From positions 434,001-498,000 of the forward strand of contig NZ_FUZV01000002.1 in assembly GCF_900167565.1 (NCBI RefSeq): a stretch of 64,000 bases of DNA, written 5' to 3'. This document shows positions 1 through 64,000 of this stretch, piece after piece. The notes beneath the pieces are model-generated. The model was not told the DNA's origin. It searched no databases and was given only the letters and a program-made list of their open reading frames with translations. The position numbers were made by a program, and so were the translations under genes. Position 1 is the first letter of the stretch, and the number at the start of each line of letters is the position of its first letter. The DNA is from Pseudoxanthomonas indica (lineage in GTDB: Bacteria > Pseudomonadota > Gammaproteobacteria > Xanthomonadales > Xanthomonadaceae).

Positions 1-606
1 CTGCCGCACAGCAAGGTGGACTGGGATGGCCTGGTGAGTGACTACGATCGCATCCGCGACGACATCGAAAGCGTGTTTCCGATCTTCCACGACTTCAACC
101 GGCGCGTACGCGAGCCGGGTGGTTTCCGCCTGTACGTGGGTGCTTCCGTGCGCGATTGGGGCGGGCCGGGACGCAAGGCGCGGTTCCTGCTGGCGCCGGG
201 GCTGGATGAGGATCCGCAGGGACAGGAGCCGGATCTGCTCACGCTCACCACCGTGCGTGCGCACGATCAGTACAACACCACCATCTACGGCTTCGACGAT
301 CGCTACCGAGGCATCAGCGGCCGTCGCGACGTGGTGTTCCTCAATGCCGAGGACATGCAGGCGCGCGGCATCGCCCATGGCGACGCCATCGAGGTGGAGT
401 CGCGCGTGCCGGGCGCGGGTGGCACGCACTCGCGCCGCATCAGCGGCTACATCGCCGTGCAGTACCACCTGCCGCGCGGCTCGGCCGCGATGTATTTCCC
501 CGAAGGCAATCGGCTGGTGCCGCTGGACAGCCACGATCCCAACTCGGGTACACCGGCATACAAGTCGATTCCCGTGCTGATCACGCGCCTGCCCGATGCC
601 TCCTGA
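1..606 (+). CDS. FdhF/YdeP-family molybdopterin oxidoreductase, C-terminal part
   Basis: The frame is open from the first base, so only about the last 201 residues are in the window and the true start lies upstream. They resemble the C-terminal domain of FdhF/YdeP-type formate dehydrogenase-like enzymes, the beta-barrel part that closes over the bis-MGD cofactor (IFHDFNRRVREPGGF near the start, then RAHDQYNTTIYG and a 'DRYRGISGRRDVVFLN' stretch). Such enzymes oxidise formate or reduce related substrates in the cytoplasm. The catalytic region and any Fe-S motifs are outside the window. The stop overlaps the start of fdhD by 11 bp, which fits an enzyme made together with its maturation factor. 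The exact substrate is not decidable: YdeP members are linked to acid resistance rather than classical formate oxidation. Confidence 0.85.
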   Translation: MPHSKVDWDGLVSDYDRIRDDIESVFPIFHDFNRRVREPGGFRLYVGASVRDWGGPGRKARFLLAPGLDEDPQGQEPDLLTLTTVRAHDQYNTTIYGFDDRYRGISGRRDVVFLNAEDMQARGIAHGDAIEVESRVPGAGGTHSRRISGYIAVQYHLPRGSAAMYFPEGNRLVPLDSHDPNSGTPAYKSIPVLITRLPDAS

Positions 607-1417
607 ACCGCCACGTCGCACTGCGGGATTGGCGGAGCGCGCGGTCATCCAGGTCGAGTCGGGCGCCAGCACGCCGGCGCAGGACTGCCTGGCCGAGGAA
701 GTGCCCGTCGCTATCCACTACAACGGCGAACCGCACGCGGTGATGATGGCCACGCCCGGTGAGCTGGAGGATTTCGCCTACGGTTTTTCGTTGAGTGAGC
801 ACGGCATGGGCGTGGACGAGATCGCGCAGGTACTGCGCGAGGACCTGCTCGAAGGCATCCGCCTGGATATCCGCACGCACGGGGCCTTGCCGGCTGCCTT
901 GCAGAACGAGTTGCAGCGCAGCCTGCCGGGTCGCAGTGGCTGCGGCATCTGCGGTCACCGGTTGCTGGAGGACATCATCCAACAGCCGCCGCCCGTGGGC
1001 GTTGGCCTGCGCATCGACGCACAGGCGCTGGCGCGAGCGCTGGACGAGCTGCAGGGTCGCCAGCCCTTGAACGCCGCCAGCGGCGCCCTGCACGCGGCAG
1101 CGTGGGCATTGCCGAATGGCCAGTTGCTGGCCGTGCGCGAAGACGTGGGCCGGCACAACGCCCTCGACAAGCTGATCGGCGCGTTGACGCGCGCGCAGGT
1201 TGATCGCCGCGAGGGGTTTGCCGTGGTCACCAGCCGCGCCAGCTACGAGATGGTCAGCAAGGCGGCCATTGCCGGCATGCCGATGCTGCTGGCCATCTCG
1301 GCGCCGACCGCACTGGCGGTGGATCTGGCCAACAGTTGTGGGCTGACCCTGGCCGGCTTCGTGCGACCCGGGCGGCACGTCATCTACAGCCATGCCTGGC
1401 GCTTGCAAGCGGCCTGA
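596..1417 (+). CDS. fdhD: Formate dehydrogenase accessory sulfurtransferase FdhD
   Basis: FdhD moves sulfur from the cysteine desulfurase IscS onto the molybdenum cofactor of formate dehydrogenases, a step needed for activity. The 273-residue product has the family's usual length and the sulfur-carrying CxxC motif as CGIC (Cys116 and Cys119). Downstream it has the conserved blocks REDVGRHNALDKLIG and VTSRASYEMV typical of FdhD. It starts at an ATG inside the 3' end of the molybdoenzyme gene, so the two are very likely cotranscribed and translationally coupled. This neighbour is probably its client. No signal peptide is seen, in line with a cytoplasmic role. Confidence 0.95.
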   Translation: MPPEPPRRTAGLAERAVIQVESGASTPAQDCLAEEVPVAIHYNGEPHAVMMATPGELEDFAYGFSLSEHGMGVDEIAQVLREDLLEGIRLDIRTHGALPAALQNELQRSLPGRSGCGICGHRLLEDIIQQPPPVGVGLRIDAQALARALDELQGRQPLNAASGALHAAAWALPNGQLLAVREDVGRHNALDKLIGALTRAQVDRREGFAVVTSRASYEMVSKAAIAGMPMLLAISAPTALAVDLANSCGLTLAGFVRPGRHVIYSHAWRLQAA

Positions 1418-1494
1418 TGAGTGCAAGTAGCCCGCGTACCGAGGCCCCATGCAACGCCAGGGAAGAAATCGTGCATCCACCCGGAGGACATGTC

Positions 1495-2334
1495 ATGAAG
1501 TTTCGTTCGCTGACGCTGATCGCCACTTTGCTGTTGTCCACGCCGCTCGGCGCTGCGGAGAACAGTGCGCCGCTGCCCTTGCAGCTATGGCGCCTGGACT
1601 GCGGTCAGCTCTGGGTGGCCAACCTGGACGACATGTCCGACACCCACGCACATGTGGGCAAGAACCTGCGCGTGACCAGCAGCTGCTATCTGCTGCGCCA
1701 CGGCGATAATTACCTGCTGTGGGACGCCGGCTTGCCGCACAGTGAACTGGGCAAGCCGTTGACCCAGGGCAAGGAGGATTCGCAGACTCTGGCCATCACC
1801 CTCGTGCAGCAGTTGGCGCAGATTGGCGTGCGGCCCGCGCAGATCGGCAAGCTGGGCATCAGCCACTACCACTTCGATCACATCGGCCAGGCCGAGGACT
1901 TTCCGCAGGCCACCCTGCTGATGGGGCGTGGCGATTTCGAGCTGCTGGGCGAGCCCGAACACGCCTGGCGCGCCAAGCATCTGGGCGCGTGGATGAAGCC
2001 CGGCGCCCGCACCCAGCTGGTGGCCGGCGATCTGGACGTCTTCGGCGATGGCAGCGTCACGATGCTCGCGCTACCCGGTCACACCCCGGGCCACCATGGC
2101 CTGCTGGTGAAGCTGCCCAGGCTGGGCCCGGTGCTGCTGTCCGGCGACGTGGCGCATTTCCGCGAGAACCTCGACAGCTCCGGCGTGCCTTCATACAACA
2201 CGGATCGCGCGCAGTCGCTGGCGTCGATGGATCGCTATCGCGAGCTGGGCCGCAACCTCAAGGCCACCGTGATCATCCAGCACGACGAACGCGACATCGC
2301 CAAGCTGCCGGCTTTCCCGCAGGCCGCCGAGTAG
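1495..2334 (+). CDS. Exported metallo-beta-lactamase-fold hydrolase, AHL lactonase-like
   Basis: Predicted 279 residues. The ATG at 1495 is chosen because a GGAGGA ribosome site lies about 7 bases upstream and a clear signal peptide follows (basic MKFR, then a hydrophobic run ending in LGAAEN, cleavage near residue 21). The dinuclear-metal motif HxHxDH is at 124-129 (SHYHFDHIG); further ligands are plausibly His196 (PGHTPGHH), Asp218 (SGDVAHF) and His263 (IQHDERD). The spacing matches the AttM/AiiA group of N-acyl-homoserine lactonases, which open the lactone ring of quorum signals. Export would place it in the periplasm. Other MBL lactonases or esterases share this fold, so AHL activity is inferred. 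It follows fdhD by 77 bp. Confidence 0.8.
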   Translation: MKFRSLTLIATLLLSTPLGAAENSAPLPLQLWRLDCGQLWVANLDDMSDTHAHVGKNLRVTSSCYLLRHGDNYLLWDAGLPHSELGKPLTQGKEDSQTLAITLVQQLAQIGVRPAQIGKLGISHYHFDHIGQAEDFPQATLLMGRGDFELLGEPEHAWRAKHLGAWMKPGARTQLVAGDLDVFGDGSVTMLALPGHTPGHHGLLVKLPRLGPVLLSGDVAHFRENLDSSGVPSYNTDRAQSLASMDRYRELGRNLKATVIIQHDERDIAKLPAFPQAAE

Positions 2335-2439
2335 CGTGCGTGGGTTCCCGCATCCGCCGTCGCGGTCGCCTGCCGGCTTGTTGAGCCCGTCCACGCCTGC
2401 CTAAGATGGCGTCCGCGCCGCCGCCGCCCCTGGAACCCC

Positions 2440-3408
2440 ATGTTGTTGAATCCGGTCCTGCAGGAACTCCGCCTCTGGTTGGGCATAGAACGCAATGCCA
2501 CCCGCCATGGCGAGAAATGGATCTCGGCGCTGGGCGCCTTGCTTGGCATAGTCTCGGTGTACTGGATCACCCATTGGGCGTTTCCCGACGGCTTCATGGG
2601 CACCCCGGGCGGCAGCCTGATGCTGGCCTCGATGGGGGCGTCGGCCGTGCTGCTGTTCGCGGTGCCGCAGGGCGCGCTGTCGCAGCCGTGGGCGGTCCTG
2701 GGCGGGCATCTGATCTCGGCTGCGATTGGCGTAAGCGTGCAGCGCTGGTTTCCCGGGCATACCTGGACCGCCGCGCTGGCCGTGGGGCTGGCAGTGGGGG
2801 CGATGCACTATCTGCGCTGCATCCATCCGCCCGGTGGCGCGACCTCGCTGGCGGCGGTGATCGGCGGCGCTGACATCCATGCGCTGGGCTACCAGTACTT
2901 GCTTTCGCCGGTGCTGATCAACGTGCTGGCGATCCTGCTGATGGCGCTGGCCTTCAATGCGTTTTTTCCCTGGCGTCGCTATCCGGTGCATCTGCACCGC
3001 AGGCATTTGGCTTCGCGCATGACCCAGCCCGCCGAGCGTCAGTTCGAACTGACCCAGGAAGACTTTGCCGCGGCAATGGAGCAACTCAACTCCTACGTCG
3101 ACATCAACAGCGAGAGCCTGACCGAGTTGCTCGAACTGGCCAAACAGCACGCCGAACAGAACATCACCCACCCGCAGCAGATCCTGCCCGGCCACTGCTA
3201 CAGCAATGGCAAGCTCGGCAAGTTGTGGAGCGTGCGGCGCGTGCAGGCGCAGGGCGATGCCGCGTTGGGGCTGGGACAGAGCGTGGACTACGCCGTGGTC
3301 GCCGGCGCGCAGGCCGGGCAGTCAGGCAGCTGCAGCGTGGAAGAGTTCCGCGCCTGGGCGCGCTTTGGCGTGCGTCTGCAGGACACCGGGCGCTGGGTGA
3401 AGCAGTAG
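2440..3408 (+). CDS. HPP family membrane protein
   Basis: A 322-residue integral membrane protein. Residues about 28-180 hold several hydrophobic segments, with the family-defining His-Pro-Pro motif at 129-131 (CIHPPGGAT). HPP proteins are four-helix inner-membrane proteins; a plant-type member has been implicated in nitrite transport, but no general function is established. The last roughly 135 residues are soluble and start after the basic stretch YPVHLHRRHL. This tail is not an obvious CBS pair, the domain often fused to HPP proteins, and carries a distinctive ILPGHCYSNGKLGKLW stretch. The gene stands alone, 105 bp after the MBL gene and convergent with the next gene. Confidence 0.8.
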   Translation: MLLNPVLQELRLWLGIERNATRHGEKWISALGALLGIVSVYWITHWAFPDGFMGTPGGSLMLASMGASAVLLFAVPQGALSQPWAVLGGHLISAAIGVSVQRWFPGHTWTAALAVGLAVGAMHYLRCIHPPGGATSLAAVIGGADIHALGYQYLLSPVLINVLAILLMALAFNAFFPWRRYPVHLHRRHLASRMTQPAERQFELTQEDFAAAMEQLNSYVDINSESLTELLELAKQHAEQNITHPQQILPGHCYSNGKLGKLWSVRRVQAQGDAALGLGQSVDYAVVAGAQAGQSGSCSVEEFRAWARFGVRLQDTGRWVKQ

Positions 3409-3451
3409 TGCGAACGGGCAGTGGGGCGAGCCTGCCCCGGGCCAGCGCGAC

Positions 3452-3955
3452 TCAGCGGATGCGTGCGCCGCCGAAGCCCTGCGCAGGTGGCGGGCCCACA
3501 TCGCCCGGCGCACGCCGGTTGTTGTAGTAACCACGGCCATAGCCTGGACCCCAGCCCGGACCGTCGTACTGGCTGACCCCGATGTTGAGGTTGAAAGCGC
3601 CGGTGTTGCCTTCATCGGTGGTGTAGGTCTTGCAGAGATTGACGTTGGCGGCATTCCAATGACTGTTGCCACGGCCCTTGGTGTAGCCGATGCCGGTGGC
3701 CACGCTGCCGTGGACTGCGGCCTTGCCATCGTCCTCATCCAGCGGCGTGCCGCAGGCATTGCGCGCCACCACCGTGTTGGCCTGGCTGACGGGTACGCCG
3801 CTGGTATCGCCGTAGAAGGTGCCGGGCGGATCCTGCGAGTAGACGGAGCCCTGCGGCAGCTTGAGGTCCAGCGCCTCCTGCGCACGCACCGTGCCCGGCA
3901 CCAGCGCAGAGGCGATCAGGCAGGGCAGCAGCAGGGAGGGCAGCGATGCTTTCAT
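3452..3955 (-). CDS. Exported protein of unknown function
   Basis: 167 residues with a clean signal peptide (MKASLPSLLLPCLIASALV, cleavage after VRAQ near residue 26). The mature part has two cysteines (NACGTP and NLCKTY) that could form a disulfide, and a Gly/Tyr/Pro/Arg-rich disordered C-terminus (GPGWGPGYGRGYYNN). I recognise no domain. Third-position GC is as high as in the neighbours, so it is a real gene. It sits downstream of the oxidoreductase gene on the same strand with 108 bp between them, and a perfect palindrome lies just before its start. A periplasmic or surface location is inferred. Confidence 0.7.
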   Translation of the reverse strand: MKASLPSLLLPCLIASALVPGTVRAQEALDLKLPQGSVYSQDPPGTFYGDTSGVPVSQANTVVARNACGTPLDEDDGKAAVHGSVATGIGYTKGRGNSHWNAANVNLCKTYTTDEGNTGAFNLNIGVSQYDGPGWGPGYGRGYYNNRRAPGDVGPPPAQGFGGARIR

Positions 3956-3972
3956 GGCGGCAACCGTAGCAG

Positions 3973-3987
3973 AACGTGACTCACGTT
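3973..3987. promoter_or_regulatory. Perfect 15-bp palindrome, candidate operator
   Basis: AACGTGA and TCACGTT flank one central C, about 18 bp upstream of the start codon of the exported protein at 3955. Perfect seven-base arms with a one-base centre are typical of a homodimeric repressor or activator site and too short-looped for a useful RNA hairpin. The regulator is unknown. Confidence 0.35.
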
Positions 3988-4063
3988 ATGCCTTGTCGCT
4001 TGAACGCGGGCTGGCTCGCGCCGCGCAGGGCAGGGAACTCGCGGCGCCCTGGCCGCCGCGCGG

Positions 4064-5104
4064 TCAATCCAGCGCCACCAACAGCTTGCCGAAATTTTCG
4101 CCACGCAGCAGGCGGGTCAGCGCCGCCGGCGCCTGCTCCAGTCCGTGCATGATGTCCTCGCGATACTGCATCCGACCTTCGCGCAGCCAACCGCCCATGT
4201 CGGCGACAAAGCGCGGATCCACCAGCTGTTGTGGATGCACGCGCAGGACATCGCGCTCGGTGAAGCCGCGCACGCTCAGGCGCTTGAGGAAGATCTGTTC
4301 CAGCAACGCCGGCAGATGATCGGACCGACCCAGGCCGGGGGCGACTTCGCCGTCGGAAGGCAGCGCACAGATCGCCACGCGGCCGAGGTCGTTCATCAGT
4401 GGCAAGACCACGCGATGGACGGCGCGCTGGCCGTTCTCCAGAAACCCGTCCACGCCTTGCGGGCAGGCGTTCGCCAACTCGGCGGCGAAATCCGCCGACA
4501 GCCGATCGACCACCGCATCCATGCCCAAGGCCTGGCACCAGGCGACCTTGTTGGCGCCCGAGGTGATGCCCACCACGCGGGCACCGTGCTGCCTGGCCAT
4601 CTGGGCGGCCGCCGCGCCGGTGGGACCGGCGGCCGAGGGAACCACTACGGTTTCGCCCGCCCGCGGACGGACGATTTCATTGATGGCGCAGTAGGCGATG
4701 TAGCCATACAGCCCATACACGCCCAGGCCGGTACTGACCGGTGCGACCTTGGGGTGCAGCTTGCGTTTCAGATCGCGGCCGGCCACCACGGCATGGCTCT
4801 GCCAGCCCACGTGGGCCAGCACGCAATCTCCCGGTTTGAATGCCTGCGCCCGCGATTCCAGCACTTCGCAGATGGCGCCGCTGCCCAGCACATCGCCCGG
4901 CGCGATGGAGGCGCCATCCGGACGGTCGGCCTCCATCACCCCGCGTGCGCAGATATCGATGGACAGATAGCGGGTCTTGAGCAGCACGTCGCCGTTGCCC
5001 AGTGCGGGCAGTGGCGAGGAGCGCACATCAAAATTGGCGGCGACGGGTTCGCCAGTGGGCCGCGAGGCCAGGACGATCTGATGGGTACGCAAGGAGGCGA
5101 GCAT
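4064..5104 (-). CDS. NADP-dependent MDR oxidoreductase (CurA/leukotriene B4 dehydrogenase-like)
   Basis: 346 residues of the medium-chain dehydrogenase/reductase superfamily, zinc-independent branch that reduces double bonds of alpha,beta-unsaturated carbonyls with NADPH. Residues 1-125 form the GroES-like domain (ENADRPDGASIAPGDVLG-type region around 60-75). The Rossmann domain follows with VVVPSAAGPTGAAAAQMA near 155-172, where the usual AATGAVG loop is altered to AAGPTGA, and then GSGANK-like ITSGANK. The C-terminus (LEQAPAALTRLLRGENFGKLLV) is characteristic of this family. No zinc ligands are seen. The ATG at 5104 is the first in frame. Substrate unknown; cytoplasmic. Confidence 0.82.
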   Translation of the reverse strand: MLASLRTHQIVLASRPTGEPVAANFDVRSSPLPALGNGDVLLKTRYLSIDICARGVMEADRPDGASIAPGDVLGSGAICEVLESRAQAFKPGDCVLAHVGWQSHAVVAGRDLKRKLHPKVAPVSTGLGVYGLYGYIAYCAINEIVRPRAGETVVVPSAAGPTGAAAAQMARQHGARVVGITSGANKVAWCQALGMDAVVDRLSADFAAELANACPQGVDGFLENGQRAVHRVVLPLMNDLGRVAICALPSDGEVAPGLGRSDHLPALLEQIFLKRLSVRGFTERDVLRVHPQQLVDPRFVADMGGWLREGRMQYREDIMHGLEQAPAALTRLLRGENFGKLLVALD

Positions 5105-5179
5105 GGTGATGTCGGGGGAGCGGGGGACGTCGTTGTACTTACGGCAAGCGCGGTCGCGACCAGCCAGCGGCTGCGCCGG

Positions 5180-5473
5180 TTACGGGCGCAGGTAGTGGCC
5201 CAGGGCCTGCAGAGGCAGACACAGCGCATCCGGACCCAGCCCGTGGCCATGACCGTCGGGGTGGTAGCAGGCGAGCATCTGGATGACTTCGCGCACGCGC
5301 CGATCATGGCCATGGCGGGCTTCCAGCAGATCGGCCAGGCGCAGCGCCGTGGACAGGCGCGTGTCCTGACCCGCCACCATCAATTCAATCAACCGCAGGA
5401 TGTCCTGGCTCAACCCACTCCCTCGCAGCAGGGCCGGTGGTCGCATCAACCCGGCACACGATCGCCGTTGCAT
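5180..5473 (-). CDS. Small His-rich hypothetical protein
   Basis: 97 residues, unrecognised. The frame has the strong third-position G/C bias of real genes here, clearest from about residue 21 onward (LSQDILRLIELMVAG). The true start could therefore be internal or a non-ATG codon, and the first 20 residues are doubtful. The protein looks helical and ends with a histidine-rich patch (ARHGHDRR and YHPDGHGHG) that might bind metal. It lies 75 bp upstream of the MDR oxidoreductase on the same strand and could be cotranscribed with it. No signal peptide or membrane segment. Confidence 0.5.
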   Translation of the reverse strand: MQRRSCAGLMRPPALLRGSGLSQDILRLIELMVAGQDTRLSTALRLADLLEARHGHDRRVREVIQMLACYHPDGHGHGLGPDALCLPLQALGHYLRP

Positions 5474-5659
5474 CGGCGGCTGACCAATGCGGGTTGTCAG
5501 GGGCTCCCTTGCAGGCAGCCAATAGCCACCCTGACTTCCGGGCTATGCCGGGGCGGCCCAGAGGTACCAGGTCATAGTGACTTTCAGGCGTGGCAGGTCT
5601 GGCTGGGCGCGTGAAAGGATGCCGTCATGCCACCGGATGCAACTTTTTTGCCTCCACGC

Positions 5660-5730
5660 GCATCTCTATAAAAAAGAAAACAGCAACTCTCTCTCTCTCG
5701 GCTGCCGATATCCCCCGGCAGCCTTTTTTT
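5660..5730 (+). ncRNA. Candidate small RNA ending in an orphan terminator
   Basis: This 286-bp gap holds no plus-strand gene, yet a textbook plus-strand terminator sits at its end. Upstream are a possible -10 TATAAA (5667-5672) with a weak T-rich -35 zone 17 bp before it (5644-5649), then an A-rich stretch and a CU repeat (CTCTCTCTCTCTC, about 5687-5699). Transcription from near 5679 would give an RNA of about 50 nt. Its CU-rich single strand could pair with purine-rich Shine-Dalgarno sequences. The terminator loop is C-rich, as in some xanthomonad small RNAs. Expression is inferred only. Confidence 0.4.
5700..5730 (+). terminator. Rho-independent terminator with no upstream plus-strand gene
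   Basis: Arms GGCTGCCG (5700-5707) and CGGCAGCC (5716-5723) enclose the loop ATATCCCC and are followed by seven T (5724-5730). The T-run is on the plus strand. On the minus strand the hairpin is followed by GAGAGA, so it does not suit recQ. The nearest plus-strand gene ends at 3408. It may end a small RNA or block antisense transcription into recQ. Confidence 0.75.
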
Positions 5731-5759
5731 ATGGGTTCGCGTGAGGGCGCTTGGCCGGC

Positions 5760-7553
<1,794 letters not shown>

Positions 7554-7578
7554 GCGGGATAGGGTAGCAGGCGGGGGC

Positions 7579-7608
7579 AAAAAAAACGCCCGGACGGGCC
7601 GGGCGTTT
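7579..7608 (-). terminator. Rho-independent terminator of dps
   Basis: A ten-base stem (AAACGCCCGG at 7584-7593 with CCGGGCGTTT at 7599-7608, loop ACGGG) is followed on the minus strand by a run of U (the A-tract 7579-7586 on plus). It lies 20-50 bp past the dps stop and just before the recQ start, so it isolates recQ from dps transcription. Confidence 0.88.
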
Positions 7609-7629
7609 CGTGCGTGAGTCAGGGCGGGA

Positions 7630-8160
7630 TCACTCCAGCAGCGAGCGCAACATCCACGCATACTTCTCGTGCGTCTGCAGCCGCTGGGTCAGCAGGTCAA
7701 CCGAAGGATCATCGCCGGCATCATCCGCCGTCTTCAACACCTTGCGCGCGGTCCGGCACACGGCTTCGTTACCGGACACCAGCTGCTCGATCATTCCCTT
7801 CCACGCCGGCACGCCGTCGGCGCCGGTTTCTTCCTGGATGGAAGACAAACGCACGAACTCCGCATACGATCCCGGCGCGTTGTAGCCCAGCGCGCGGATG
7901 CGCTCGGCGATCTCGTCCAGTGCCGTCCACTGCTCGGTGTACTGGCCCTCGAACATCGTGTGCAGCGAATTGAACATCGGGCCCGTCACGTTCCAATGGA
8001 AGTTGTGGGTCTTCAGGTACAGCGTGTAGCTGTCGGCGAGGAAGCGCGACAGCCCCTCGGCGATCTTCTTGCGATCGGCATTGGCAATCCCGATATCGAT
8101 GTTCGGGGAAGTCGCCGCCGGGGCGGCCACCGTCTTGCTCTTGGCCTTGGTCTTGGACAT
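7630..8160 (-). CDS. dps: Dps-family ferritin-like DNA-binding/iron-storage protein
   Basis: 176 residues starting MSKTKAKSK, with the ribosome site AAGGAG 8 bases before the ATG. Dps dodecamers oxidise and store iron with H2O2 and coat DNA in starvation or oxidative stress. The intersubunit ferroxidase residues are present: His55 in NFHWNVTGP, His67 in SLHTMFE, and Asp82 and Glu86 in LDEIAERIRALG. The lysine- and alanine-rich N-terminal tail (KTKAKSKTVAAPAA) is the type used for DNA binding. It is divergent from hrpA with 84 bp between starts. That gap is AT-richer than its surroundings, with TATTGT as a possible -10 for dps. I see no certain OxyR site. Confidence 0.95.
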   Translation of the reverse strand: MSKTKAKSKTVAAPAATSPNIDIGIANADRKKIAEGLSRFLADSYTLYLKTHNFHWNVTGPMFNSLHTMFEGQYTEQWTALDEIAERIRALGYNAPGSYAEFVRLSSIQEETGADGVPAWKGMIEQLVSGNEAVCRTARKVLKTADDAGDDPSVDLLTQRLQTHEKYAWMLRSLLE

Positions 8161-8244
8161 CTGCACTCTCCTTATGGGGGACATGGCCCACAATACAAAA
8201 GTTAAACCAGCTTGCGTTATTAAACGTTTCACACGCTCCGATTG

Positions 8245-11200
8245 ATGAACGCCATAGAACCCGCCCAATCCCCCGACCTCCACCACGCCCGCCGCGCCAT
8301 CGACGGGGCGATGAGCCGTGACCGCGGCCGGCTGCATGGGCTGTGGTCGCGCTGGCAGGCCAAACCGGGCGAGGCGGCCCCGCGCGAGGCCTTCGCCCAG
8401 GCCCTGGCCAGTTCGGTGGCCCGGCGCGAGGCGCGTGCTGCGTCGGTGCCCACGGTCACCCTGGACGAAGCCCTGCCCATCGCCCGCGAAGGCGAGGCCA
8501 TCGTCGAGCTGATCCGCAAGCATCCGGTCGTGGTCATCGCCGGCGAGACGGGTTCGGGCAAGACCACCCAGTTGCCCAAGCTGTGCCTGGCCGCTGGCCG
8601 CGGCGTGGCCGGGATGATTGGCTGCACCCAGCCGCGCCGCATCGCCGCGCGCGCGGTGGCGCGCCGGGTCGCCGAGGAACTGGGCACCGGCATCGGCGAT
8701 GCCGTGGGTTACCAGGTGCGCTTCAACGACCAGGTGGGCGAGGACACCCGCATCAAGTTCATGACCGACGGCATCCTGCTGGCGGAGATCGCCAGCGACC
8801 GCTGGTTGTCGAACTACGACACGATCATCGTGGACGAAGCGCATGAGCGCAGCCTCAATATCGATTTCCTGCTCGGCTATCTCAAGCAGTTGCTGCGCAA
8901 GCGCAAGGACCTGAAGGTGATCATCACCTCGGCCACCATCGATACCGAGCGCTTCTCCCGTCATTTCGACGATGCGCCGGTGATCAGCGTCGAAGGCCGC
9001 ACCTATCCGGTGTCGGTGCTGTACCGGCCGTTGGAGGGTGAGGGCGGCGAGGATGGCCGCGCCGGCGAGCGTACGGTCAACGATGCCATTGTGGCGGCAG
9101 TGGACGAGATCACCCGCCACGACCCGCGCGGCGACGTGCTGCTGTTCCTGCCGGGCGAGCGCGAAATCCGCGACGCCCACCAGGCACTGGAGCGGCGCAA
9201 GTACCGCGAAACCGAAGTGCTGCCGCTGTACGCGCGGCTGTCCACCAAGGATCAGGATCGGGTGTTCAACCCGGGTCCGAAGCGACGCCTGGTGCTGGCC
9301 ACCAACGTGGCCGAGACTTCGCTGACGGTGCCGCGCATCCGCTACGTCATCGATCCCGGCTACGCTCGGGTCAAGCGCTACAGCCCGCGGCAGAAACTGG
9401 ACCGTCTGCATATCGAGCCCATCGCCCAGGCCAGCGCCAACCAGCGCAAGGGTCGTTGTGGGCGCATCGCAGAAGGCATCTGCTATCGGCTGTATGCCGA
9501 ATCCGATTTCCTCGCACGGCCGGAATTCACCGATCCCGAGATCCGTCGTTCCAGCCTGGCCGGCGTGATCCTGCGCATGCTGCAACTGGGACTGGGCCGG
9601 ATCGAGGACTTCCCGTTTGTCGAAGCTCCGGACGAACGTGCCGTGGCCGATGGCTGGCAGCAGCTGGGCGAACTGGGCGCGGTCGACAAGGATCGCAAGC
9701 TGACCACCATCGGCCGGCAGATGGCGCGCCTGCCGGTGGACGTCAAGCTCGCCCGCATGCTGGTGGCCGCGCAGCAACACCGCTGCCTGCGCGAGATGAT
9801 CACCATCGCCGCCTTCCTGGGCATCCAGGATCCACGCGAGCGCCCACCCGAAGCGCGCGAGGCGGCGGACAACGCGCACGCACGCTTTGCCGATCCGCGT
9901 TCGGAGTTCCTGGGCATCGTCAAGCTGTGGGACGCCTACCGAAGCGCGCACGAAGAACTGACCCAGTCGAAGCTGCGCGACTGGTGCGAGCGGCATTTCC
10001 TTGGCTTCCTGCGCATGCGCGAGTGGCGCGAACTGCATCGGCAACTGCTGTTGCTGTGCGAGGAGCTGGGCTGGTCGCTGGACACCGCGCCGGAGCCGGA
10101 CACGGAGAAAGCGCGCCAGGCCGCGTACGTGGCGCTGCATCGCGCCTTGATTGCCGGCCTGCCCACGCAGGTGGGCCACCGCACCGAGAAGAACGACTAC
10201 CAGGCGCCACGCCAGAGGCGCTTCCAGGTATTCCCGGGATCGGCGCTGGCCAAGAAGCCACCGCCCTGGCTGCTCGCCGCCACCCTGCTCGACACCCAGC
10301 GCGTCTGGGGCCTGACCAATGCGGCGATTGAACCGGACTGGGTGATCGCCGAAGTACCGCACCTGCTCGCGCGCAAGCATTTCGATCCGCACTGGTCGCG
10401 GGCGCAGGGCCACGTGCTGGCTTCCGAACAGATCAGCCTGTTCGGCCTGGTGCTGGCGCCGAAGAAGCCGGTGCACTATGGCCGCATCGCACCGCTGGAA
10501 GCGCACGACATCTTCGTGCGGCAGGCGCTGGTGACCGGCGAGATCAACACCCGCGCCGGCTTTGTGGCCGACAACCTGCACACGCTGGAGCAGGCGCGCG
10601 AGGAAGAAGCCAAGCTGCGTCGCGCCGGCCTGGTGGCCGATGAGGACTGGCAGGCGCGCTGGTACTTGCAGCGCATTCCTTCGGACATCCACTCGGCCGC
10701 CGGTCTGGATGCCTGGTGGAAAGCGCAGGCGCCGGAAGCGCGGCGCAAGCTGCTGTGGTCGTTGACCGAACTGTTGCCCGGCGAGGGCAGCGAAGAGGAT
10801 CGCTATCCCAAGTATTTCGCCCTGGGCGATGCACGCTTGCCGCTGCACTACCGGTTCGAGCCGGGCGCGGTCGACGATGGCGTGACCCTGGAACTGCCGC
10901 TGCATCTGCTCAATGCGCTGGATCCGGCACGCTTGTCGTGGCTGGCGCCGGGCTTCGTGGCGGACAAGGCCGCGGGCCTGATTCGCAGCCTGCCCAAGGC
11001 GATGCGGCGCAATTACGTGCCGGCGCCGGATTTCGGCCGCGCCTTCTTCGAAGCGTTTCCGCAGCCGAGCGCGGACGACATCCGCGGTGAGCTGGCGCGC
11101 TTCCTGGCGCGCACCACCGGCACCACGCTGGCTGCGCTCGACTTTGACGAGTCTGCGCTGGAGCCGCATCTGCGCATGAACCTGCGCCTGCGCGAGGACG

Positions 11201-12219
11201 TGCGCGATCCGGCGCGTGCCAGTGAAGCCAAGGTGCTCGCCGAGTCGCGGGATCTGGATGCTTTGCGTGCCCGCTTTGGTGACCGTGCCGGCCAGGCGTT
11301 TGCCGCCCGCGCCGGCCGGGCGATGGCCGCCAGTGGCCTTCGCGAGTTTCCGGCGCAGGCGATTCCGGAACAGGTGCCGGGCGAAGCCGGCGTGCCGGCA
11401 TTTCCGGCGCTGGTGGACGAAGGCGACAGCGTGGCGCTGCGCGTATTCGCCGATCGCGGCGAAGCCCGGCAGGCGCACCCGCTCGGCGTGCGTCGCTTGC
11501 TGGAGTTCGCGCTGGCCGACAAGCTCAAGCAAGCGCGCAAGCAACTGCCGGTGTCGCCCAAAACCGGCCTCCTGTACGCGGCCATCGAGCAATTCCACGA
11601 TGCCAGTGGCAAGCCCGGCCTGCATCCGAATGAGCGCAAGGAACGTTTGCAGGCCGATATCGCCGATGCGGCCATGAACGCGGTGCTGGCCGAAGGCCTG
11701 GAACAGATCCGCGATCGCGCAGCCTTCGAGCGTCGTCGCGACGAGTCGGCGCGCGTGTTGTTTGCCGAAGCGATGGCGCGGCTGACTCTGGCCGAATCCA
11801 TTCTCGCAGCGGTCGCGGAAGTGAAGCCGCAGTTGGAATCGCCGCTGATGGGCTGGGCCCGCGGCAATCTGGACGATCTGCAGGGCCAGTTGCAGGGCCT
11901 GATCCATCCGGGCTTCCTGCGCCGCACCCCGGCCGCCGCGCTGGCCGAGTTCCCGCGTTACCTGAAAGGCATGCGCCTGCGCGCCGAACGCGCGCTGCGC
12001 GATCCGGTACGCGACCAGGCGCGCATGCTGGAAATCAAGCCGTTTGCCGATGCCTTGGCCGAGGCGCGCGCGCAGGGCCTGGATGCACGTGCCGACTGGC
12101 AGGCGCTGCGCTGGGATCTGGAGGAATTGCGGATCTCCGTTTTCGCCCAGGAGCTGTCCGCGCGCGGCGGCGTCTCACCCAAGAAACTGGCGCAACGTCT
12201 GCAGGCACTGCGTGGGTGA
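8245..12219 (+). CDS. hrpA: ATP-dependent RNA helicase HrpA (DEAH box)
   Basis: 1324 residues, close to E. coli HrpA (1300). The ATG at 8245 is preferred over the TTG one codon earlier. HrpA is a DEAH/RHA helicase involved in mRNA processing and rescue of stalled ribosomes. Walker A GETGSGKT is at 100-107, DEAH at 197-200 (IIVDEAHERSLN), then the SAT motif (ITSATID) and motif VI (QRKGRCGR). The helicase-associated (HA2/ratchet) domain and OB fold follow, then the long HrpA-specific C-terminal region of about 650 residues. The gene is monocistronic or leads into relA 103 bp downstream. The long open frame antisense to it is a codon-bias shadow. Confidence 0.96.
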   Translation: MNAIEPAQSPDLHHARRAIDGAMSRDRGRLHGLWSRWQAKPGEAAPREAFAQALASSVARREARAASVPTVTLDEALPIAREGEAIVELIRKHPVVVIAGETGSGKTTQLPKLCLAAGRGVAGMIGCTQPRRIAARAVARRVAEELGTGIGDAVGYQVRFNDQVGEDTRIKFMTDGILLAEIASDRWLSNYDTIIVDEAHERSLNIDFLLGYLKQLLRKRKDLKVIITSATIDTERFSRHFDDAPVISVEGRTYPVSVLYRPLEGEGGEDGRAGERTVNDAIVAAVDEITRHDPRGDVLLFLPGEREIRDAHQALERRKYRETEVLPLYARLSTKDQDRVFNPGPKRRLVLATNVAETSLTVPRIRYVIDPGYARVKRYSPRQKLDRLHIEPIAQASANQRKGRCGRIAEGICYRLYAESDFLARPEFTDPEIRRSSLAGVILRMLQLGLGRIEDFPFVEAPDERAVADGWQQLGELGAVDKDRKLTTIGRQMARLPVDVKLARMLVAAQQHRCLREMITIAAFLGIQDPRERPPEAREAADNAHARFADPRSEFLGIVKLWDAYRSAHEELTQSKLRDWCERHFLGFLRMREWRELHRQLLLLCEELGWSLDTAPEPDTEKARQAAYVALHRALIAGLPTQVGHRTEKNDYQAPRQRRFQVFPGSALAKKPPPWLLAATLLDTQRVWGLTNAAIEPDWVIAEVPHLLARKHFDPHWSRAQGHVLASEQISLFGLVLAPKKPVHYGRIAPLEAHDIFVRQALVTGEINTRAGFVADNLHTLEQAREEEAKLRRAGLVADEDWQARWYLQRIPSDIHSAAGLDAWWKAQAPEARRKLLWSLTELLPGEGSEEDRYPKYFALGDARLPLHYRFEPGAVDDGVTLELPLHLLNALDPARLSWLAPGFVADKAAGLIRSLPKAMRRNYVPAPDFGRAFFEAFPQPSADDIRGELARFLARTTGTTLAALDFDESALEPHLRMNLRLREDVRDPARASEAKVLAESRDLDALRARFGDRAGQAFAARAGRAMAASGLREFPAQAIPEQVPGEAGVPAFPALVDEGDSVALRVFADRGEARQAHPLGVRRLLEFALADKLKQARKQLPVSPKTGLLYAAIEQFHDASGKPGLHPNERKERLQADIADAAMNAVLAEGLEQIRDRAAFERRRDESARVLFAEAMARLTLAESILAAVAEVKPQLESPLMGWARGNLDDLQGQLQGLIHPGFLRRTPAAALAEFPRYLKGMRLRAERALRDPVRDQARMLEIKPFADALAEARAQGLDARADWQALRWDLEELRISVFAQELSARGGVSPKKLAQRLQALRG

Positions 12220-12322
12220 AACCCGCACCAGCAGCTGTGGCATGACCTCATCACCGCGCAGGACTGTATTCCCGCCGCGCGTGCAGGTAAGTTAGAGCGG
12301 CCCCACCGAACGAGAGACGCCT

Positions 12323-14536
12323 GTGTTGTCCGCTCCACGCACCGACGTGATCACCCTGCTGCAACGGCCGTCGCTGGCCACGCTGCCGGCGGATCTGCGT
12401 GCGCTGGTACAGACGCGTATCGATGCGAGTGGCGAGGTACCGCTGCGCGATGCGCTGCCGGTGGTGGCCGATACGCTGGACACGCTGGCGGCGTTGTCCG
12501 CCGATGGCGAAGTCCTGGCGGCAGCCCTGCTGTTCGCCTTGCCTGGCAGTGAAGGCGAACAGCCGAAGCCCGAACCCGGCAAGCCGGATACAGCGAAGCA
12601 GGAAGCAGCCAAGTCGGCTGCGGCCAAATGGCCGCCGGCGCTGGTGGACCTGATCGAAGGCCAGCAAGCCGCGTCACAGGTCTGGGTGCTGCACGCCGAG
12701 CAGCAGCGCGGCGGCAGCAACGAAGGCCTGCGCCGCCTGCTGCTGGCGATCGTGCGCGATCTGCGCGTGGTGCCGATCCTGCTCGCACGGCAACTGGCGC
12801 GCATGCGCCACGCCGGCGCGCTGGAAGAGACCGAACGGCGCGCACTGGCGCGCCTGACCCGCGACATCCACGCGCCGCTGGCCAACCGGCTCGGCATCTG
12901 GCAGCTCAAGTGGGAGCTGGAAGACCTCGCCTTCCGCTACCTGGAGCCGGACACCTACAAGCAGATCGCATCGCAGCTGGATGAAAAGCGCGTCGGTCGC
13001 GAGCGCTATATCGAAGCGGTCAAGACCACACTGCGCGAAGGCCTGGCCGAACACGGCATCAGCGCCGAGATCAGCGGTCGCCCCAAGCACATCTACAGCA
13101 TCTGGCGGAAGATGCAGCGCAAGCAGGTCTCGTTCGACGAGTTGTACGACCTGCGCGCCGTCCGGGTCACCGTCGATGACGTGGCCGCCTGCTATGCCGC
13201 GCTCGGCATCGTGCATGCCCTGTGGCAACCGGTGCCGAGCGAATTCGACGACTACATCGCCCGCCCCAAGTCCAACGACTACCGCTCCCTGCATACCGCG
13301 GTGATCGGACCCGAAGGGCGCACGCTGGAAGTGCAGATCCGCACCCACGAAATGCATGCGCAGGCCGAACTGGGCGTGGCCGCGCACTGGCGCTACAAGG
13401 AAGGCGGCGGCGACAAGGCCTTCGATCGCAAGATCGCCTGGATGCGCCGTCTGCTCGATCACACCCAGGAAGGCGGCGACGGCGATGGCCTGGCCAGCGA
13501 ACTGGATGCCGAGTTGGTCGAGGATCGCGTGTACGCGCTCACACCCAAGGGGGAAGTGATTGATCTGGTGCAGGGCGGCACGGTGCTGGACTTCGCCTAC
13601 CACGTACACACCATGGTCGGACACCGCACGCGCGGGGCCAAGGTCAATGGCCGCATCGTGCCCCTCAACCACGCGCTGCACAGTGGCGACCGCGTGGAAA
13701 TCCTGACTTCCAAGACCGGCGAGCCGCGCCGCGACTGGCTCTTGCCGGCCAATGGTTTCCTCGCCAGCGGGCGCTCGCGCGACAAGGTGCGCGCCTGGTT
13801 CCACAAGCTCGATCGCGCGCGCAACCTGCAGGCCGGCCGCGAGTTGCTGGAAAAGGAACTCAAGCGCCTCGGCCTGCACCATGCCGACCTGGCGCCGATG
13901 GCGAAGAAATTCCACGCCGAAAGCGTGGATGATCTCTACATCCAGGTGGCGCTGGGCGACGTGGGCCCCAACCAGATCGTGCGCGCGCTGCACGACGAAC
14001 AGCGCGCCGCCGCGGCCCCGGCGGCACCGCCGTCGCTGCTGCCGCCCGGGCGCAAGCCGGGTGGCCGCAAGCCGGCCGCACCAGGCAAGTCCAAGTTCAC
14101 GGTCGAGGGCGTGGGCAATCTGCTGGTACAGCTGGCGCGTTGCTGCCAGCCGGTGCCTGGCGAGCCCATCAGTGGCTATCTGACCCGCGGTCGTGGCGTG
14201 ACCGTGCATCGGCGCGACTGCGCCGCCTTCCTGCGGCTGGCCGCGACCAACCCGGCGCGTGTGTTGCCGGTGGAGTGGGGCGTGGCCGGTGGCGGTGGTT
14301 ATGAAGTGGACGTGGTGGTGCGGGCCTTCGACCGCAAATGGCTGTTGAAGGACATCACCACCCTGATCGCCCAGGAAGACGCCAACGTGCTGGACATCAA
14401 CAGCGACAACGCCCGCGGCAGTGGCCGGGTCCAGCTGCGCCTGCGCCTGAAGGTGGCCGACTTCGGCCAACTGTCGACCCTGCTTGGCAAACTGGACGCC
14501 ATCCCCGGGGTCGAGGACGCGCGACGTTCAGCCTGA
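12323..14536 (+). CDS. relA: GTP pyrophosphokinase RelA, (p)ppGpp synthetase I
   Basis: 737 residues from a GTG start, matching RelA length. RelA senses uncharged tRNA on the ribosome and makes (p)ppGpp. The N-terminal hydrolase domain has lost its His-Asp pair: where SpoT-type proteins read LLHDVVED this has AALLFALPGSE and a charged low-complexity insert, so it should only synthesise. The synthetase domain carries the EFDD signature (307-310) and RPKSNDYRSLH. A TGS domain lies near 400-462. The zinc-finger/CC domain has Cys607-Cys608 (ARCCQPVPG) and Cys633 (HRRDC), and an ACT/RRM domain ends the protein. A separate bifunctional SpoT is expected elsewhere in the genome. Confidence 0.95.
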   Translation: MLSAPRTDVITLLQRPSLATLPADLRALVQTRIDASGEVPLRDALPVVADTLDTLAALSADGEVLAAALLFALPGSEGEQPKPEPGKPDTAKQEAAKSAAAKWPPALVDLIEGQQAASQVWVLHAEQQRGGSNEGLRRLLLAIVRDLRVVPILLARQLARMRHAGALEETERRALARLTRDIHAPLANRLGIWQLKWELEDLAFRYLEPDTYKQIASQLDEKRVGRERYIEAVKTTLREGLAEHGISAEISGRPKHIYSIWRKMQRKQVSFDELYDLRAVRVTVDDVAACYAALGIVHALWQPVPSEFDDYIARPKSNDYRSLHTAVIGPEGRTLEVQIRTHEMHAQAELGVAAHWRYKEGGGDKAFDRKIAWMRRLLDHTQEGGDGDGLASELDAELVEDRVYALTPKGEVIDLVQGGTVLDFAYHVHTMVGHRTRGAKVNGRIVPLNHALHSGDRVEILTSKTGEPRRDWLLPANGFLASGRSRDKVRAWFHKLDRARNLQAGRELLEKELKRLGLHHADLAPMAKKFHAESVDDLYIQVALGDVGPNQIVRALHDEQRAAAAPAAPPSLLPPGRKPGGRKPAAPGKSKFTVEGVGNLLVQLARCCQPVPGEPISGYLTRGRGVTVHRRDCAAFLRLAATNPARVLPVEWGVAGGGGYEVDVVVRAFDRKWLLKDITTLIAQEDANVLDINSDNARGSGRVQLRLRLKVADFGQLSTLLGKLDAIPGVEDARRSA

Positions 14537-14555
14537 GTGGGTATGCTGGCGCCGA

Positions 14556-16157
14556 ATGTCAATCAACGAACAAACGCCGCCGCGCGATCGCATCGAACCC
14601 AGCACCGACTGGGACAAGGTGCGTTTTCGCGACGATCCCAGGAACAACGACGACGACTACGGCTACGACGAGTCGCGTTACCCGCCGCCGGCCTGGCGTT
14701 CGCGCCGGGTCTGGCGCTGGGGGCTGCTGATCCTGATCCTGTTGGCGGCGGTGCTGGTGGTGTTCCGCCAGCCGCTGGCAGCGGTGTTCTGGCCTGACAC
14801 GCGCATTCAACAGTTGCTGGATCAAGGCGATGCCGCCTTGCGCATTGGCCAGTTGAGCGCCAGCGGCGGACGCGGTGCGCGCCAGTATTACGAAGCCGCG
14901 CTGGCACTGGACGGCGATCGCAGCGAAGCGCGCGCCGGCCTGGCCAAGGTGGCCGAGGCCGCCCTGGTACAGGCGCGCCAATACACCGAACGCAAGCAAT
15001 ACGATCGTGCGCATGCCGCGCTGGCACTGGCCAACGAACTGCAGGTGCCGCGCGCCAACGCCACCCAGGTGGCCGACACCTTGCGCCAGCACGAAGCCGG
15101 TGGCTCGGACATCGAACCGCTGTTGAAGCAGGCGCTGGCCGCGCAGGCCGCGGGTCGCCTCGACGGCGCCCCGGATACCGCGCTGCCGTTGTTCCAGCGC
15201 GTCCTCAGCTTGCAGCCCGGACGCATCGAAGCCTTGGAAGGCCGCGAGGATGCGCTGTCGGACCTGCTGAAGGAAGCGCAGGCGCTGCTGGCCCAGGGCA
15301 AGGTGGCCGAGGCGGGCGCGGTGATCGCGCGTGTGCGCGGCTATGACCCCGGCCATGTCGATCTGCCGGCGGCGCAGGCGGCACTGGCACGCGCAGGCGA
15401 CAACGGCGTGAGCCGCGCCGATCAGGATCTGCGCGCACGACGCCTGGAAGCCGCACGCAAGGGCTACGAAGACGTGCTCTCCACCTCGCCCGACGAAGCG
15501 CGGGCGCGCCAGGGCCTGGATCGGGTCGCCGCCGCCTATGCCGAGCAGGCACGCAAGCAGGCCGGCGACTTCCACTTCACCGAGGCCGAAGCGGCGTTGG
15601 CGCAGGCGCGCGAGATTGCCCCGCAGTCCGCCGCGGTCAACGAAGCCGAGCAGGCCTTGGTGCGCGCCCGCGCCGCCGAGGCCCGCCTGGATGCACGGAC
15701 CTCGCCGCGACAGCGTGGTCAGCAGTTGGCCGACCTGCTCGACGGCATCGCCAAGGCCGAAGCGCGCAACGACTGGATCACCCCGCCGGGCGAAAGCGTC
15801 TACGACCAGCTGCGCGCAGCGCAGGCGCTGGCGCCGGACGATGCACGGGTGAAGAGCGTCGCCGCGCGGCTGCTGCCGGCGGTCACGCGCTGCTACGAGG
15901 ACGAACTGCGCGGCAATCGCCTGCGTCGCGCGCAGGCCTGCCTGTCGGCGTGGCAAACCCTGAGTCCGGGCGCCTCGGCGCTGCCCGAAGCGCGCCGGCA
16001 GATGGCGCAGAAGTGGATTGCCGTGGGCGGTGAACGTTTGGGCGCAGGCGACGTGGCGTTTGCCACGCAGGCCTTGAATGAAGCGCGTGCCTTGGCGCCG
16101 CAAGCGCCGGGTCTGCATGAGTTTGCCGAGCGCGTGCGGATGGCGCGCGTACCCTGA
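14556..16157 (+). CDS. Single-pass membrane protein with TPR-like repeats
   Basis: 533 residues. A charged, disordered cytoplasmic N-terminus of about 50 residues is followed by one membrane helix (WRWGLLILILLAAVLVVF, about 53-72). Then comes a long, Ala/Gln/Glu-rich helical region with degenerate TPR-like units of about 34 residues (YYEAALALDGDRSEARAGL; ALPLFQRVLSLQPGRIEAL). Such a layout suggests a scaffold facing the periplasm. It begins 19 bp after relA and is likely cotranscribed. I do not recognise a named family, and the partner is unknown. Two late cysteines (TRCYEDEL, AQACLSA) might form a disulfide. Confidence 0.7.
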   Translation: MSINEQTPPRDRIEPSTDWDKVRFRDDPRNNDDDYGYDESRYPPPAWRSRRVWRWGLLILILLAAVLVVFRQPLAAVFWPDTRIQQLLDQGDAALRIGQLSASGGRGARQYYEAALALDGDRSEARAGLAKVAEAALVQARQYTERKQYDRAHAALALANELQVPRANATQVADTLRQHEAGGSDIEPLLKQALAAQAAGRLDGAPDTALPLFQRVLSLQPGRIEALEGREDALSDLLKEAQALLAQGKVAEAGAVIARVRGYDPGHVDLPAAQAALARAGDNGVSRADQDLRARRLEAARKGYEDVLSTSPDEARARQGLDRVAAAYAEQARKQAGDFHFTEAEAALAQAREIAPQSAAVNEAEQALVRARAAEARLDARTSPRQRGQQLADLLDGIAKAEARNDWITPPGESVYDQLRAAQALAPDDARVKSVAARLLPAVTRCYEDELRGNRLRRAQACLSAWQTLSPGASALPEARRQMAQKWIAVGGERLGAGDVAFATQALNEARALAPQAPGLHEFAERVRMARVP

Positions 16158-16163
16158 TCGGGC

Positions 16164-16210
16164 ACACCCCCATTCGCGCTGCGCGCGAATCGCCCCCTGA
16201 CTCAGGGGGC
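16164..16210. repeat. Solitary copy of the two-hairpin REP-like element
   Basis: Two adjacent hairpins lie between convergent genes: ATTCGCGC-TGC-GCGCGAAT and CCCCCTGA-C-TCAGGGGG. The same pair, with the same spacing and flanking CACCCCC, occurs three times inside the 119-bp array at 48060-48411. The first stem differs from those copies by compensatory changes while the TGC loop is kept. It can serve as a bidirectional terminator-like structure here, although no T-run follows. Confidence 0.75.
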
Positions 16211-18315
16211 TAAGGCGCCTGGGTCAATCCGAATACGGTACGGACGGTCTCTCGGGCGGCATCGAGAGAGAAGTGTCGGGCGACGTTGTCGCGGCCGGCT
16301 GCGGACAGTCGGGTCCAGAGTGCTTCATCGCGATAGAGCGTGACGATCGCGTCGGCGAAGGCGTCGGCTGTGTCGACCACCAGTACGTCACGCCCATCCT
16401 GCAGACTCATGCCTTCCACCGCGCACGTCGTCGCGACGATGGGTTGGCCGTGGGCCATGCTCAGGTTGATCTTGCCCTTCACGCCGGCGCCGAAGCGCAG
16501 TGGCGCCAGCGCCACGCGCACCTGATCCATGTAGGGATCCAGATCGGCGACGTGGCCGTGCACGCGCACGCCGTGGCTACCGTCGAACGCGCGGATGTCG
16601 GCGGGTGGCTGGTCGCCGATGCAGTGGAAGCTCACGTCCGGCAGCTGTGCGTGCACCCGCGGATGGATGGCCTGCAGATACCAGCGCATGGCATCCAGAT
16701 TGGGGGCGTGCTGGAATCCGCCGACAAACACCAGATCGCGGCGCGACGCGTAATCACCGCCGGCTGCGGTCAGCCGATGCAGGTTGCTCACCACTTCGAC
16801 GCGGGCATCCGGGACATCGGTGGCCAGCAGGCTCCGCTCCACCGCACTGACCACCAGGGTGATGTCGCTGGCGCGCATCAGTCGTAGTTCGTCGGCGCGG
16901 GTGCGTTCGGCGGCGCGCAGCAGGGCGGCATCACCGGCCGTCTCGGCGGCGCGGCGTTCGCGCAGGTAGTGCAGATCCACGGTGTCGAACACCACCCGCG
17001 CCCGGGTGGACTTGCGCAGCAGGGGCAGGAACTCGTTGGCCACGTGGTGGCGCGAGACCATGACCGTGTCGAAGCGCGCGCCGTGCTCGCGCAGCCAGGC
17101 CGGTGCATTGCCGGCAAACGGCGCATACCAGCACTCCACACCCAGATCCTGCAGGGCCTGGGTATCGGCGCCCGCGTAGGCCAGGTCGGCCGGCAAAAAG
17201 ACGACGTGCGCGCCTTCCTCGATCAACAGCCGCATCAGATTGAGCAGACGCAGCGAACCGGAATCGCGATTGGCGCGTGGCGTGCTTTCTTCGATGATCA
17301 GAATCTGCGGACGATCCCGCGCCAACAATCCCGGCGAGGGCAATGATCGCGCCGGCAGTTGTCGCTGCAGGGCATCGGCCCACTTGGCGGCAAACACACC
17401 CTGGTTGCGCGCCTGGTAGGCCTTGACGCCGCTGGAGGGGTCGGTGCCGGCGGTGACGCCTTCGCGATGGACCACGCGCGAGCGCGGTTGGTAGAGCACC
17501 TCGCGCCCGGCCGCGCGCACCGCGAAGGCCAGGTCGGTGTCTTCGTAATACGCAGGCGCGTAGCGCGTGTCGAATCCGCCCAGTTCGCGGAACAGCGGCG
17601 TGGGCACGGCCAGTGCCGCGCCCGAGCAGTAGTCGGCTGCGCGCAGGCTGGCGTAGCGTGGATCATCGGGCGAATCGAAGCGGCCATAGTTCCAGGCCGC
17701 GCCATCGGCCATCACCACGCCGCCGGCTTCCTGCAGGCGACCGTCCGGGTAGATCAGCTGCGCCCCCACCAGTCCCGCGCGCGGGTGGGCTTCGAAGGTG
17801 GCCAGCAGCGCATCCAGCCAGCCTGGCTGCGGCACGGTGTCGTTGTTCAACAGCACTAGGTAATCGCCACGCGCGAGCGCCGCGCCGTCGTTGCAGGCGG
17901 CGATGAAGCCGCCATTGGCCGCGCGCCGGTGATAGCGCAGGCCGTCGATGGCGCGCATCCACGCTTCGGTCTCGTCGCTGGAGCCGTCGTCGACCACGAT
18001 CACTTCCATGCTTGCCTGCGGCGGATGCGCGGCCAGCGCGCGCAGGCAGTCCAGCGTGTCGGTGGCGTGGTTGTAGACCGGGATGACGATGCTCGCGCGC
18101 GGCGCATCGGCGCGCGGCAGTTCGAAAGGCGCAAACGGCGCCGGCGCCGGTGCGTACAGGAGCGGGGCGGGCAGGGGCAGGGCGGGTGACCAGTGCCGGC
18201 GCAGGCGCGACCAGGTGGCCTGCCAGCCGCGCGTTCGCACGCTGTTCATTCCCCGCCGGAACAGGCCGCTCAGGCGCGCGAACAGAAAGCGCACATGGGC
18301 CAAGGGCATCGACAT
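16210..18315 (-). CDS. Two-domain glycosyltransferase (GT2 plus GT4-like)
   Basis: 701 residues. Residues about 73-300 form a GT-A, family 2 domain (SIVIPVYNHATDTLDCL, VVDDGSSD at 107-114, LLNNDT with NND at 157-159, and the acceptor-side EDTDLAFAVRAAG). Residues about 340-700 form a GT-B, family 4-like domain with VFVGGFQHAPNLDAM, then PLRFGAGVKGKINLSMAHGQPIVATTCAVEGM, the usual nucleotide-sugar-binding end. The protein could add two sugars in turn to a surface polysaccharide or glycoprotein. No membrane helices are seen, but the basic N-terminus could touch the membrane. It stands alone, divergent from mrcB and outside any polysaccharide cluster visible here. Sugar and acceptor unknown. Confidence 0.85.
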   Translation of the reverse strand: MSMPLAHVRFLFARLSGLFRRGMNSVRTRGWQATWSRLRRHWSPALPLPAPLLYAPAPAPFAPFELPRADAPRASIVIPVYNHATDTLDCLRALAAHPPQASMEVIVVDDGSSDETEAWMRAIDGLRYHRRAANGGFIAACNDGAALARGDYLVLLNNDTVPQPGWLDALLATFEAHPRAGLVGAQLIYPDGRLQEAGGVVMADGAAWNYGRFDSPDDPRYASLRAADYCSGAALAVPTPLFRELGGFDTRYAPAYYEDTDLAFAVRAAGREVLYQPRSRVVHREGVTAGTDPSSGVKAYQARNQGVFAAKWADALQRQLPARSLPSPGLLARDRPQILIIEESTPRANRDSGSLRLLNLMRLLIEEGAHVVFLPADLAYAGADTQALQDLGVECWYAPFAGNAPAWLREHGARFDTVMVSRHHVANEFLPLLRKSTRARVVFDTVDLHYLRERRAAETAGDAALLRAAERTRADELRLMRASDITLVVSAVERSLLATDVPDARVEVVSNLHRLTAAGGDYASRRDLVFVGGFQHAPNLDAMRWYLQAIHPRVHAQLPDVSFHCIGDQPPADIRAFDGSHGVRVHGHVADLDPYMDQVRVALAPLRFGAGVKGKINLSMAHGQPIVATTCAVEGMSLQDGRDVLVVDTADAFADAIVTLYRDEALWTRLSAAGRDNVARHFSLDAARETVRTVFGLTQAP

Positions 18316-18418
18316 TCCGTTGCAACTCCAGCAATCAGGGGCCAGGACAGGGTACGCCGACGGCCCCCCGGAGCGGGGCCTGCGTTAGACTGCCGGCACC
18401 TTTCATTGTCGCATCCCC

Positions 18419-20830
18419 GTGGCCCAGACCGACTACGAAGACGAAGACGACGACGCATACGACGACGACAGCACCGACACGCCCGTGTGGCGGCAGTGGT
18501 TGCTGACCTGGGGCCTGGCGGCGGTGGCCCTGGGCCTGGGCTTCCTGATTCCGTATACGCTCTACCTCAACCACCAGGTGACGCAACGCTTCGGCGAGTT
18601 GCGCTGGCAGGTGCCCACGCGCGTGTACGCCCGCCCGCTGGCGGTGGCGCCGGGCGTGGCGATGGACGCGCAGACCCTGAAGACCGAACTGGATGCGGCG
18701 TCCTACCGCGACGACGGCAAGGGCGAGCTGCCCGGCACCTATGCACGCAACGGTGGCCGCTACACCATTGCCAATCGTGGCTACACCGACGTCGACGGCA
18801 TCGTCGCGCCGCGCCGCCTGCAGGTGACCCTGTCCAGCGGCCGCGTGCTGACTGTGCGCGATGTGGCGCGCAAGCAGAACCTGAAGGCCGCGCGCCTGGA
18901 TCCGGCGCGCATTGCCACGCTGTACGGGCAGAAGCAGGAAGAGCGCCGGCTGGTGCGGCTGAAGGAAGTGCCGATCCTGCTGGTCACCGGACTGCAGGCG
19001 GTGGAAGACCGCGACTTCAAGGATCACCACGGCATCGATCTGAGCGGCATCGCGCGTGCAGTGTGGGTGACCCTGCGCTCCGGCGGCGAGACCCGCCAGG
19101 GCGCCAGCACGCTGACCCAGCAGCTGGCGCGCAGCGGCCTGCTCGGCATCGGCAAGGAAGTCACGCCCTCGCGCAAGTTCAACGAGATCCTGTTCGCCCT
19201 GATCCTGGAAGCGCGTTACGACAAGAGCACCATCCTCGAGGCTTATTTCAACCAGGTCTATCTGGGCCAGCGCGGCAGCCAGGCGATCCACGGCGTCGCC
19301 GCCGGTTCGGAGTTCTGGTTCGGTCGCGACCTCAATGCCCTGACCAGTGAACAGATCGCCCTGCTGATCGGCATGGTCAAGGGTCCGTCCTACTACGACC
19401 CGCGGCGCAATCCGGAGCGGGCCAAAGAGCGCCGCGATTTCGTCCTCGGCAAGCTGCACGCGTCCAACCTGATCGACGACAAGGAATACAAGCGCGCCGT
19501 GGCTGCACCGCTGGGGGTGACGCAGACGCCTGGCATGGTCGCTGCCAACCGTTTTCCTGCCTACGTGGATCTGGTGCGTCGCCAGTTGGCCCGCGACTAT
19601 CCCGAGAATGTGCTGCAAGGCGCCGGCCTGATCGTGCTGACCGGCATGTCGCCGTCGGCGCAGGCCTATTCCGAAGGCGCGGTGACGCGCACCATCAAGG
19701 CGCTGGAAAACAAGCGCCGTCCGCCGCTGCAGGCCGGCATGGTGGTGACCGACGTGCACAACGGCGACGTGTTGGCCGTGGTGGGTGGACGCGACGTGGC
19801 CAATCCCGGCTTCAACCGCGCGGTGGAAGCACAGCGGCCGGTCGGCTCGTTGCTCAAGCCCTTCGTCTATCTGCTGGCCCTGGCGCAGCCGGATCAGTAC
19901 TCGCTGGCCAGCTGGGTGGACGATTCACCGGTGACCGTGCAACTGGGCCGCAACAAGAAATGGTCGCCCGGCAATTCCGACAATCGCAGCCATGGCACGG
20001 TGCGCCTGATCGATGCACTGGCCAATTCCTACAACCAGGCCACGGTACGCGTGGGCATGAAGGTGGATCCGGAGCGGCTGGCCGAACTGCTGCGCGTGCT
20101 GGCCGGCATGCAGGCGGAAAAGAATCCTTCGCTGATCCTGGGCTCCACCGATCAAAGCCCCTATGCGATGGCGCAGCTGTACCAGTTCCTCGCCTCGGGC
20201 GGTGAAATCCAACCGCTGCATGCGGTGCGCGGGGTCATGGATCCCAATGGCAAGTTGCTCAAGCGCTATGACAAGACGCCCGCGCCCGCACAGGAAGGGG
20301 ATTCCATCGCCGCCAACCTGATCAGCGTGGCCTTGCAGCAGGTGGTCAGCAACGGCACGGCCCGGCAACTGCTCGGCGACGGTCGCGGGCATCTGCAATC
20401 GGCCGGCAAGACCGGCACCAGCAATGATGGCCGTGACAGCTGGTACGCCGGCTACACCGGCGATCACCTGGCAGTGGTGTGGATGGGCAATGACAAGAAC
20501 GAGCAGACCGGCCTTTACGGCGCCACCGGTGGCATGCGTGTATGGTCCAACCTGTTCGCGCGTCTGCCGAGCACGCCGCTGAAAGTATCGGGCAAGGGCC
20601 TGGACTGGCAGTGGGTGGCCGGCAACAACAGCACCGATCCAGGCTGCCCGGGTGCGCGCACGCTGCCCTTCGTGGCCGGCTATGCGCCGCCCTACAGTGC
20701 GTGCGTGATGGAAACTCCTGCACCGGCCGAAGAAGAAAGTGGCGGCTGGCGCAGCTGGTTCGGCCTGGACAAGAAGAACGAAGAGGCGCCGCCGGCGTCC
20801 GACGCGCCGCCGCCCCCGCCCAGCAACTGA
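18419..20830 (+). CDS. mrcB: Penicillin-binding protein 1B (bifunctional peptidoglycan synthase)
   Basis: 803 residues from a GTG start (E. coli PBP1B has 844). An acidic cytoplasmic tail rich in Asp/Glu is followed by one membrane anchor at about 27-50 and a UB2H-like domain (YARPLAVAPGV onward). Then comes the GT51 transglycosylase with the catalytic Glu196 in EDRDFKDHHG and the RQGASTLTQQLAR motif. The transpeptidase has Ser477 in GSLLKP, the SYN motif (NSYNQATVRVG) and KTG starting at Lys664 (AGKTGTSNDG). It polymerises and cross-links peptidoglycan in the periplasm. A GGCCCC/GGGGCC hairpin lies about 40-57 bp upstream of the start. The lipoprotein gene follows after 10 bp. Confidence 0.95.
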   Translation: MAQTDYEDEDDDAYDDDSTDTPVWRQWLLTWGLAAVALGLGFLIPYTLYLNHQVTQRFGELRWQVPTRVYARPLAVAPGVAMDAQTLKTELDAASYRDDGKGELPGTYARNGGRYTIANRGYTDVDGIVAPRRLQVTLSSGRVLTVRDVARKQNLKAARLDPARIATLYGQKQEERRLVRLKEVPILLVTGLQAVEDRDFKDHHGIDLSGIARAVWVTLRSGGETRQGASTLTQQLARSGLLGIGKEVTPSRKFNEILFALILEARYDKSTILEAYFNQVYLGQRGSQAIHGVAAGSEFWFGRDLNALTSEQIALLIGMVKGPSYYDPRRNPERAKERRDFVLGKLHASNLIDDKEYKRAVAAPLGVTQTPGMVAANRFPAYVDLVRRQLARDYPENVLQGAGLIVLTGMSPSAQAYSEGAVTRTIKALENKRRPPLQAGMVVTDVHNGDVLAVVGGRDVANPGFNRAVEAQRPVGSLLKPFVYLLALAQPDQYSLASWVDDSPVTVQLGRNKKWSPGNSDNRSHGTVRLIDALANSYNQATVRVGMKVDPERLAELLRVLAGMQAEKNPSLILGSTDQSPYAMAQLYQFLASGGEIQPLHAVRGVMDPNGKLLKRYDKTPAPAQEGDSIAANLISVALQQVVSNGTARQLLGDGRGHLQSAGKTGTSNDGRDSWYAGYTGDHLAVVWMGNDKNEQTGLYGATGGMRVWSNLFARLPSTPLKVSGKGLDWQWVAGNNSTDPGCPGARTLPFVAGYAPPYSACVMETPAPAEEESGGWRSWFGLDKKNEEAPPASDAPPPPPSN

Positions 20831-20840
20831 AGTCCCTGTC

Positions 20841-21458
20841 ATGAAGAAGTCGAAGTTCCTGCCTGTTGCCACCGCTCCGCGCCTGCTCGTGTTGTCGTTG
20901 ACCTTGCTGCTGGGCGCCTGCGCCACCGAGGCGCCGCCGGAGAGCCCGGCCGTGGCCACCCGCACACCGGCGCAGATGCTGGCCGCCGTACAGCAGGCCG
21001 GACAGGGCCAGGACGAACGCGAGCTGGACGTGCAGCCGCTGCGTGACAACGAAGTGGAAGATCTGCGCGAGATGGCCGTCGCCGCCACACGTCGTGGTGA
21101 AAACGACGCCGCTGCCGCTTCGCTGGACCAGGCGCTCGCGATCGTGCCGCAGGATCCGGCGGTGTTGCAGGAGCGTGCCGAGGTGGCCCTGCTGCAGTCC
21201 GACTTCGATCGCGCCGAGGCCGACGCCCTGCGCGCGATCGCGCTGGGGTCGGAAGTCGGCCCCTGGTGTCGCCGTCATTGGGAAACCGTGCACCAGGTGC
21301 GTGCGCGTCGCCACGAGGTGGCGGCAGCGCCGATCAAGCGGCCCAACGAGGAAAAGCTGGCCGAGCAGGCGCGCGCACTGGCCGACATCGATCGCGGCAT
21401 CGGCGAAGCCAGGGACAAATTGGCCGCCTGCACGGTCCCCGGCATCAATAGAATGTAA
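20841..21458 (+). CDS. TPR-like lipoprotein
   Basis: 205 residues starting MKKSKF. The lipobox LLGAC places the lipidated cysteine at 27. The mature region has helical TPR-like repeats (NDAAAASLDQALAIVPQDPAVLQERAEVAL), then a coiled C-terminal stretch (LAEQARALADIDRGIGEARDKL). It starts 10 bp after mrcB, so the two are probably cotranscribed. By position it could be an outer-membrane partner of PBP1B comparable in role to LpoB. That is inference: the sequence does not look like LpoB. Confidence 0.72.
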   Translation: MKKSKFLPVATAPRLLVLSLTLLLGACATEAPPESPAVATRTPAQMLAAVQQAGQGQDERELDVQPLRDNEVEDLREMAVAATRRGENDAAAASLDQALAIVPQDPAVLQERAEVALLQSDFDRAEADALRAIALGSEVGPWCRRHWETVHQVRARRHEVAAAPIKRPNEEKLAEQARALADIDRGIGEARDKLAACTVPGINRM

Positions 21459-21505
21459 GTCCCCGCACGGCGCGTCCTGTCGCCGTGCCCCGGATTGTCG
21501 AGACG

Positions 21506-23506
21506 ATGTCGCAACTTGCCCATGCCAGCCGCGAAGCGCTCAGTGAAGGTGGCGCGCTCGCCAGCCGGCTCGAAGCCTTTGTTCCGCGCGAGGCGCAGCA
21601 GCGCCTGACGGGCGCCATTGCCGATGCGTTCGACAGTCGCGACGCGCTGATTGCCGAAGCCGGCACCGGCACCGGCAAGACCTTTGCCTACCTCGTGCCG
21701 GCGTTGCTGTCGGGCCTGAAGACGATCATCTCCACCGGCACCCGCGCGCTGCAGGACCAGCTGTATCACCGCGACCTGCCGCGGGTGCGCGAAGCGCTGG
21801 GCGTGGGTTTGAAATCTGCGCTGTTGAAGGGCCGCGCCAATTACCTGTGCCGCTACCGCCTGGAACAGGCCAAGGGCGAACCGCGCCTGATTGGCTCGTT
21901 CACCACGCGCGACCAGGTGGATCAGTTCCAGCGCATCATCGCCTGGGCCGGCCGCACCCAATTTGGCGACATGGCCGAGCTGGCCGCGCTGCCGGATGAT
22001 TCGCCGCTGCTGCCGATGGTGACCTCGACCACCGACAACTGCCTGGGCACCGAGTGCCCGTTCTGGGAAGAGTGCTTCGTGGTGCAGGCGCGGCAGCGTG
22101 CGCAGGCCGCCGATGTGGTGGTGGTCAACCATCATTTGTTGCTCGCGGATCTGGCGCTCAAGCAGGAAGGCTTCGGCGAAATCCTGCCCGGTGCGCAGGC
22201 CTTCGTGATTGACGAAGCGCACCAGCTGCCGGAACTGGCGGCGAACTTTTTCGGCGAAAGCTTCGGCATGCGTCCTTTGCAGGAACTGGCGCGCGACTGC
22301 CTGGCCGAATGCAAGGACGTGGCCGGCGCACTGGCCACCTTGCAGGATCCCGTGCAACGCCTGGAGCAGGCGCTGCGCGAACTGCGCCTGGCGATGGAAG
22401 GCCTGCCCACGCGCGGCACGCGCGAACGCGCGCTGGGCAAGCGCGAGGTGGCCGAGACCTTCGGCAGCGTGCTCAATGTGCTGGGCGAGCTGTCGATCGC
22501 CGTGGTCGACATGGCCGAATCCTCGCTGGGCATGGACGCCTGCGCCGCGCGCGCGCAGGAGCTGTCCGCACGGCTGGCGCGCTGGCTGGGCGAGGACGAA
22601 CCGATTCCCGGCTTCGACGATGAACCGGTCGCGGCCGATGCCGGCGATGTGTTCTGGTACGAACTGACCCCGCGCGGCTTCCGCTGCCAGCGCACCCCGC
22701 TGGATGTGTCCACGCCGTTGCGCCAGCACCGCGAACAGTCGCGCGCGGCCTGGGTGTTCACCTCGGCCACGCTGGCGGTGGGCGGCCGCTTTGATCACTA
22801 CGCCGAGCGCCTGGGCCTGGATGATCCCACCACCTTGCTGCAGGCCAGCCCGTTCGACTGGCCGCACCAGGCGCTGTGCTACCTGCCGCCCTCGCTGCCC
22901 GATCCGGCCTCGCGCGAGTACGGCAGCGCGATGATTGCGGCGGTGCGGCCGGTGCTGGAAGCCTCGCAAGGGCGGGCCTTCCTGCTGTTCGCCTCGCACC
23001 GCGCGCTGCGCGAGGCCGCCGATGCATTGCGCGGTGGCCCGTGGCCGTTGTTCGTGCAGGGCGAGATGCCGCGCGCGACCTTGCTGCAGCGCTTCCGCGA
23101 ATCCGGCAACGGCGTGCTGCTGGGCGCCGCCAGCTTCCGCGAGGGCGTGGACGTGGCCGGCGATGCGCTGTCGGTGGTGGTGGTGGACAAGCTGCCGTTC
23201 GCCGCGCCGGACGACCCGGTGTTCGAAGCGCGCCTGGAGGCGATTCGCCGGCAGGGCGGCAACCCCTTCCGCGACGAGCAGCTGCCGCAGGCGGTCATCG
23301 CGCTGAAACAGGGCGTGGGCCGGCTGATCCGCACCGAGCGCGATCGCGGGGTGCTGGTGCTGTGCGATCCACGCCTGCTGGGCAAGAGCTATGGCAAGCT
23401 GTTCCTGGAATCCCTGCCGCCCTTCACCCGCACCCGACAGCTGGACGATGTGCAGGGCTTTTTTGCACCAGAATCGCTGCCACTGACGCCAGGAGCAGGA
23501 CCATGA
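21506..23506 (+). CDS. yoaA: ATP-dependent DNA helicase of the DinG/YoaA family
   Basis: 666 residues from the ATG at 21506; a GTG at 21485 would add seven residues and cannot be excluded. It is an XPD-like superfamily 2 helicase with an iron-sulfur cluster, unwinding 5' to 3' and acting in repair of damaged forks. Walker A GTGTGKT is at 53-59, the four cluster cysteines are Cys115, Cys179, Cys184 and Cys190 (CLGTECPFWEEC), and DEAH is at 236-239. The absence of a nuclease domain and the spacing favour YoaA over longer DinG forms. The stop overlaps the next start (ATGA), indicating coupled translation with the VOC gene and tsaB. Confidence 0.9.
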   Translation: MSQLAHASREALSEGGALASRLEAFVPREAQQRLTGAIADAFDSRDALIAEAGTGTGKTFAYLVPALLSGLKTIISTGTRALQDQLYHRDLPRVREALGVGLKSALLKGRANYLCRYRLEQAKGEPRLIGSFTTRDQVDQFQRIIAWAGRTQFGDMAELAALPDDSPLLPMVTSTTDNCLGTECPFWEECFVVQARQRAQAADVVVVNHHLLLADLALKQEGFGEILPGAQAFVIDEAHQLPELAANFFGESFGMRPLQELARDCLAECKDVAGALATLQDPVQRLEQALRELRLAMEGLPTRGTRERALGKREVAETFGSVLNVLGELSIAVVDMAESSLGMDACAARAQELSARLARWLGEDEPIPGFDDEPVAADAGDVFWYELTPRGFRCQRTPLDVSTPLRQHREQSRAAWVFTSATLAVGGRFDHYAERLGLDDPTTLLQASPFDWPHQALCYLPPSLPDPASREYGSAMIAAVRPVLEASQGRAFLLFASHRALREAADALRGGPWPLFVQGEMPRATLLQRFRESGNGVLLGAASFREGVDVAGDALSVVVVDKLPFAAPDDPVFEARLEAIRRQGGNPFRDEQLPQAVIALKQGVGRLIRTERDRGVLVLCDPRLLGKSYGKLFLESLPPFTRTRQLDDVQGFFAPESLPLTPGAGP

Positions 23507-23907
23507 CTGACAAACCGCGCGTGCATGGCCTGGGGGGCGTGTTCTTCAAGGCCGACGATCCCAAGGCGCTGTCCGACTGGTACGGCCGCCATCTGGGCCT
23601 GGATGTGTCGCAATGGGGTGGCGCGATGCTGCCGTGGAAGCGCGCCGACACCGGCGAGGAAGCGCTGACGATCTGGTCGCCGTTCAAGGCCGACACCACG
23701 TATTTCGAGCCAAGCCAGAAAAGCTACATGCTCAATTTCCGCGTCGATGATCTGGAAGGCATGCTGGACGCGCTGCGCGCCGAAGGTTGCCAGGTGCTGG
23801 AGCGACGCGAGGATGGCGAGCAGGGCAAGTTCGGCTACGTCGTGGATCCCGAAGGCGGACTGGTGGAATTGTGGCAACCGCCCGTCGCGGATGACGCCAC
23901 ATCATGA
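23503..23907 (+). CDS. VOC (glyoxalase/dioxygenase fold) protein
   Basis: 134 residues with the paired beta-alpha-beta-beta-beta units of the vicinal oxygen chelate fold: VFFKADDPKALSDWYGRHLGL in the first half and YMLNFRVDDLEGMLDALR then DPEGGLVELWQP in the second. The final Glu (LVELW) is the usual metal ligand. Members range from glyoxalases to resistance proteins, so no substrate is assigned. It overlaps the helicase stop and the tsaB start by four bases each, with the ribosome site AGGAGCAGG before its ATG. Confidence 0.85.
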   Translation: MTDKPRVHGLGGVFFKADDPKALSDWYGRHLGLDVSQWGGAMLPWKRADTGEEALTIWSPFKADTTYFEPSQKSYMLNFRVDDLEGMLDALRAEGCQVLERREDGEQGKFGYVVDPEGGLVELWQPPVADDATS

Positions 23908-24626
23908 AACTGCTCGCGTTCGAAACGGCAACCGAAGGTTGCTCCGTGGCGCTCTACCTGGATGGACAGGTGCGCGAGCGCTTCGAAATCGCACCGCGGC
24001 GACATGCCGAGCTGGCCTTGCCGTGGGCCGAGGAATTGCTGGCCGAGGCCGGCGTGGCACGCAGTGCGCTGGATGCGATCGCGATCAGTCGCGGGCCGGG
24101 CGCGTTTACCGGCGTGCGCCTGGGTATCGCCCTGGGCCAGGGAATCGCGCTGGCCATTGATCGGCCGCTGGTGCCGGTGTCCACGCTGAAGGTGGTGGCG
24201 GCTTCGCTGGTGCTGCCGTATGGCACGGAACCGGCGGGCGGCAAGCAACGGATCTTCGCCGCCATCGATGCGCGCATGGGCGAGGTGTACGTGGGTGCGT
24301 TCCAGCGTGACGGCGCGGATCTGGTGGCGCTGTCCGACGAGATCGTCGCGGCGCCCGATGCGGTGTCACTGCCCGATGACGGACGCTGGCATGGCGCGGG
24401 CACGGGCTTTGCCGCGTTGGAAGGTGCGCTGCTGACGCGGCTGCAGCCGCAGTTGGCGAGCGTGGATGCGAGCGTGTTGCCGCATGCCTCCGACCTGGCG
24501 CAATTGGCGTCGTTGGCGTTTGCGCGCGGCGAGGCGGTGGCGCCGGAGTTGGTGGAGCCGGCTTATCTGCGCGACAACGTGGCATTGACGCTGGCCGAGC
24601 AGGAAGCGTTGCGCGCTTCCAAGTAA
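23904..24626 (+). CDS. tsaB: tRNA threonylcarbamoyladenosine biosynthesis protein TsaB
   Basis: 240 residues. TsaB is the ASKHA-fold partner that stabilises TsaD in the complex adding the t6A modification to A37 of ANN-decoding tRNAs. The N-terminus (LLAFETATEGCSVAL) and the block ISRGPGAFTGVRLGIALGQGIAL are diagnostic; as in other TsaB proteins the full ATP-binding motifs of TsaD are missing. The length is close to E. coli TsaB (231). It is the last gene of the yoaA-VOC-tsaB run and ends six bases before the convergent tonB gene. Confidence 0.94.
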   Translation: MKLLAFETATEGCSVALYLDGQVRERFEIAPRRHAELALPWAEELLAEAGVARSALDAIAISRGPGAFTGVRLGIALGQGIALAIDRPLVPVSTLKVVAASLVLPYGTEPAGGKQRIFAAIDARMGEVYVGAFQRDGADLVALSDEIVAAPDAVSLPDDGRWHGAGTGFAALEGALLTRLQPQLASVDASVLPHASDLAQLASLAFARGEAVAPELVEPAYLRDNVALTLAEQEALRASK

Positions 24627-24632
24627 CGCGGC

Positions 24633-25508
24633 TCACTCATCCCGCACTTCACCACCCGGCAGAAACTTCCACGTCCGCGTGACATGCAGGATATCCACCT
24701 GCTCGCTGGTGTCCGGCAACGGCGGGAACGGCGTGGACAACTGCACGATCCGCAACGCGGTGGAATCCAGCAACGGCACCCCGGATGACTGGATGATCCG
24801 CGTCTGCTCGACGGAGCCATCGCGGCGCACTGCCACGCTGATCACCAGCGTGCCACTCAAGCGTTTGCGCCGCGCCTCATCTGGGTAGTTCAGGTTGCCG
24901 ACCTGCTCGGCGCGATCCACCCACGCACGCAGGTAGTTGGCATACACGTACTCGCGCGTACTCGCCGAGACGAACTTGCGCTTGGGGCGCTTGGCGTACA
25001 ACTCCGAACGCAGATGGATCTCCGCGGCCAGCCGCGCCATCTCCGCATCGTGTTCAATCTTCTTGTCACCCAACGGCAGGTCCGTGCGATCCGGCACCGG
25101 CCGCGTCTGCGCCTGCGGCGCCTGCTGCGCACTGTTGCGGGTGGCAATCACGCGTTCCTGCGGTGGCGGTGCGGCCGTGGGCGATTGCGCACGCAGCGGC
25201 TGCGGCGCCAGCCCGGTCTGCGCCTGCGGCACCCAGCCGGCCTGGCTGTCGCGCGGGCGCTGGGATGTGTCACGGTCGCCGCCGCCCTGCTGGTTGGCGG
25301 CAGCCAGGAAGTCGGCTTCCTTCGGCGTCAACGGGGTCTGGGTCTGGCTCAGGATCACGTCCAGCGTCGGCACCACCGGCGCGCTGCGCTCCAGGGTGAA
25401 ACCCACGCCCAGCACCAGCATGCCGTGCAGGATCAGCGACAACGCCAGGGTGGCGCCCAGCCGTTCGTTCTCGCTGACGCGAGGCGGCGGGACAGCAACG
25501 GCATTCAT
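24633..25508 (-). CDS. tonB: Energy transducer TonB
   Basis: 291 residues. One N-terminal membrane helix (TLALSLILHGMLVLGVGF, about 20-38) is followed by a Pro/Gln-rich periplasmic spacer (about 85-140). The TonB C-terminal domain occupies roughly 205-291, with YPDEARRKRLSGTLVISVAVRRDG and SSGVPLLDSTALRIV. It passes proton-motive energy from ExbB/ExbD to outer-membrane receptors. Its ATG overlaps the gshB stop by four bases, so the two are coupled. This gshB-tonB arrangement beside the pil-chp operon is typical of xanthomonads. No exbB or exbD is in the window. Confidence 0.88.
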   Translation of the reverse strand: MNAVAVPPPRVSENERLGATLALSLILHGMLVLGVGFTLERSAPVVPTLDVILSQTQTPLTPKEADFLAAANQQGGGDRDTSQRPRDSQAGWVPQAQTGLAPQPLRAQSPTAAPPPQERVIATRNSAQQAPQAQTRPVPDRTDLPLGDKKIEHDAEMARLAAEIHLRSELYAKRPKRKFVSASTREYVYANYLRAWVDRAEQVGNLNYPDEARRKRLSGTLVISVAVRRDGSVEQTRIIQSSGVPLLDSTALRIVQLSTPFPPLPDTSEQVDILHVTRTWKFLPGGEVRDE

Positions 25509-26458
25509 TGCGCGGCGGCGAGCTTGCGTTCGATGGCGTCGAACAGCAGGGCGGCGATGTTCAAGCCGAACTGCGCGTCCAGTTCGCGCACACAGGTGGG
25601 GCTGGTGACGTTGACCTCGGTCAGGTAGTCGCCAATCACGTCCAGGCCGACAAAGATCATGCCGCGGCTCTTCATCGCCGGGCCGACCTGGCTGGCAATC
25701 CAGCGATCGCGATCGCTCAGCGGGCGGCCTTCGCCGCGACCACCGGCGGCCAGGTTGCCGCGGAACTCGTCGCCCTGCGGAATGCGCGCCAGTGCATAGT
25801 CCACTGGCTCGCCGTCAATCAGCAGCACGCGTTTGTCGCCGTCCTTGATGCCGGGAATGAAACGCTGGGCCAGGGTCAAGCGACCATCGGCAATCAGGGT
25901 TTCCAGGATCACGTTGGTATTGGGGTCGCCGGCCTTCACCCGGAAGATCGAACGCCCGCCCATGCCATCGAGCGGCTTGAGCACCGCCTCGCCATGTTCC
26001 TGCACGAATGCCTTGAGTTCGGCGGCGCTGCGGCTGACCAGGGTCGGCGGGCAGCATTGCGGGAACAGCAGCGCGGCCAGCTTCTCGTTGAAGTCGCGCA
26101 GGCCCTGCGGGTCATTGACGATGAAGGCGCCGGCCGCCTGCGCCACCGACAGGATGTGGGTGTCGTACAGATACTCGGAGTCGACCGGCGGATCCTTGCG
26201 CATCAGCACCACCTGGCCCGGCCCGAAGGCCTGATCGGTCGGCTCGCCCAGCTGGAACCAGCCGGCCTTGTCGTCCTGCACGGTCAGCGGCGCGGTGCGC
26301 GCCATCGCCACCCCGGCACGCAGCGACAGCCCGCCAGGCAGGACGTAGTGCAGGCGATGGCCGCGGCGCTGGGCCTCCAGCAGCATCGCGAAGGTGGTGT
26401 CCTTGGCAATCTTGATGGACCCGATCGGGTCCATGACGACGATGACATCGAGGGGCAT
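25505..26458 (-). CDS. gshB: Glutathione synthetase
   Basis: 317 residues from the ATG at 26458 (MPLDVIVVMDPIGSIKIAKD), matching E. coli GshB (316). It joins gamma-glutamylcysteine and glycine with ATP, the second step of glutathione synthesis, in the cytoplasm. The ATP-grasp fold is visible in VLKPLDGMGGRSIFRV and in the C-terminal FVGLDVIGDYLTEVNVTSPT. The first 25 codons of the longer open frame run into non-coding sequence and are left out. It is divergent from pilG across a 284-bp gap. Confidence 0.96.
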   Translation of the reverse strand: MPLDVIVVMDPIGSIKIAKDTTFAMLLEAQRRGHRLHYVLPGGLSLRAGVAMARTAPLTVQDDKAGWFQLGEPTDQAFGPGQVVLMRKDPPVDSEYLYDTHILSVAQAAGAFIVNDPQGLRDFNEKLAALLFPQCCPPTLVSRSAAELKAFVQEHGEAVLKPLDGMGGRSIFRVKAGDPNTNVILETLIADGRLTLAQRFIPGIKDGDKRVLLIDGEPVDYALARIPQGDEFRGNLAAGGRGEGRPLSDRDRWIASQVGPAMKSRGMIFVGLDVIGDYLTEVNVTSPTCVRELDAQFGLNIAALLFDAIERKLAAAQ

Positions 26459-26520
26459 GGGGGTGGCAAGCGCGCTGCGGAACAAGGAGCAGGATGTTAG
26501 CAGGGGCGGCACCTTGGACT

Positions 26521-26557
26521 CCCTCCCCCGCACGGCGGGGCAGGGTGGGGGTGGGGC
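26521..26557. repeat. REP-like GC hairpin
   Basis: An imperfect inverted repeat with CCCCCGC and GCGGGG around ACG, followed by G-rich GGGTGGGGGTGGGG, lies in the gshB-pilG gap. It belongs to the same family as the perfect hairpin at 38571-38595. Both match the CCCTCCCCCGC-type intergenic repeats common in xanthomonads. Confidence 0.55.
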
Positions 26558-26652
26558 GGAGCCGAGCCAGCGTCTTCACGCGTTCGCGAGGGTCAGGACT
26601 GCGACGCGCGTCGCATCGGCGTGTTCAGCAAGACCCCTCAAATGTGCCTCGC

Positions 26653-26681
26653 TTGACAGTCCGCGTCCGTACTGGAATAAA
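26653..26681 (+). promoter_or_regulatory. Sigma-70 promoter for the pilG operon
   Basis: A perfect -35 TTGACA (26653-26658) is followed after 17 bp by AATAAA (26676-26681), four of six to the -10 consensus. The predicted start near 26688 gives a leader of about 55 nt before the pilG ATG. No sigma-54 site was noticed. Confidence 0.6.
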
Positions 26682-26742
26682 GAGCCCATCGCAGCGGTGC
26701 CGGTAAGTCTAATGAAGCACCGCGCGCACGGGGAACCAATTG

Positions 26743-27144
26743 ATGACGCAGAACGCTGACCGGGCCGGGGCATTGAACGGCCTTCGGGTCATGGTGATCG
26801 ATGATTCGAAAACCATCCGCCGCACCGCGGAGACCCTGTTAAAACGCGAAGGTTGCGAGGTGGTGACGGCGACGGACGGTTTCGAGGCCCTGGCCAAGAT
26901 TGCCGACCAGCAGCCGCAGATCATCTTCGTCGACATCATGATGCCGCGCCTGGACGGCTATCAGACCTGTGCGCTGATCAAGAACAACCAGGTCTTCAAG
27001 AGCACGCCGGTGATCATGCTGTCCTCCAAGGACGGTCTGTTCGACAAGGCGCGTGGCCGCATCGTCGGCTCCGAGCAGTACTTGACCAAGCCGTTCACGC
27101 GCGAGGAACTTCTCGACGCGATTCGCGCCCACGTTAGTACCTGA
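26743..27144 (+). CDS. pilG: Type IV pilus response regulator PilG
   Basis: 133 residues, a stand-alone CheY-like receiver. The ATG at 26743 is preferred over the TTG just before it; GGGGAACC supplies the ribosome site. Acid pocket Asp20-Asp21, phosphoacceptor Asp64 (FVDIMMPRLDG), the switch serine in MLSSKDG and the lysine in LTKPFTREE are all present. Phosphorylated by the PilL/ChpA kinase, PilG promotes pilus extension and twitching motility. In Pseudomonas a second regulator, pilH, follows; here the next gene, 58 bp away, is pilI, as in Xylella. Confidence 0.95.
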   Translation: MTQNADRAGALNGLRVMVIDDSKTIRRTAETLLKREGCEVVTATDGFEALAKIADQQPQIIFVDIMMPRLDGYQTCALIKNNQVFKSTPVIMLSSKDGLFDKARGRIVGSEQYLTKPFTREELLDAIRAHVST

Positions 27145-27202
27145 GCGCGGACCTGAACGAAGTGAGCATGTCCATTCCCAATTCGCGAGCAGGGGGCGGG
27201 CC

Positions 27203-27736
27203 ATGATCCGCACACCATTCGACATCCTGGCCGAGTACGAGCGCCGCAGCCTGGCCCACGCCGTGGCATTGCCCGCGCGCGAGGAAGCGCCGGACCAGTG
27301 GCGTGGCGTCGGTTACCGCGTCGGCCAGCGCCGCTTCGTCTCCAACTTCGGCGAGGTGGTGGAAATCGTGCCGCTGCCGCCGATGACGCCGGTGCCGGGC
27401 GCGCAGCCGTGGCTGCTGGGCATCGGCAACCTGCGCGGCAACCTGTTCCCGGTGATCGACCTCAAGCAGTTCCTCGAGGGCGAGCGCACCGTGTTGCACG
27501 AAGGCCAGCGCGTGCTGGTGATGCGCCAGCCTGGCGGTGACGTCGCGCTGACCATCGATGAGCTGTACGGCCAGCGCAGTTTCAATGAAGCCCAGACCAC
27601 CGAGCCGGGGAGCTTGGCCGAAGGGCGGTATGCACACTTCGTCGATCGTGCCTTCCACGGCGACGAACATGATTGGGGGGTGTTCGCGCTTTCGTTGTTG
27701 GCGCGCACGCCGGAGTTCCGACAAGCCGCGCTCTGA
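27203..27736 (+). CDS. pilI: Type IV pilus CheW-like adaptor PilI
   Basis: 177 residues with one CheW domain (GYRVGQRRFVSNFGEVVEIVPLPP, LLGIGNLRGNLFPVIDLKQFL). It links the chemoreceptor PilJ to the kinase PilL at the cell pole. The first 35 residues, with DILAEYERRSLAHA, are the usual PilI extension. It lies in the pilG operon with 39 bp to pilJ. Confidence 0.94.
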   Translation: MIRTPFDILAEYERRSLAHAVALPAREEAPDQWRGVGYRVGQRRFVSNFGEVVEIVPLPPMTPVPGAQPWLLGIGNLRGNLFPVIDLKQFLEGERTVLHEGQRVLVMRQPGGDVALTIDELYGQRSFNEAQTTEPGSLAEGRYAHFVDRAFHGDEHDWGVFALSLLARTPEFRQAAL

Positions 27737-27775
27737 CGCGGCCTTTCAGCACGTCTTTTCCAGGGGTTTCGAACA

Positions 27776-29809
27776 ATGAGCACGGCCGCGGATTCTCCCA
27801 CTCCCAGCAAGCTGGGCAGTTTTGGCAGTACGTTCTGGCTGCTCCTGCTGATCCTGGCGGTGGTGGCCTTCGGCGCCAACACCGGCGTGGCGACGTGGCA
27901 GGGCAGTCGCCTGTCCGGCGCCAGCACCAGCGCATCGGATTTGCGCGTGCTCTCGCAGCAGCTGGCCAACCAGGGCCGTGAGGCCGTGGCCGGCAACGCC
28001 GACGCGTTCAAGTCGTTCAAAGACACCAACCAGCGCATCGATGAAGCGGTCGCCACCTTGGAAAGCCGCTACGGCAGCGAGCGCGACATCGCCGGCCCGC
28101 TGACCCAGCTCAAGACCACCTGGTCGCCGCTGGACAAGAGCGCCGAGCAGATCATCACCTCCGAAACCGCGGTCCTGGCGCTGGCCGGTAACGCCGACCG
28201 CTTCACCACCCAGGTGCCGCAGCTGCAGGCACAGTTGAACGAAGTGGTGCGCGCCATGTCGCAGGGCGGCGCGCAGTCCTCGCAGATCTACAGCGCACTG
28301 CAGCAGGTGGTGTTGGCCGGCACCATGGCCCGCCGGGTAACGGAAATCCGCGCCGGCGGCACCGGCGCCACCATGGCCGGTGATGCACTGGGCCGCGACT
28401 CGGTGCTGTTCGGCCAGGTGCTGGACGGCCTGCAGAACGGCAACCCGGATCTGGGCATCGCACCGGTCCGCGGCGCCGCCACCGGCTCGCTGCAACAGGC
28501 GCAGAGCCTGTGGGCCAACATGAAAAAGGATCTGGACGCGATCCTGGGCAGCTCGCGCAACCTGTTCGCCGCGCAGTCGGCGGCCGCCGCGCTGACCAAC
28601 GGCTCGACCAAGATGCTGGAAGACAGCTCCTCGCTGTTCAACGCGTTCACCGCGTTCGGCTCGGTGCGCGATACCCGCCTGTTCCCGAACTTCTGGATCT
28701 CGATCGGCGCCGGCATCCTGCTGGTCGTGTCGATCGGCGGCTTCCTCTGGACCTTCTACCGCAGCCGCCAGCGCGAGCAGGATTCGCGCTACCAGACCCA
28801 GGTGGAATTCAACAGCCGCAACCAGCAGGCGATCATGCGGCTGCTGGACGAAATCTCCTCGCTGGGTGAAGGCGATCTGACCGTCAAGGCCTCGGTGACC
28901 GAGGACATGACCGGCGCCATCGCGGACGCCATCAACTACGCCGTGGACGAACTGCGCAACCTGGTGACCACCATCAACGACACCTCGGTGCAGGTGGCGG
29001 CCTCGACCCAGGAAACCCAGGCCACTGCGCTGCAGCTGGCCGAAGCGGCAGGCCACCAGGCCGACCAGATCAACACCGCTTCCGAACGCATCAACGAAAT
29101 CGCGGTCAGCATCGACCAGGTCTCGCGCAACTCGACCGAGTCGGCCGACGTGGCCCAGCGCTCGGTGTTGATTGCGACCGAAGGCGCCGGCGTGGTGCGC
29201 GAAACCATTCGCGGCATGGACCAGATCCGCGACCAGATCCAGGAAACCTCCAAGCGCATCAAGCGCCTGGGCGAGTCCTCGCAGGAAATCGGCTCGGTGG
29301 TGGAACTGATCAACGACATTTCCGAACAGACCAACATCCTGGCGCTCAACGCGGCCGTGCAGGCGGCATCGGCCGGTGAAGCCGGTCGCGGTTTCGCGGT
29401 CGTGGCCGACGAAGTGCAACGCCTGGCAGAACGCACCTCCAATGCAACGCGCCGCATCGAATCGCTGGTGCAGGCCATTCAGGCCGATACCAACGAAGCG
29501 GTCAGCTCGATGGAACAGACCACCGCCGAAGTGGTGTCGGGTGCACGCCTGGCCGAGGACGCCGGCACGGCGCTGGGCGAAATCGAACGCGTGTCCAGCG
29601 ACTTGAACGACCTGATCAAGACCATCTCCGGCGCGGCCCAGCAACAGGCCGTGGCGGCTACCGACATCACCGAAACGATGGGCGTGATCCGCCAGATCAC
29701 CTCGCAGACATCGCTGGGCGCCAAGCAGACGGCCGACTCGATCGGTCACCTGGCGCAACTGGCGACGGACCTGCGTCGTTCGGTCGCCGACTTCAAGCTG
29801 CCCGGCTGA
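27776..29809 (+). CDS. pilJ: Type IV pilus chemoreceptor PilJ
   Basis: 677 residues. The first membrane helix is at about 19-36 and the second at about 303-325 (NFWISIGAGILLVVSIGGFL). Between them lies a roughly 265-residue periplasmic PilJ-type sensory region, followed by HAMP-like sequence (MRLLDEISSLGEGDLTVKA) and the cytoplasmic signalling hairpin. The tip is SEQTNILALNAAVQAASAGEAGRGFAVVADEVQRLAER. It is the methyl-accepting chemotaxis protein of the twitching system. Ligand or mechanical input is unknown from sequence. No C-terminal tethering pentapeptide is visible, and no methyltransferase gene (pilK) is in the operon. Confidence 0.95.
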   Translation: MSTAADSPTPSKLGSFGSTFWLLLLILAVVAFGANTGVATWQGSRLSGASTSASDLRVLSQQLANQGREAVAGNADAFKSFKDTNQRIDEAVATLESRYGSERDIAGPLTQLKTTWSPLDKSAEQIITSETAVLALAGNADRFTTQVPQLQAQLNEVVRAMSQGGAQSSQIYSALQQVVLAGTMARRVTEIRAGGTGATMAGDALGRDSVLFGQVLDGLQNGNPDLGIAPVRGAATGSLQQAQSLWANMKKDLDAILGSSRNLFAAQSAAAALTNGSTKMLEDSSSLFNAFTAFGSVRDTRLFPNFWISIGAGILLVVSIGGFLWTFYRSRQREQDSRYQTQVEFNSRNQQAIMRLLDEISSLGEGDLTVKASVTEDMTGAIADAINYAVDELRNLVTTINDTSVQVAASTQETQATALQLAEAAGHQADQINTASERINEIAVSIDQVSRNSTESADVAQRSVLIATEGAGVVRETIRGMDQIRDQIQETSKRIKRLGESSQEIGSVVELINDISEQTNILALNAAVQAASAGEAGRGFAVVADEVQRLAERTSNATRRIESLVQAIQADTNEAVSSMEQTTAEVVSGARLAEDAGTALGEIERVSSDLNDLIKTISGAAQQQAVAATDITETMGVIRQITSQTSLGAKQTADSIGHLAQLATDLRRSVADFKLPG

Positions 29810-29823
29810 GGAACACGCACGAA

Positions 29824-32800
29824 ATGAGCGCATTGCGTGAAGCCATGAGTCATGCCGTACTTGGCTGGGTCAAACCCGAGCTGGACGAAACGCTGCGCCT
29901 GGCGCGCGGCGAAATCGAAGCCTTTGTCGAAACCCCGAGCGATACCAGCCGCATGCGCTTCTGCGTGGGCTACCTGCACCAGGTGCAGGGCACCCTGCGG
30001 ATGGTGGAGCTGTACGCACCGGCAATGGTCGCCGAGGAACTGGAGCTGCTGGCGCTGGCGCTGCAGGAAGGCGCGGTGGCCGATCGCGACGAGTCCTGCG
30101 CCACGCTGATGCGCGGTGCGGTGCTGCTGCCGGATTACCTGGAGCGCCTGCAGGACGGCCATCGCGATATCCCGATCGTGCTGCTGCCGCTGCTCAATGA
30201 AATCCGCAGCGCGCGCGGCGCGCCGGTGCTCAACGAGAGCATGTTGTTCCCGCCGGGCAGCCAGCCGGACGAAGCCTCGCAGCCGAGCGAGGAAGAAATC
30301 GATCACGCGCGCAGCAGCATCAGCGGGCGCAACCGCGAACTGCTCGACACCGTCGGCAGCGCGGTCAAGGAAGAACTGCTGCGGGTCAAGGACGCGCTGG
30401 ATCTGCATCTGCGCACCCGCGACAACCCGGCCACCCTGCAACCGCAGGTCGCCGAACTGGGCAACGTGGCCGACACCCTGGGCATGATGGGCCTGGGCGT
30501 GGCCCGCGACGTGGTGCTGCAACAACGCGACGCCCTGCGCGAAGTGGCCGAAGGCCAGCGCCAGGCCGACGAAGGCACGCTGCTGGATATCGCCGGCGCG
30601 CTGCTCTATGTCGACGCTTCGCTGGATGATCAGGTCGCCCGTCTGGGTGGCCCGGTCAACGACGGCGGCGCCGATGGCAAGCTCACCGATTCGCAGCGCA
30701 CCGTGGAAGTGCTGGCGCAGGAAGCGATCATCAACTTCGCCGCCGCGCGCGAGAAGTTCGTCGCCTTCATCGAGACCAACTGGGAACACAGCGAGCTGGC
30801 CGAAGTGCCGCGCCTGCTCGACGAAGTCACCGGCGCCATGCGCATGCTGGAACTGGGCCAGGCCGGCGACTACGTCACCGGCGTGCGCCGGTATGTCAGC
30901 AACGAACTGATCGGCAAGCGCCGCATCCCCGGTGGCCAGCAACTGGACACCCTGGCTGACGCGCTGGCCAGCCTGGAGTACTACCTGGAAGCGTTGCGCG
31001 AGCGCCGCCCCAATCGCGAAGACATTCTGGAGATTACCCGCAGTAGCCTGGAAAACCTGCGCTACTGGCCGCTGCCGGCCGAGCTGCCCAAGCAGGGGCA
31101 TGCCGCTTCGGCCGCGCCGATCGTCAGCACGGCCGCCGCCACGGCGGTGAAGGAAACCGTGCCGGCTGAAACCCCCGTCGCGGTGAGCAGCAGCGCCAGC
31201 ATCGAGCGCGCCGCGCCGGTGGAAACCGCTGCCGCCAATCCGTTTGATCCGGTCGGCTTCGAGTTTGCCGAAGACACGCCGATGGAAGCCATCAGCGACG
31301 TGCCCGTGCATTGGGAGCCGGTGGAACTGGGTGTGGAAAGCGCGCACGCGCCGGTGTTCGACGAAACCGCCGCGGTGTTCGCCGATATCCAGGCGGCCGC
31401 CGCCACCCTGACTCTGGAACAGGACAGCGCACCCGTCGCTGCGCCGCTGCCGCCCGAGCCGACCCCGGAACCCGCGCCGGTAACGGCCGGCATCTCCGCG
31501 ATGGCCGGTGGCTTCGATGGCGAAGCCGGCGACATCGACGATGAAATCCGCGAAGTCTTCCTGGAAGAATTCGACGAGGAAATCGTCAACCTGCGCCAGC
31601 TGCTGCCGGTCTGGCGCAATGCGCCGGACGATCTGGATCGCCTGCGGCCGATTCGCCGCGTCTTCCACACGCTCAAGGGCAGTGGTCGCCTGGTTGGCGC
31701 CAAGACTCTGGGCGAGTTCAGCTGGAAAATCGAGAACACTCTCAACCGCGTGCTCGATCGCACGCGTCCGCCGAGCACCGCCGTGGTGGTGTTGCTGGAG
31801 CAGGTCTGTGACGTGCTGCCGCAGCTCAATGCCGCGCTGCGGGGCCAGGCGCCGGTCAGTGCGGATCTGGAAGGCCTGAAGGCCATCGCTGATCGCGTCG
31901 CCGGTGGCGAGGAAGCGTTCTACCAGGCCAAGGCCGAGGGTTCCGCTGCCATCGCGGTGGAAGCGGGCAGCGCGAACGACAGCGGCGTTGCCGACAACAC
32001 CGGCGAAGTCGCCGTTGCAGCGCCCGGCGCCGCCACGGAGTTCGAACCGGTCACCGATGGCACGCCCGCATCGGTGGACGCGGTGCTGCGCGAAATCCTG
32101 GAAGCCGAAGTCGCGACCCATCTGGACACCGTCAACACCTGGCTGGCCCATTCCAGCGTGGCGGCGCAGAAGGCCAGCGAGCCGCTGCTGCGCGCCATGC
32201 ATACGATGAACGGCGCGTTCGCGATGGCCGACGTGCCGGAGATCATCGAGGTCACCGCGCCGGCCGAGCAGTACATCAAGCGCCTGCTGGCCGCCTCGGC
32301 GACACCCTCCCAGGAAGGCATCGTGGCGTTGGCCGCGACCGCCACCGCGATCGCCCGCAGCGTGCACGCGCTCAAGCAGCCGGCGCCGCGTATTCCCGTG
32401 TTTGCCGAACTGGCCGCGCGCCTGGCGGCATTGCGCGATGGCTTGCCCGATGTGCGCGCAAGCGTGCAGACAGTCAACGACGGCGCGCAAGGCACCTACG
32501 CCGGTGCGTTGGGCGTGGGCGAGGGCATCGTGCCGCTGGCCGACCTGCACCTGGCGCCGCACGATCTGTCCGCGTTCCTGGATCCCGAACACCAGGCGGC
32601 CAGCGCGGAGTTGTACGAGGAAGTCGTGCTGCATGCGCCGCACGAACCCTCGCTGCGCAACCCCAATGACTTTGTCGACAACATCGTGGCCGATCTGGTC
32701 GGTGACGATGCCGACGCCGCGGTTCCGCCGGTCAAGGGCGCCGCCGACGGCGTGCAGTACTTCGACGTCGAGTTCTCCTACTCCATGCGTTCGCGCCAGG

Positions 32801-35800
32801 AAACGGCGCCCGCCAACGAGGACGACGGCGACCTGGCCAGCCTGGAACGCCAGGCCGAAGCCGACGAAGATCTGGACGTGGAAGCGATCAGCCTGGAAGA
32901 CGCTGCGCTGGAAGAGGCCGCGCTCGATTCCGGTGCCGTGCCCAGCGACGAGGACATCGCCGCCCTGGTCGCCGAACTGGATGCAGCCGAAGCACCGGCG
33001 GTGTCCGACGATCTGGTGGTGGAAGAGATCACCCTGGAAACGCTCGACGCGGCCGAAGTGGATGCGATTCCGGCCGTGGCCGAGGAAAGCCCGCTGGAAG
33101 CCGCCTTCGCCGGCGAAGCCTCCAACGAAGCCGACGCCGAAGCGGCGGCCGCCGAAGCGGATGTCGCCGAAGCGGATGTCGCGGTGGAAGAAATCGCCGC
33201 CAGCGTTCAAGACACGCCCGTGGTGGAAGAGATCGCCGCGCTGGAATCGGTCGATGCCATCGAGCTGACCCCGGTGCAGGACGCGGACATCGAGGAGGTC
33301 GTGCTCGAGAGCGCGCCCGGAGCCGAGGCCGAGGCCGAAGTCGCGCCTATCGAAGTACTGGAAGAAACAGCGCCGGAAGCGGCGCTGGTCGTGGAAGCAC
33401 CGCTGCAGGACGAGTTGGAAGACGTCGCGACGCTGGAGCAGGTGGCAGCGCCCGTCGACGAGCCGGTTGCCGATCTCCCGGCGACCCTCGCATCCGAGGA
33501 GGCAGACGTGGCCAGTGCGGTACCGTCGGAAGATCAACCCGAAGACGCACTCGACATCGCCGGTCTGGATCTGGACCTGGTCGAGATCTTCATTGAAGAA
33601 GGCAACGACCTGCTTGATCACTCCGACGACCTGCTCGCCAAGTTGCGCGAGACGCCGGAAGATCGCAGCCTGGTTACCAGCCTGCAGCGCGACCTGCACA
33701 CGCTCAAGGGCGGTGCGCGCATGGCCGGCATCCACGCGGTCGGCGACTTGGGCCATGCGATCGAGTCGATGCTGGAATCGATCGTCGCCCAGCGCACCGA
33801 ACTGGATCGCCCCGGCATCGGTCTGCTCGAGCGCGGCTTTGACGCCCTGCACGAGCAGCTGAAGCGGGTGACCGCACGCCGCAATGCCGGCATCCCCGAA
33901 GGCATGATCGCCGAGTTCAACGCGCATGCCCGCGGCCAGGAACTGCCGACCCGCGCCGAAGCGCTGCCGGAAGAGCCCAAGGCTCCGGTCAACCTGGCGC
34001 CGTTGTCGGCCCCGGTGGAAACCGAGTTCAACGCGCAGGACGAAGAGTTCTTCCCGCACAGCCAGCAGGAACAGGTCCGCGTTCGCGCCGACTTGCTCGA
34101 CCGCCTGGTCAACCACGCCGGCGAAGTGGCTATCTACCGCGCCCGTCTGGAACAGCAGCTGGGCGCCTTCCGCGGCGCGATGAGCGAACTGGATCGCACC
34201 AACATCCGTCTGCACGACCAGTTGCGTCGACTGGATCTGGAAACCGAAGCGCAGATCGTGGCGCGCTACCAGCGCGAACACGACCGTCCGGACACCACCT
34301 TCGATCCGCTGGAACTGGATCGCTTCTCCACCCTGCAACAGCTCAGCCGCGCGCTGGCCGAATCGGCCGCCGACTTGAGCGGCCTGCAGGGCGTGCTCGA
34401 CGATCTGGCCCGCAACTACGACGGCCTGCTGCACCAGCAGTCGCGCGTCAGCTCGGAACTGCAGGACGGCCTGATGCGTGCGCGCATGGTGCCGTTCGAA
34501 GGCATCGTGCCACGCCTGCGCCGCGTGCTGCGCCAGGCCGCCACCGATACCGGCAAGCAGGTGGCATTGAAGCTGGACGGTACCCACGGCGAACTGGATC
34601 GCAACGTGCTGGAGCGCATGACCGCGCCGCTGGAGCACCTGCTGCGCAACTCCGTGGCCCATGGCCTGGAAGAGCCGGCCAAGCGCAAGGCCGCCGGCAA
34701 GCCGGAAGAGGGCACGGTGCAGGTCAGCCTGCGTCGCGAAGGTTCGGAAATGGTGTTGCACGTCACCGACGACGGCGCCGGCCTGAATCGTGCGGCCATC
34801 CGCAAGCGCGCCGAACAACGCGGCCTGCTGCAGGAAGGCGCGGTGATCGACGACATCGATCTGGATCGCCTGATCCTGGAATCGGGTTTCAGCACCTACG
34901 ACAGCGTCAGCCAGCTGGCCGGTCGCGGCGTGGGCATGGACGTGGTCTACAACGAAGTGCGCCAGCTCGGCGGCACGCTGGACATCGTCTCGCGGCCGAA
35001 GGAAGGCGCGCAGTTCATCCTGCGCCTGCCGCAGACCCTGGCGGTGACGCAGGCAGCGTTCGTGCAGATTGGCGAAACCCAGTTCGCTGTGCCGGTGGCG
35101 TCGGTCAGTGGTATCGGCCGCATCAGCCGCGAGCGTTTCGAAGCCAGCGGCGGCAGCTACGTCTACGGCGGCGAAGAGTACGCGCTGTACAACCTCGGCG
35201 ATCTGGTCGGCCACGCGCCGGCCCGCGCCGAAGGCCAGGCCCAGGTGCCTCTGCTGCTGATCCGCGCCGGTGACATGCGTGCGGCGGTGGCGGTGGATCA
35301 AGTGCTGGGCAACCGCGAAATCGTGGTCAAGCCGGTCGGTCCGCAGATTGCCTCGATTCCGGGTATCTACGGCGCCACCATCACCGGCGACGGCAGCGTG
35401 GTGGTCATCCTCGACATCGCACCGCTGGTGCGTCGTCACCTGGCCCAACCGGCGCAGCCGGCCAGCGCCGCCGCGGCCACCGATCAGCGGCGCGTGCCGC
35501 TGGTGATGGTGGTCGACGATTCGCTGACCATGCGCAAGGTGACCGGCCGCGTGCTGGAGCGCCACAACTTCGAGGTCAGCGCCGCACGCGATGGTGTCGA
35601 AGCACTGGAACGCCTGGAAGAACGCGTACCGGATCTGATGCTGCTCGATATCGAAATGCCGCGCATGGACGGTTACGAGCTGGCCACGGCGATGAAGGCC
35701 GACGCCCGCTTCCGTGACGTGCCGATCGTGATGATCACCTCGCGTACCGGCGACAAGCATCGCCAGCGCGCCTTCGACATCGGTGTGCAGCGCTACATGG

Positions 35801-35874
35801 GCAAGCCGTACCAGGAACTGGATTTGATGCGCAACGTATACGACCTGCTGGGTATCGCCCGTGTCCGTGAGTGA
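29824..35874 (+). CDS. pilL: Type IV pilus hybrid histidine kinase PilL/ChpA
   Basis: 2016 residues; Pseudomonas ChpA is about 2470. Several Hpt-like helical bundles come first: His52 (YLHQVQGTLRM), a diverged bundle near 340 without His (LLDEVTGAMRM), the canonical His615 (FHTLKGSGRL), His793 with altered context (MHTMNGAF), and the canonical His1292 (LHTLKGGARM). Between His793 and His1292 lies a very acidic Ala/Glu/Val-rich linker. The CheA core follows: dimerisation helices from about 1420, ATPase N-box with Asn1609 (LLRNSVAHGLEEP), G boxes (DDGAGLNRA, GRGVGMDVV), and a CheW-like P5. A C-terminal receiver has Asp1942 (LLDIEMPRMDGYE). It phosphorylates PilG. Confidence 0.95.
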   Translation: MSALREAMSHAVLGWVKPELDETLRLARGEIEAFVETPSDTSRMRFCVGYLHQVQGTLRMVELYAPAMVAEELELLALALQEGAVADRDESCATLMRGAVLLPDYLERLQDGHRDIPIVLLPLLNEIRSARGAPVLNESMLFPPGSQPDEASQPSEEEIDHARSSISGRNRELLDTVGSAVKEELLRVKDALDLHLRTRDNPATLQPQVAELGNVADTLGMMGLGVARDVVLQQRDALREVAEGQRQADEGTLLDIAGALLYVDASLDDQVARLGGPVNDGGADGKLTDSQRTVEVLAQEAIINFAAAREKFVAFIETNWEHSELAEVPRLLDEVTGAMRMLELGQAGDYVTGVRRYVSNELIGKRRIPGGQQLDTLADALASLEYYLEALRERRPNREDILEITRSSLENLRYWPLPAELPKQGHAASAAPIVSTAAATAVKETVPAETPVAVSSSASIERAAPVETAAANPFDPVGFEFAEDTPMEAISDVPVHWEPVELGVESAHAPVFDETAAVFADIQAAAATLTLEQDSAPVAAPLPPEPTPEPAPVTAGISAMAGGFDGEAGDIDDEIREVFLEEFDEEIVNLRQLLPVWRNAPDDLDRLRPIRRVFHTLKGSGRLVGAKTLGEFSWKIENTLNRVLDRTRPPSTAVVVLLEQVCDVLPQLNAALRGQAPVSADLEGLKAIADRVAGGEEAFYQAKAEGSAAIAVEAGSANDSGVADNTGEVAVAAPGAATEFEPVTDGTPASVDAVLREILEAEVATHLDTVNTWLAHSSVAAQKASEPLLRAMHTMNGAFAMADVPEIIEVTAPAEQYIKRLLAASATPSQEGIVALAATATAIARSVHALKQPAPRIPVFAELAARLAALRDGLPDVRASVQTVNDGAQGTYAGALGVGEGIVPLADLHLAPHDLSAFLDPEHQAASAELYEEVVLHAPHEPSLRNPNDFVDNIVADLVGDDADAAVPPVKGAADGVQYFDVEFSYSMRSRQETAPANEDDGDLASLERQAEADEDLDVEAISLEDAALEEAALDSGAVPSDEDIAALVAELDAAEAPAVSDDLVVEEITLETLDAAEVDAIPAVAEESPLEAAFAGEASNEADAEAAAAEADVAEADVAVEEIAASVQDTPVVEEIAALESVDAIELTPVQDADIEEVVLESAPGAEAEAEVAPIEVLEETAPEAALVVEAPLQDELEDVATLEQVAAPVDEPVADLPATLASEEADVASAVPSEDQPEDALDIAGLDLDLVEIFIEEGNDLLDHSDDLLAKLRETPEDRSLVTSLQRDLHTLKGGARMAGIHAVGDLGHAIESMLESIVAQRTELDRPGIGLLERGFDALHEQLKRVTARRNAGIPEGMIAEFNAHARGQELPTRAEALPEEPKAPVNLAPLSAPVETEFNAQDEEFFPHSQQEQVRVRADLLDRLVNHAGEVAIYRARLEQQLGAFRGAMSELDRTNIRLHDQLRRLDLETEAQIVARYQREHDRPDTTFDPLELDRFSTLQQLSRALAESAADLSGLQGVLDDLARNYDGLLHQQSRVSSELQDGLMRARMVPFEGIVPRLRRVLRQAATDTGKQVALKLDGTHGELDRNVLERMTAPLEHLLRNSVAHGLEEPAKRKAAGKPEEGTVQVSLRREGSEMVLHVTDDGAGLNRAAIRKRAEQRGLLQEGAVIDDIDLDRLILESGFSTYDSVSQLAGRGVGMDVVYNEVRQLGGTLDIVSRPKEGAQFILRLPQTLAVTQAAFVQIGETQFAVPVASVSGIGRISRERFEASGGSYVYGGEEYALYNLGDLVGHAPARAEGQAQVPLLLIRAGDMRAAVAVDQVLGNREIVVKPVGPQIASIPGIYGATITGDGSVVVILDIAPLVRRHLAQPAQPASAAAATDQRRVPLVMVVDDSLTMRKVTGRVLERHNFEVSAARDGVEALERLEERVPDLMLLDIEMPRMDGYELATAMKADARFRDVPIVMITSRTGDKHRQRAFDIGVQRYMGKPYQELDLMRNVYDLLGIARVRE

Positions 35875-35887
35875 AGCCTCGTCTGAC

Positions 35888-37096
35888 ATGAGCAAGCGCG
35901 TCGCCCTGCTGGCGCGTCCCGGTGCAGCGCGCGAGCATCTGCGCGCGGCCCTGCACGAAGTGGGCGCGGAGATCGTGCTGGAAGACGATCCCAACGACAT
36001 CGACGCACAGACCCTGGGCGACGCCTCGCCGCAGGTGGTGCTGGTGGCGCTGGAACCGGCGATTGAAGAAGGCCTGGAAAAGCTGGACGCGGTGTTGATT
36101 GATCCGTCTGTGGCGGTGATCTTCGACGAAGCCGAACTCGCCGCGCGTCGCCAAGGCTGGGAAGCGCAGCGTTGGTCGCGTCATCTGGCGGCCAAGATCC
36201 ACGGCCACGCCGACGTGCTGCCGCCGGGCCGCGAAGAGGAACCGTCGCTGCATCTGGAGCCGGGCCTGCCCATCACGCCCGCGCAGTTGCATGCCGACGC
36301 CGGCATCGAAAAGCACATGGAAGAAGCGGTGGACCTGGCCTGGGAACTGCCGCAGGACGATTTTGCCTACGCGCCGCCGGCCAATCCGCCGGCCGCGGTG
36401 GTGGATGCCGACGACTGGCTGCGCACGGCCACGCCGAGCGACGCCGCTGCACACGTGGCGAAGTCCGCGCCACCTGCCGCCAGTGAACCACCGCCGCTTG
36501 CCGCGCCCACTGGCGGCAAGTGGGAACTGAGCCTGGAACCGATTGAAGCGGTCAGCCTGCAGACCAAGCGCGCCGCCGGCGCGGTGGTCGCCTTTGCCGG
36601 CATCGGTGGCCCCGATGCGGTGCGCAAGCTGCTGGCCGATCTGCCCGCCGACTTCCCGCGCCCGCTGATCGTGCACCTCAAGCTCGATGGTGGCCGCTAC
36701 GACAACCTGGTCCGGCAGATGGCGCGCGTGTCGACCATGCCGGTGGCGCTGGCCGAGCCGGATCATCCGGCCCAGCCCGGCCATGTCTACGTGCTGCCCG
36801 GCGACGTCAGCCTGCGCGTGGACAATGGCGCGATCGGTTTTGTCGCCGGTGGCGATCTGCGCGAAGCCATCGCGCAGCTGCCGCCCAAGGACAGTGGTGT
36901 GTTGCTGCTCAGTGGCAGCGATGTGCAGTGGGTCGACATCGTCTGGCCGCTGGCCGCCAAGGGCGCCTGGATTGCCGGTCAATCCACTGAAGGCTGCTAC
37001 GACCCGGCCGCATCGCAAGCCTTGGCCGCACGTGGCGGCACGCTCGCTTCGCCGGTCGACCTCGCGCGCTCGCTCAGCACGCAGTGGCCGCATTGA
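35888..37096 (+). CDS. chpB: ChpB-like protein with degenerate CheB methylesterase domain
   Basis: 402 residues from the ATG at 35888; GTG codons at 35861 or 35867, overlapping pilL, are alternatives, and none has a strong ribosome site. Residues 1-115 look like a receiver fold without a phosphoacceptor aspartate (VVLVALEP where D is expected). After a Pro/Ala linker, about 230-400 resembles the CheB esterase domain: AGIGGPDAVRKLL aligns with AxSTGGxEAIRxVL. The catalytic Ser is therefore replaced by Gly238. His (VHLKLDGG against VQHMPPGF) and Asp (LSGSDVQW against LTGMGxDG) are also not conserved. It is probably not an active methylesterase. Position between pilL and chpC supports the ChpB name. 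Confidence 0.72.
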   Translation: MSKRVALLARPGAAREHLRAALHEVGAEIVLEDDPNDIDAQTLGDASPQVVLVALEPAIEEGLEKLDAVLIDPSVAVIFDEAELAARRQGWEAQRWSRHLAAKIHGHADVLPPGREEEPSLHLEPGLPITPAQLHADAGIEKHMEEAVDLAWELPQDDFAYAPPANPPAAVVDADDWLRTATPSDAAAHVAKSAPPAASEPPPLAAPTGGKWELSLEPIEAVSLQTKRAAGAVVAFAGIGGPDAVRKLLADLPADFPRPLIVHLKLDGGRYDNLVRQMARVSTMPVALAEPDHPAQPGHVYVLPGDVSLRVDNGAIGFVAGGDLREAIAQLPPKDSGVLLLSGSDVQWVDIVWPLAAKGAWIAGQSTEGCYDPAASQALAARGGTLASPVDLARSLSTQWPH

Positions 37097-37137
37097 TCTT
37101 CTCGCACGAACACGTTGCCTAGCAGCAGGAAAATCCC

Positions 37138-37605
37138 ATGGCTTCCAATGACGAAATCCGCGGCGTCCTGGTGCAATCCGGCGAAGAACGCCTGCTGTTG
37201 CCCAACGCCACCATCGCCGAAGTGCTCTCGCGCGCCCCGGTCACGCCGATCGATGGCGCGCCCGCGTGGCTGGCCGGCCGCATCGACTGGCACGGCTGGC
37301 AGGTGCCGCTGGTCGCCTTCGCGCAGATGACCGGCCTGCCGCTCGGCACCTCGCAGGCTCAGAACAAGATCGTCGTGCTGAAGGCGTTGGGCGGCAATCC
37401 GGATTTGCCGTACTACGCGCTGCTCACGCCGTCGTTCCCGCGCCTGGTCTCCGTGCCGCGCGACGGCCTGCTGGCCGACGCAACGGAAGAAGAATTGCCC
37501 GTAGGCGTGCAGGTGCGCGTGCTGCTGGGCGATGAAGTGGCGATTCTTCCGGATCTGCAGGCGGTGGAGAAGCAGATTTCCGAGGCGTTGGCGCGGGCGG
37601 CGTAA
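37138..37605 (+). CDS. chpC: CheW-like adaptor ChpC
   Basis: 155 residues, CheW domain (VLVQSGEERLLLPNATIAEVLSRAPVTP, WLAGRIDWHGWQVPLVAF). CAGGAAA provides a ribosome site before the ATG. ChpC is a second, optional adaptor of the twitching chemosensory array that may admit additional receptors. It is the last clear gene of the pilG-pilI-pilJ-pilL-chpB-chpC operon, 41 bp after chpB. Confidence 0.88.
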   Translation: MASNDEIRGVLVQSGEERLLLPNATIAEVLSRAPVTPIDGAPAWLAGRIDWHGWQVPLVAFAQMTGLPLGTSQAQNKIVVLKALGGNPDLPYYALLTPSFPRLVSVPRDGLLADATEEELPVGVQVRVLLGDEVAILPDLQAVEKQISEALARAA

Positions 37606-37667
37606 GCGCCGCAAGTCGCCGTGCTTCATCCGGGTCCGGCGACCCGACCCGTGATCAGGTTTGGCCC

Positions 37668-38075
37668 GTGATCAAGAAGATCGTCGGCGTGCTTGCCTTG
37701 ATGGGGTTGTTGGCACCCTCCGTGTTGATGGCGATGGTCTGGACACCGATCAATCTGGTTGCAGCCATCGCCATTGTCGTGTCCTGGCTCGCCCTGTCCA
37801 AGCGGGCGCCCGGAGTTTCCCGCCTTGGCGCGGCCATCGCCGCATTGCTGCTCACCTTTCCGCTCTATCCGCACTGGATCTGGAACAGCAATGACAGGGG
37901 CTGGCATTTCCACGTCGGCACTCAGATCAGCAATCTTGGAGAAGACTGGCTCGGCTTTGCCGGCATGTTTGTTTACTGCCTCATGCTGTTCGCGGTCGTG
38001 CGATGGGCATTCAAGGCCACCAGGACACACCTCAATCAGGACGCCTTGCCTGCACCGGGGCCGGGCCAAATTTGA
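37668..38075 (+). CDS. Small integral membrane protein, unknown
   Basis: 135 residues from a GTG start. It has about three to four hydrophobic segments (VGVLALMGLLAPSVLMAM; LVAAIAIVVSWLAL; AAIAALLLTFPLY; FAGMFVYCLMLFAVV) with a short polar loop WNSNDRGWHFHVG. No family recognised. Third-position G/C is visibly lower than in flanking genes, which fits a recently acquired or fast-evolving gene. The octamer CCGTGATC occurs twice in the 20 bases before and at the start. Confidence 0.55.
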   Translation: MIKKIVGVLALMGLLAPSVLMAMVWTPINLVAAIAIVVSWLALSKRAPGVSRLGAAIAALLLTFPLYPHWIWNSNDRGWHFHVGTQISNLGEDWLGFAGMFVYCLMLFAVVRWAFKATRTHLNQDALPAPGPGQI

Positions 38076-38181
38076 CACGCTTTGCACAGCCCTGAATTCC
38101 CGCACAGCCACGCGTGGAAATTCATCATCCGTTGGCGACCCCGGTGCCAGCGTTGGCGCACCCAAGCACAAGGAGGACACC

Positions 38182-38529
38182 ATGAAGATCAGGATGCTGC
38201 TGCCCCTGTTGTTGTTGACGGCCGGCGCCGCGCAGGCGCAACAGACCGTGCATACCCAGGCATTGACCGAGTACCAGGGCGGCGCCAAGACCGCGCAGAT
38301 CCAGGGCGATGCCGCGGGCAGCCCGGTGACGGTGAACTATGGCCAGGCGGCCGCGCTGTCCAATGCGCGCGACTATCAGGTGACCGTGGCGGATCTGGAT
38401 GCGAATGGCGATGGCGTGATCAGCCGCAGCGAGGTGCCGGAGAGCCATGCCTTGAGCAGCGAGTTCAAGCTAGTCGATGCCAACCGTGATGGCCGCATCA
38501 CGGCGGCGGAGTTGGCAGCCTGGAAGTAA
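38182..38529 (+). CDS. Exported EF-hand protein
   Basis: 115 residues. AAGGAGG precedes the ATG. The signal peptide MKIRMLLPLLLLTAGAAQAQ is cleaved near residue 20. Two calcium-binding loops are visible: DLDANGDGVISRSE and DANRDGRITAAE, both with the expected oxygen ligands at positions 1, 3, 5 and 12. Such small periplasmic EF-hand proteins are common in xanthomonads and probably bind calcium; no partner is known. The neighbours give no functional clue. Confidence 0.8.
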   Translation: MKIRMLLPLLLLTAGAAQAQQTVHTQALTEYQGGAKTAQIQGDAAGSPVTVNYGQAAALSNARDYQVTVADLDANGDGVISRSEVPESHALSSEFKLVDANRDGRITAAELAAWK

Positions 38530-38570
38530 GCGCCGGAAAGTGGGCCGCGAGCGTCTCGCCCCCATCCCAG

Positions 38571-38595
38571 CCTTCCCCCGCGATGCGGGGGAAGG
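38571..38595. repeat. Perfect REP-like hairpin between convergent genes
   Basis: Arms CCTTCCCCCGC (38571-38581) and GCGGGGGAAGG (38585-38595) enclose GAT. It sits between the EF-hand gene and the 3' end of rsmE. It can fold in both directions but has no T-run, so it is best taken as an intergenic repeat that may also aid termination or mRNA 3'-end stability. Confidence 0.65.
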
Positions 38596-38621
38596 GGCGG
38601 ATAACGGGGACCAATAGTTGG

Positions 38622-39356
38622 CTAACCGAGGTCGCCGAAGCGGGCCTGCAGCGCGGCAATCGCGGCCAGCCCGGCCGTTTCGGTGCGCAGGATGCGCGGA
38701 CCCAGTTGCAGGCCGACGAAGCCGGAGGCCCGCAGGGCTTCGCGATCCCGCGGCGACCAGCCGCCTTCGGGGCCGATGGCGATCACCACTTTCGATGCCG
38801 CCGGCGCCGGCATCGTCGCCAGCGACAGTTCGCCTTGCGGATCCAGGATCACGCGTAGCGCTTCGCTGTCGGTCGCCTGCGCCGCGGCCAGCAGCGGGCC
38901 GGCCTGCGCCAGGGCCGGCACGATCGCGCGGCCGCTCTGCTCACAGCCGGCGATGATCACGCTGCGCCAGTGGGTCATGCGTTTGGCCAAGCGGTCGCCA
39001 TCGAGCTTGACCTCGGTGCGCTCGGCATCCACCGGCACCACTGCCGCGACGCCCAGTTCGGTCGCCTTCTGAAGGATCAGGTCCATCTTCTCGCCGCGTG
39101 CGATGCCCTGCAGCAGGGTGATGTGCAGCGGCGATTCGTTGTCGACCACGCGCGAAGACAGCAGTTCGGCAGTCACTTCGCGCTTGCTCACCAGCGACAG
39201 GCGTGCGGCATAGTCGCGACCATCGCCATTGAACAGCACGCAGTCTTCGCCCTCGCGCGTACGCATCACCCGCAGGTGATTGGCTGCGGCTTCCGGCAGT
39301 GCCAGGCTGCGGCCCACGGTCAGCGCCGTATCCACAAAGCAACGGGTCAGGCGCAT
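38622..39356 (-). CDS. rsmE: 16S rRNA m3U1498 methyltransferase RsmE
   Basis: 244 residues from the ATG at 39356 (E. coli 243). RsmE methylates N3 of U1498 in 16S rRNA in the 30S subunit. It has an N-terminal PUA-like barrel (ALPEAAANHLRVMRTREGEDCVLFNGDG) and a SPOUT trefoil-knot domain with IAIGPEGGWSPRDREAL and LGPRILRTETAGLAAI, the SAM-binding knot. Its start lies inside the end of bioA (10-bp overlap), so the two are coupled. Confidence 0.95.
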   Translation of the reverse strand: MRLTRCFVDTALTVGRSLALPEAAANHLRVMRTREGEDCVLFNGDGRDYAARLSLVSKREVTAELLSSRVVDNESPLHITLLQGIARGEKMDLILQKATELGVAAVVPVDAERTEVKLDGDRLAKRMTHWRSVIIAGCEQSGRAIVPALAQAGPLLAAAQATDSEALRVILDPQGELSLATMPAPAASKVVIAIGPEGGWSPRDREALRASGFVGLQLGPRILRTETAGLAAIAALQARFGDLG

Positions 39357-40720
39357 GCGGTGGCTTCCTCGATGACGGCGGCGGTGGTGCGGGCGAGAAG
39401 TTCCAGCTGCTCTTCGTGCACGCAGTACGGCGGCATCCAGTACAACACATCGCCCAAGGGGCGCAGCACCACGCCACGTTCCAACGCCGCGCGATAGGCG
39501 CGCAGGCCCACCCGCAACGCCGGTTCGAACGGTCGCGCACGATCGCCGTCGCGGCACAACTCCACGGCCAGGATCATCCCGGCCTGTCGCACCTGCGCCA
39601 CATGCCGGTGCCCGGCCAGTGGCGCCGCCAGTTCCGCCATGCGTGCCGCCGTGCGCTGGTTGCGTGCAATCACATCATCGCTGGCAAAAATATCCAGGCT
39701 GGCCAAGGCCGCCGCACACGCCAGCGGATTGCCGGTGTAGCTGTGCGAATGCAGGAACGCGCGTTCGCGCGAGTCGTCCAGGAATCCGTCGTAGATCACC
39801 TGCGTGGCCAGCACCGCCGCCAACGGCAGGAAGCCGCCGGTCAAACCCTTCGACAGGCACAGCAGATCCGGCATCACGCCACTTTGTTCACTGGCGAACA
39901 GGGTGCCGGTGCGGCCGAAGCCCACCGCAATCTCGTCGGCGATCAGGAACACGCCATGCGCATCGCACAACTCGCGCGCACGCCGCAGATAGGCCGGATG
40001 GTGCATGCGCATGCCGCCGGCGCACTGCACGCGCGGTTCCAGGATCAGCGCACAGACTTCGCCCGGATGCTGATCGAGCAGGTCGGCCAGCGCATCGGCC
40101 GCGCGCAGGGCGCAGGCCTCCTCACTCTCGCCGGGTGCCGCGTTCCAGGCATCGGGGGAAGGGGTGAACAGGGCCTCGGCCAGCAGCGGCGCATAGATGC
40201 GCCGGTAGAGCGGGATGTCGCCCACCGCCAGCGCGCCCAGGGTCTCGCCGTGGTAGCCGTTCTCCAGCGCGATGAAGCGGGTGCGGCGGCACTCGCCACG
40301 GTTGACGAACCAGTGGAAGGCCATCTTCAGCGCCACCTCCACCCCGGCCGAGCCATTGTCGGCGTAGAACACCTTGGCCAGCGGCGCGCGGCCGGCTTGG
40401 TGCGGCGCCAGGGCGAGCAGGCGTTCGGCCAGTTCCACCGCCGGTGGATGGCTGAATCCGGCCAGGATCACCTGTTCCAGCTGCCCGGCCTGGCGGGCGA
40501 TGGCTGCGCCGATACGCGGTTCCGCATGCCCGAACAGGTTGGTCCACCAACTGCTGACCGCGTCCAGATAGCGGCGGCCGTCCTGGCCAATCAGCCAGGC
40601 GCCTTCGCCGCGTGCAATCGGAACCAGCGGCAAGGTGTCCGGATGCTCGCGCATCTGCGTGCAGGGGTGCCAGAGCACCGTCAGATCGCGGCTACGCCAA
40701 GTGTCGGCCTCTGTTAGCAT
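39347..40720 (-). CDS. bioA: Adenosylmethionine-8-amino-7-oxononanoate aminotransferase BioA
   Basis: 457 residues. The ATG at 40720 (MLTEADTWRSRDL) is preferred over one nine codons earlier at 40747, because the extra codons are AT-rich at third positions, unlike the rest of the gene. BioA makes 7,8-diaminononanoate in biotin synthesis, using SAM as amino donor and PLP. Visible family motifs are VLWHPCTQMREH, SSWWTNLFGHAEP, NGYHGETLGALAVGD, LIADEIAVGFGRTGTLFA and the PLP-binding lysine in LSKGLTGGFLPLA. Other biotin genes are not adjacent, as in other xanthomonads. No BirA operator was recognised in the 89-bp gap to nudE. Confidence 0.94.
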   Translation of the reverse strand: MLTEADTWRSRDLTVLWHPCTQMREHPDTLPLVPIARGEGAWLIGQDGRRYLDAVSSWWTNLFGHAEPRIGAAIARQAGQLEQVILAGFSHPPAVELAERLLALAPHQAGRAPLAKVFYADNGSAGVEVALKMAFHWFVNRGECRRTRFIALENGYHGETLGALAVGDIPLYRRIYAPLLAEALFTPSPDAWNAAPGESEEACALRAADALADLLDQHPGEVCALILEPRVQCAGGMRMHHPAYLRRARELCDAHGVFLIADEIAVGFGRTGTLFASEQSGVMPDLLCLSKGLTGGFLPLAAVLATQVIYDGFLDDSRERAFLHSHSYTGNPLACAAALASLDIFASDDVIARNQRTAARMAELAAPLAGHRHVAQVRQAGMILAVELCRDGDRARPFEPALRVGLRAYRAALERGVVLRPLGDVLYWMPPYCVHEEQLELLARTTAAVIEEATACA

Positions 40721-40809
40721 TCTGATTACATGATCCGTTTCAGCCATCCCGCCATGATATCGGCGCGCCCCTCGTCCCGCCCGTTGGCCGCCCTGGCCGG
40801 GGTGCGCGC

Positions 40810-41364
40810 ATGAGCCGTCGCCTGCCGATCATCCATGCCATCACCCCGCAGGCCGAAGGCCAGCACAGGCGGGTGGTGGAGGAGCTGGACCTGGAATTCA
40901 GCAATGGCGAGCGCCGTCGCTTCCATCGCCAGCGGGCCGAAGGGCCGGGTGCGGTGGTGGTGGTGCCGATGCTGGATGAAAACACCGTGCTGCTGGTGCG
41001 CGAGTACGCGGCCGGCATGCACCGCTATGAGCTGGGCCTGGTCAAAGGCCGCATCGATGCCGGCGAGAGCGCGGACGAGGCGGCCAATCGCGAGCTGAAG
41101 GAAGAGGCCGGCTACGGCGCGCGTCGCCTGGACGTGCTGCGCAGCCTGACCCAGGCACCCCTGTACATGAGTCACCAGTCCTGGCTGGTGGTGGCAAGAG
41201 ACCTGTATCCGGAGCGTCTGCCCGGAGATGAACCCGAGGAGTTGGAAGTAGTGCCGTGGAAATTAGATGCCCTTGACCAGCTGATGCTGCGCGAGGATTT
41301 TTCGGAAGGTCGTTCGCTTGCGGCTTTGTTCATTGCCCGCGAATGGCTGCGCAACCCGGCATGA
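40810..41364 (+). CDS. nudE: ADP compounds hydrolase NudE
   Basis: 184 residues (E. coli NudE 186). The Nudix box GX5EX7REUXEEXGU runs from Gly80 to Tyr102 (GRIDAGE ... RELKEEAGY), with Glu98 and Glu99 as metal ligands. NudE hydrolyses ADP-ribose, NADH and Ap3A. It opens a tightly packed run with cysQ, mazG and ynfA and shares an ATGA overlap with cysQ. The pairing with cysQ (3'-phosphoadenosine removal) and mazG (NTP sanitation) suggests a nucleotide-clearing unit. Confidence 0.93.
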   Translation: MSRRLPIIHAITPQAEGQHRRVVEELDLEFSNGERRRFHRQRAEGPGAVVVVPMLDENTVLLVREYAAGMHRYELGLVKGRIDAGESADEAANRELKEEAGYGARRLDVLRSLTQAPLYMSHQSWLVVARDLYPERLPGDEPEELEVVPWKLDALDQLMLREDFSEGRSLAALFIAREWLRNPA

Positions 41365-42182
41365 AACGGATGACATCGGACTTGCACGAAGCCGTACTGG
41401 TCATCGCCCGCGAGGCGGGCGACGCCATCATGGCGATTTATGGCGACAGCTTTGACGTCACCCACAAGGCGGACGCCAGTCCGCTGACCGCCGCCGACCT
41501 GGCCGCGCACCGCGTGATCATGGAAGGCCTGAAGCGGCTGACCCCGGAGTGGCCGGTGTTGTCGGAAGAAGAAGCCGACATTCCCTGGAGCGTGCGCGCG
41601 GGCTGGCACACGTACTGGCTGGTCGATCCGCTCGACGGCACCCGCGAGTTCATCAAGCGCAACGGCGAGTTCACCGTCAACATCGCCTTGATCGAACAGA
41701 ACGAACCGATTTTCGGCGTGGTGCACGCGCCGGTCACCGGCGAGTTGTGGCACGCCGAACTGGGTCGCCATGCCTATCGCCGCCGTGGCCAGGTGGATGA
41801 GCAACTGCGTACACGCGCGCCGGCCAAGGCGCCGCTGAAGGTCGCCGCTAGCCGTTCGCATCGCGATGCGCGTACCGAGTCTGTGCTCCAGCGGATGGGC
41901 GACATCCAGGAAGTGTCGCTGGGTTCTTCGCTCAAGTTCTGCCGCATCGCCGAAGGCTCGCTGGATGTCTATCCGCGCTTCGGGCCCACCTCCGAGTGGG
42001 ACACCGCGGCGGCGCAATGCGTGCTGGAAGCCGCCGGTGGCGCACTGCTGGCGCCGGATGGTCGCGCGTTCCGCTACAACCGCCGCGAGACCCTGTTGAA
42101 CGGCGACTTCATCGCGCTGGGCGATCCGTCGCTGCCGTGGCGGCGCTGGCTGGAGGATGACGCGCTTGAGCAGACCGCCTGA
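41361..42182 (+). CDS. cysQ: 3'(2'),5'-bisphosphate nucleotidase CysQ
   Basis: 273 residues from the ATG at 41361, which overlaps the nudE stop; ATG 41370 is an alternative and 41343 is less likely. It is an inositol-monophosphatase-fold, lithium-sensitive enzyme that converts 3'-phosphoadenosine 5'-phosphate to AMP, relieving inhibition by sulfate-assimilation by-products. Metal-binding motifs are VLSEEEADIP and DPLDGTREFIKRNGEFTVNIALIE; the C-terminal GPTSEWDTAAAQCVLEAAGG is also typical. Cytoplasmic or membrane-associated in E. coli. It overlaps mazG by 26 bp. Confidence 0.94.
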   Translation: MKRMTSDLHEAVLVIAREAGDAIMAIYGDSFDVTHKADASPLTAADLAAHRVIMEGLKRLTPEWPVLSEEEADIPWSVRAGWHTYWLVDPLDGTREFIKRNGEFTVNIALIEQNEPIFGVVHAPVTGELWHAELGRHAYRRRGQVDEQLRTRAPAKAPLKVAASRSHRDARTESVLQRMGDIQEVSLGSSLKFCRIAEGSLDVYPRFGPTSEWDTAAAQCVLEAAGGALLAPDGRAFRYNRRETLLNGDFIALGDPSLPWRRWLEDDALEQTA

Positions 42183-43014
42183 GGCGACGGGCTGGCCCGC
42201 GCTCGTCGCGGGACAAGGGGATGTCCGCGAACTGCTCGACATCATGGCGCGGCTGCGCAATCCCGAGGGCGGCTGCCCGTGGGATCTGGAGCAGGATTTT
42301 TCCACCATCGCGCCGTACACGATCGAAGAAGCCTATGAAGTGGCCGACGCCATCGACCGCGGTGACCTGGCCGATCTGAAAGACGAACTGGGCGACCTGC
42401 TGCTGCAGGTCGTCTTCCACGCGCAGATGGCCAGCGAGCAGGGCGCGTTTGCCTTCCGCGATGTGGTGGCTTCGATCTGCGACAAGATGGTGCGTCGGCA
42501 TCCGCATGTGTTCGGCGATGCGAGTTTCGAGGACGCCGAAACGCAGACCGTCAACTGGGAAGCGATCAAGGCGGCCGAACGCGCAGCGTCCGGCAAGCAC
42601 GATGAATCCGCGCTGGCCGGCATCTCGCGTGGCCTGCCCGAATGGCAGCGTGCGGTGAAGCTGCAATCGCGCGCCGCGCGCGTGGGCTTCGACTGGCCGG
42701 GCCCTGCGCCCGTCATCGACAAGCTGCACGAGGAAATCGAAGAAGTGCGCGCCGAGTTCGCACAGGCAGCAGTCGCGGAGAACCATGACCGCCTGGAAGA
42801 CGAACTGGGTGATCTGTTGTTTGTCGCGGCGAACCTGGCCCGCCACGCCAAGGTCGATCCGGGCGCGGCACTGCGTCGCGCCAACCAGAAATTCGAGCGC
42901 CGCTTCCGCGCGATGGAAACTTTCGCTGCCGAAGCCGGCACGCAGATGTCGGCGCTGAGCCTGGAAGAACAAGAACTGCTGTGGCAACGCGCCAAGCAAC
43001 AAGAACGGGCATGA
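42157..43014 (+). CDS. mazG: Nucleoside triphosphate pyrophosphohydrolase MazG
   Basis: 285 residues (E. coli 263). MazG converts NTPs and dNTPs to monophosphates and removes abnormal nucleotides; in E. coli it also lowers ppGpp. Two tandem MazG folds are visible: [23 protein letters not shown] with [18 protein letters not shown], and [12 protein letters not shown] with [18 protein letters not shown]. Both keep EExxE and ExxD metal motifs. The first ATG at 42157 lies within the end of cysQ; a TTG at 42166 is an alternative. ynfA follows after seven bases. Confidence 0.94.
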
Positions 43015-43021
43015 CCGCCCC

Positions 43022-43345
43022 ATGCAGACCTTCCTGCTCTTCCTGCTTACCGCCATCGCCGAAATCGTCGGCTGCTACCTGCCATGGCTATACCTGCGCA
43101 AAGGCGGCAGCATCTGGCTGCTGGTGCCGGCCGCCGCCAGTCTGGCTTTGTTTGCTTACCTGCTCACCCTGCACCCCGCCGCCTCGGGTCGCGTGTACGC
43201 GGCATACGGCGGCGTCTACATCAGCGTGGCCATTTTCTGGCTGTGGGCGGTGGATTCCATCAAGCCCACACGCTGGGATTTGCTGGGCGCCGGCCTGTGC
43301 CTGGCCGGCATGGCCGTGATCATGTTCGCCCCGCGCGCGGCCTGA
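43022..43345 (+). CDS. ynfA: YnfA family (UPF0060) membrane protein
   Basis: 107 residues, four membrane helices in the small YnfA fold, which resembles small multidrug resistance transporters. Hallmarks are [39 protein letters not shown] and the end [19 protein letters not shown]. The membrane-embedded Glu14 (AIAEIVG) corresponds to the conserved acidic residue of these transporters. Function in efflux is suggested for relatives, not shown here. It is the last gene of the nudE-cysQ-mazG-ynfA run. Confidence 0.9.
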
Positions 43346-43411
43346 AGCAGGCTGTCCGGTTTCCCGGCAGGGGCCGTTTAGGCCTGTGTACCCATCGCGG
43401 GAACGAACACG

Positions 43412-45097
43412 ATGAAGCCTCGCCTGCTGTCACTGCCGTTGCTGCTGGTCTTGCTGGCCAGCCTCCTGTCCGCATGCGAACCCGCGCAGAAGCCAGCGGA
43501 ACGCGTCGCGGCCGCCCCGGCCAAAACCAGCCCCCTGCCGCTGTTCGACACCTTTGGCGACCTGCATCGCGATATCGGCACGCAGGTGCCTGCGGCGCAG
43601 CAGTACTTCGATCAAGGCCTGCGCATGACGTATGGCTTCAATCACGAGGCGGCGGGACGCGCATTCGCCGAAGCGGCGCGACTGGATCCACAGTGCGCCA
43701 TCTGTGTATGGGGGCAGGCGCTGGTTCTGGGGCCGAACATCAACCTGGCGATGGACCCGGCGCAGGCCAGGGACGCCACCGCGCTGGCCGCGCGTGCGGC
43801 CAGCCTGGCCGGCAATGCCCGGCCTGCGGACCGGGCGCTCATCCAGGCGCTGGTCACGCGTTATCGCGACCCTGCGCCCGAAGATCGCACGCCGCTGGAT
43901 CGCGCCTACGCCGACGCCATGGCGCAGGTGGTCGCGCAATTCCCGGACGATGACGATGCCGCCACCCTGTACGCCGAAGCACTGATGGATCTGTCGCCGT
44001 GGGCGTACTGGAACGAGGGCGGCACGCCAGCGGCGTCGACGACGCGCCTGCTGGGCGAACTTGAACGCGTGCTGGCGCGCAACCCCCGCCACATCGGCGC
44101 GATGCACTACTACATCCACGCCACCGAGGCTTCGCCCGAGCCGCAACGCGCGCTGGAGTACGCCAACACGCTCGCCGCGCTCGCGCCTGGCTCCGGCCAC
44201 CTGGTGCACATGCCCGCGCATGTCTACATCCGGGTGGGTCGCTATCACGACGCCACGCTGGCCAACTTCGCCGCGTCCACGGCGGACAAGGACTTCCTGG
44301 CGGTGTGCCGTGGCAGCAATGGGGTGTATCCGCTCGGCTACGTGCCGCACAACTGGCACTTCGCGACCATGACCACCGGGCTCACCGGCTCGCGCGGGCT
44401 GGCGATGCAAGCGGCGCATCAGACTGCGCAGCGCGCCGATCAAGCTGCCATGGCGCAGGCGCCGATGCAGTTCATGCAGCAGTTTGCGGTGGCGCCCGAT
44501 CTGACACGGGTTCGCTTCGGGGCGTGGGACGAGATCCTCGCGGATACGTCGGCGCCTCCCGCGCTGCCGTATCCCACCGCCATCCGGCATTTCGCCCGCG
44601 GCATGGCGCACGTGCGCAAGGGCCAGCTGGACGAAGCCGCACGCGCCGCCGAAGCGCTGCACGCCATTGCCGGTGATCCGGCCATGGCGCAGGTGAGCTT
44701 CTTCGATATCAACCGCGCCGACAGCGTGCTGCGCGTGGCCGACGCGTTGCTGCGCGGCGAACTGTTGCGCGCGCAAGGCCAGCCTGCACCCGCGCTGGCC
44801 GCATTGCGCGAGGCCGTGACCGCCGAGGATGCGCTGGCCTACAACGAACCGGCCGACTGGCCGCTGCCGGTTCGCCCCTATCTGGGTGCGGCCCTGCTGG
44901 AAGCGGACCAGGCACGGGACGCGGCCACCACCTTCGAGCAGGATCTGAAGACCTATCCCGAAAACGGCTGGTCGCTGTTCGGTCTGGCCCAGGCGCAGAC
45001 CAAGCTGGGTCAGGCCGATGCCGCGCGTGAGACATCGCGGCGCCAGGTGGCCGCCTGGCAATGGGCGGATGCACCGTTGGCAGCAGCGCGCTACTGA
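43412..45097 (+). CDS. TPR-repeat lipoprotein
   Basis: 561 residues. Lipobox LLSAC puts the lipidated cysteine at 22, so it is anchored in the cell envelope. The mature protein contains TPR units, starting AQQYFDQGLRMTYGFNHEAAGRAFAEAARLDP and including a conserved CAICVWGQALVLGPNIN segment with two cysteines (Cys89 and Cys92). Histidine-containing blocks HIGAMHYYIHATEASPEP and LVHMPAHVYIRVGRY appear in the middle. Proteins with this arrangement are widespread but uncharacterised; the His motifs hint at metal or ligand binding. No enzymatic role can be assigned. Confidence 0.75.
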   Translation: MKPRLLSLPLLLVLLASLLSACEPAQKPAERVAAAPAKTSPLPLFDTFGDLHRDIGTQVPAAQQYFDQGLRMTYGFNHEAAGRAFAEAARLDPQCAICVWGQALVLGPNINLAMDPAQARDATALAARAASLAGNARPADRALIQALVTRYRDPAPEDRTPLDRAYADAMAQVVAQFPDDDDAATLYAEALMDLSPWAYWNEGGTPAASTTRLLGELERVLARNPRHIGAMHYYIHATEASPEPQRALEYANTLAALAPGSGHLVHMPAHVYIRVGRYHDATLANFAASTADKDFLAVCRGSNGVYPLGYVPHNWHFATMTTGLTGSRGLAMQAAHQTAQRADQAAMAQAPMQFMQQFAVAPDLTRVRFGAWDEILADTSAPPALPYPTAIRHFARGMAHVRKGQLDEAARAAEALHAIAGDPAMAQVSFFDINRADSVLRVADALLRGELLRAQGQPAPALAALREAVTAEDALAYNEPADWPLPVRPYLGAALLEADQARDAATTFEQDLKTYPENGWSLFGLAQAQTKLGQADAARETSRRQVAAWQWADAPLAAARY

Positions 45098-45144
45098 AGG
45101 ACACTAGGCTCCGCCACGCCACCACACCGTGGCAGGAGCCCGCC

Positions 45145-45447
45145 ATGAGCCGCTTCGCCAGTTTCCGCGAGTTCTATCCGTTCTACCTCAGTGAGCACAG
45201 CAACCGCGTGTCGCGGCGGCTGCATTTCATCGGCAGTTGCGGCGTGCTCCTGCTGCTGGCGTGGGCGATCTATCGCGGCAATGCCTGGTGGCTCCTGGCC
45301 GCGCTGTTCTGCGGTTACGGCTTCGCCTGGGTGGGGCACTTCTTCTTCGAGAAGAACCGGCCCGCCACCTTCAAGCATCCGTTCTATTCGTTTGCTGGCG
45401 ACTGGGTGATGTTCAAGGACATCCTGCTCGGACGAGTGAAGCTCTAG
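45145..45447 (+). CDS. Mpo1-like (DUF962) membrane protein
   Basis: 100 residues from the ATG at 45145, with CAGGAG as ribosome site. Family marks are FYPFYLSEHSNRVSRRLHFIGS, then two membrane helices, and FAWVGHFFFEKNRPATFKHP. The conserved His residues (SEH, RRLHF, GHFF, KHP) match the iron-binding set of yeast Mpo1, a dioxygenase acting on 2-hydroxy fatty acids. A related role in the inner membrane is inferred. Its stop overlaps that of the convergent DUF486 gene within the tetranucleotide CTAG. Confidence 0.85.
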   Translation: MSRFASFREFYPFYLSEHSNRVSRRLHFIGSCGVLLLLAWAIYRGNAWWLLAALFCGYGFAWVGHFFFEKNRPATFKHPFYSFAGDWVMFKDILLGRVKL

Positions 45448-45815
45448 AGCGTCGGCGTGGGACTCGCCGCACCACCCGGCTCATAGAACATCAGGAACGC
45501 AGCACCGACGATCAGCGCGAACGCCGCGTAGTGGTTCCACTTCAGCGGCTGCCCGAGATACCAGGTCGAAAAGCCGGCGAACACCACCAGCGTCAGGATC
45601 TCCTGGATCGTCTTGAGCTGCACCACCGAGTACACCGTGCTGCCCAGCCGGTTGGCCGGCACCATCAGCGAGTACTCGAAAAAGGCGATGCCCCAGCTGG
45701 CCACGATGGCCAGCAGCAGCGGCGAGCTGCGGTACTTCAGATGGCCGTACCAGGCGAAGGTCATGAAGACGTTGGAAGCCAGCAGCAGGACCAGGGGCAG
45801 GACGCGGGCGAGCAT
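45444..45815 (-). CDS. DUF486 (DMT-superfamily) membrane protein
   Basis: 123 residues with four membrane helices (LPLVLLLASNVFMTFAWYGHL; LLLAIVASWGIAFFEYSLMV; LTLVVFAGFSTWYL; YAAFALIVGAAFLMFYE). The DUF486 signature includes VPANRLGSTVYSVVQLKTIQEILTL. These proteins resemble half-size drug/metabolite transporters. Substrate unknown. It converges on the Mpo1-like gene and shares a CTAG with it. Confidence 0.85.
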   Translation of the reverse strand: MLARVLPLVLLLASNVFMTFAWYGHLKYRSSPLLLAIVASWGIAFFEYSLMVPANRLGSTVYSVVQLKTIQEILTLVVFAGFSTWYLGQPLKWNHYAAFALIVGAAFLMFYEPGGAASPTPTL

Positions 45816-46009
45816 GGTGACGGGCCGGACGATAGCGGGACGCGCAGCTTACGCGGACCGCCGGAGCCCGCCAAACGGGGCGGTCGGGCCCGGCGGACCG
45901 ACTACCGGCCGGGCTCATCCCTACCAAACGCTGAACACCGGATTGATCTTCACACGGCCTCAACCGGATGCCCGGTAGCTTCACAAAGCTGAAGTCAAAG
46001 GAGCTTCTA

Positions 46010-46711
46010 ATGCGCCATTCACAGGAAACTGCAGGGCTGGTTCTGGTGGTCGAGGACAACCGAAACATCTCCGAGATGGTCGGTGAGTATCTAGAGGGTC
46101 GTGGATTTGAGGTGGATTACGCCTCGGACGGGCTGGACGGTTACCGGCTCGCCACCGAGAACAGCTACGACGTGGTCGTGCTGGATTTGATGCTGCCGCG
46201 CATGGACGGCATGGAAGTCTGCAAGAAGTTGCGCAATGAAGCGCGCAAGTCCACGCCGGTGCTCATGCTCACCGCACGTGACACGCTGGACGACAAGCTC
46301 ACCGGCCTGAGTTCCGGTGCCGATGATTACCTGACCAAGCCGTTCGCCATCCAGGAACTGGAAGCGCGTCTGCGCGCCCTGATCCGGCGCGAGCGCCGGC
46401 AGGTGGGCGCCGAGGTGCTGAAGGTCGCCGACCTGGTGCTGGATCCGGTCAGCATGCGCGCCACCCGTGGCGGCAACGAGCTGATGCTCTCGCCAATCGG
46501 TCTGCGCCTGCTGACCATCCTGATGCGTGAGTCGCCGCGGGTGGTGACGCGGCAGGAGATCGAGCGTGAGATTTGGGGCAATGGCCTGCCCGATTCGGAC
46601 ACGCTGCGCAGCCATCTGTACAACCTGCGCAAGGTGATCGACAAACCCTTCGACAAGCCCCTGCTGCACACCGTGCAGAGCGCGGGTTATCGAATCGCGG
46701 ACATCGGCTGA
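46010..46711 (+). CDS. OmpR/PhoB-family response regulator
   Basis: 233 residues, start supported by AAAGGAG. The receiver domain has the acidic pocket Glu-Asp in VVEDNRN, phosphoacceptor Asp59 (VVLDLMLPRMDG), Thr in MLTARD and Lys in LTKPFAIQE. A linker leads to a winged-helix DNA-binding domain (LSPIGLRLLTILMRESPRVVTRQEIEREIWG and LRSHLYNLRKVID). It is paired with the histidine kinase downstream, and the pair lies before a MacA/MacB-type exporter that may be its target. The specific system is not recognised. Confidence 0.9.
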   Translation: MRHSQETAGLVLVVEDNRNISEMVGEYLEGRGFEVDYASDGLDGYRLATENSYDVVVLDLMLPRMDGMEVCKKLRNEARKSTPVLMLTARDTLDDKLTGLSSGADDYLTKPFAIQELEARLRALIRRERRQVGAEVLKVADLVLDPVSMRATRGGNELMLSPIGLRLLTILMRESPRVVTRQEIEREIWGNGLPDSDTLRSHLYNLRKVIDKPFDKPLLHTVQSAGYRIADIG

Positions 46712-46724
46712 TCGTCCCGGCGGT

Positions 46725-46743
46725 GCGCGGCCACTGGCCGCGC
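46725..46743. promoter_or_regulatory. Palindromic hairpin between response regulator and kinase genes
   Basis: GCGCGGCCA and TGGCCGCGC flank a single C in the 79-bp gap between the two genes. As RNA it would form a strong stem with a short loop and no T-run. It may lower read-through to the kinase or set mRNA stability, giving more regulator than kinase. Confidence 0.4.
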
Positions 46744-46790
46744 GCTTGGCCGCCGTGTGATGATTCCGCGCCGAACGGACTGGAGCCGAA

Positions 46791-48059
46791 ATGCCGCAGG
46801 GGTTGCCGCGCAAGCTTCGTATCGCCTTCATCCTGCAGGCCGTGATGGTGAGCCTGGCGATCGTGCTGGGTGTGTATCTGATCTCGGCGGTCATCAAGCA
46901 CAGCCTGATGAACACCGCGCTGCAGGAAGAGGCCACCCACTTCTGGGAGCTGTACGACGCCTCGACCGCGCAGCCGCCGCCCAACACGCACAACCTGCGT
47001 GGCTACCTGGTGGTGAAGGGGCACTCCAACCTGGTGCTGCCGGACAACCTACGCGCGCTCAAGCCCGGCTTCCACGAGCTCAAGGACGACGACATGCTGG
47101 TGCTGGTGGACGAGCAGCCGGCCGGTCGCCTGTACCTGGTGTTCCTGCGTTCGCAGGCCGAGCGGCTGGCGTTCTATTTCGGCACGCTGCCGATCATCCT
47201 GACCCTGATCGCGATCTACGCGGTGTCCTGGCTGACCTACCGGGCGTCCAAGCGCCTGGTCTCGCCGGTGAGCTGGCTGGCGCGGCAAGTGGCCATGTGG
47301 GATCCGCGCAGGCCGGATGTCAGTGCGCTGGCACCGGAGAAACTGCCGGCCGAAGTGCAGGGCGAAGCGCGCCAGCTGGCGCAGGCCCTGCACGGCCTGT
47401 CCGAGCGCGTGGCCGCGCATGTGGCGCGCGAGCGCGACTTCACCCGCGACGCCAGCCATGAACTGCGTACCCCGCTGACGGTGATCCGCGTGGCCAGCGA
47501 CATGGCCATGGCCGAGGAGGCCTCGCCGCGCGTGGCGCGTTCGCTGCAACGCATCCAGCGCGCCGGCCGCGACATGGAGGCGGTGATTGATGCCTTCCTG
47601 ATCCTGGCGCGCGAGGCCGAAGTGGAGCCGCAGCGCGAGGACTTCGACGTGGCCGACGTGGTGCTGGACGAAGCCGAGAACGCGCGCACGTTGCTGATCG
47701 GCAAGCCGGTGGATCTGGAAGTGACCTGCAACGCCAAGCCGCGCCTGCATGCGCCGCCGCGCGTGTTCCAGGTGGTGATCAGCAACCTGCTGCGCAACGC
47801 CTGCAGCTATACCGACGAAGGCCGCATCGATGTGCTGGTGGAGGCGGATCGGATCTGCGTCAGCGATTCCGGCATCGGCATGTCGCAAGAGGCGATGCAG
47901 CGGGTGTTCGAACCCTTCTACCGGGTCGACCCCACCCGCCCGCGCGGCAGCGGCCTGGGCCTGTCGATCGTCAGCCGCCTGTGCGAACGCTTCGGCTGGA
48001 AAATCGAGCTGGAAAGCGAGTTGGGCAAGGGCACGACCGCCACGATCCGCTTCGCGTAG
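46791..48059 (+). CDS. Sensor histidine kinase
   Basis: 422 residues. Membrane helices at about 10-35 and 125-150 enclose a periplasmic sensor of roughly 90 residues (ALQEEATHFWELYDAS onward). A HAMP-like segment (YRASKRLVSPVSWLARQV) leads to the dimerisation domain with His223 in RDASHELRTPLTVIR. The ATPase domain has the N-box SNLLRNACSYTDEG, G1 VSDSGIGMS, the F-box EPFYRVD and G2 RGSGLGLSIVSRL. It should phosphorylate the OmpR-type regulator upstream. The input signal is unknown. The 119-bp array begins directly after its stop. Confidence 0.92.
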   Translation: MPQGLPRKLRIAFILQAVMVSLAIVLGVYLISAVIKHSLMNTALQEEATHFWELYDASTAQPPPNTHNLRGYLVVKGHSNLVLPDNLRALKPGFHELKDDDMLVLVDEQPAGRLYLVFLRSQAERLAFYFGTLPIILTLIAIYAVSWLTYRASKRLVSPVSWLARQVAMWDPRRPDVSALAPEKLPAEVQGEARQLAQALHGLSERVAAHVARERDFTRDASHELRTPLTVIRVASDMAMAEEASPRVARSLQRIQRAGRDMEAVIDAFLILAREAEVEPQREDFDVADVVLDEAENARTLLIGKPVDLEVTCNAKPRLHAPPRVFQVVISNLLRNACSYTDEGRIDVLVEADRICVSDSGIGMSQEAMQRVFEPFYRVDPTRPRGSGLGLSIVSRLCERFGWKIELESELGKGTTATIRFA

Positions 48060-48411
48060 TCCAGGCTGCGCCTGGACTACCCCAAAGTTTGCTTCTGCAA
48101 ACCTTGGGCCCCGCTATGTACTTCCACACCCCCATTCGCACCTGCGGTGCGAATCGCCCCCTGACTCAGGGGCGCGTTTCCATGCTGCGCATGGGATCCC
48201 CAAAGTTTGCTTCTGCAAACCTTGGGCCCTGCTATGTACTTCCACACCCCCATTCGCACCTGCGGTGCGAATCGCCCCCTGACTCAGGGGGCGCGTTTCC
48301 ATGCTGCGCATGGAATCCCCAAAGTTTGCTTCTGCAAACCTTGGGCCCCGCTATGTACTTCCAAACCCCCATTCGCACCCGCGGTGCGAATCGCCCCCTG
48401 ACTCAGGGGGC
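48060..48411 (+). repeat. Three-unit 119-bp tandem array with four hairpins per unit
   Basis: Units run 48060-48178, 48179-48297 and 48298-48411. Each unit holds, in order: (1) a hairpin with TGC loop, CCAGGC/GCCTGG in unit 1 and CCATGC/GCATGG in units 2-3; (2) CCAAAGTTTGC and GCAAACCTTGG around TTCT; (3) ATTCGCACC and GGTGCGAAT around TGC or CGC; (4) CCCCCTGACTCAGGGGG. The stem change in hairpin 1 is compensatory, and hairpins 3-4 recur at 16164-16210. The rest of the gap to 48513 shows no gene. Short frames here repeat with the DNA and are not coding. No spacers, so not CRISPR. Confidence 0.85.
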
Positions 48412-48513
48412 TGTTGGCCTGCTGAATGGTTGCATCGGGATTGCGGCTTGCTGTCAACGCGTTTGCGGGGCATGCGTTAATGCGGACGTATCCCCACTCG
48501 ACCATCGCCCTTC

Positions 48514-50052
48514 ATGAGCCAGCCGTCCCGTCCGTCCCCGCGTCCGACTCCCCGCCGTGCTTCGCCCTGGATTTCCCGCATCGTCATCGGCGCGGTTGCG
48601 CTGGCCGTGGTCGGCGGTGGCATCTGGTACTGGCAGGGGCGCAAGGCCGAGGCGGCGGACGGGGCGTATCGCACCGCGCCGGTGGAACGCGGCAACATCC
48701 GCGTGGCCATCTCCGCCACCGGCACCTTGAGCGCGATTTCCACGGTCACCGTGGGCAGCCAGATTTCCGGCCAGGTCACCGACGTGCGGGTCGACTTCAA
48801 CAGCCCGGTCAAGAAGGGCGATGTGCTGGCGCGCATCGATCCCAAGACCTACGAAGCCCAGATCGAGCAGGGCACCGCGCAGATTGCCGCTGCGCGCGCG
48901 TCGCTGGCGCAGGCGCAGGCCACCTTGCGCAACGCCGATCTGGACTACCAGCGCAAGGCCGACCTGGGCACGCAGAAGCTGGTCGCGCAAAGCGACGTGG
49001 ACCTGGCCCGGGCCGCGCGTGATCAGGCGCGCGCGCAGCTCAACTCCGCACAGGCGCAGATCAACCAGCAGACCGCATCGACCCAGACCACCCGCGTCAA
49101 CCTGGAGCGCACGGTGATTCGTTCGCCGGTCGACGGTGTGGTGCTGACCCGCAGCATCGAACCCGGGCAGACGGTGGCCGCCAGCCTGCAGGCGCCGGAG
49201 TTGTTCACCATCGCCGAAGACCTGCGCAAGATGAAGATCGAACTGGCCGTGGACGAAGCCGACATCGGCCAGGTCAAGGTCGGCCAGGGCGTGTCGTTCA
49301 CCGTCGACGCCTTCCCGGACCGGCAGTTCCGCGGCCTGGTCGAACAGGTGCGCCTGGCGGCGACCACCACCAACAACGTGGTGACCTATCCGGTGGTGGT
49401 GACCGTGGACAACGAGGACGAGACCTTGCTGCCCGGGCTGACCGTCAACGCCGAGATCGAAGTGAGCAAGCGCGACAACGTGCTGACCGTGTCCAACGCC
49501 GCGCTGCGCTACAAGCCCAACGATGACACCGCCGCGCCGGCCGCACCGCGCGGCGCCGCGCGTGGCACCGGCATGGCCGACGAACTGCAGCGCATCGCCG
49601 GTACGCTCGCGCTCAAGCCCGCGCAGCAGGCCGCATTCGATGAAGCGTTGTCGGCCATCCGCGAACGCCAGGCTGCGCGCACCGCGCAGGCGCCGCAGCA
49701 ATCCGGCGGTGGCAGCGTATTTGGCGGTGGCCCGCCCGGCGGTGGACCGCGCTCCGGCAACAACAGCGGTGGCGCCAACCTGCAGGCGCAGATGCGCCAG
49801 CGCATGGCCGAACGCTTCCAGCAAGACTTCGCCGCCTTCCGCGCCAGTCTGGATGCGGCTCAGCAGAAGCGCTGGGACAGCGAACTCAAGACCCTGCTGG
49901 GCGCCAAGCGCGCACCGCTGTACAAGCTGGTGGCCGGCAAGCCGCAGGCGGTGACCGTGCGCATCGGCGCCACTGATGGCAGTGCGACGGAAATCGCCGG
50001 CGATATCAAGGAAGGCGATTTGATTGTTGTGGGCGAGCGGGCCAAGGAATGA
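48514..50052 (+). CDS. macA: MacA-type periplasmic adaptor (HlyD/RND family) with LTxxQ-like insertion
   Basis: 512 residues; E. coli MacA has 371. One N-terminal membrane anchor (about 21-41) is followed by the lipoyl and hairpin domains (VGSQISGQVTDVRVDFNSPVKKGDVLARIDP, then a Gln/Ala-rich coiled hairpin) and the beta-barrel (VDEADIGQVKVGQGVSFTVDAFP). After NAALRYKP an insertion of about 110 residues (about 354-463) precedes the membrane-proximal end (YKLVAGKPQAVTVRIGATDGS). The insertion has LALKPAQQAAFDEAL and FRASLDAAQQKRWD, resembling Spy/CpxP LTxxQ segments, around a Gly-rich loop. It bridges the ABC exporter and an outer-membrane channel. ATGA overlap with the ATPase gene. Confidence 0.88.
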   Translation: MSQPSRPSPRPTPRRASPWISRIVIGAVALAVVGGGIWYWQGRKAEAADGAYRTAPVERGNIRVAISATGTLSAISTVTVGSQISGQVTDVRVDFNSPVKKGDVLARIDPKTYEAQIEQGTAQIAAARASLAQAQATLRNADLDYQRKADLGTQKLVAQSDVDLARAARDQARAQLNSAQAQINQQTASTQTTRVNLERTVIRSPVDGVVLTRSIEPGQTVAASLQAPELFTIAEDLRKMKIELAVDEADIGQVKVGQGVSFTVDAFPDRQFRGLVEQVRLAATTTNNVVTYPVVVTVDNEDETLLPGLTVNAEIEVSKRDNVLTVSNAALRYKPNDDTAAPAAPRGAARGTGMADELQRIAGTLALKPAQQAAFDEALSAIRERQAARTAQAPQQSGGGSVFGGGPPGGGPRSGNNSGGANLQAQMRQRMAERFQQDFAAFRASLDAAQQKRWDSELKTLLGAKRAPLYKLVAGKPQAVTVRIGATDGSATEIAGDIKEGDLIVVGERAKE

Positions 50053-50765
50053 GCGCCGCGAGCACGACCGAAGATCGCGTGCCGGTGATCGAGACACGCG
50101 CGCTGGGCAAGGTGTACTCGGCCGGCAGCGAAGCCGAGGTGGTGGCCTTGCACGGCGTGGACATGCGCATCCACCGCGGCGATTTCGTCGCCATCATGGG
50201 GCCGTCCGGTTCCGGCAAGTCGACCCTGATGAACCTGATCGGCTGCCTGGATACGCCCACCTCCGGCAGCTACTACTGCGATGGCGTGGACGTGTCCACG
50301 CTGGACGCGGAGGAGCTGGCGATCCTGCGACGCGACAAGATCGGCTTCGTCTTCCAGGGCTTCAACCTGCTGCCGCGCATGAGCGCGCTGGAGAACGTGG
50401 CCATGCCGCTGGGCTATGCGCAGGTACCGCCGCACGAGCGCAGCGAGCGCGCCCGCCAGGCGCTGGCCGCGGTCGGCCTGGCCGAACGCGGTGGCCATCG
50501 CCCGACCGAGCTGTCCGGTGGCCAGCAACAGCGCGTGGCCATTGCCCGCGCGCTGATCAACGAACCGCCGATCATCCTCGCCGACGAACCCACCGGCGCG
50601 CTCGACAGCCGCACCGGCGAGGAAATCCTGGCCCTGTTCAAGCGCTTGCGCGATGAGGGCCACACCGTGGTGCTGATCACCCATGATGCCGAAGTGGCGG
50701 CGCACGCGGATCGCACGCTGGTGATGCGCGATGGCGAACTGCATGAGCAGGAGGCCGGCGCATGA
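50049..50765 (+). CDS. MacB-type ABC transporter ATP-binding protein
   Basis: 238 residues of the LolD/MacB ATPase type. Walker A GPSGSGKST, Q-loop VFQGFNLLPRMSALENV, signature LSGGQQQRVAIARAL, Walker B IILADEPTGALDS and the H-loop VLITHD are all intact. In E. coli MacB the ATPase and permease are one 648-residue chain; here they are two genes sharing an ATGA overlap. Together with the adaptor they should form a tripartite exporter for peptides, siderophores or macrolides. Confidence 0.93.
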   Translation: MSAASTTEDRVPVIETRALGKVYSAGSEAEVVALHGVDMRIHRGDFVAIMGPSGSGKSTLMNLIGCLDTPTSGSYYCDGVDVSTLDAEELAILRRDKIGFVFQGFNLLPRMSALENVAMPLGYAQVPPHERSERARQALAAVGLAERGGHRPTELSGGQQQRVAIARALINEPPIILADEPTGALDSRTGEEILALFKRLRDEGHTVVLITHDAEVAAHADRTLVMRDGELHEQEAGA

Positions 50766-51997
50766 ATTTCACCGATATCCTGCGCACCGCCATCTTCGCC
50801 CTGCGCGGCAACTGGATGCGCAGCGCGTTGACCTCGCTGGGCGTGATCATCGGCATTGCCGCGGTCATCGTGATGGTCTCGGTAGGGCAGGGCACGCAGG
50901 CGGAAATCGACAAGCTCGTGTCCGGCCTCGGCTCGCAGCGACTGGACATCAATCCCGGCGCCGGCCGTGGCGGTGGCGGCGTGCGCCAAAGTTCGAGCAG
51001 CTACTTCACCCTGCGCGAGGGTGATGTGGATGCGATCCGCGAGCAGATTCCGGAAGTGCAGTACGTGGCCGGCGCACTGCGTGGCAGCAGCCAGGTGGTG
51101 TACGCCGAAAACAACTGGTCCAGCAGCTGGCAGGGCGTGCAGCCGGACTACTTCGACATCAACAGCTGGACCATCGCCAATGGCGAAGGCTTCGACGCGC
51201 AGGCCTACAGCAGTGCCGGCAAGTCGGTGATCCTGGGTGAGACGGTGCGCCGCGAGTTGTTTGGCGAAGAGACTGGCGTGGGCCAGACCGTGCGCATCGG
51301 CCGGGTGCCGTTCACCGTGGTCGGCACGCTGGCGCCCAAGGGCCAGGGCGGCTTTGGCCAGGATCAGGATGACGTCATGATGGTGCCGCTGGAAACCGCG
51401 CGCCGCCGTCTGACGGGCGCGATGGGCCTGCCGCCCAGCGCGGTGATGCAGATCGCGCTGACCGTCAGTGACGCCAAGGATCTGGGGTACGTGCAGGGCG
51501 AAGTGGAAGCCTTGCTGCGCCAGCGCCACAAGATTGCGCCCGGCGATGACGACGACTTCAACGTGCGCAACATCTCCGAAATCGTCGCCACGCGTACCGC
51601 CACCACGCGGCTGATGTCGTTGTTGCTGGGGGCGGTGGCGACCATCTCGCTGATCGTCGGTGGCATCGGCATCATGAACATCATGCTGGTGTCGGTGACC
51701 GAACGCATCCGCGAAATCGGCCTGCGCATGGCGGTGGGTGCGGGCCCGGGCGATGTGCGCCGGCAGTTCCTCGCCGAGGCCATGTTGATTTCGCTGATTG
51801 GCGGCGTGTTGGGTATCGCGATCGGCATCGTCGGTGCGCTGCTCGTCGGCAAATTCAGTGAACTGCCGGTGGCATTGAACGGGCAGGTGATTGGCCTGGC
51901 CGCGGGCTTCTCGGTGGCCACGGGTCTGTTTTTCGGCTACTACCCGGCACGCAAGGCCTCGCAACTGGATCCGATCGAGGCGCTGCGCCAGCAATAG
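50762..51997 (+). CDS. MacB-type ABC transporter permease (FtsX fold)
   Basis: 411 residues with the four-helix MacB/FtsX layout: helix 1 near 20-45 (ALTSLGVIIGIAAVIVMVSVG), a large periplasmic core of about 240 residues, then three helices from about 285 (LLGAVATISLIVGGIGIMNIMLVSVTERIREIGLRMAVGA; LISLIGGVLGIAIGIVGALL; GLAAGFSVATGLFFGYYPARKAS). The C-terminal DPIEALRQQ is typical of MacB permeases. It pushes substrate from the periplasm through the adaptor and outer-membrane channel by mechanotransmission. Final gene of the exporter operon. Confidence 0.93.
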   Translation: MNFTDILRTAIFALRGNWMRSALTSLGVIIGIAAVIVMVSVGQGTQAEIDKLVSGLGSQRLDINPGAGRGGGGVRQSSSSYFTLREGDVDAIREQIPEVQYVAGALRGSSQVVYAENNWSSSWQGVQPDYFDINSWTIANGEGFDAQAYSSAGKSVILGETVRRELFGEETGVGQTVRIGRVPFTVVGTLAPKGQGGFGQDQDDVMMVPLETARRRLTGAMGLPPSAVMQIALTVSDAKDLGYVQGEVEALLRQRHKIAPGDDDDFNVRNISEIVATRTATTRLMSLLLGAVATISLIVGGIGIMNIMLVSVTERIREIGLRMAVGAGPGDVRRQFLAEAMLISLIGGVLGIAIGIVGALLVGKFSELPVALNGQVIGLAAGFSVATGLFFGYYPARKASQLDPIEALRQQ

Positions 51998-52031
51998 CAG
52001 GCTGCGGCCCGCACCATGCCATCATCCGGAT

Positions 52032-52676
52032 ATGGACCCCGCTACCTACACGCAGCTGCGACAACAAGCGCAACGACTGTGTCGGCGCGCGGCCGACGTC
52101 GAAGACCTCGTGCAGGACGCGCTAATCGCCGGCCTGGCAGCGGGTCGCAGTGATGCGCCCTGGTTGAGTGGAACATTGCGCAACCTGGCGGCGATGCAGG
52201 CACGCGGCGCGGTTCGCCGGCGTCGCCGTGAGGCAGCCGTCGTAGCGGACGTTGACGCTGACACCTGTCCGCCCCTGTCCGAGCCGCCATGCCTTGGTAT
52301 CGGCGCAACCGCCTGGCCTGACGCCTGGCAGGCGTGGCCCGCCTCGCTGCGCCGCGTCGCCGTGCTGGCGCTGCATGGCATGTCCGCCGAGGAAATCCGC
52401 TATGTCCTGGGCTTGAGCGATGAGGCCTTCCGCCAGCGCCTGAGCCGGCTGCGCAAGGCGCTGGCCCGGCTCTCACGCGAGCAGCGCGCCGAAAGCCTGG
52501 CCCTGGCGTACGTCCGCGATCCGGCACGCAGCGTCGATCTGCAGTTTGGTCTGGTCCGTCGCGCCCTCAAGGCTGCGTTGCAGGGCCAGGACGGCATGGC
52601 CACGCATGACACCGACGGCCATCTGCTGGTCATTCGCGGACATGGTCACGAATGGCCCCCGCGCGGCAACGGATGA
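52032..52676 (+). CDS. Sigma-70 family RNA polymerase sigma factor (ECF-like)
   Basis: 214 residues starting MDPATYTQLRQQAQRLC. Region 2 is short and recognisable in ADVEDLVQDALIAGLAAG. A variable linker is followed by the region 4 helix-turn-helix (SLRRVAVLALHGMSAEEIRYVLGLSDEAFRQRLSRLRKAL). A tail of about 70 residues past region 4, ending HGHEWPPRGNG, is not part of the basic fold. No anti-sigma gene is adjacent. A VOC protein gene follows 28 bp later with AAGGAGGA and is probably cotranscribed. The target regulon is unknown. Confidence 0.75.
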   Translation: MDPATYTQLRQQAQRLCRRAADVEDLVQDALIAGLAAGRSDAPWLSGTLRNLAAMQARGAVRRRRREAAVVADVDADTCPPLSEPPCLGIGATAWPDAWQAWPASLRRVAVLALHGMSAEEIRYVLGLSDEAFRQRLSRLRKALARLSREQRAESLALAYVRDPARSVDLQFGLVRRALKAALQGQDGMATHDTDGHLLVIRGHGHEWPPRGNG

Positions 52677-52704
52677 GTGGGACAACACCCAAGGAGGAAT
52701 TCCC

Positions 52705-53082
52705 ATGCTTACGAATTGCAAGGTCGGCGCCATCGTGTTCTTTGTCCGCGAGCTGGCGCGCTCGGTGGCGTTTTACCGCGACACGCTCGGGTTGCCGATC
52801 ACCGCCATCGACGGCCATGACGGGCCGTTTGCGATGGCCGACGTCGGCGACCTGACCCTGGTGTTCCTGGTCCAGGACGCCAAACCCGGCGACTCGCCGG
52901 TGGTGGGGTTCCGGCTGGACGGTGGCATCGACGACTACGCGGAGAAGCTGGCCGCGCGCGGCGTGGAAATCGTGGTGCCGGTGAGCGAATCGCCTGATGG
53001 CGGTTTGTCGCTGGACTTCGTTGACCCGGATCGCAATCTGCTGAGCCTGCATCAAGGCCCGGAATTGCCAAGGCGGCTGTGA
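52705..53082 (+). CDS. VOC family protein
   Basis: 125 residues, with an ideal AAGGAGGA ribosome site. Two VOC half-units: VGAIVFFVRELARSVAFYRDTLGLP and the second half from VGFRLDGGIDDYAEKLAARGVEIVV to LDFVDPDRNLLSLHQ. The fold binds a metal and acts on diverse small molecules. Coupling to the sigma factor gene suggests a stress-response or detoxification role, but the substrate is unknown. Confidence 0.82.
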   Translation: MLTNCKVGAIVFFVRELARSVAFYRDTLGLPITAIDGHDGPFAMADVGDLTLVFLVQDAKPGDSPVVGFRLDGGIDDYAEKLAARGVEIVVPVSESPDGGLSLDFVDPDRNLLSLHQGPELPRRL

Positions 53083-53110
53083 CCTCAGGCCGCTTTCGGC
53101 TTTGGCTCAA

Positions 53111-53251
53111 TGTAGGAGGGGCTTTAGCCCCGAAGCTCGCTGGCAATCCGCGCTCGTGCGAATTGGATGTGCAAATTCCACGGGCTCCGGATGCCCTACG
53201 AGCTTCGGGGCTGGTATTCAACAGACGAATGTCTGGTCAGCCCCTCCTACA
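53111..53251. repeat. Inverted pair of TGTAGGAGGGGCT-type REP elements
   Basis: The left copy (53111-53136) contains TGTAGGAGGGGCTTTAGCCC and continues CGAAGC. The right copy (53200-53251) is its inverse, ending AGCCCCTCCTACA. In the right copy the two-base loop between GGGGCT and AGCCCC is replaced by a longer insert containing its own CAGACATTCGTCTG hairpin. The pair resembles REP doublets of Xanthomonas and Pseudomonas. It lies between convergent VOC genes. Confidence 0.75.
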
Positions 53252-53256
53252 AAGCC

Positions 53257-53330
53257 ATCTCGCCCATGCAACGGTAAACCCGTCGCGGCCATGCAGCCCA
53301 AGAACCGTCGCGCCCATGCACGCGGCTAGC
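53257..53330. repeat. Three imperfect 25-bp direct repeats
   Basis: The decamer CGCCCATGCA (or CGGCCATGCA) recurs at 53261, 53286 and 53311, exactly 25 bp apart, with AACCGTCGCG shared before copies two and three. The array touches the stop codon of the minus-strand VOC gene. No function is evident. Confidence 0.5.
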
Positions 53331-53805
53331 TTTGCGCCTGCGCCTGTTCCTTGCCCCAGGCTTCCATGCGCCGCTGCATTTCTTCGGGCGACACGTCTTC
53401 CACGTGGGTGGACAGCGACCATTTGTGGCCGAACGGATCCATGACGGTGCCAATCCGATCGCCCCAGAATTCCTGCGTCACCGGGCGGTTCTCGCGCGCG
53501 CCGGCCTTGAGCGCGCGGGCAAAGGCGGCGTCGGCGTCTTCGACATAGATCATGAAGCTGGCGGTGCCGCCGCCGCGCGAATTGGGCGACAAGGCATTCA
53601 TGTCGGGCCATTCGTCGGACAGCATCACCACGGTGTCGCCGATGCGGATTTCGGCGTGACCGATCTTGTCGCCCATCGGCAGCCGGTACACCTCTTCGGC
53701 GCCAAAGGCATCGCGGTAGAAATCCAGTGCGCGGGCCGCGTCATCGACGATCAGATAGGACGTGACGCTGTGATACCCCTGCGGTTTGTAGGTGGTGGTG
53801 CCCAT
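53326..53805 (-). CDS. VOC protein of the PhnB/3-demethylubiquinone methyltransferase-like type
   Basis: 159 residues. The N-terminal HSVTSYLIVDDAARALDFYRDAFGAEEVYRLPMGDKIGHAEIRIGD pattern and FMIYVEDADAAFARALKAGA mark the PhnB-like VOC group, and WGDRIGTVMDPFGHKWSLSTH is its usual C-terminal block. PhnB members have no established enzymatic activity in most cases. Met start at 53805 has GGGAGG six bases before it. That ribosome site can be folded into a hairpin (see 53813-53827). Confidence 0.85.
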   Translation of the reverse strand: MGTTTYKPQGYHSVTSYLIVDDAARALDFYRDAFGAEEVYRLPMGDKIGHAEIRIGDTVVMLSDEWPDMNALSPNSRGGGTASFMIYVEDADAAFARALKAGARENRPVTQEFWGDRIGTVMDPFGHKWSLSTHVEDVSPEEMQRRMEAWGKEQAQAQS

Positions 53806-53812
53806 GGCGAAC

Positions 53813-53827
53813 CTCCCAGTGTGGGAG
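53813..53827 (-). promoter_or_regulatory. Hairpin that would mask the ribosome site of the PhnB-like gene
   Basis: On the minus strand CTCCCA and TGGGAG flank CAC, and the 3' arm contains most of the GGGAGG Shine-Dalgarno of the gene starting at 53805. Upstream, ACGCCGGC and GCCGGCGT (53838-53861) form a second, stronger stem just after the stop of the lipoprotein gene. Together they could limit or regulate translation. Confidence 0.4.
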
Positions 53828-53880
53828 CGCGACGCTAACGCCGGCGGGGTTATGCCGGCGTCTAATTCCCGGGCCGTGGT

Positions 53881-54606
53881 TCAGTGCACGTACGGCGCCA
53901 GCAGTTGCTTCCACAGGGCGTAGCCCGACGCATTCATGTGCAGGCGATCCTGGATGAACAGCGATTCGCGCGGTTGACCCTGCGCATCCAGCATCGGCGT
54001 GAACACATCCACGAACACCGCGCCGCGTTGCTGCGCCGCGCGCTGGACCAGGGCGTTGGCCTGGCGCTGGGCTTCGAGCAGATGGGCGCGCGACGGGCTG
54101 GGCTTGGTCGAGATGATCACGATCCGCGCGCTCGGCAAGCGCTTGTGTACGCGGTCAATGAAGGTGGCGGTGTCCTGGCCCACCTGCTCGGCTGTGCGGC
54201 CGTTCGCCAGATCGTTGTCGCCGGCGTACAGCACCACCGTCGAAGGGTGATAGGGATAGACAATGCGATCGGCGTACCAGGTGCTGTCGCGGACTTCCGA
54301 ACCACCAAAGCCACGGTTGATCACCACGGCATCGGGGAAATCCTGCGCCAGGCTGTCCCACAGGCGGATCGAGGAACTGCCGACAAACAACACCGCGTCG
54401 CGCGGCGGCGGCTGCGCCTGATCCTGGGCGGCAAAACGCTGCATGTCCTGCGCCCACTCGGCGTTGGAAACTTCCGCCGGAATCTGTGGCTCGCGGTCGA
54501 GCGAACCCGGCGGCTGGCTGGCGCAGGCGACCAGTACCCACAGGAGCAACCCGGCCAGCAGGAAGCGGGAAGCAGAACGACGGTCAGCGATGCGGGGCAA
54601 GGTCAC
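53881..54606 (-). CDS. SGNH/GDSL-family lipase-acylhydrolase lipoprotein
   Basis: 241 residues. The N-terminal segment ends in lipobox LVACAS with Cys28, so it is probably an envelope lipoprotein. SGNH blocks: catalytic Ser in LFVGSSSIRLW, Gly in RGFGGSEVRDS, Asn in YAGDNDLANG, and the Asp/His pair in IQDRLHMNASGYALW. It should hydrolyse ester bonds of lipids or acetylated glycans; substrate unknown. It precedes the PhnB-like gene on the same strand with 75 bp between. A Pho-box-like site lies 48 bp upstream of its start. Confidence 0.88.
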   Translation of the reverse strand: MTLPRIADRRSASRFLLAGLLLWVLVACASQPPGSLDREPQIPAEVSNAEWAQDMQRFAAQDQAQPPPRDAVLFVGSSSIRLWDSLAQDFPDAVVINRGFGGSEVRDSTWYADRIVYPYHPSTVVLYAGDNDLANGRTAEQVGQDTATFIDRVHKRLPSARIVIISTKPSPSRAHLLEAQRQANALVQRAAQQRGAVFVDVFTPMLDAQGQPRESLFIQDRLHMNASGYALWKQLLAPYVH

Positions 54607-54647
54607 TCTCCGGTGTGGGGACGCAGGGACAGGGTTGGCGGGGCGGC

Positions 54648-54671
54648 GTCAAGCTGACGTCAAACTGTCAT
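54648..54671 (+). promoter_or_regulatory. Pho-box-like direct repeat
   Basis: CTGACGT (54654-54660), four bases CAAA, then CTGTCAT (54665-54671): the 7-4-7 layout of a PhoB box, with the second half perfect and the first matching five of seven. Seen as 11-mers, GTCAAGCTGAC and GTCAAACTGTC are adjacent and nine of eleven bases agree. It lies between the divergent GDSL lipoprotein and dgkA genes, so either could be the target. Confidence 0.4.
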
Positions 54672-54822
54672 CGCAGCGGCCGTTTCCCGCCTGATCGGCA
54701 GCGGCGAGCCGCGCCAACCCGGTCAGAAGCCCAGTAAACAAGGCAAATCCAGCCACTGCAAACGGCGGGTCACCGCAATGTGGCAAGATCCGCCTTTCGC
54801 CCGACACCCCATGCAGTCCTCC

Positions 54823-55203
54823 ATGGCCGACGAAATCGGACACATGCCCCGCGGCCCAGGCCGCATCCTCAAAGCGGCCATCTGGTCCATGCAAGGCCTG
54901 CGCGCCGCCTGGCTGCATGAGTCCTCGTTCCGTCTCGAGGTCTATCTGTGCCTGGTGCTCACCCCGCTTGCGCTCTGGCTGGGCGGGAGCGCGGTCGAAC
55001 GCGTCCTGCTGATCGGCAGCTGCCTGCTGGTGCTCTCGGCCGAACTGCTGAACTCGGCAGTGGAAGCGGTGATCGAGCGCTACGGCCCCGAGCACCATGA
55101 ACTGGCCGGCCGCGCCAAGGACATGGGTTCGGCGGCGGTGTTCGTGCTGATGATGAATGTGCTGCTGTGCTGGGGCCTGATCCTGGGTCCGCGCCTGTTC
55201 TGA
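54823..55203 (+). CDS. dgkA: Diacylglycerol kinase (prokaryotic, DgkA)
   Basis: 126 residues from the ATG at 54823; ATG 54811 would add four residues (E. coli DgkA has 122). It phosphorylates diacylglycerol to phosphatidic acid, recycling lipid left by membrane-derived oligosaccharide synthesis. Three inner-membrane helices are present. The active-site block is SAELLNSAVEAVIERYGPEHHELAGRAKDMGSAAV, with the conserved Glu, Asn, Glu and Lys-Asp. FRLEVYL in the first helix is typical. terC follows after 32 bp. Confidence 0.94.
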   Translation: MADEIGHMPRGPGRILKAAIWSMQGLRAAWLHESSFRLEVYLCLVLTPLALWLGGSAVERVLLIGSCLLVLSAELLNSAVEAVIERYGPEHHELAGRAKDMGSAAVFVLMMNVLLCWGLILGPRLF

Positions 55204-55235
55204 TCTTTTTCCCTTAGTGACAAGGTTTTGATTGC

Positions 55236-55985
55236 ATGAGTCTTGAGTTCCTGGCCGACCCCAACGTCTGGCTGACCCTGGTAACGCTGAGCGCGCTGGA
55301 AATCGTGCTGGGCATCGACAACCTGGTGTTCATTTCGATCGCCGTCAGCAAGCTGCCCGAAGCGCAGCGCCCGACCGCGCGCAAGTTCGGCATCGCGGTG
55401 GCCTGCATCACGCGTATCGCCCTGCTGGTGTCGCTGGCGTTCCTGGCGCGCATGCAGTCCGATCTGTTCAGCGTGGCCGGCATGGGCATCTCGGTGCGCG
55501 ACCTGGTGCTGATCCTGGGCGGCATCTTCCTGCTGGTGAAGGGCGCCATGGAGATCAAGGAACTGATCACCGGCGGCGAAGACGAAGACCCGACCACCTC
55601 CAAGGCCTCGGGCGTGTTCGGCATGGTGATCCTGCAGATTGCGATCATCGACATCGTGTTCTCGCTGGACTCGGTGATCACCGCGGTCGGCATGGCCCAG
55701 CATATTCCGATCATGGTCGCGGCGATCCTGCTGGCGGTGGCGGTGATGTTGCTGGCGGCCAATCCGCTCGGCCGTTTCATCGACGCCAATCCGACCATCA
55801 AGATGCTGGCGCTGGCCTTCATCGTGCTGATTGGCGTGGTGCTGATCCTGGACGGCCTGGAAATCCATGTGCCCAAGCCTTACGTCTACTTCGCCATGGG
55901 TTTCTCGGTGATGGTGGAATGGCTCAACCTGCTGATGCGCCGGCGTGCGGCCAGCAAGCACATCCCGGGCGCAGGCGACTGGTAA
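55236..55985 (+). CDS. TerC family integral membrane protein
   Basis: 249 residues with seven to eight membrane helices. Signature segments: ALEIVLGIDNLVFISIAVSKLP, RIALLVSLAFLARMQ, and IAIIDIVFSLDSVITAVGMAQHIPIMVAAILLAV; the acidic residues in GIDN and SLDS are the presumed metal-binding sites. Relatives export manganese or are linked to tellurite resistance. The 32-bp gap to dgkA is too short for the yybP-ykoY riboswitch seen before some TerC genes. A strong terminator follows. Confidence 0.9.
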   Translation: MSLEFLADPNVWLTLVTLSALEIVLGIDNLVFISIAVSKLPEAQRPTARKFGIAVACITRIALLVSLAFLARMQSDLFSVAGMGISVRDLVLILGGIFLLVKGAMEIKELITGGEDEDPTTSKASGVFGMVILQIAIIDIVFSLDSVITAVGMAQHIPIMVAAILLAVAVMLLAANPLGRFIDANPTIKMLALAFIVLIGVVLILDGLEIHVPKPYVYFAMGFSVMVEWLNLLMRRRAASKHIPGAGDW

Positions 55986-56012
55986 GCCTGTCGCGTCCAC
56001 GCGCTGTTAACG

Positions 56013-56045
56013 AGGCCCCGGCGAGAGTCGGGGCCTTGTTTTTTT
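56013..56045 (+). terminator. Rho-independent terminator after terC
   Basis: Arms AGGCCCCG (56013-56020) and CGGGGCCT (56029-56036) enclose GCGAGAGT, followed by TGTTTTTTT. It ends the dgkA-terC transcript 28 bp past the terC stop and separates it from lemA. Confidence 0.92.
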
Positions 56046-56111
56046 GGCTTGGTTGCATCCGTCATCGGCGGGTGCTGCAATGCCGCCGTCCCCCGCCCAA
56101 GGAGTGGTGTC

Positions 56112-56765
56112 ATGCGTGTGTACGTCCGTTGCCTGGTGTTGCTTGCGCTGGCCGTGCTGCTGTCCGGCTGTGGCTACAACACGATCCAGCAGAAGGATGA
56201 GGCGGTCAAAGCCGGCTGGTCCGAAGTGCTGAACCAGTACAAGCGCCGCGCCGATCTCATTCCCAACCTGGTCAAGACCGTGCAGGGCTACGCCCAGCAG
56301 GAACGCCAGGTGCTGACCGACGTCACCAACGCGCGTGCGCGGGTGGGGCAGATCAATGTCAATGCCGACGATCCGGCCTCGCTGGCGCAGTTCCAGCAGG
56401 CGCAGGGTGAACTGGGCAGTGCGTTGTCGCGCCTGCTGGTGGTCACCGAGAACTATCCGAACCTGAAATCCGATCAGTCGTTCCGCGATCTGCAGGCGCA
56501 GCTGGAAGGCACCGAGAATCGCATCACCGTGGCGCGCGGGCGTTACATCCAGATGGTGCAGGACTACAACACATACATCCGTTCGTTCCCGCAGGTGATC
56601 ACCGCCAAGATGTTCGGCTACAAGGAAAAGCCGAACTTCACCGTGCAGAACGAAGCGCAGATCTCCGAAGCGCCGCAGGTGGATTTCGGCACGCCGCCGC
56701 CGGCGCCCAGTGCACCGCCCGCTCCGGCACCGCAGCCGGCTCCGGCACCGCAACCGGGGAACTGA
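56112..56765 (+). CDS. LemA family lipoprotein
   Basis: 217 residues from the ATG at 56112, preceded by AAGGAG. Lipobox LLSGC gives lipidated Cys20. The LemA core is all-helical: AVKAGWSEVLNQYKRRADLIPNLVKTVQGYAQQE, then LSRLLVVTENYPNLKSDQSFRDLQAQLEGTENRITVAR, and FGYKEKPNF. The C-terminus is a Pro/Ala tail. LemA proteins are often encoded with TPM-domain proteins, as here; the complex's role in the envelope is unknown. Confidence 0.92.
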   Translation: MRVYVRCLVLLALAVLLSGCGYNTIQQKDEAVKAGWSEVLNQYKRRADLIPNLVKTVQGYAQQERQVLTDVTNARARVGQINVNADDPASLAQFQQAQGELGSALSRLLVVTENYPNLKSDQSFRDLQAQLEGTENRITVARGRYIQMVQDYNTYIRSFPQVITAKMFGYKEKPNFTVQNEAQISEAPQVDFGTPPPAPSAPPAPAPQPAPAPQPGN

Positions 56766-56784
56766 AATAGCCGCTCGGCTCGCC

Positions 56785-57705
56785 ATGCGCGCACCGTGGT
56801 TCGGTCGCGCACTGGTCGCCCTGTGCCTGCTGGCCGCGGCGAATGTGCCGCTGGCCGCACAGGAACTGGCGGCCATTCCCGCGCTCGATTCGCCAGTGGT
56901 GGATACCACCGGCACCCTGGATGCGGCCACCCGCCAGCAATTGGAACAGCAGGCGCTGGCCCTGCAGCAGCGCAAGGGCAGCCAGCTGCAAGTGCTGGTG
57001 GTGGCAAGCACCGAGCCGGAAGGCATCGAGCAATACACCCAGCGCGTGTTTGATCAGTGGAAGCTGGGACGCAAGGGCGTGGACGACGGGGTGTTGCTGA
57101 TCGTCGCCAAGGACGATCGACGCGTGCGCATCCAGCCGGGCTATGGCCTGGAAGGGGCGATTCCCGATGCCATCGCCAATCGCGTGATCCAGGAATACCT
57201 GGTGCCGAAATTCCGCCAGGGCGATTTTGCCGGCGGCATCGACGATGCCAGTGCGCAGCTGATCAAGTTGATTGACGGCGAGCCGTTGCCGCCGCCGGTG
57301 AGCGACAACCACAGTGGCCAGGGTCAGCACGGCGGCGGCGGCAACTGGCTGTTCGTGCTGATTGCCGGCTTTGTCGCCGCGACCATGGCCAAGGCGATCT
57401 TCTCGCGCGCGCCGGCCGGCGTGCGCGGATTGATTTCGGGCGCCGCCGGTGGCGGCGTGGCCTGGCTGTTTTCGTCAGCCCTGCTGCTGACCGGCATTGC
57501 CGGCGTGGTCGGCCTGGTGCTGGGCCTGCTCGCGGTGTCCTCGCCGGGCCGCTACGCGCGCCACGGCGGTTGGGGTGGCTGGGGCGGCGGTGGCTTCGGC
57601 GGTGGTGGCGGCGGCTGGGGTGGGGGAGGCGGCGGATTCGGTGGCGGCGGCTGGGGCGGTGGTGGCGGCATGTCCGGAGGCGGTGGCGCCTCGGGGAGCT
57701 GGTGA
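56785..57705 (+). CDS. TPM-domain protein with signal peptide and glycine-rich tail
   Basis: 306 residues, 19 bp after lemA. The signal peptide is cleaved after LAAQ (about residue 25). The TPM domain (about 28-165) has VVDTTGTLDAATRQQLEQQ, GVDDGVLLIVAKDDRRVRIQPGYGLEGAIPDAIANRVI, and the metal-ligand acidic residues near DFAGGIDDA. Two membrane helices follow at about 192-255, then a tail of Gly/Trp/Phe repeats. TPM domains occur in a thylakoid phosphatase and in photosystem II repair factors; the bacterial role is unclear. Stop and next start share one base (TGATG). Confidence 0.9.
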   Translation: MRAPWFGRALVALCLLAAANVPLAAQELAAIPALDSPVVDTTGTLDAATRQQLEQQALALQQRKGSQLQVLVVASTEPEGIEQYTQRVFDQWKLGRKGVDDGVLLIVAKDDRRVRIQPGYGLEGAIPDAIANRVIQEYLVPKFRQGDFAGGIDDASAQLIKLIDGEPLPPPVSDNHSGQGQHGGGGNWLFVLIAGFVAATMAKAIFSRAPAGVRGLISGAAGGGVAWLFSSALLLTGIAGVVGLVLGLLAVSSPGRYARHGGWGGWGGGGFGGGGGGWGGGGGGFGGGGWGGGGGMSGGGGASGSW

Positions 57706-58193
57706 TGCGCCTACTCCGACATCTGTTTCCGCCTTCGGCCGGCCGGCTGTTCCCGGCCGAGAGCCTGCAGCGCATCGCCGACGCCATCCACGAGGGCGAG
57801 CAGCGGCACACCGGCGAGGTGATGTTCGCGGTGGAGTCGGACCTGCCGGTACTGGCGGTGCTGCGCGGGGTGGATGCACGGACCCGCGCCCACGAGGCAT
57901 TCGCGCGCCTGCGCACCTGGGACACCGAAGCCAACAACGGCGTGCTGATCTACCTGCTGCTGGCCGACCATCGCATTGAAATCGTCGCCGACCGCGGGCT
58001 GCGCGAGCGGGTCAGCGAGGCCCAGTGGCGCGGGGTCTGCCAGCTGATGGAAGACCATCTGCGCGCCGGTGAGGGGGAGGCGGCGGTGGTGCGCGGCATT
58101 GCCGCGGTCTCCGACCTGCTGGCCGGGTTCTATCCGCAGGATGGCAGCCGGCCGGATGAAGACGAGCTGCCCAACCAACCGCATATTTTCTGA
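57705..58193 (+). CDS. Second TPM-domain protein, without signal peptide
   Basis: 162 residues. It begins MRLLRHLFPPS and moves straight into a TPM domain (ADAIHEGEQRHTGEVMFAVESDLPVLAVL, NNGVLIYLLLADHRIEIVADRGLRERVSEAQW). There is no export signal and no membrane helix, so it would remain cytosolic unless brought to the membrane by its neighbour. Its start overlaps the first TPM gene by one base, so the three genes lemA-TPM-TPM form one unit. Confidence 0.88.
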   Translation: MRLLRHLFPPSAGRLFPAESLQRIADAIHEGEQRHTGEVMFAVESDLPVLAVLRGVDARTRAHEAFARLRTWDTEANNGVLIYLLLADHRIEIVADRGLRERVSEAQWRGVCQLMEDHLRAGEGEAAVVRGIAAVSDLLAGFYPQDGSRPDEDELPNQPHIF

Positions 58194-58260
58194 CAAGGCT
58201 CGCACCCGCGGGCGTGCTCGCCCAGAATAGGGGCTTCCAAGCCGGCCGTATCCGAGGCGC

Positions 58261-59133
58261 ATGATCTACCTCCACCAGATTGACCCGATTGCCCTGTCGC
58301 TGGGCCCGTTGAAGCTGCACTGGTACGGCTTGATGTACCTGCTGGGATTCCTCGCCGCCTGGTGGTTGGGGCGGCGGCGCGTCGCCGAAGGACGTCTGCC
58401 GGGCGTGGACGCCAACGGCTTTTCCGATCTGCTGTTCTATTCGATGCTCGGCGTGGTGCTGGGCGGGCGCATCGGCTACATCCTGTTCTACGGTTTCGAG
58501 GGCTTCCTCGCCCATCCGCTGTCGATCTTCAAGGTATGGGAAGGCGGCATGAGCTTCCACGGCGGCCTGATCGGGGTGATGCTCGCGGCGCTGTGGTGGA
58601 CGCGCCGGCAGCGCCTGCACTATTTCGACACGATGGATTTCGTCGCCCCGCTGGTGCCGCTGGGCCTGGGCTTTGGCCGGCTTGGCAATTTCATCGGCGC
58701 TGAGTTGTGGGGCAAGTACACGCGCGCGGACTGGGGCGTGATTTTCCCCACCGATCCGGCGCTCAAGCAGTACAGCGCCGAACAGTTGCAGGCGGCCTAT
58801 GCCAGCGGCGCCTTGAACGGTTTTGCCCGCCATCCGTCGCAGCTGTACCAGGCGTTCCTGGAAGGCCTGGTGATGTTCGTGGCGCTGTGGTGGTTCTCCA
58901 GCAAGCCGCGTCCGCGCTATGCGGTGTCCGGATTGTTCGCGCTGTTGTACGGCGTGTTCCGTTTCGTGGTGGAATTCGTGCGCGTGCCCGATGAGCAACT
59001 GCAGTATCTTGCGTTTGGCTGGTTGACCATGGGCCAGCTGCTCAGCGTGCCGTTGATCCTGCTGGGCCTGTATCTGTTCTGGCTGTCGCGTCGTTCGCCC
59101 ACGCTGGCGCCTGCCGCCAAGGAAACCGCATGA
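58261..59133 (+). CDS. lgt: Prolipoprotein diacylglyceryl transferase
   Basis: 290 residues (E. coli 291), seven membrane helices. Lgt attaches diacylglycerol from phosphatidylglycerol to the lipobox cysteine, the first step of lipoprotein maturation in the inner membrane. Essential residues are present: His100 in SFHGGLIGV and Arg140 in [13 protein letters not shown], corresponding to E. coli His103 and Arg143. [10 protein letters not shown] at the N-terminus is also conserved. It shares an ATGA overlap with thyA, the same order as in E. coli. Confidence 0.97.
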
Positions 59134-59924
59134 AGGCTTATTTGGATCTGCTGCGCCATGTGCTGGAACACGGCGCCGAAAAATCCGATCGCACCGGCAC
59201 CGGCACGCGCAGCGTGTTCGGCTGGCAGATGCGCTTCGACTTGAACGAAGGCTTCCCGCTGGTCACCACCAAGAAGCTGCACCTGCGCTCGATCATCCAC
59301 GAGCTGCTGTGGTTCCTCAAAGGCGAAACCAACATCGCCTACCTGAAGGAAAACAAGGTCAGCATCTGGGACGAATGGGCCGATGCCAACGGCGAACTGG
59401 GCCCGGTCTACGGCAAGCAATGGCGGCACTGGGCCACGCCGGACGGCGGCGAGATCGACCAGATGAAGTGGGTGGTGGACGAGATCAAGCGCAATCCGGA
59501 TTCGCGCCGCCTGATCGTCAGCGCCTGGAACGTGGCGGAATTGCCGCAGATGGCATTGATGCCTTGCCACAGCCTGTTCCAGTTCTACGTGGTCGACGGC
59601 AAGCTCAGTTGCCAGCTGTACCAGCGCAGCGGCGACATTTTCCTGGGCGTGCCCTTCAACATCGCCAGCTATGCCTTGCTGACCCATATGGTGGCGCAGG
59701 CCACCGGCCTGGGCGTGGGCGATTTCGTCCACACGCTGGGTGACGCGCATCTGTACTCCAACCACTACGAGCAGGCGCGCGAGCAGTTGACCCGTACGCC
59801 GCGTGCGCTGCCCAAGCTGCAGTTGAATCCGGACGTGACCGATCTGTTCGCGTTCGAATTCGACGACATCGAAATCCTGGGCTACGACCCGCACCCGGCC
59901 ATCAAGGCGCCGGTCGCGGTCTGA
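59130..59924 (+). CDS. thyA: Thymidylate synthase
   Basis: 264 residues, identical in length to E. coli ThyA. It methylates dUMP to dTMP using methylenetetrahydrofolate. The catalytic Cys146 is in [12 protein letters not shown]; dUMP-binding blocks [20 protein letters not shown] and [12 protein letters not shown] are intact, and the N-terminal [13 protein letters not shown] region binds phosphate. The dihydrofolate it produces is recycled by FolA, encoded 1.6 kb downstream with two unrelated genes in between. Confidence 0.98.
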
Positions 59925-59934
59925 TCCCTTCGCC

Positions 59935-60432
59935 ATGTCCGACTTTGAATTGAGCCTGCCGCGCGGCGCGGCGTACCTGCGCGAACACTATCTGCGCTGG
60001 TGGTGGTTCCGCAGCGGTTGGCGGCGCTGGCTGTGGCTGGCGTCGGTACTGCTGGCGCTGGTGGCGGTGGTGGTGGCATTCACCGCCTCCACGCAGACCC
60101 TGCTGCTGTCAGCGGTGGTGGTGGCCGCGGCCGGGTTCGCGCAGGCCGTGGTGCCGTGGCTGGAATTCCGTCGCTGGAAGCGCAACGCACTCGGTGGCCT
60201 GGAGACGATGCCGGATCTGCGCCTGTCGCTGATCGACGGCGTGCTGCGCTTCGGTGCAGGTCCCAGCGTGCGCTACGACGTCGCTGGAGACGTGATTGAT
60301 GTGCCGGGTGGGGTGTTTGTCTACGAGCGTGGCCAGGCGGGTCGGCATGTGTTCCTGCCGCGCCGGTGGCTGGCGGATCCCAAGGTGCTGACGCTGCTGT
60401 CGGCGTGGCGGCCCGAACGCGCCTGGCGTTGA
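59935..60432 (+). CDS. Two-helix membrane protein, YcxB-like
   Basis: 165 residues. Two membrane helices at about 34-50 and 55-72 (LWLASVLLALVAVVVAF; TLLLSAVVVAAAGFAQAVV) are followed by a soluble C-terminal domain of beta character (LRLSLIDGVLRFGAGPSVRYDVAGDVIDVPGGVFVYERG, HVFLPRRWL). The order matches YcxB-like proteins of unknown function. It starts 10 bp after thyA and is likely cotranscribed with lgt-thyA. Confidence 0.68.
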   Translation: MSDFELSLPRGAAYLREHYLRWWWFRSGWRRWLWLASVLLALVAVVVAFTASTQTLLLSAVVVAAAGFAQAVVPWLEFRRWKRNALGGLETMPDLRLSLIDGVLRFGAGPSVRYDVAGDVIDVPGGVFVYERGQAGRHVFLPRRWLADPKVLTLLSAWRPERAWR

Positions 60433-60477
60433 TCGGCGTGCGCGGCGCAGGGTGGTCGACCCCGATGCAGGTGCGGC

Positions 60478-61482
60478 TTACGGTGTGACCGGTGGCGCGC
60501 GCTTGCAGTTTGCGCAGCGGAAATACGCCGCCGCGCCGGGATAGTCCACGGTCATCACGAAATGGCGAAAGGCGTTGCCGCCCAGCGCACCATCGACGCG
60601 CGCATCCATGAAGCTGGACATGAAGTCGTGGAAGTTGCGGTCTTCGCGGTGAGTGAACCACACCGGGCCGACCTTGTAGCCGGCGATGATCACTTCGGGT
60701 ACTTCGATCATCGCCGAGCCCATGCCGGCCTGCGCATCTTCGATCACGCGCCACTCCGGATGCGCCTTGCGCCAGGCACGGAACACACTGTCGGCAATCA
60801 TGCTGGTGGCGCGTTCGGCCGGGCCGTCCTCGCCCAGCGCGATCAAGGCGGATGGATTGAGCACGGTCATCGCGCCGGTATCCAGCAGCAGCGAGTAGGT
60901 CTTGCCGGCGATGCCCACCTGCATCCGTGGAAACGCCGCCTGGCGCTGTCCCTGTGCGTCGGTCTTGAAACCCAGCGGCAGGCGTCTGGCCTCGGCGGTG
61001 GGTTTCCAACCTGGCAGTTCCAGCCGGAACACCTGCCCCGGGTAATCCCAGGTCCAGATGCGCCCATCGAACCAGGCCTGTCCCAGCATGCCGTCGTCGT
61101 CACTGGTGCCCGGCAACTGCCGCCCCGCCAGTTCGGCGGGCAACACCATCATCCGGCCACCGTCGGCCAAGGGCGGCGGTATGAACGCCGCCAGCGCAAA
61201 CGTCGGCAAGCGGGTGGTACGCGCGCGGTCGCCCACTTCGCGCAGCGCCAGCGGGTCGGCCAGCGGTTCACTGATCAACTTCAGCCGTTCGACCGCAGCC
61301 TGCTTGATGAAGAGTCCGCCACCGGTGTCGGTATACAGGCGCAATTCCTGGCCCAGGCCGTCGCTGGCCTGCAGGTAGACGCGGTCGGCTTCGAAGCGCG
61401 CGGGCAGCACCTGCGCCAGCACCGGCGCCGTCGACAGCCACAACAGCAGACCACCGGTGCGGCCCAGCAGGGTCAAAGGCAT
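60478..61482 (-). CDS. Exported aspartyl protease-like protein with two DTG lobes
   Basis: 334 residues from the ATG at 61482, chosen because GGGAAG lies just upstream and the signal peptide (GGLLLWLSTAPVLAQ, cleavage near 24) then begins properly; ATG 61506 is an alternative. Two aspartyl-protease motifs occur: Asp52 in LYTDTGGG and Asp201 in LLLDTGAMTV. Each is followed by a similar closing segment (DDDGMLGQAWFDGRIWTWDYPG and VDGALGGNAFRHFVMTVDYPG), so the chain looks like a fused dimer of retropepsin-like lobes. Substrate unknown; periplasmic. A late CANC pair occurs near the C-terminus. Divergent from folA. Confidence 0.75.
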   Translation of the reverse strand: MPLTLLGRTGGLLLWLSTAPVLAQVLPARFEADRVYLQASDGLGQELRLYTDTGGGLFIKQAAVERLKLISEPLADPLALREVGDRARTTRLPTFALAAFIPPPLADGGRMMVLPAELAGRQLPGTSDDDGMLGQAWFDGRIWTWDYPGQVFRLELPGWKPTAEARRLPLGFKTDAQGQRQAAFPRMQVGIAGKTYSLLLDTGAMTVLNPSALIALGEDGPAERATSMIADSVFRAWRKAHPEWRVIEDAQAGMGSAMIEVPEVIIAGYKVGPVWFTHREDRNFHDFMSSFMDARVDGALGGNAFRHFVMTVDYPGAAAYFRCANCKRAPPVTP

Positions 61483-61547
61483 CCGGACTTCCCATGTTCG
61501 AGCCATGCCGCGAAACTACCCGGGTCCCGGCCCGCCCGCAATCGCCC

Positions 61548-62048
61548 ATGCCTCTGCTGTCACTCATCGCCGCGCTGGATCGCCACAATGCCATCGGCCG
61601 CGACAACGACCTGCCGTGGCGGCTGCCTGACGACCTCAAGCGCTTCAAGGCGCTGACGCTGGGCAAGCCGGTGCTGATGGGGCGCAAGACCGCACAATCG
61701 CTGGGACGTGCGTTGCCCGGGCGGCGCAACCTGGTGCTGAGCCGCAGCGGCCAGCTGCCGTTCGAAGGGATGGAAGCAGTGACCAGCCTCGATGACGCCC
61801 TCGCCTGGTCAGGCAGCGAAGGCGTGGAGGAGATCTGCGTGATCGGCGGCGGCGAGATTTACGCGCAGACCTTGCCACTGGCCGACGCCCTGTACCTGAC
61901 CCATGTCGATACCGTGGTGGAAGATGCGCACGCGTTCTTCCCGGCCATCGACGCGGCGCAGTGGGACATCGTCCGGCGCGAAGCACATGCCGCCGACGCC
62001 AGGCACGCCTTCGCCTTCGAGTTTGTCGACTACCTGCGGATTCGCTGA
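61548..62048 (+). CDS. folA: Dihydrofolate reductase
   Basis: 166 residues from the ATG at 61548 (E. coli FolA 159). It reduces dihydrofolate to tetrahydrofolate with NADPH, serving thyA upstream. Signature segments: LIAALDRHNAIGRDNDLPWRLPDDLKRFK with the catalytic acidic residue in LPDDLK, VLMGRKTAQSLGRALPGRRNLVLSR, and VIGGGEIYAQTLPLADALYLTHVD. The upstream extension of the frame overlaps the divergent gene's leader and is excluded. Confidence 0.96.
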   Translation: MPLLSLIAALDRHNAIGRDNDLPWRLPDDLKRFKALTLGKPVLMGRKTAQSLGRALPGRRNLVLSRSGQLPFEGMEAVTSLDDALAWSGSEGVEEICVIGGGEIYAQTLPLADALYLTHVDTVVEDAHAFFPAIDAAQWDIVRREAHAADARHAFAFEFVDYLRIR

Positions 62049-62065
62049 CGGTCGCGACGACCGGC

Positions 62066-62914
62066 TCAATCCTTCTCGCGCGGATCCCCACCCGGCACAT
62101 CGCGGCCCGCCACCTGCACCAGCCGGACGTCGTCGGTATCCAGCTGCAAGGCAGTGAGCTTGCCGCCCCAGACCGCGCCGGTGTCGATCGCGTGTACGCC
62201 GTGGCCAATCATCAGGCCCAGGGTGGACCAGTGGCCGCAGACGATTTTCAGATCGCGTGCTGCCCGGCCGGGCACTTCGTACCAGGGGTACAGGCCCTGC
62301 GCCTGGGTACCGGGCGCGCCCTTCTCTTCGATGGCCATGCGCCCGCGCGGGGTGCAGTAGCGCATGCGGGTCAGCACGTTGATGATGGCGCGTGCGCGGT
62401 CGTAGCCGGCCAGGCCGCTGGACCAGTTGGGCTTGTCGCCATACATGTTGCGGAACAGCTTGCGGTAACCATTGCCGTGCAGCTGCTGCTCCACTTCCTG
62501 CGCATAACGCTCGGCCAGCGCGCTGGTCCACTGCGGCGCCAGGCCGGCATGGATCATCATCCAGCCCAGTGAGCGGTCGACGTGGACCAGCTTCTGTCCA
62601 CGCAGCCAGTCCAGCAGCACGCGCGCATCGTCGGCCAGCACCACGCGCTGCAGGTCCTGATTGACCTTGCGCTGTTCGTCCGGGGTGCGCTCACCGATGG
62701 CCAGCAGCGACAGGTCATGGTTGCCCAGCACCACCACGCTCTGTTCGCGCAGCGAGTGCACCAGGCGCAGGGTTTCCAGCGACTGGCCACCGCGGTTGAC
62801 CAGGTCGCCGCAGAACCACAGGCGATCCTGCGCGGGATCGAAGCGCAGCTTTTCCAGCAGCCGTTGGGTGGCGTCGTAGCAGCCCTGCAGGTCGCCAATC
62901 GCCCAGACCGCCAT
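62066..62914 (-). CDS. apaH: Symmetrical bis(5'-nucleosyl)-tetraphosphatase ApaH
   Basis: 282 residues (E. coli 280). It cleaves Ap4A to two ADP and removes Np4 caps from RNA. Metallophosphatase motifs are WAIGDLQGCYD, FCGDLVNRGGQS and VLGNHDLSLLA, with later histidines in MMIHAGLAP and CGHWSTLG. It shares one base with the stop of apaG (TGATG) and ends the rsmA-apaG-apaH run, the same order as E. coli ksgA-apaG-apaH. Confidence 0.97.
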   Translation of the reverse strand: MAVWAIGDLQGCYDATQRLLEKLRFDPAQDRLWFCGDLVNRGGQSLETLRLVHSLREQSVVVLGNHDLSLLAIGERTPDEQRKVNQDLQRVVLADDARVLLDWLRGQKLVHVDRSLGWMMIHAGLAPQWTSALAERYAQEVEQQLHGNGYRKLFRNMYGDKPNWSSGLAGYDRARAIINVLTRMRYCTPRGRMAIEEKGAPGTQAQGLYPWYEVPGRAARDLKIVCGHWSTLGLMIGHGVHAIDTGAVWGGKLTALQLDTDDVRLVQVAGRDVPGGDPREKD

Positions 62915-63291
62915 CAGTGCAGGGTCCGCGGAATGGAGAGGGTGAACTCCGGAATCGGCGCATCGAAATGGGTGCCGTCGCCGGCCACCATGTCATAGCG
63001 TCCCTTCATGGTGCCAATGTCGGTTTCCAGCACCGCGCCGGAGGTGTACTCGAAGTCCTCGCCCGGTTGCAGCCAGGGCTGTTCGCCGACCACGCCGGCG
63101 CCTTCCACTTCGCGCACCTGGCCATTGGCGTCGGTGATGATCCAATGCCGTCCGAGTACCTGCGCCGCGGCCTTGCCGCGATTGTGGATGCGGATGGTGT
63201 AAGCGAAGACGTAACGCCCTTCCTCGGGCGCGGACTGATCGTCCAGGAACCGGGTGGCTACGTCGATATCGATGGCGTAGTCATGTTTCAT
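62914..63291 (-). CDS. apaG: Co2+/Mg2+ efflux protein ApaG
   Basis: 125 residues from the ATG at 63291, the same length as E. coli ApaG. The fold is an immunoglobulin-like beta sandwich: [62 protein letters not shown], with the GxGVVGEQP loop that marks the family. The biochemical role is uncertain; mutants elsewhere affect cobalt and magnesium handling. It lies between rsmA (46-bp gap) and apaH. Confidence 0.96.
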
Positions 63292-63337
63292 GGTGACAGT
63301 GTATTCACTGCCGCGTGAAACGGGAAACGCCGTTTGC

Positions 63338-64000
63338 TCAGTCGGTGATGGCGCTCGCGTGGGGCAGGTTGGCCAGACGGACAAAGCCAGCCACTTCCAC
63401 CTGTTCGGCGCGTGCGTCGGGGCTGATGCCGGCGGCTTCCATCTCGCTGCTTTCGCAGACGCCGGACAGTGCATTGCGCAGCGTCTTGCGGCGTTGGCCG
63501 AAGGCGGCACGCACGATGTCGCTGAAGCGGGCATGGTCGTTGACGCGGATGTCCTCGCGCGGTTTGGGCGCCATCCGCACCACCGCCGAGTCCACCTTGG
63601 GCGGTGGCCGGAACGCGCCCGGCGGCACCACGAACAGCGGCGTCACCTGGCAGTACGCCTGCAGCATCACGCTCAGTCGCCCGTAAACCTTGCTGCCGGG
63701 TCCGGCGGCCATCCGGTCCACCACTTCCTTCTGCAGCATGAAGACCATGTCGGTGATCGCCTCGGCATGTTCCAGCGCGTGGAAGAGGATTGGCGAGGAC
63801 AGGTTGTAGGGCAGGTTGCCGACCAGGCGCAGGCGCTCGCCATTGGCGAGCTTGCCGAAGTCCACGGACAACACGTCCTTGTGGATGATGGTCAAGCGGC
63901 CCACGCCCTCGGAGGCTTCCATCAACGGCGTGATCAGATCGCGGTCGAACTCGATGGCGGTCAGTTCGCCATGCTTGCGCAACAGCGGAAAGGTGATGGC
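63338..64000 (-). CDS. rsmA: 16S rRNA dimethyladenosine transferase RsmA (KsgA), N-terminus cut by window edge
   Basis: The frame is open to the last base, so the N-terminal SAM-binding region (the GxGxG loop) lies beyond the window; about 220 residues are present. RsmA dimethylates A1518 and A1519 of 16S rRNA late in 30S assembly. Visible motifs: [10 protein letters not shown] (SAM adenosine-binding acidic residue), the catalytic [33 protein letters not shown], and the C-terminal [15 protein letters not shown]. It heads the rsmA-apaG-apaH operon. Confidence 0.96.

Follow-up and report, generated by a model that had tools for sequence, protein, structure and literature searches.

The locus considered here raises the question of what kind of sequence a tandem array of hairpins directly behind a sensor kinase gene is, and whether it belongs to its neighboring genes. 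The array occupies positions 48060–48411 of the window, the 64,000-nucleotide stretch of Pseudoxanthomonas indica DNA that was analyzed (genomes are coded G and loci L, each with three digits; G000 is the window's own Pseudoxanthomonas genome). TRF returned a period of 119, 3.0 copies, 95% matches and a score of 639, bearing out a preliminary description of three ~119-bp units with four hairpins each, with unit 1 shorter than the other units by one base. The units are spaced 118 and 119 apart, since H2 starts at 48080, 48198 and 48317. On the plus strand each unit reads H1 (variable), H2, a C-rich linker, H3 and H4, with H2 directly abutting H1 and a gap of ~1 base between H3 and H4; the element from H2 to H4 measures ~95 bp and the unit with four hairpins ~95–119 bp. 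Fold z scores were −6.1 for unit 2 and −14.3 for the entire array, and 0 shuffles were as good in either case.

In unit 1, H1 (48056–48080, + strand) consists of GTAGTCCAGGC / TGC / GCCTGGACTAC, its 11 pairs joining 48056–48066 to 48070–48080. The sensor histidine kinase gene (46791–48059, + strand) ends in the 5′ arm of this hairpin: the stop codon TAG (48057–48059) and the preceding G lie inside the stem, so that the array adjoins the stop, as stated earlier, but does not start one base after it. There follow H2 (48081–48108, + strand; CCCAAAGTTTGC / TTCT / GCAAACCTTGGG, with one A-C mispair), the unpaired C-rich linker (48109–48133, + strand), H3 (48134–48154, + strand; ATTCGCACC / TGC / GGTGCGAAT) and H4 (48156–48173, + strand), which in unit 1 lacks one G and in units 2 and 3 reads GCCCCCTGACTCAGGGGGC. 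Unit 2 extends over 48178–48294 (+ strand; H1 48178–48196, H2–H4 48198–48294) and unit 3 over 48297–48413 (+ strand; H1 48297–48315, H2–H4 48317–48413). A core 15-mer of the element occurred 3 times in the window, where 0.04 occurrences were expected. A second, partial copy, comprising the linker end, H3 and H4, lies at 16155–16212 (+ strand) directly after the stop of the ORF 14484–16157; its match to the model described below spans 16130–16212 and scores 46.7 bits. It sits between that ORF (+) and the convergent ORF 16210–18315 (−), whose stop codon comes from the last H4 bases of the copy.

Pfam domains agreed with the position previously given, between a sensor kinase and a MacAB-type exporter: upstream lie a response regulator and the HisKA/HATPase kinase, and downstream HlyD, ABC_tran and MacB_PCD/FtsX exporter genes, all on the + strand. 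The five neighboring genes scanned with Pfam contained no transposase, and the remark that none is nearby holds for those genes. The location of a tandem array between two operons would suit a protein-binding DNA array, a small RNA or a sponge serving the kinase-exporter pair. This is very improbable, since the unit of the array also occurs at unrelated genes, the element was absent from the stretches fetched around all 24 orthologous kinase genes examined in the genus, and searches of 20 loci with Rfam 15 at the gathering score found only RNase P, SRP and a tRNA, with no family covering the element. The window stretch gave only scores far below the cut-off at a loose Rfam threshold, and plasmid records contained no match to the array. 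The functional tie to the kinase-exporter pair was dropped on the 0/24 count, and the small RNA or sponge suggested earlier found no support. Because none of these 24 genes carries the element, the window array is one lineage-specific instance of a repeat found elsewhere.

BLAST with the array matched 17 places in its own genome and 28 of 61 genomes, its own included. RNAalifold missed H1 on the first alignment because the flanks do not align; H2–H4 were then modelled alone (model R1: 35 copies, 96 positions, 29 pairs) and H1 was handled by script. R1 gave 21 matches in G000, corresponding to 20 copies and one antisense overlap, and matched 34 of the 38 genomes of the genus and, with the best 10 candidates per genome scored, 287 of the 395 genomes examined across the family (36 of 54 genera). 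The comparison of copy number among genomes that had been proposed yielded 3 (G151), 40 (G124), 65 (G215) and at least 150 (G197) copies in four genomes of one genus. In an order-wide draw, 26 of 151 genomes had R1 matches; seven of these lay outside the family, one with a single strong copy (G443), one with five (G444) and the remaining five with weak matches only. The array thus belongs to a structured repeat family of the Lysobacteraceae (Xanthomonadaceae) that is dispersed, amplified and lineage-specific, and for these reasons an expanding REP-type element is the best fit among the earlier readings. The repeat occurs in 287 of the 395 sampled genomes of a much-sequenced family, yet matches no Rfam family, and no name or description of the four-hairpin unit was found in the literature searched, which lacked most subscription journals. 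A genome of another family of the same order (G046, family f11) gave 16 weak R1 matches of similar length, perhaps a related or a look-alike repeat.

Placement was examined at 83 loci taken from the best matches, a non-random set in which arrays were counted once, using a simple rule based on ORFs and rnpB. Copies lay directly after rnpB at 26 loci, after a sense gene end only at 26, after a sense end followed by a convergent end at 9, at a convergent end only at 12, in reverse orientation upstream of rnpB at 3 and in neither class at 7, one of which (L146) follows SRP RNA; the rule errs in places, the window array being classed as having a convergent end too even though array and exporter share a strand. 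Among loci chosen for a sense gene, the distance from stop codon to H2 was 15–29 nt in 31 of 34. Most copies thus lie at the 3′ ends of genes, immediately next to a stop codon or the T-tract of a terminator. For rnpB, 79 family genomes were surveyed, each with an rnpB match, and the 3′ flank was read in 70; an R1 match on the rnpB strand lay within 130 nt of the rnpB 3′ end in 23 of the 70 flanks. By eye, a contig end truncates the rnpB copy at two further loci, L306 and L317, and L339 looks like a remnant. Where the element was missing after rnpB, genomes showed a simple terminator hairpin (L323, L331) or no obvious feature. In E. coli, tandem structured repeats also lie directly downstream of rnpB; they resemble the present family in structure and place, but the latter occurs at many other genes as well.

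Reverse copies upstream of rnpB were seen in 4 genomes of the rnpB survey. Such copies stand directly upstream at L103 (991–1086, G019), L098 (G021), L298, L302, L310 and L319, and several genomes also carry a forward copy downstream, which places rnpB between copies in inverted orientation. At L107 (638–1343, G035), the RNase P RNA match owes its length of 706 nt to several tandem repeats of ~67 nt, rich in hairpins, within the rnpB gene. The L077 copy (G000:C2:1526147-1526242) separates smpB from ssrA (tmRNA), genes named from sequence reading; the relatives G011 and G012 carry GTAG REPs at this site instead.

The element was considered as the rnpB terminator and dropped, P1 plus a U-tract being present after rnpB both with and without it. 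In the copies inspected, H4 is followed by CTN and by no T-run, and T-tracts precede the element. Group IIC introns also settle directly behind intrinsic terminators; unlike these, the repeat has no reverse transcriptase ORF and gave no Rfam group II intron match in the 20 loci. The main rival to a mobile element is RNA-level selection for a 3′-end cap, in which the abutting hairpins of the sense transcript would protect it by blocking 3′ exonucleases or read-through, perhaps with Rho acting on the C-rich linker, the H1 arms being matched by selection and the copies spread by ordinary recombination. Placement at gene ends, the copies in 23 of 70 rnpB flanks and after SRP RNA, the C-rich linker and the strong covariation at the rnpB site described below are all consistent with such a role. 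We consider it unlikely: P1 plus the U-tract is in place regardless of the element, at 12 of the 83 loci the only adjoining gene end is a convergent one, to which the copy is antisense, H1 is lost in internal copies of three arrays, and the pairing statistics point elsewhere.

In the 35 copies of the model, 93.5% of stem cells were paired, a double change was found at 17 of 29 pairs (10.3 in shuffles) and shifting partners by one column lowered pairing to 49–52%; the count of further pair types was not above that of shuffles (27 versus 26.0). Copies directly after rnpB were counted on 22 chosen sense rows (L330:305 being a second copy after rnpB, L302 excluded), redone in this way because an earlier alignment, A4, held spurious antisense rows. 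These gave a double change at 24 of 29 pairs and 521 of 561 cells Watson-Crick, figures that ignore relatedness among rows and come from an alignment fitted to R1 and so biased toward the model. The search of related genomes and the covariance model, both called for in the preliminary description, yielded homologues far beyond chance that covary, and on these grounds the H2–H4 fold is conserved. Among 2789 cells of H2–H4 in 102 distinct copies, 2621 were Watson-Crick, 26 G-T, 80 A-C and 62 other; as a rough yardstick, P RNA of three of these genomes, folded by energy, had 8–10 G-U in 104–110 pairs. The mispairs of H2 were 68 A-C and 7 G-T, with 46 of the A-C at one single pair, a pattern that would be expected if pairing took place on the minus strand. 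H3 (13 G-T, 7 A-C) and H4 (6 G-T, 5 A-C) had no such bias. With G-T in ~1% of cells, upkeep of the palindromes as DNA is therefore favored. Of the earlier claim of selection on folding, the conserved and covarying fold stood; selection on RNA alone was lowered in standing by the scarcity of G-T pairs.

H1 behaves differently from the other hairpins. It has at least 7 Watson-Crick pairs in 88 of 103 copies, with a mean stem of 10.5 among 80 of the distinct copies. Its 5′ arm consists, at most protein-gene loci, of the stop codon plus at most 3 coding bases; at L071, L079 and L081 of the T-tract behind a terminator hairpin; and after rnpB of the T-tract behind P1. In the reverse, upstream copies at L098, L103 and L125 it coincides with TAGAAT, which we take to be the rnpB −10 box. 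At L151, 14 nt of lpdA coding sequence make up the arm, and all 14 positions recur in the copy, with the stop codon in the loop; LpdA ends in IHK-x-N in 120 of the 120 homologues listed, so that this arm, dated by protein ends, is probably old coding DNA. The 10 nt before H2 matched their own flank at 8.14 positions and the flanks of other loci at 5.28 (93 flanks); for the outer 5 nt the values were 4.89 and 1.90 (64 of the 93 flanks, selected for a stem of at least 9). In sum, the 5′ arm of H1 is host sequence and the 3′ arm its inverted copy. The change of H1 from CCAGGC/GCCTGG to CCATGC/GCATGG noted earlier is present; read earlier as compensatory, it is better explained by each H1 being fitted to its own flank.

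In G011 and G012, five G000 sites (L068, L071, L072, L077 and L079) lack the element, R1 finding no match in the stretches fetched. The empty L071 and L079 sites contain the T-tract and lack the matching A-tract; at these two loci the terminator T-tract is, judged from the relatives, old. The stop codon at the window locus, L068 and L072 is unlike that of G011 and G012, the closest relatives, and the element may therefore have brought some of the 5′ arm with it. In the arrays at L099, L107 and L148, nine internal copies lack the 5′ arm of the first copy but still match the final 10 nt of its 3′ arm at 8–10 positions, whereas other internal copies (window units 2–3, L106, L135–L137) have good H1 stems of their own. 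The element seems to form H1 from the sequence of the neighboring gene, which would be an unusual settling mode for a mobile element. With one H1 arm from the host and the other not, the birth and upkeep of palindromic repeats become readable from sequence.

On balance, and without great assurance, we lean toward a non-coding, non-autonomous, REP-like mobile repeat that settles at gene 3′ ends, its insertion or a later palindrome correction copying the flank into the 3′ arm. A nicked host 3′ end would snap back on itself, be extended by ~4–14 nt and then be joined to the element; replication template switching would later keep the palindromes perfect, and arrays such as that at 48060 would grow by (unequal) recombination between units. 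Because the gene stays intact when a copy sits precisely at its stop codon or past a terminator T-tract, copies there would be tolerated. Alternatively, selection or palindrome correction could have made the 3′ arm match once the element was inserted; no stages between an unmatched and a matched 3′ arm were observed. Against the mobile-element reading stands the covariation, from genus to genus, of old copies that occupy the same site behind rnpB and purH, a pattern expected of a functional RNA. A more specific proposal, tentative and in our view doubtful, is that insertion itself writes H1: the element would join a folded-back host 3′ end that has copied 4–14 nt of itself, giving each copy a private hairpin made from its target. 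In the copies upstream of rnpB a single mismatch spoils the mirrored −10 box, and if insertion writes H1 this mismatch would represent subsequent repair of a mirror promoter that was not wanted. We know of no small bacterial repeat with such insertion chemistry, which, if real, would be aimed at transcript ends.

GTAG/CGTC REPs carry their tetranucleotide at the foot of a 20–40 bp palindrome and are associated with a RAYT (Y1) transposase gene. As characterized in excerpts of PMC3733652 and PMC2613905, GTAG/CGTC REPs, BIMEs and SMAG repeats resemble the present repeat in being short, palindromic, non-coding, dispersed and tandem-prone, and in lying near or overlapping gene ends; the repeat is likewise extragenic, often at gene 3′ ends and present in many copies. 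It differs from the forms described in those excerpts in its length of ~95–119 bp, its four hairpins, a conserved H2–H4 part with neither tetranucleotide, a locus-specific H1 matched to the host flank, and the lack of any dedicated Y1 gene among those found. GTAG REPs often provide the TAG stop codon of an ORF, according to an excerpt of PMC3733652. The GTAG at 48056 consists of the last base before the kinase stop and the stop codon itself, and most other loci have no GTAG; by the tetranucleotide definition the repeat is therefore not a GTAG REP, although it travels with GTAG REPs in Lysobacter maris. MITEs, by the definition excerpted from PMC3733652, are similarly 70–300 bp long, non-coding and of lineage-variable copy number, with terminal inverted repeats of 15–30 bp. 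In the repeat, by contrast, the unit ends are non-complementary and form local hairpins only, H1 being local and H4 unrelated to it, and no target duplication was seen at the empty sites, which are too diverged for junction reading. Neither excision nor an enzyme was seen for the repeat.

The repeat might instead have no mobility of its own and be carried with GTAG REPs by TnpA-REP (RAYT), in cis or in trans. In Lysobacter maris (G197), among 85 copies with enough flank, 37 were internal, 27 of the 48 first copies followed a GTAG REP and 21 did not, and a REP lay within 110 nt of 42 of 46 last copies; contig C130 of this genome carries a Y1 transposase gene ~350 bp away from a copy. In G000, however, a REP lay within 150 bp upstream at only 1 of 17 loci and within 350 bp downstream at 7 of 17, the single Y1 gene adjoins no copy, and G215 (65 copies) and G137 (13 copies) gave no Y1 match, which makes carriage as a general explanation quite improbable. 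The L. maris copies themselves probably ride in GTAG-REP composites movable by a Y1 (RAYT-type) transposase. Many draft contigs of L. maris terminate in a copy of the repeat, and this, together with its marking of gene 3′ ends, that of rnpB most of all, makes it relevant to assembly and annotation.
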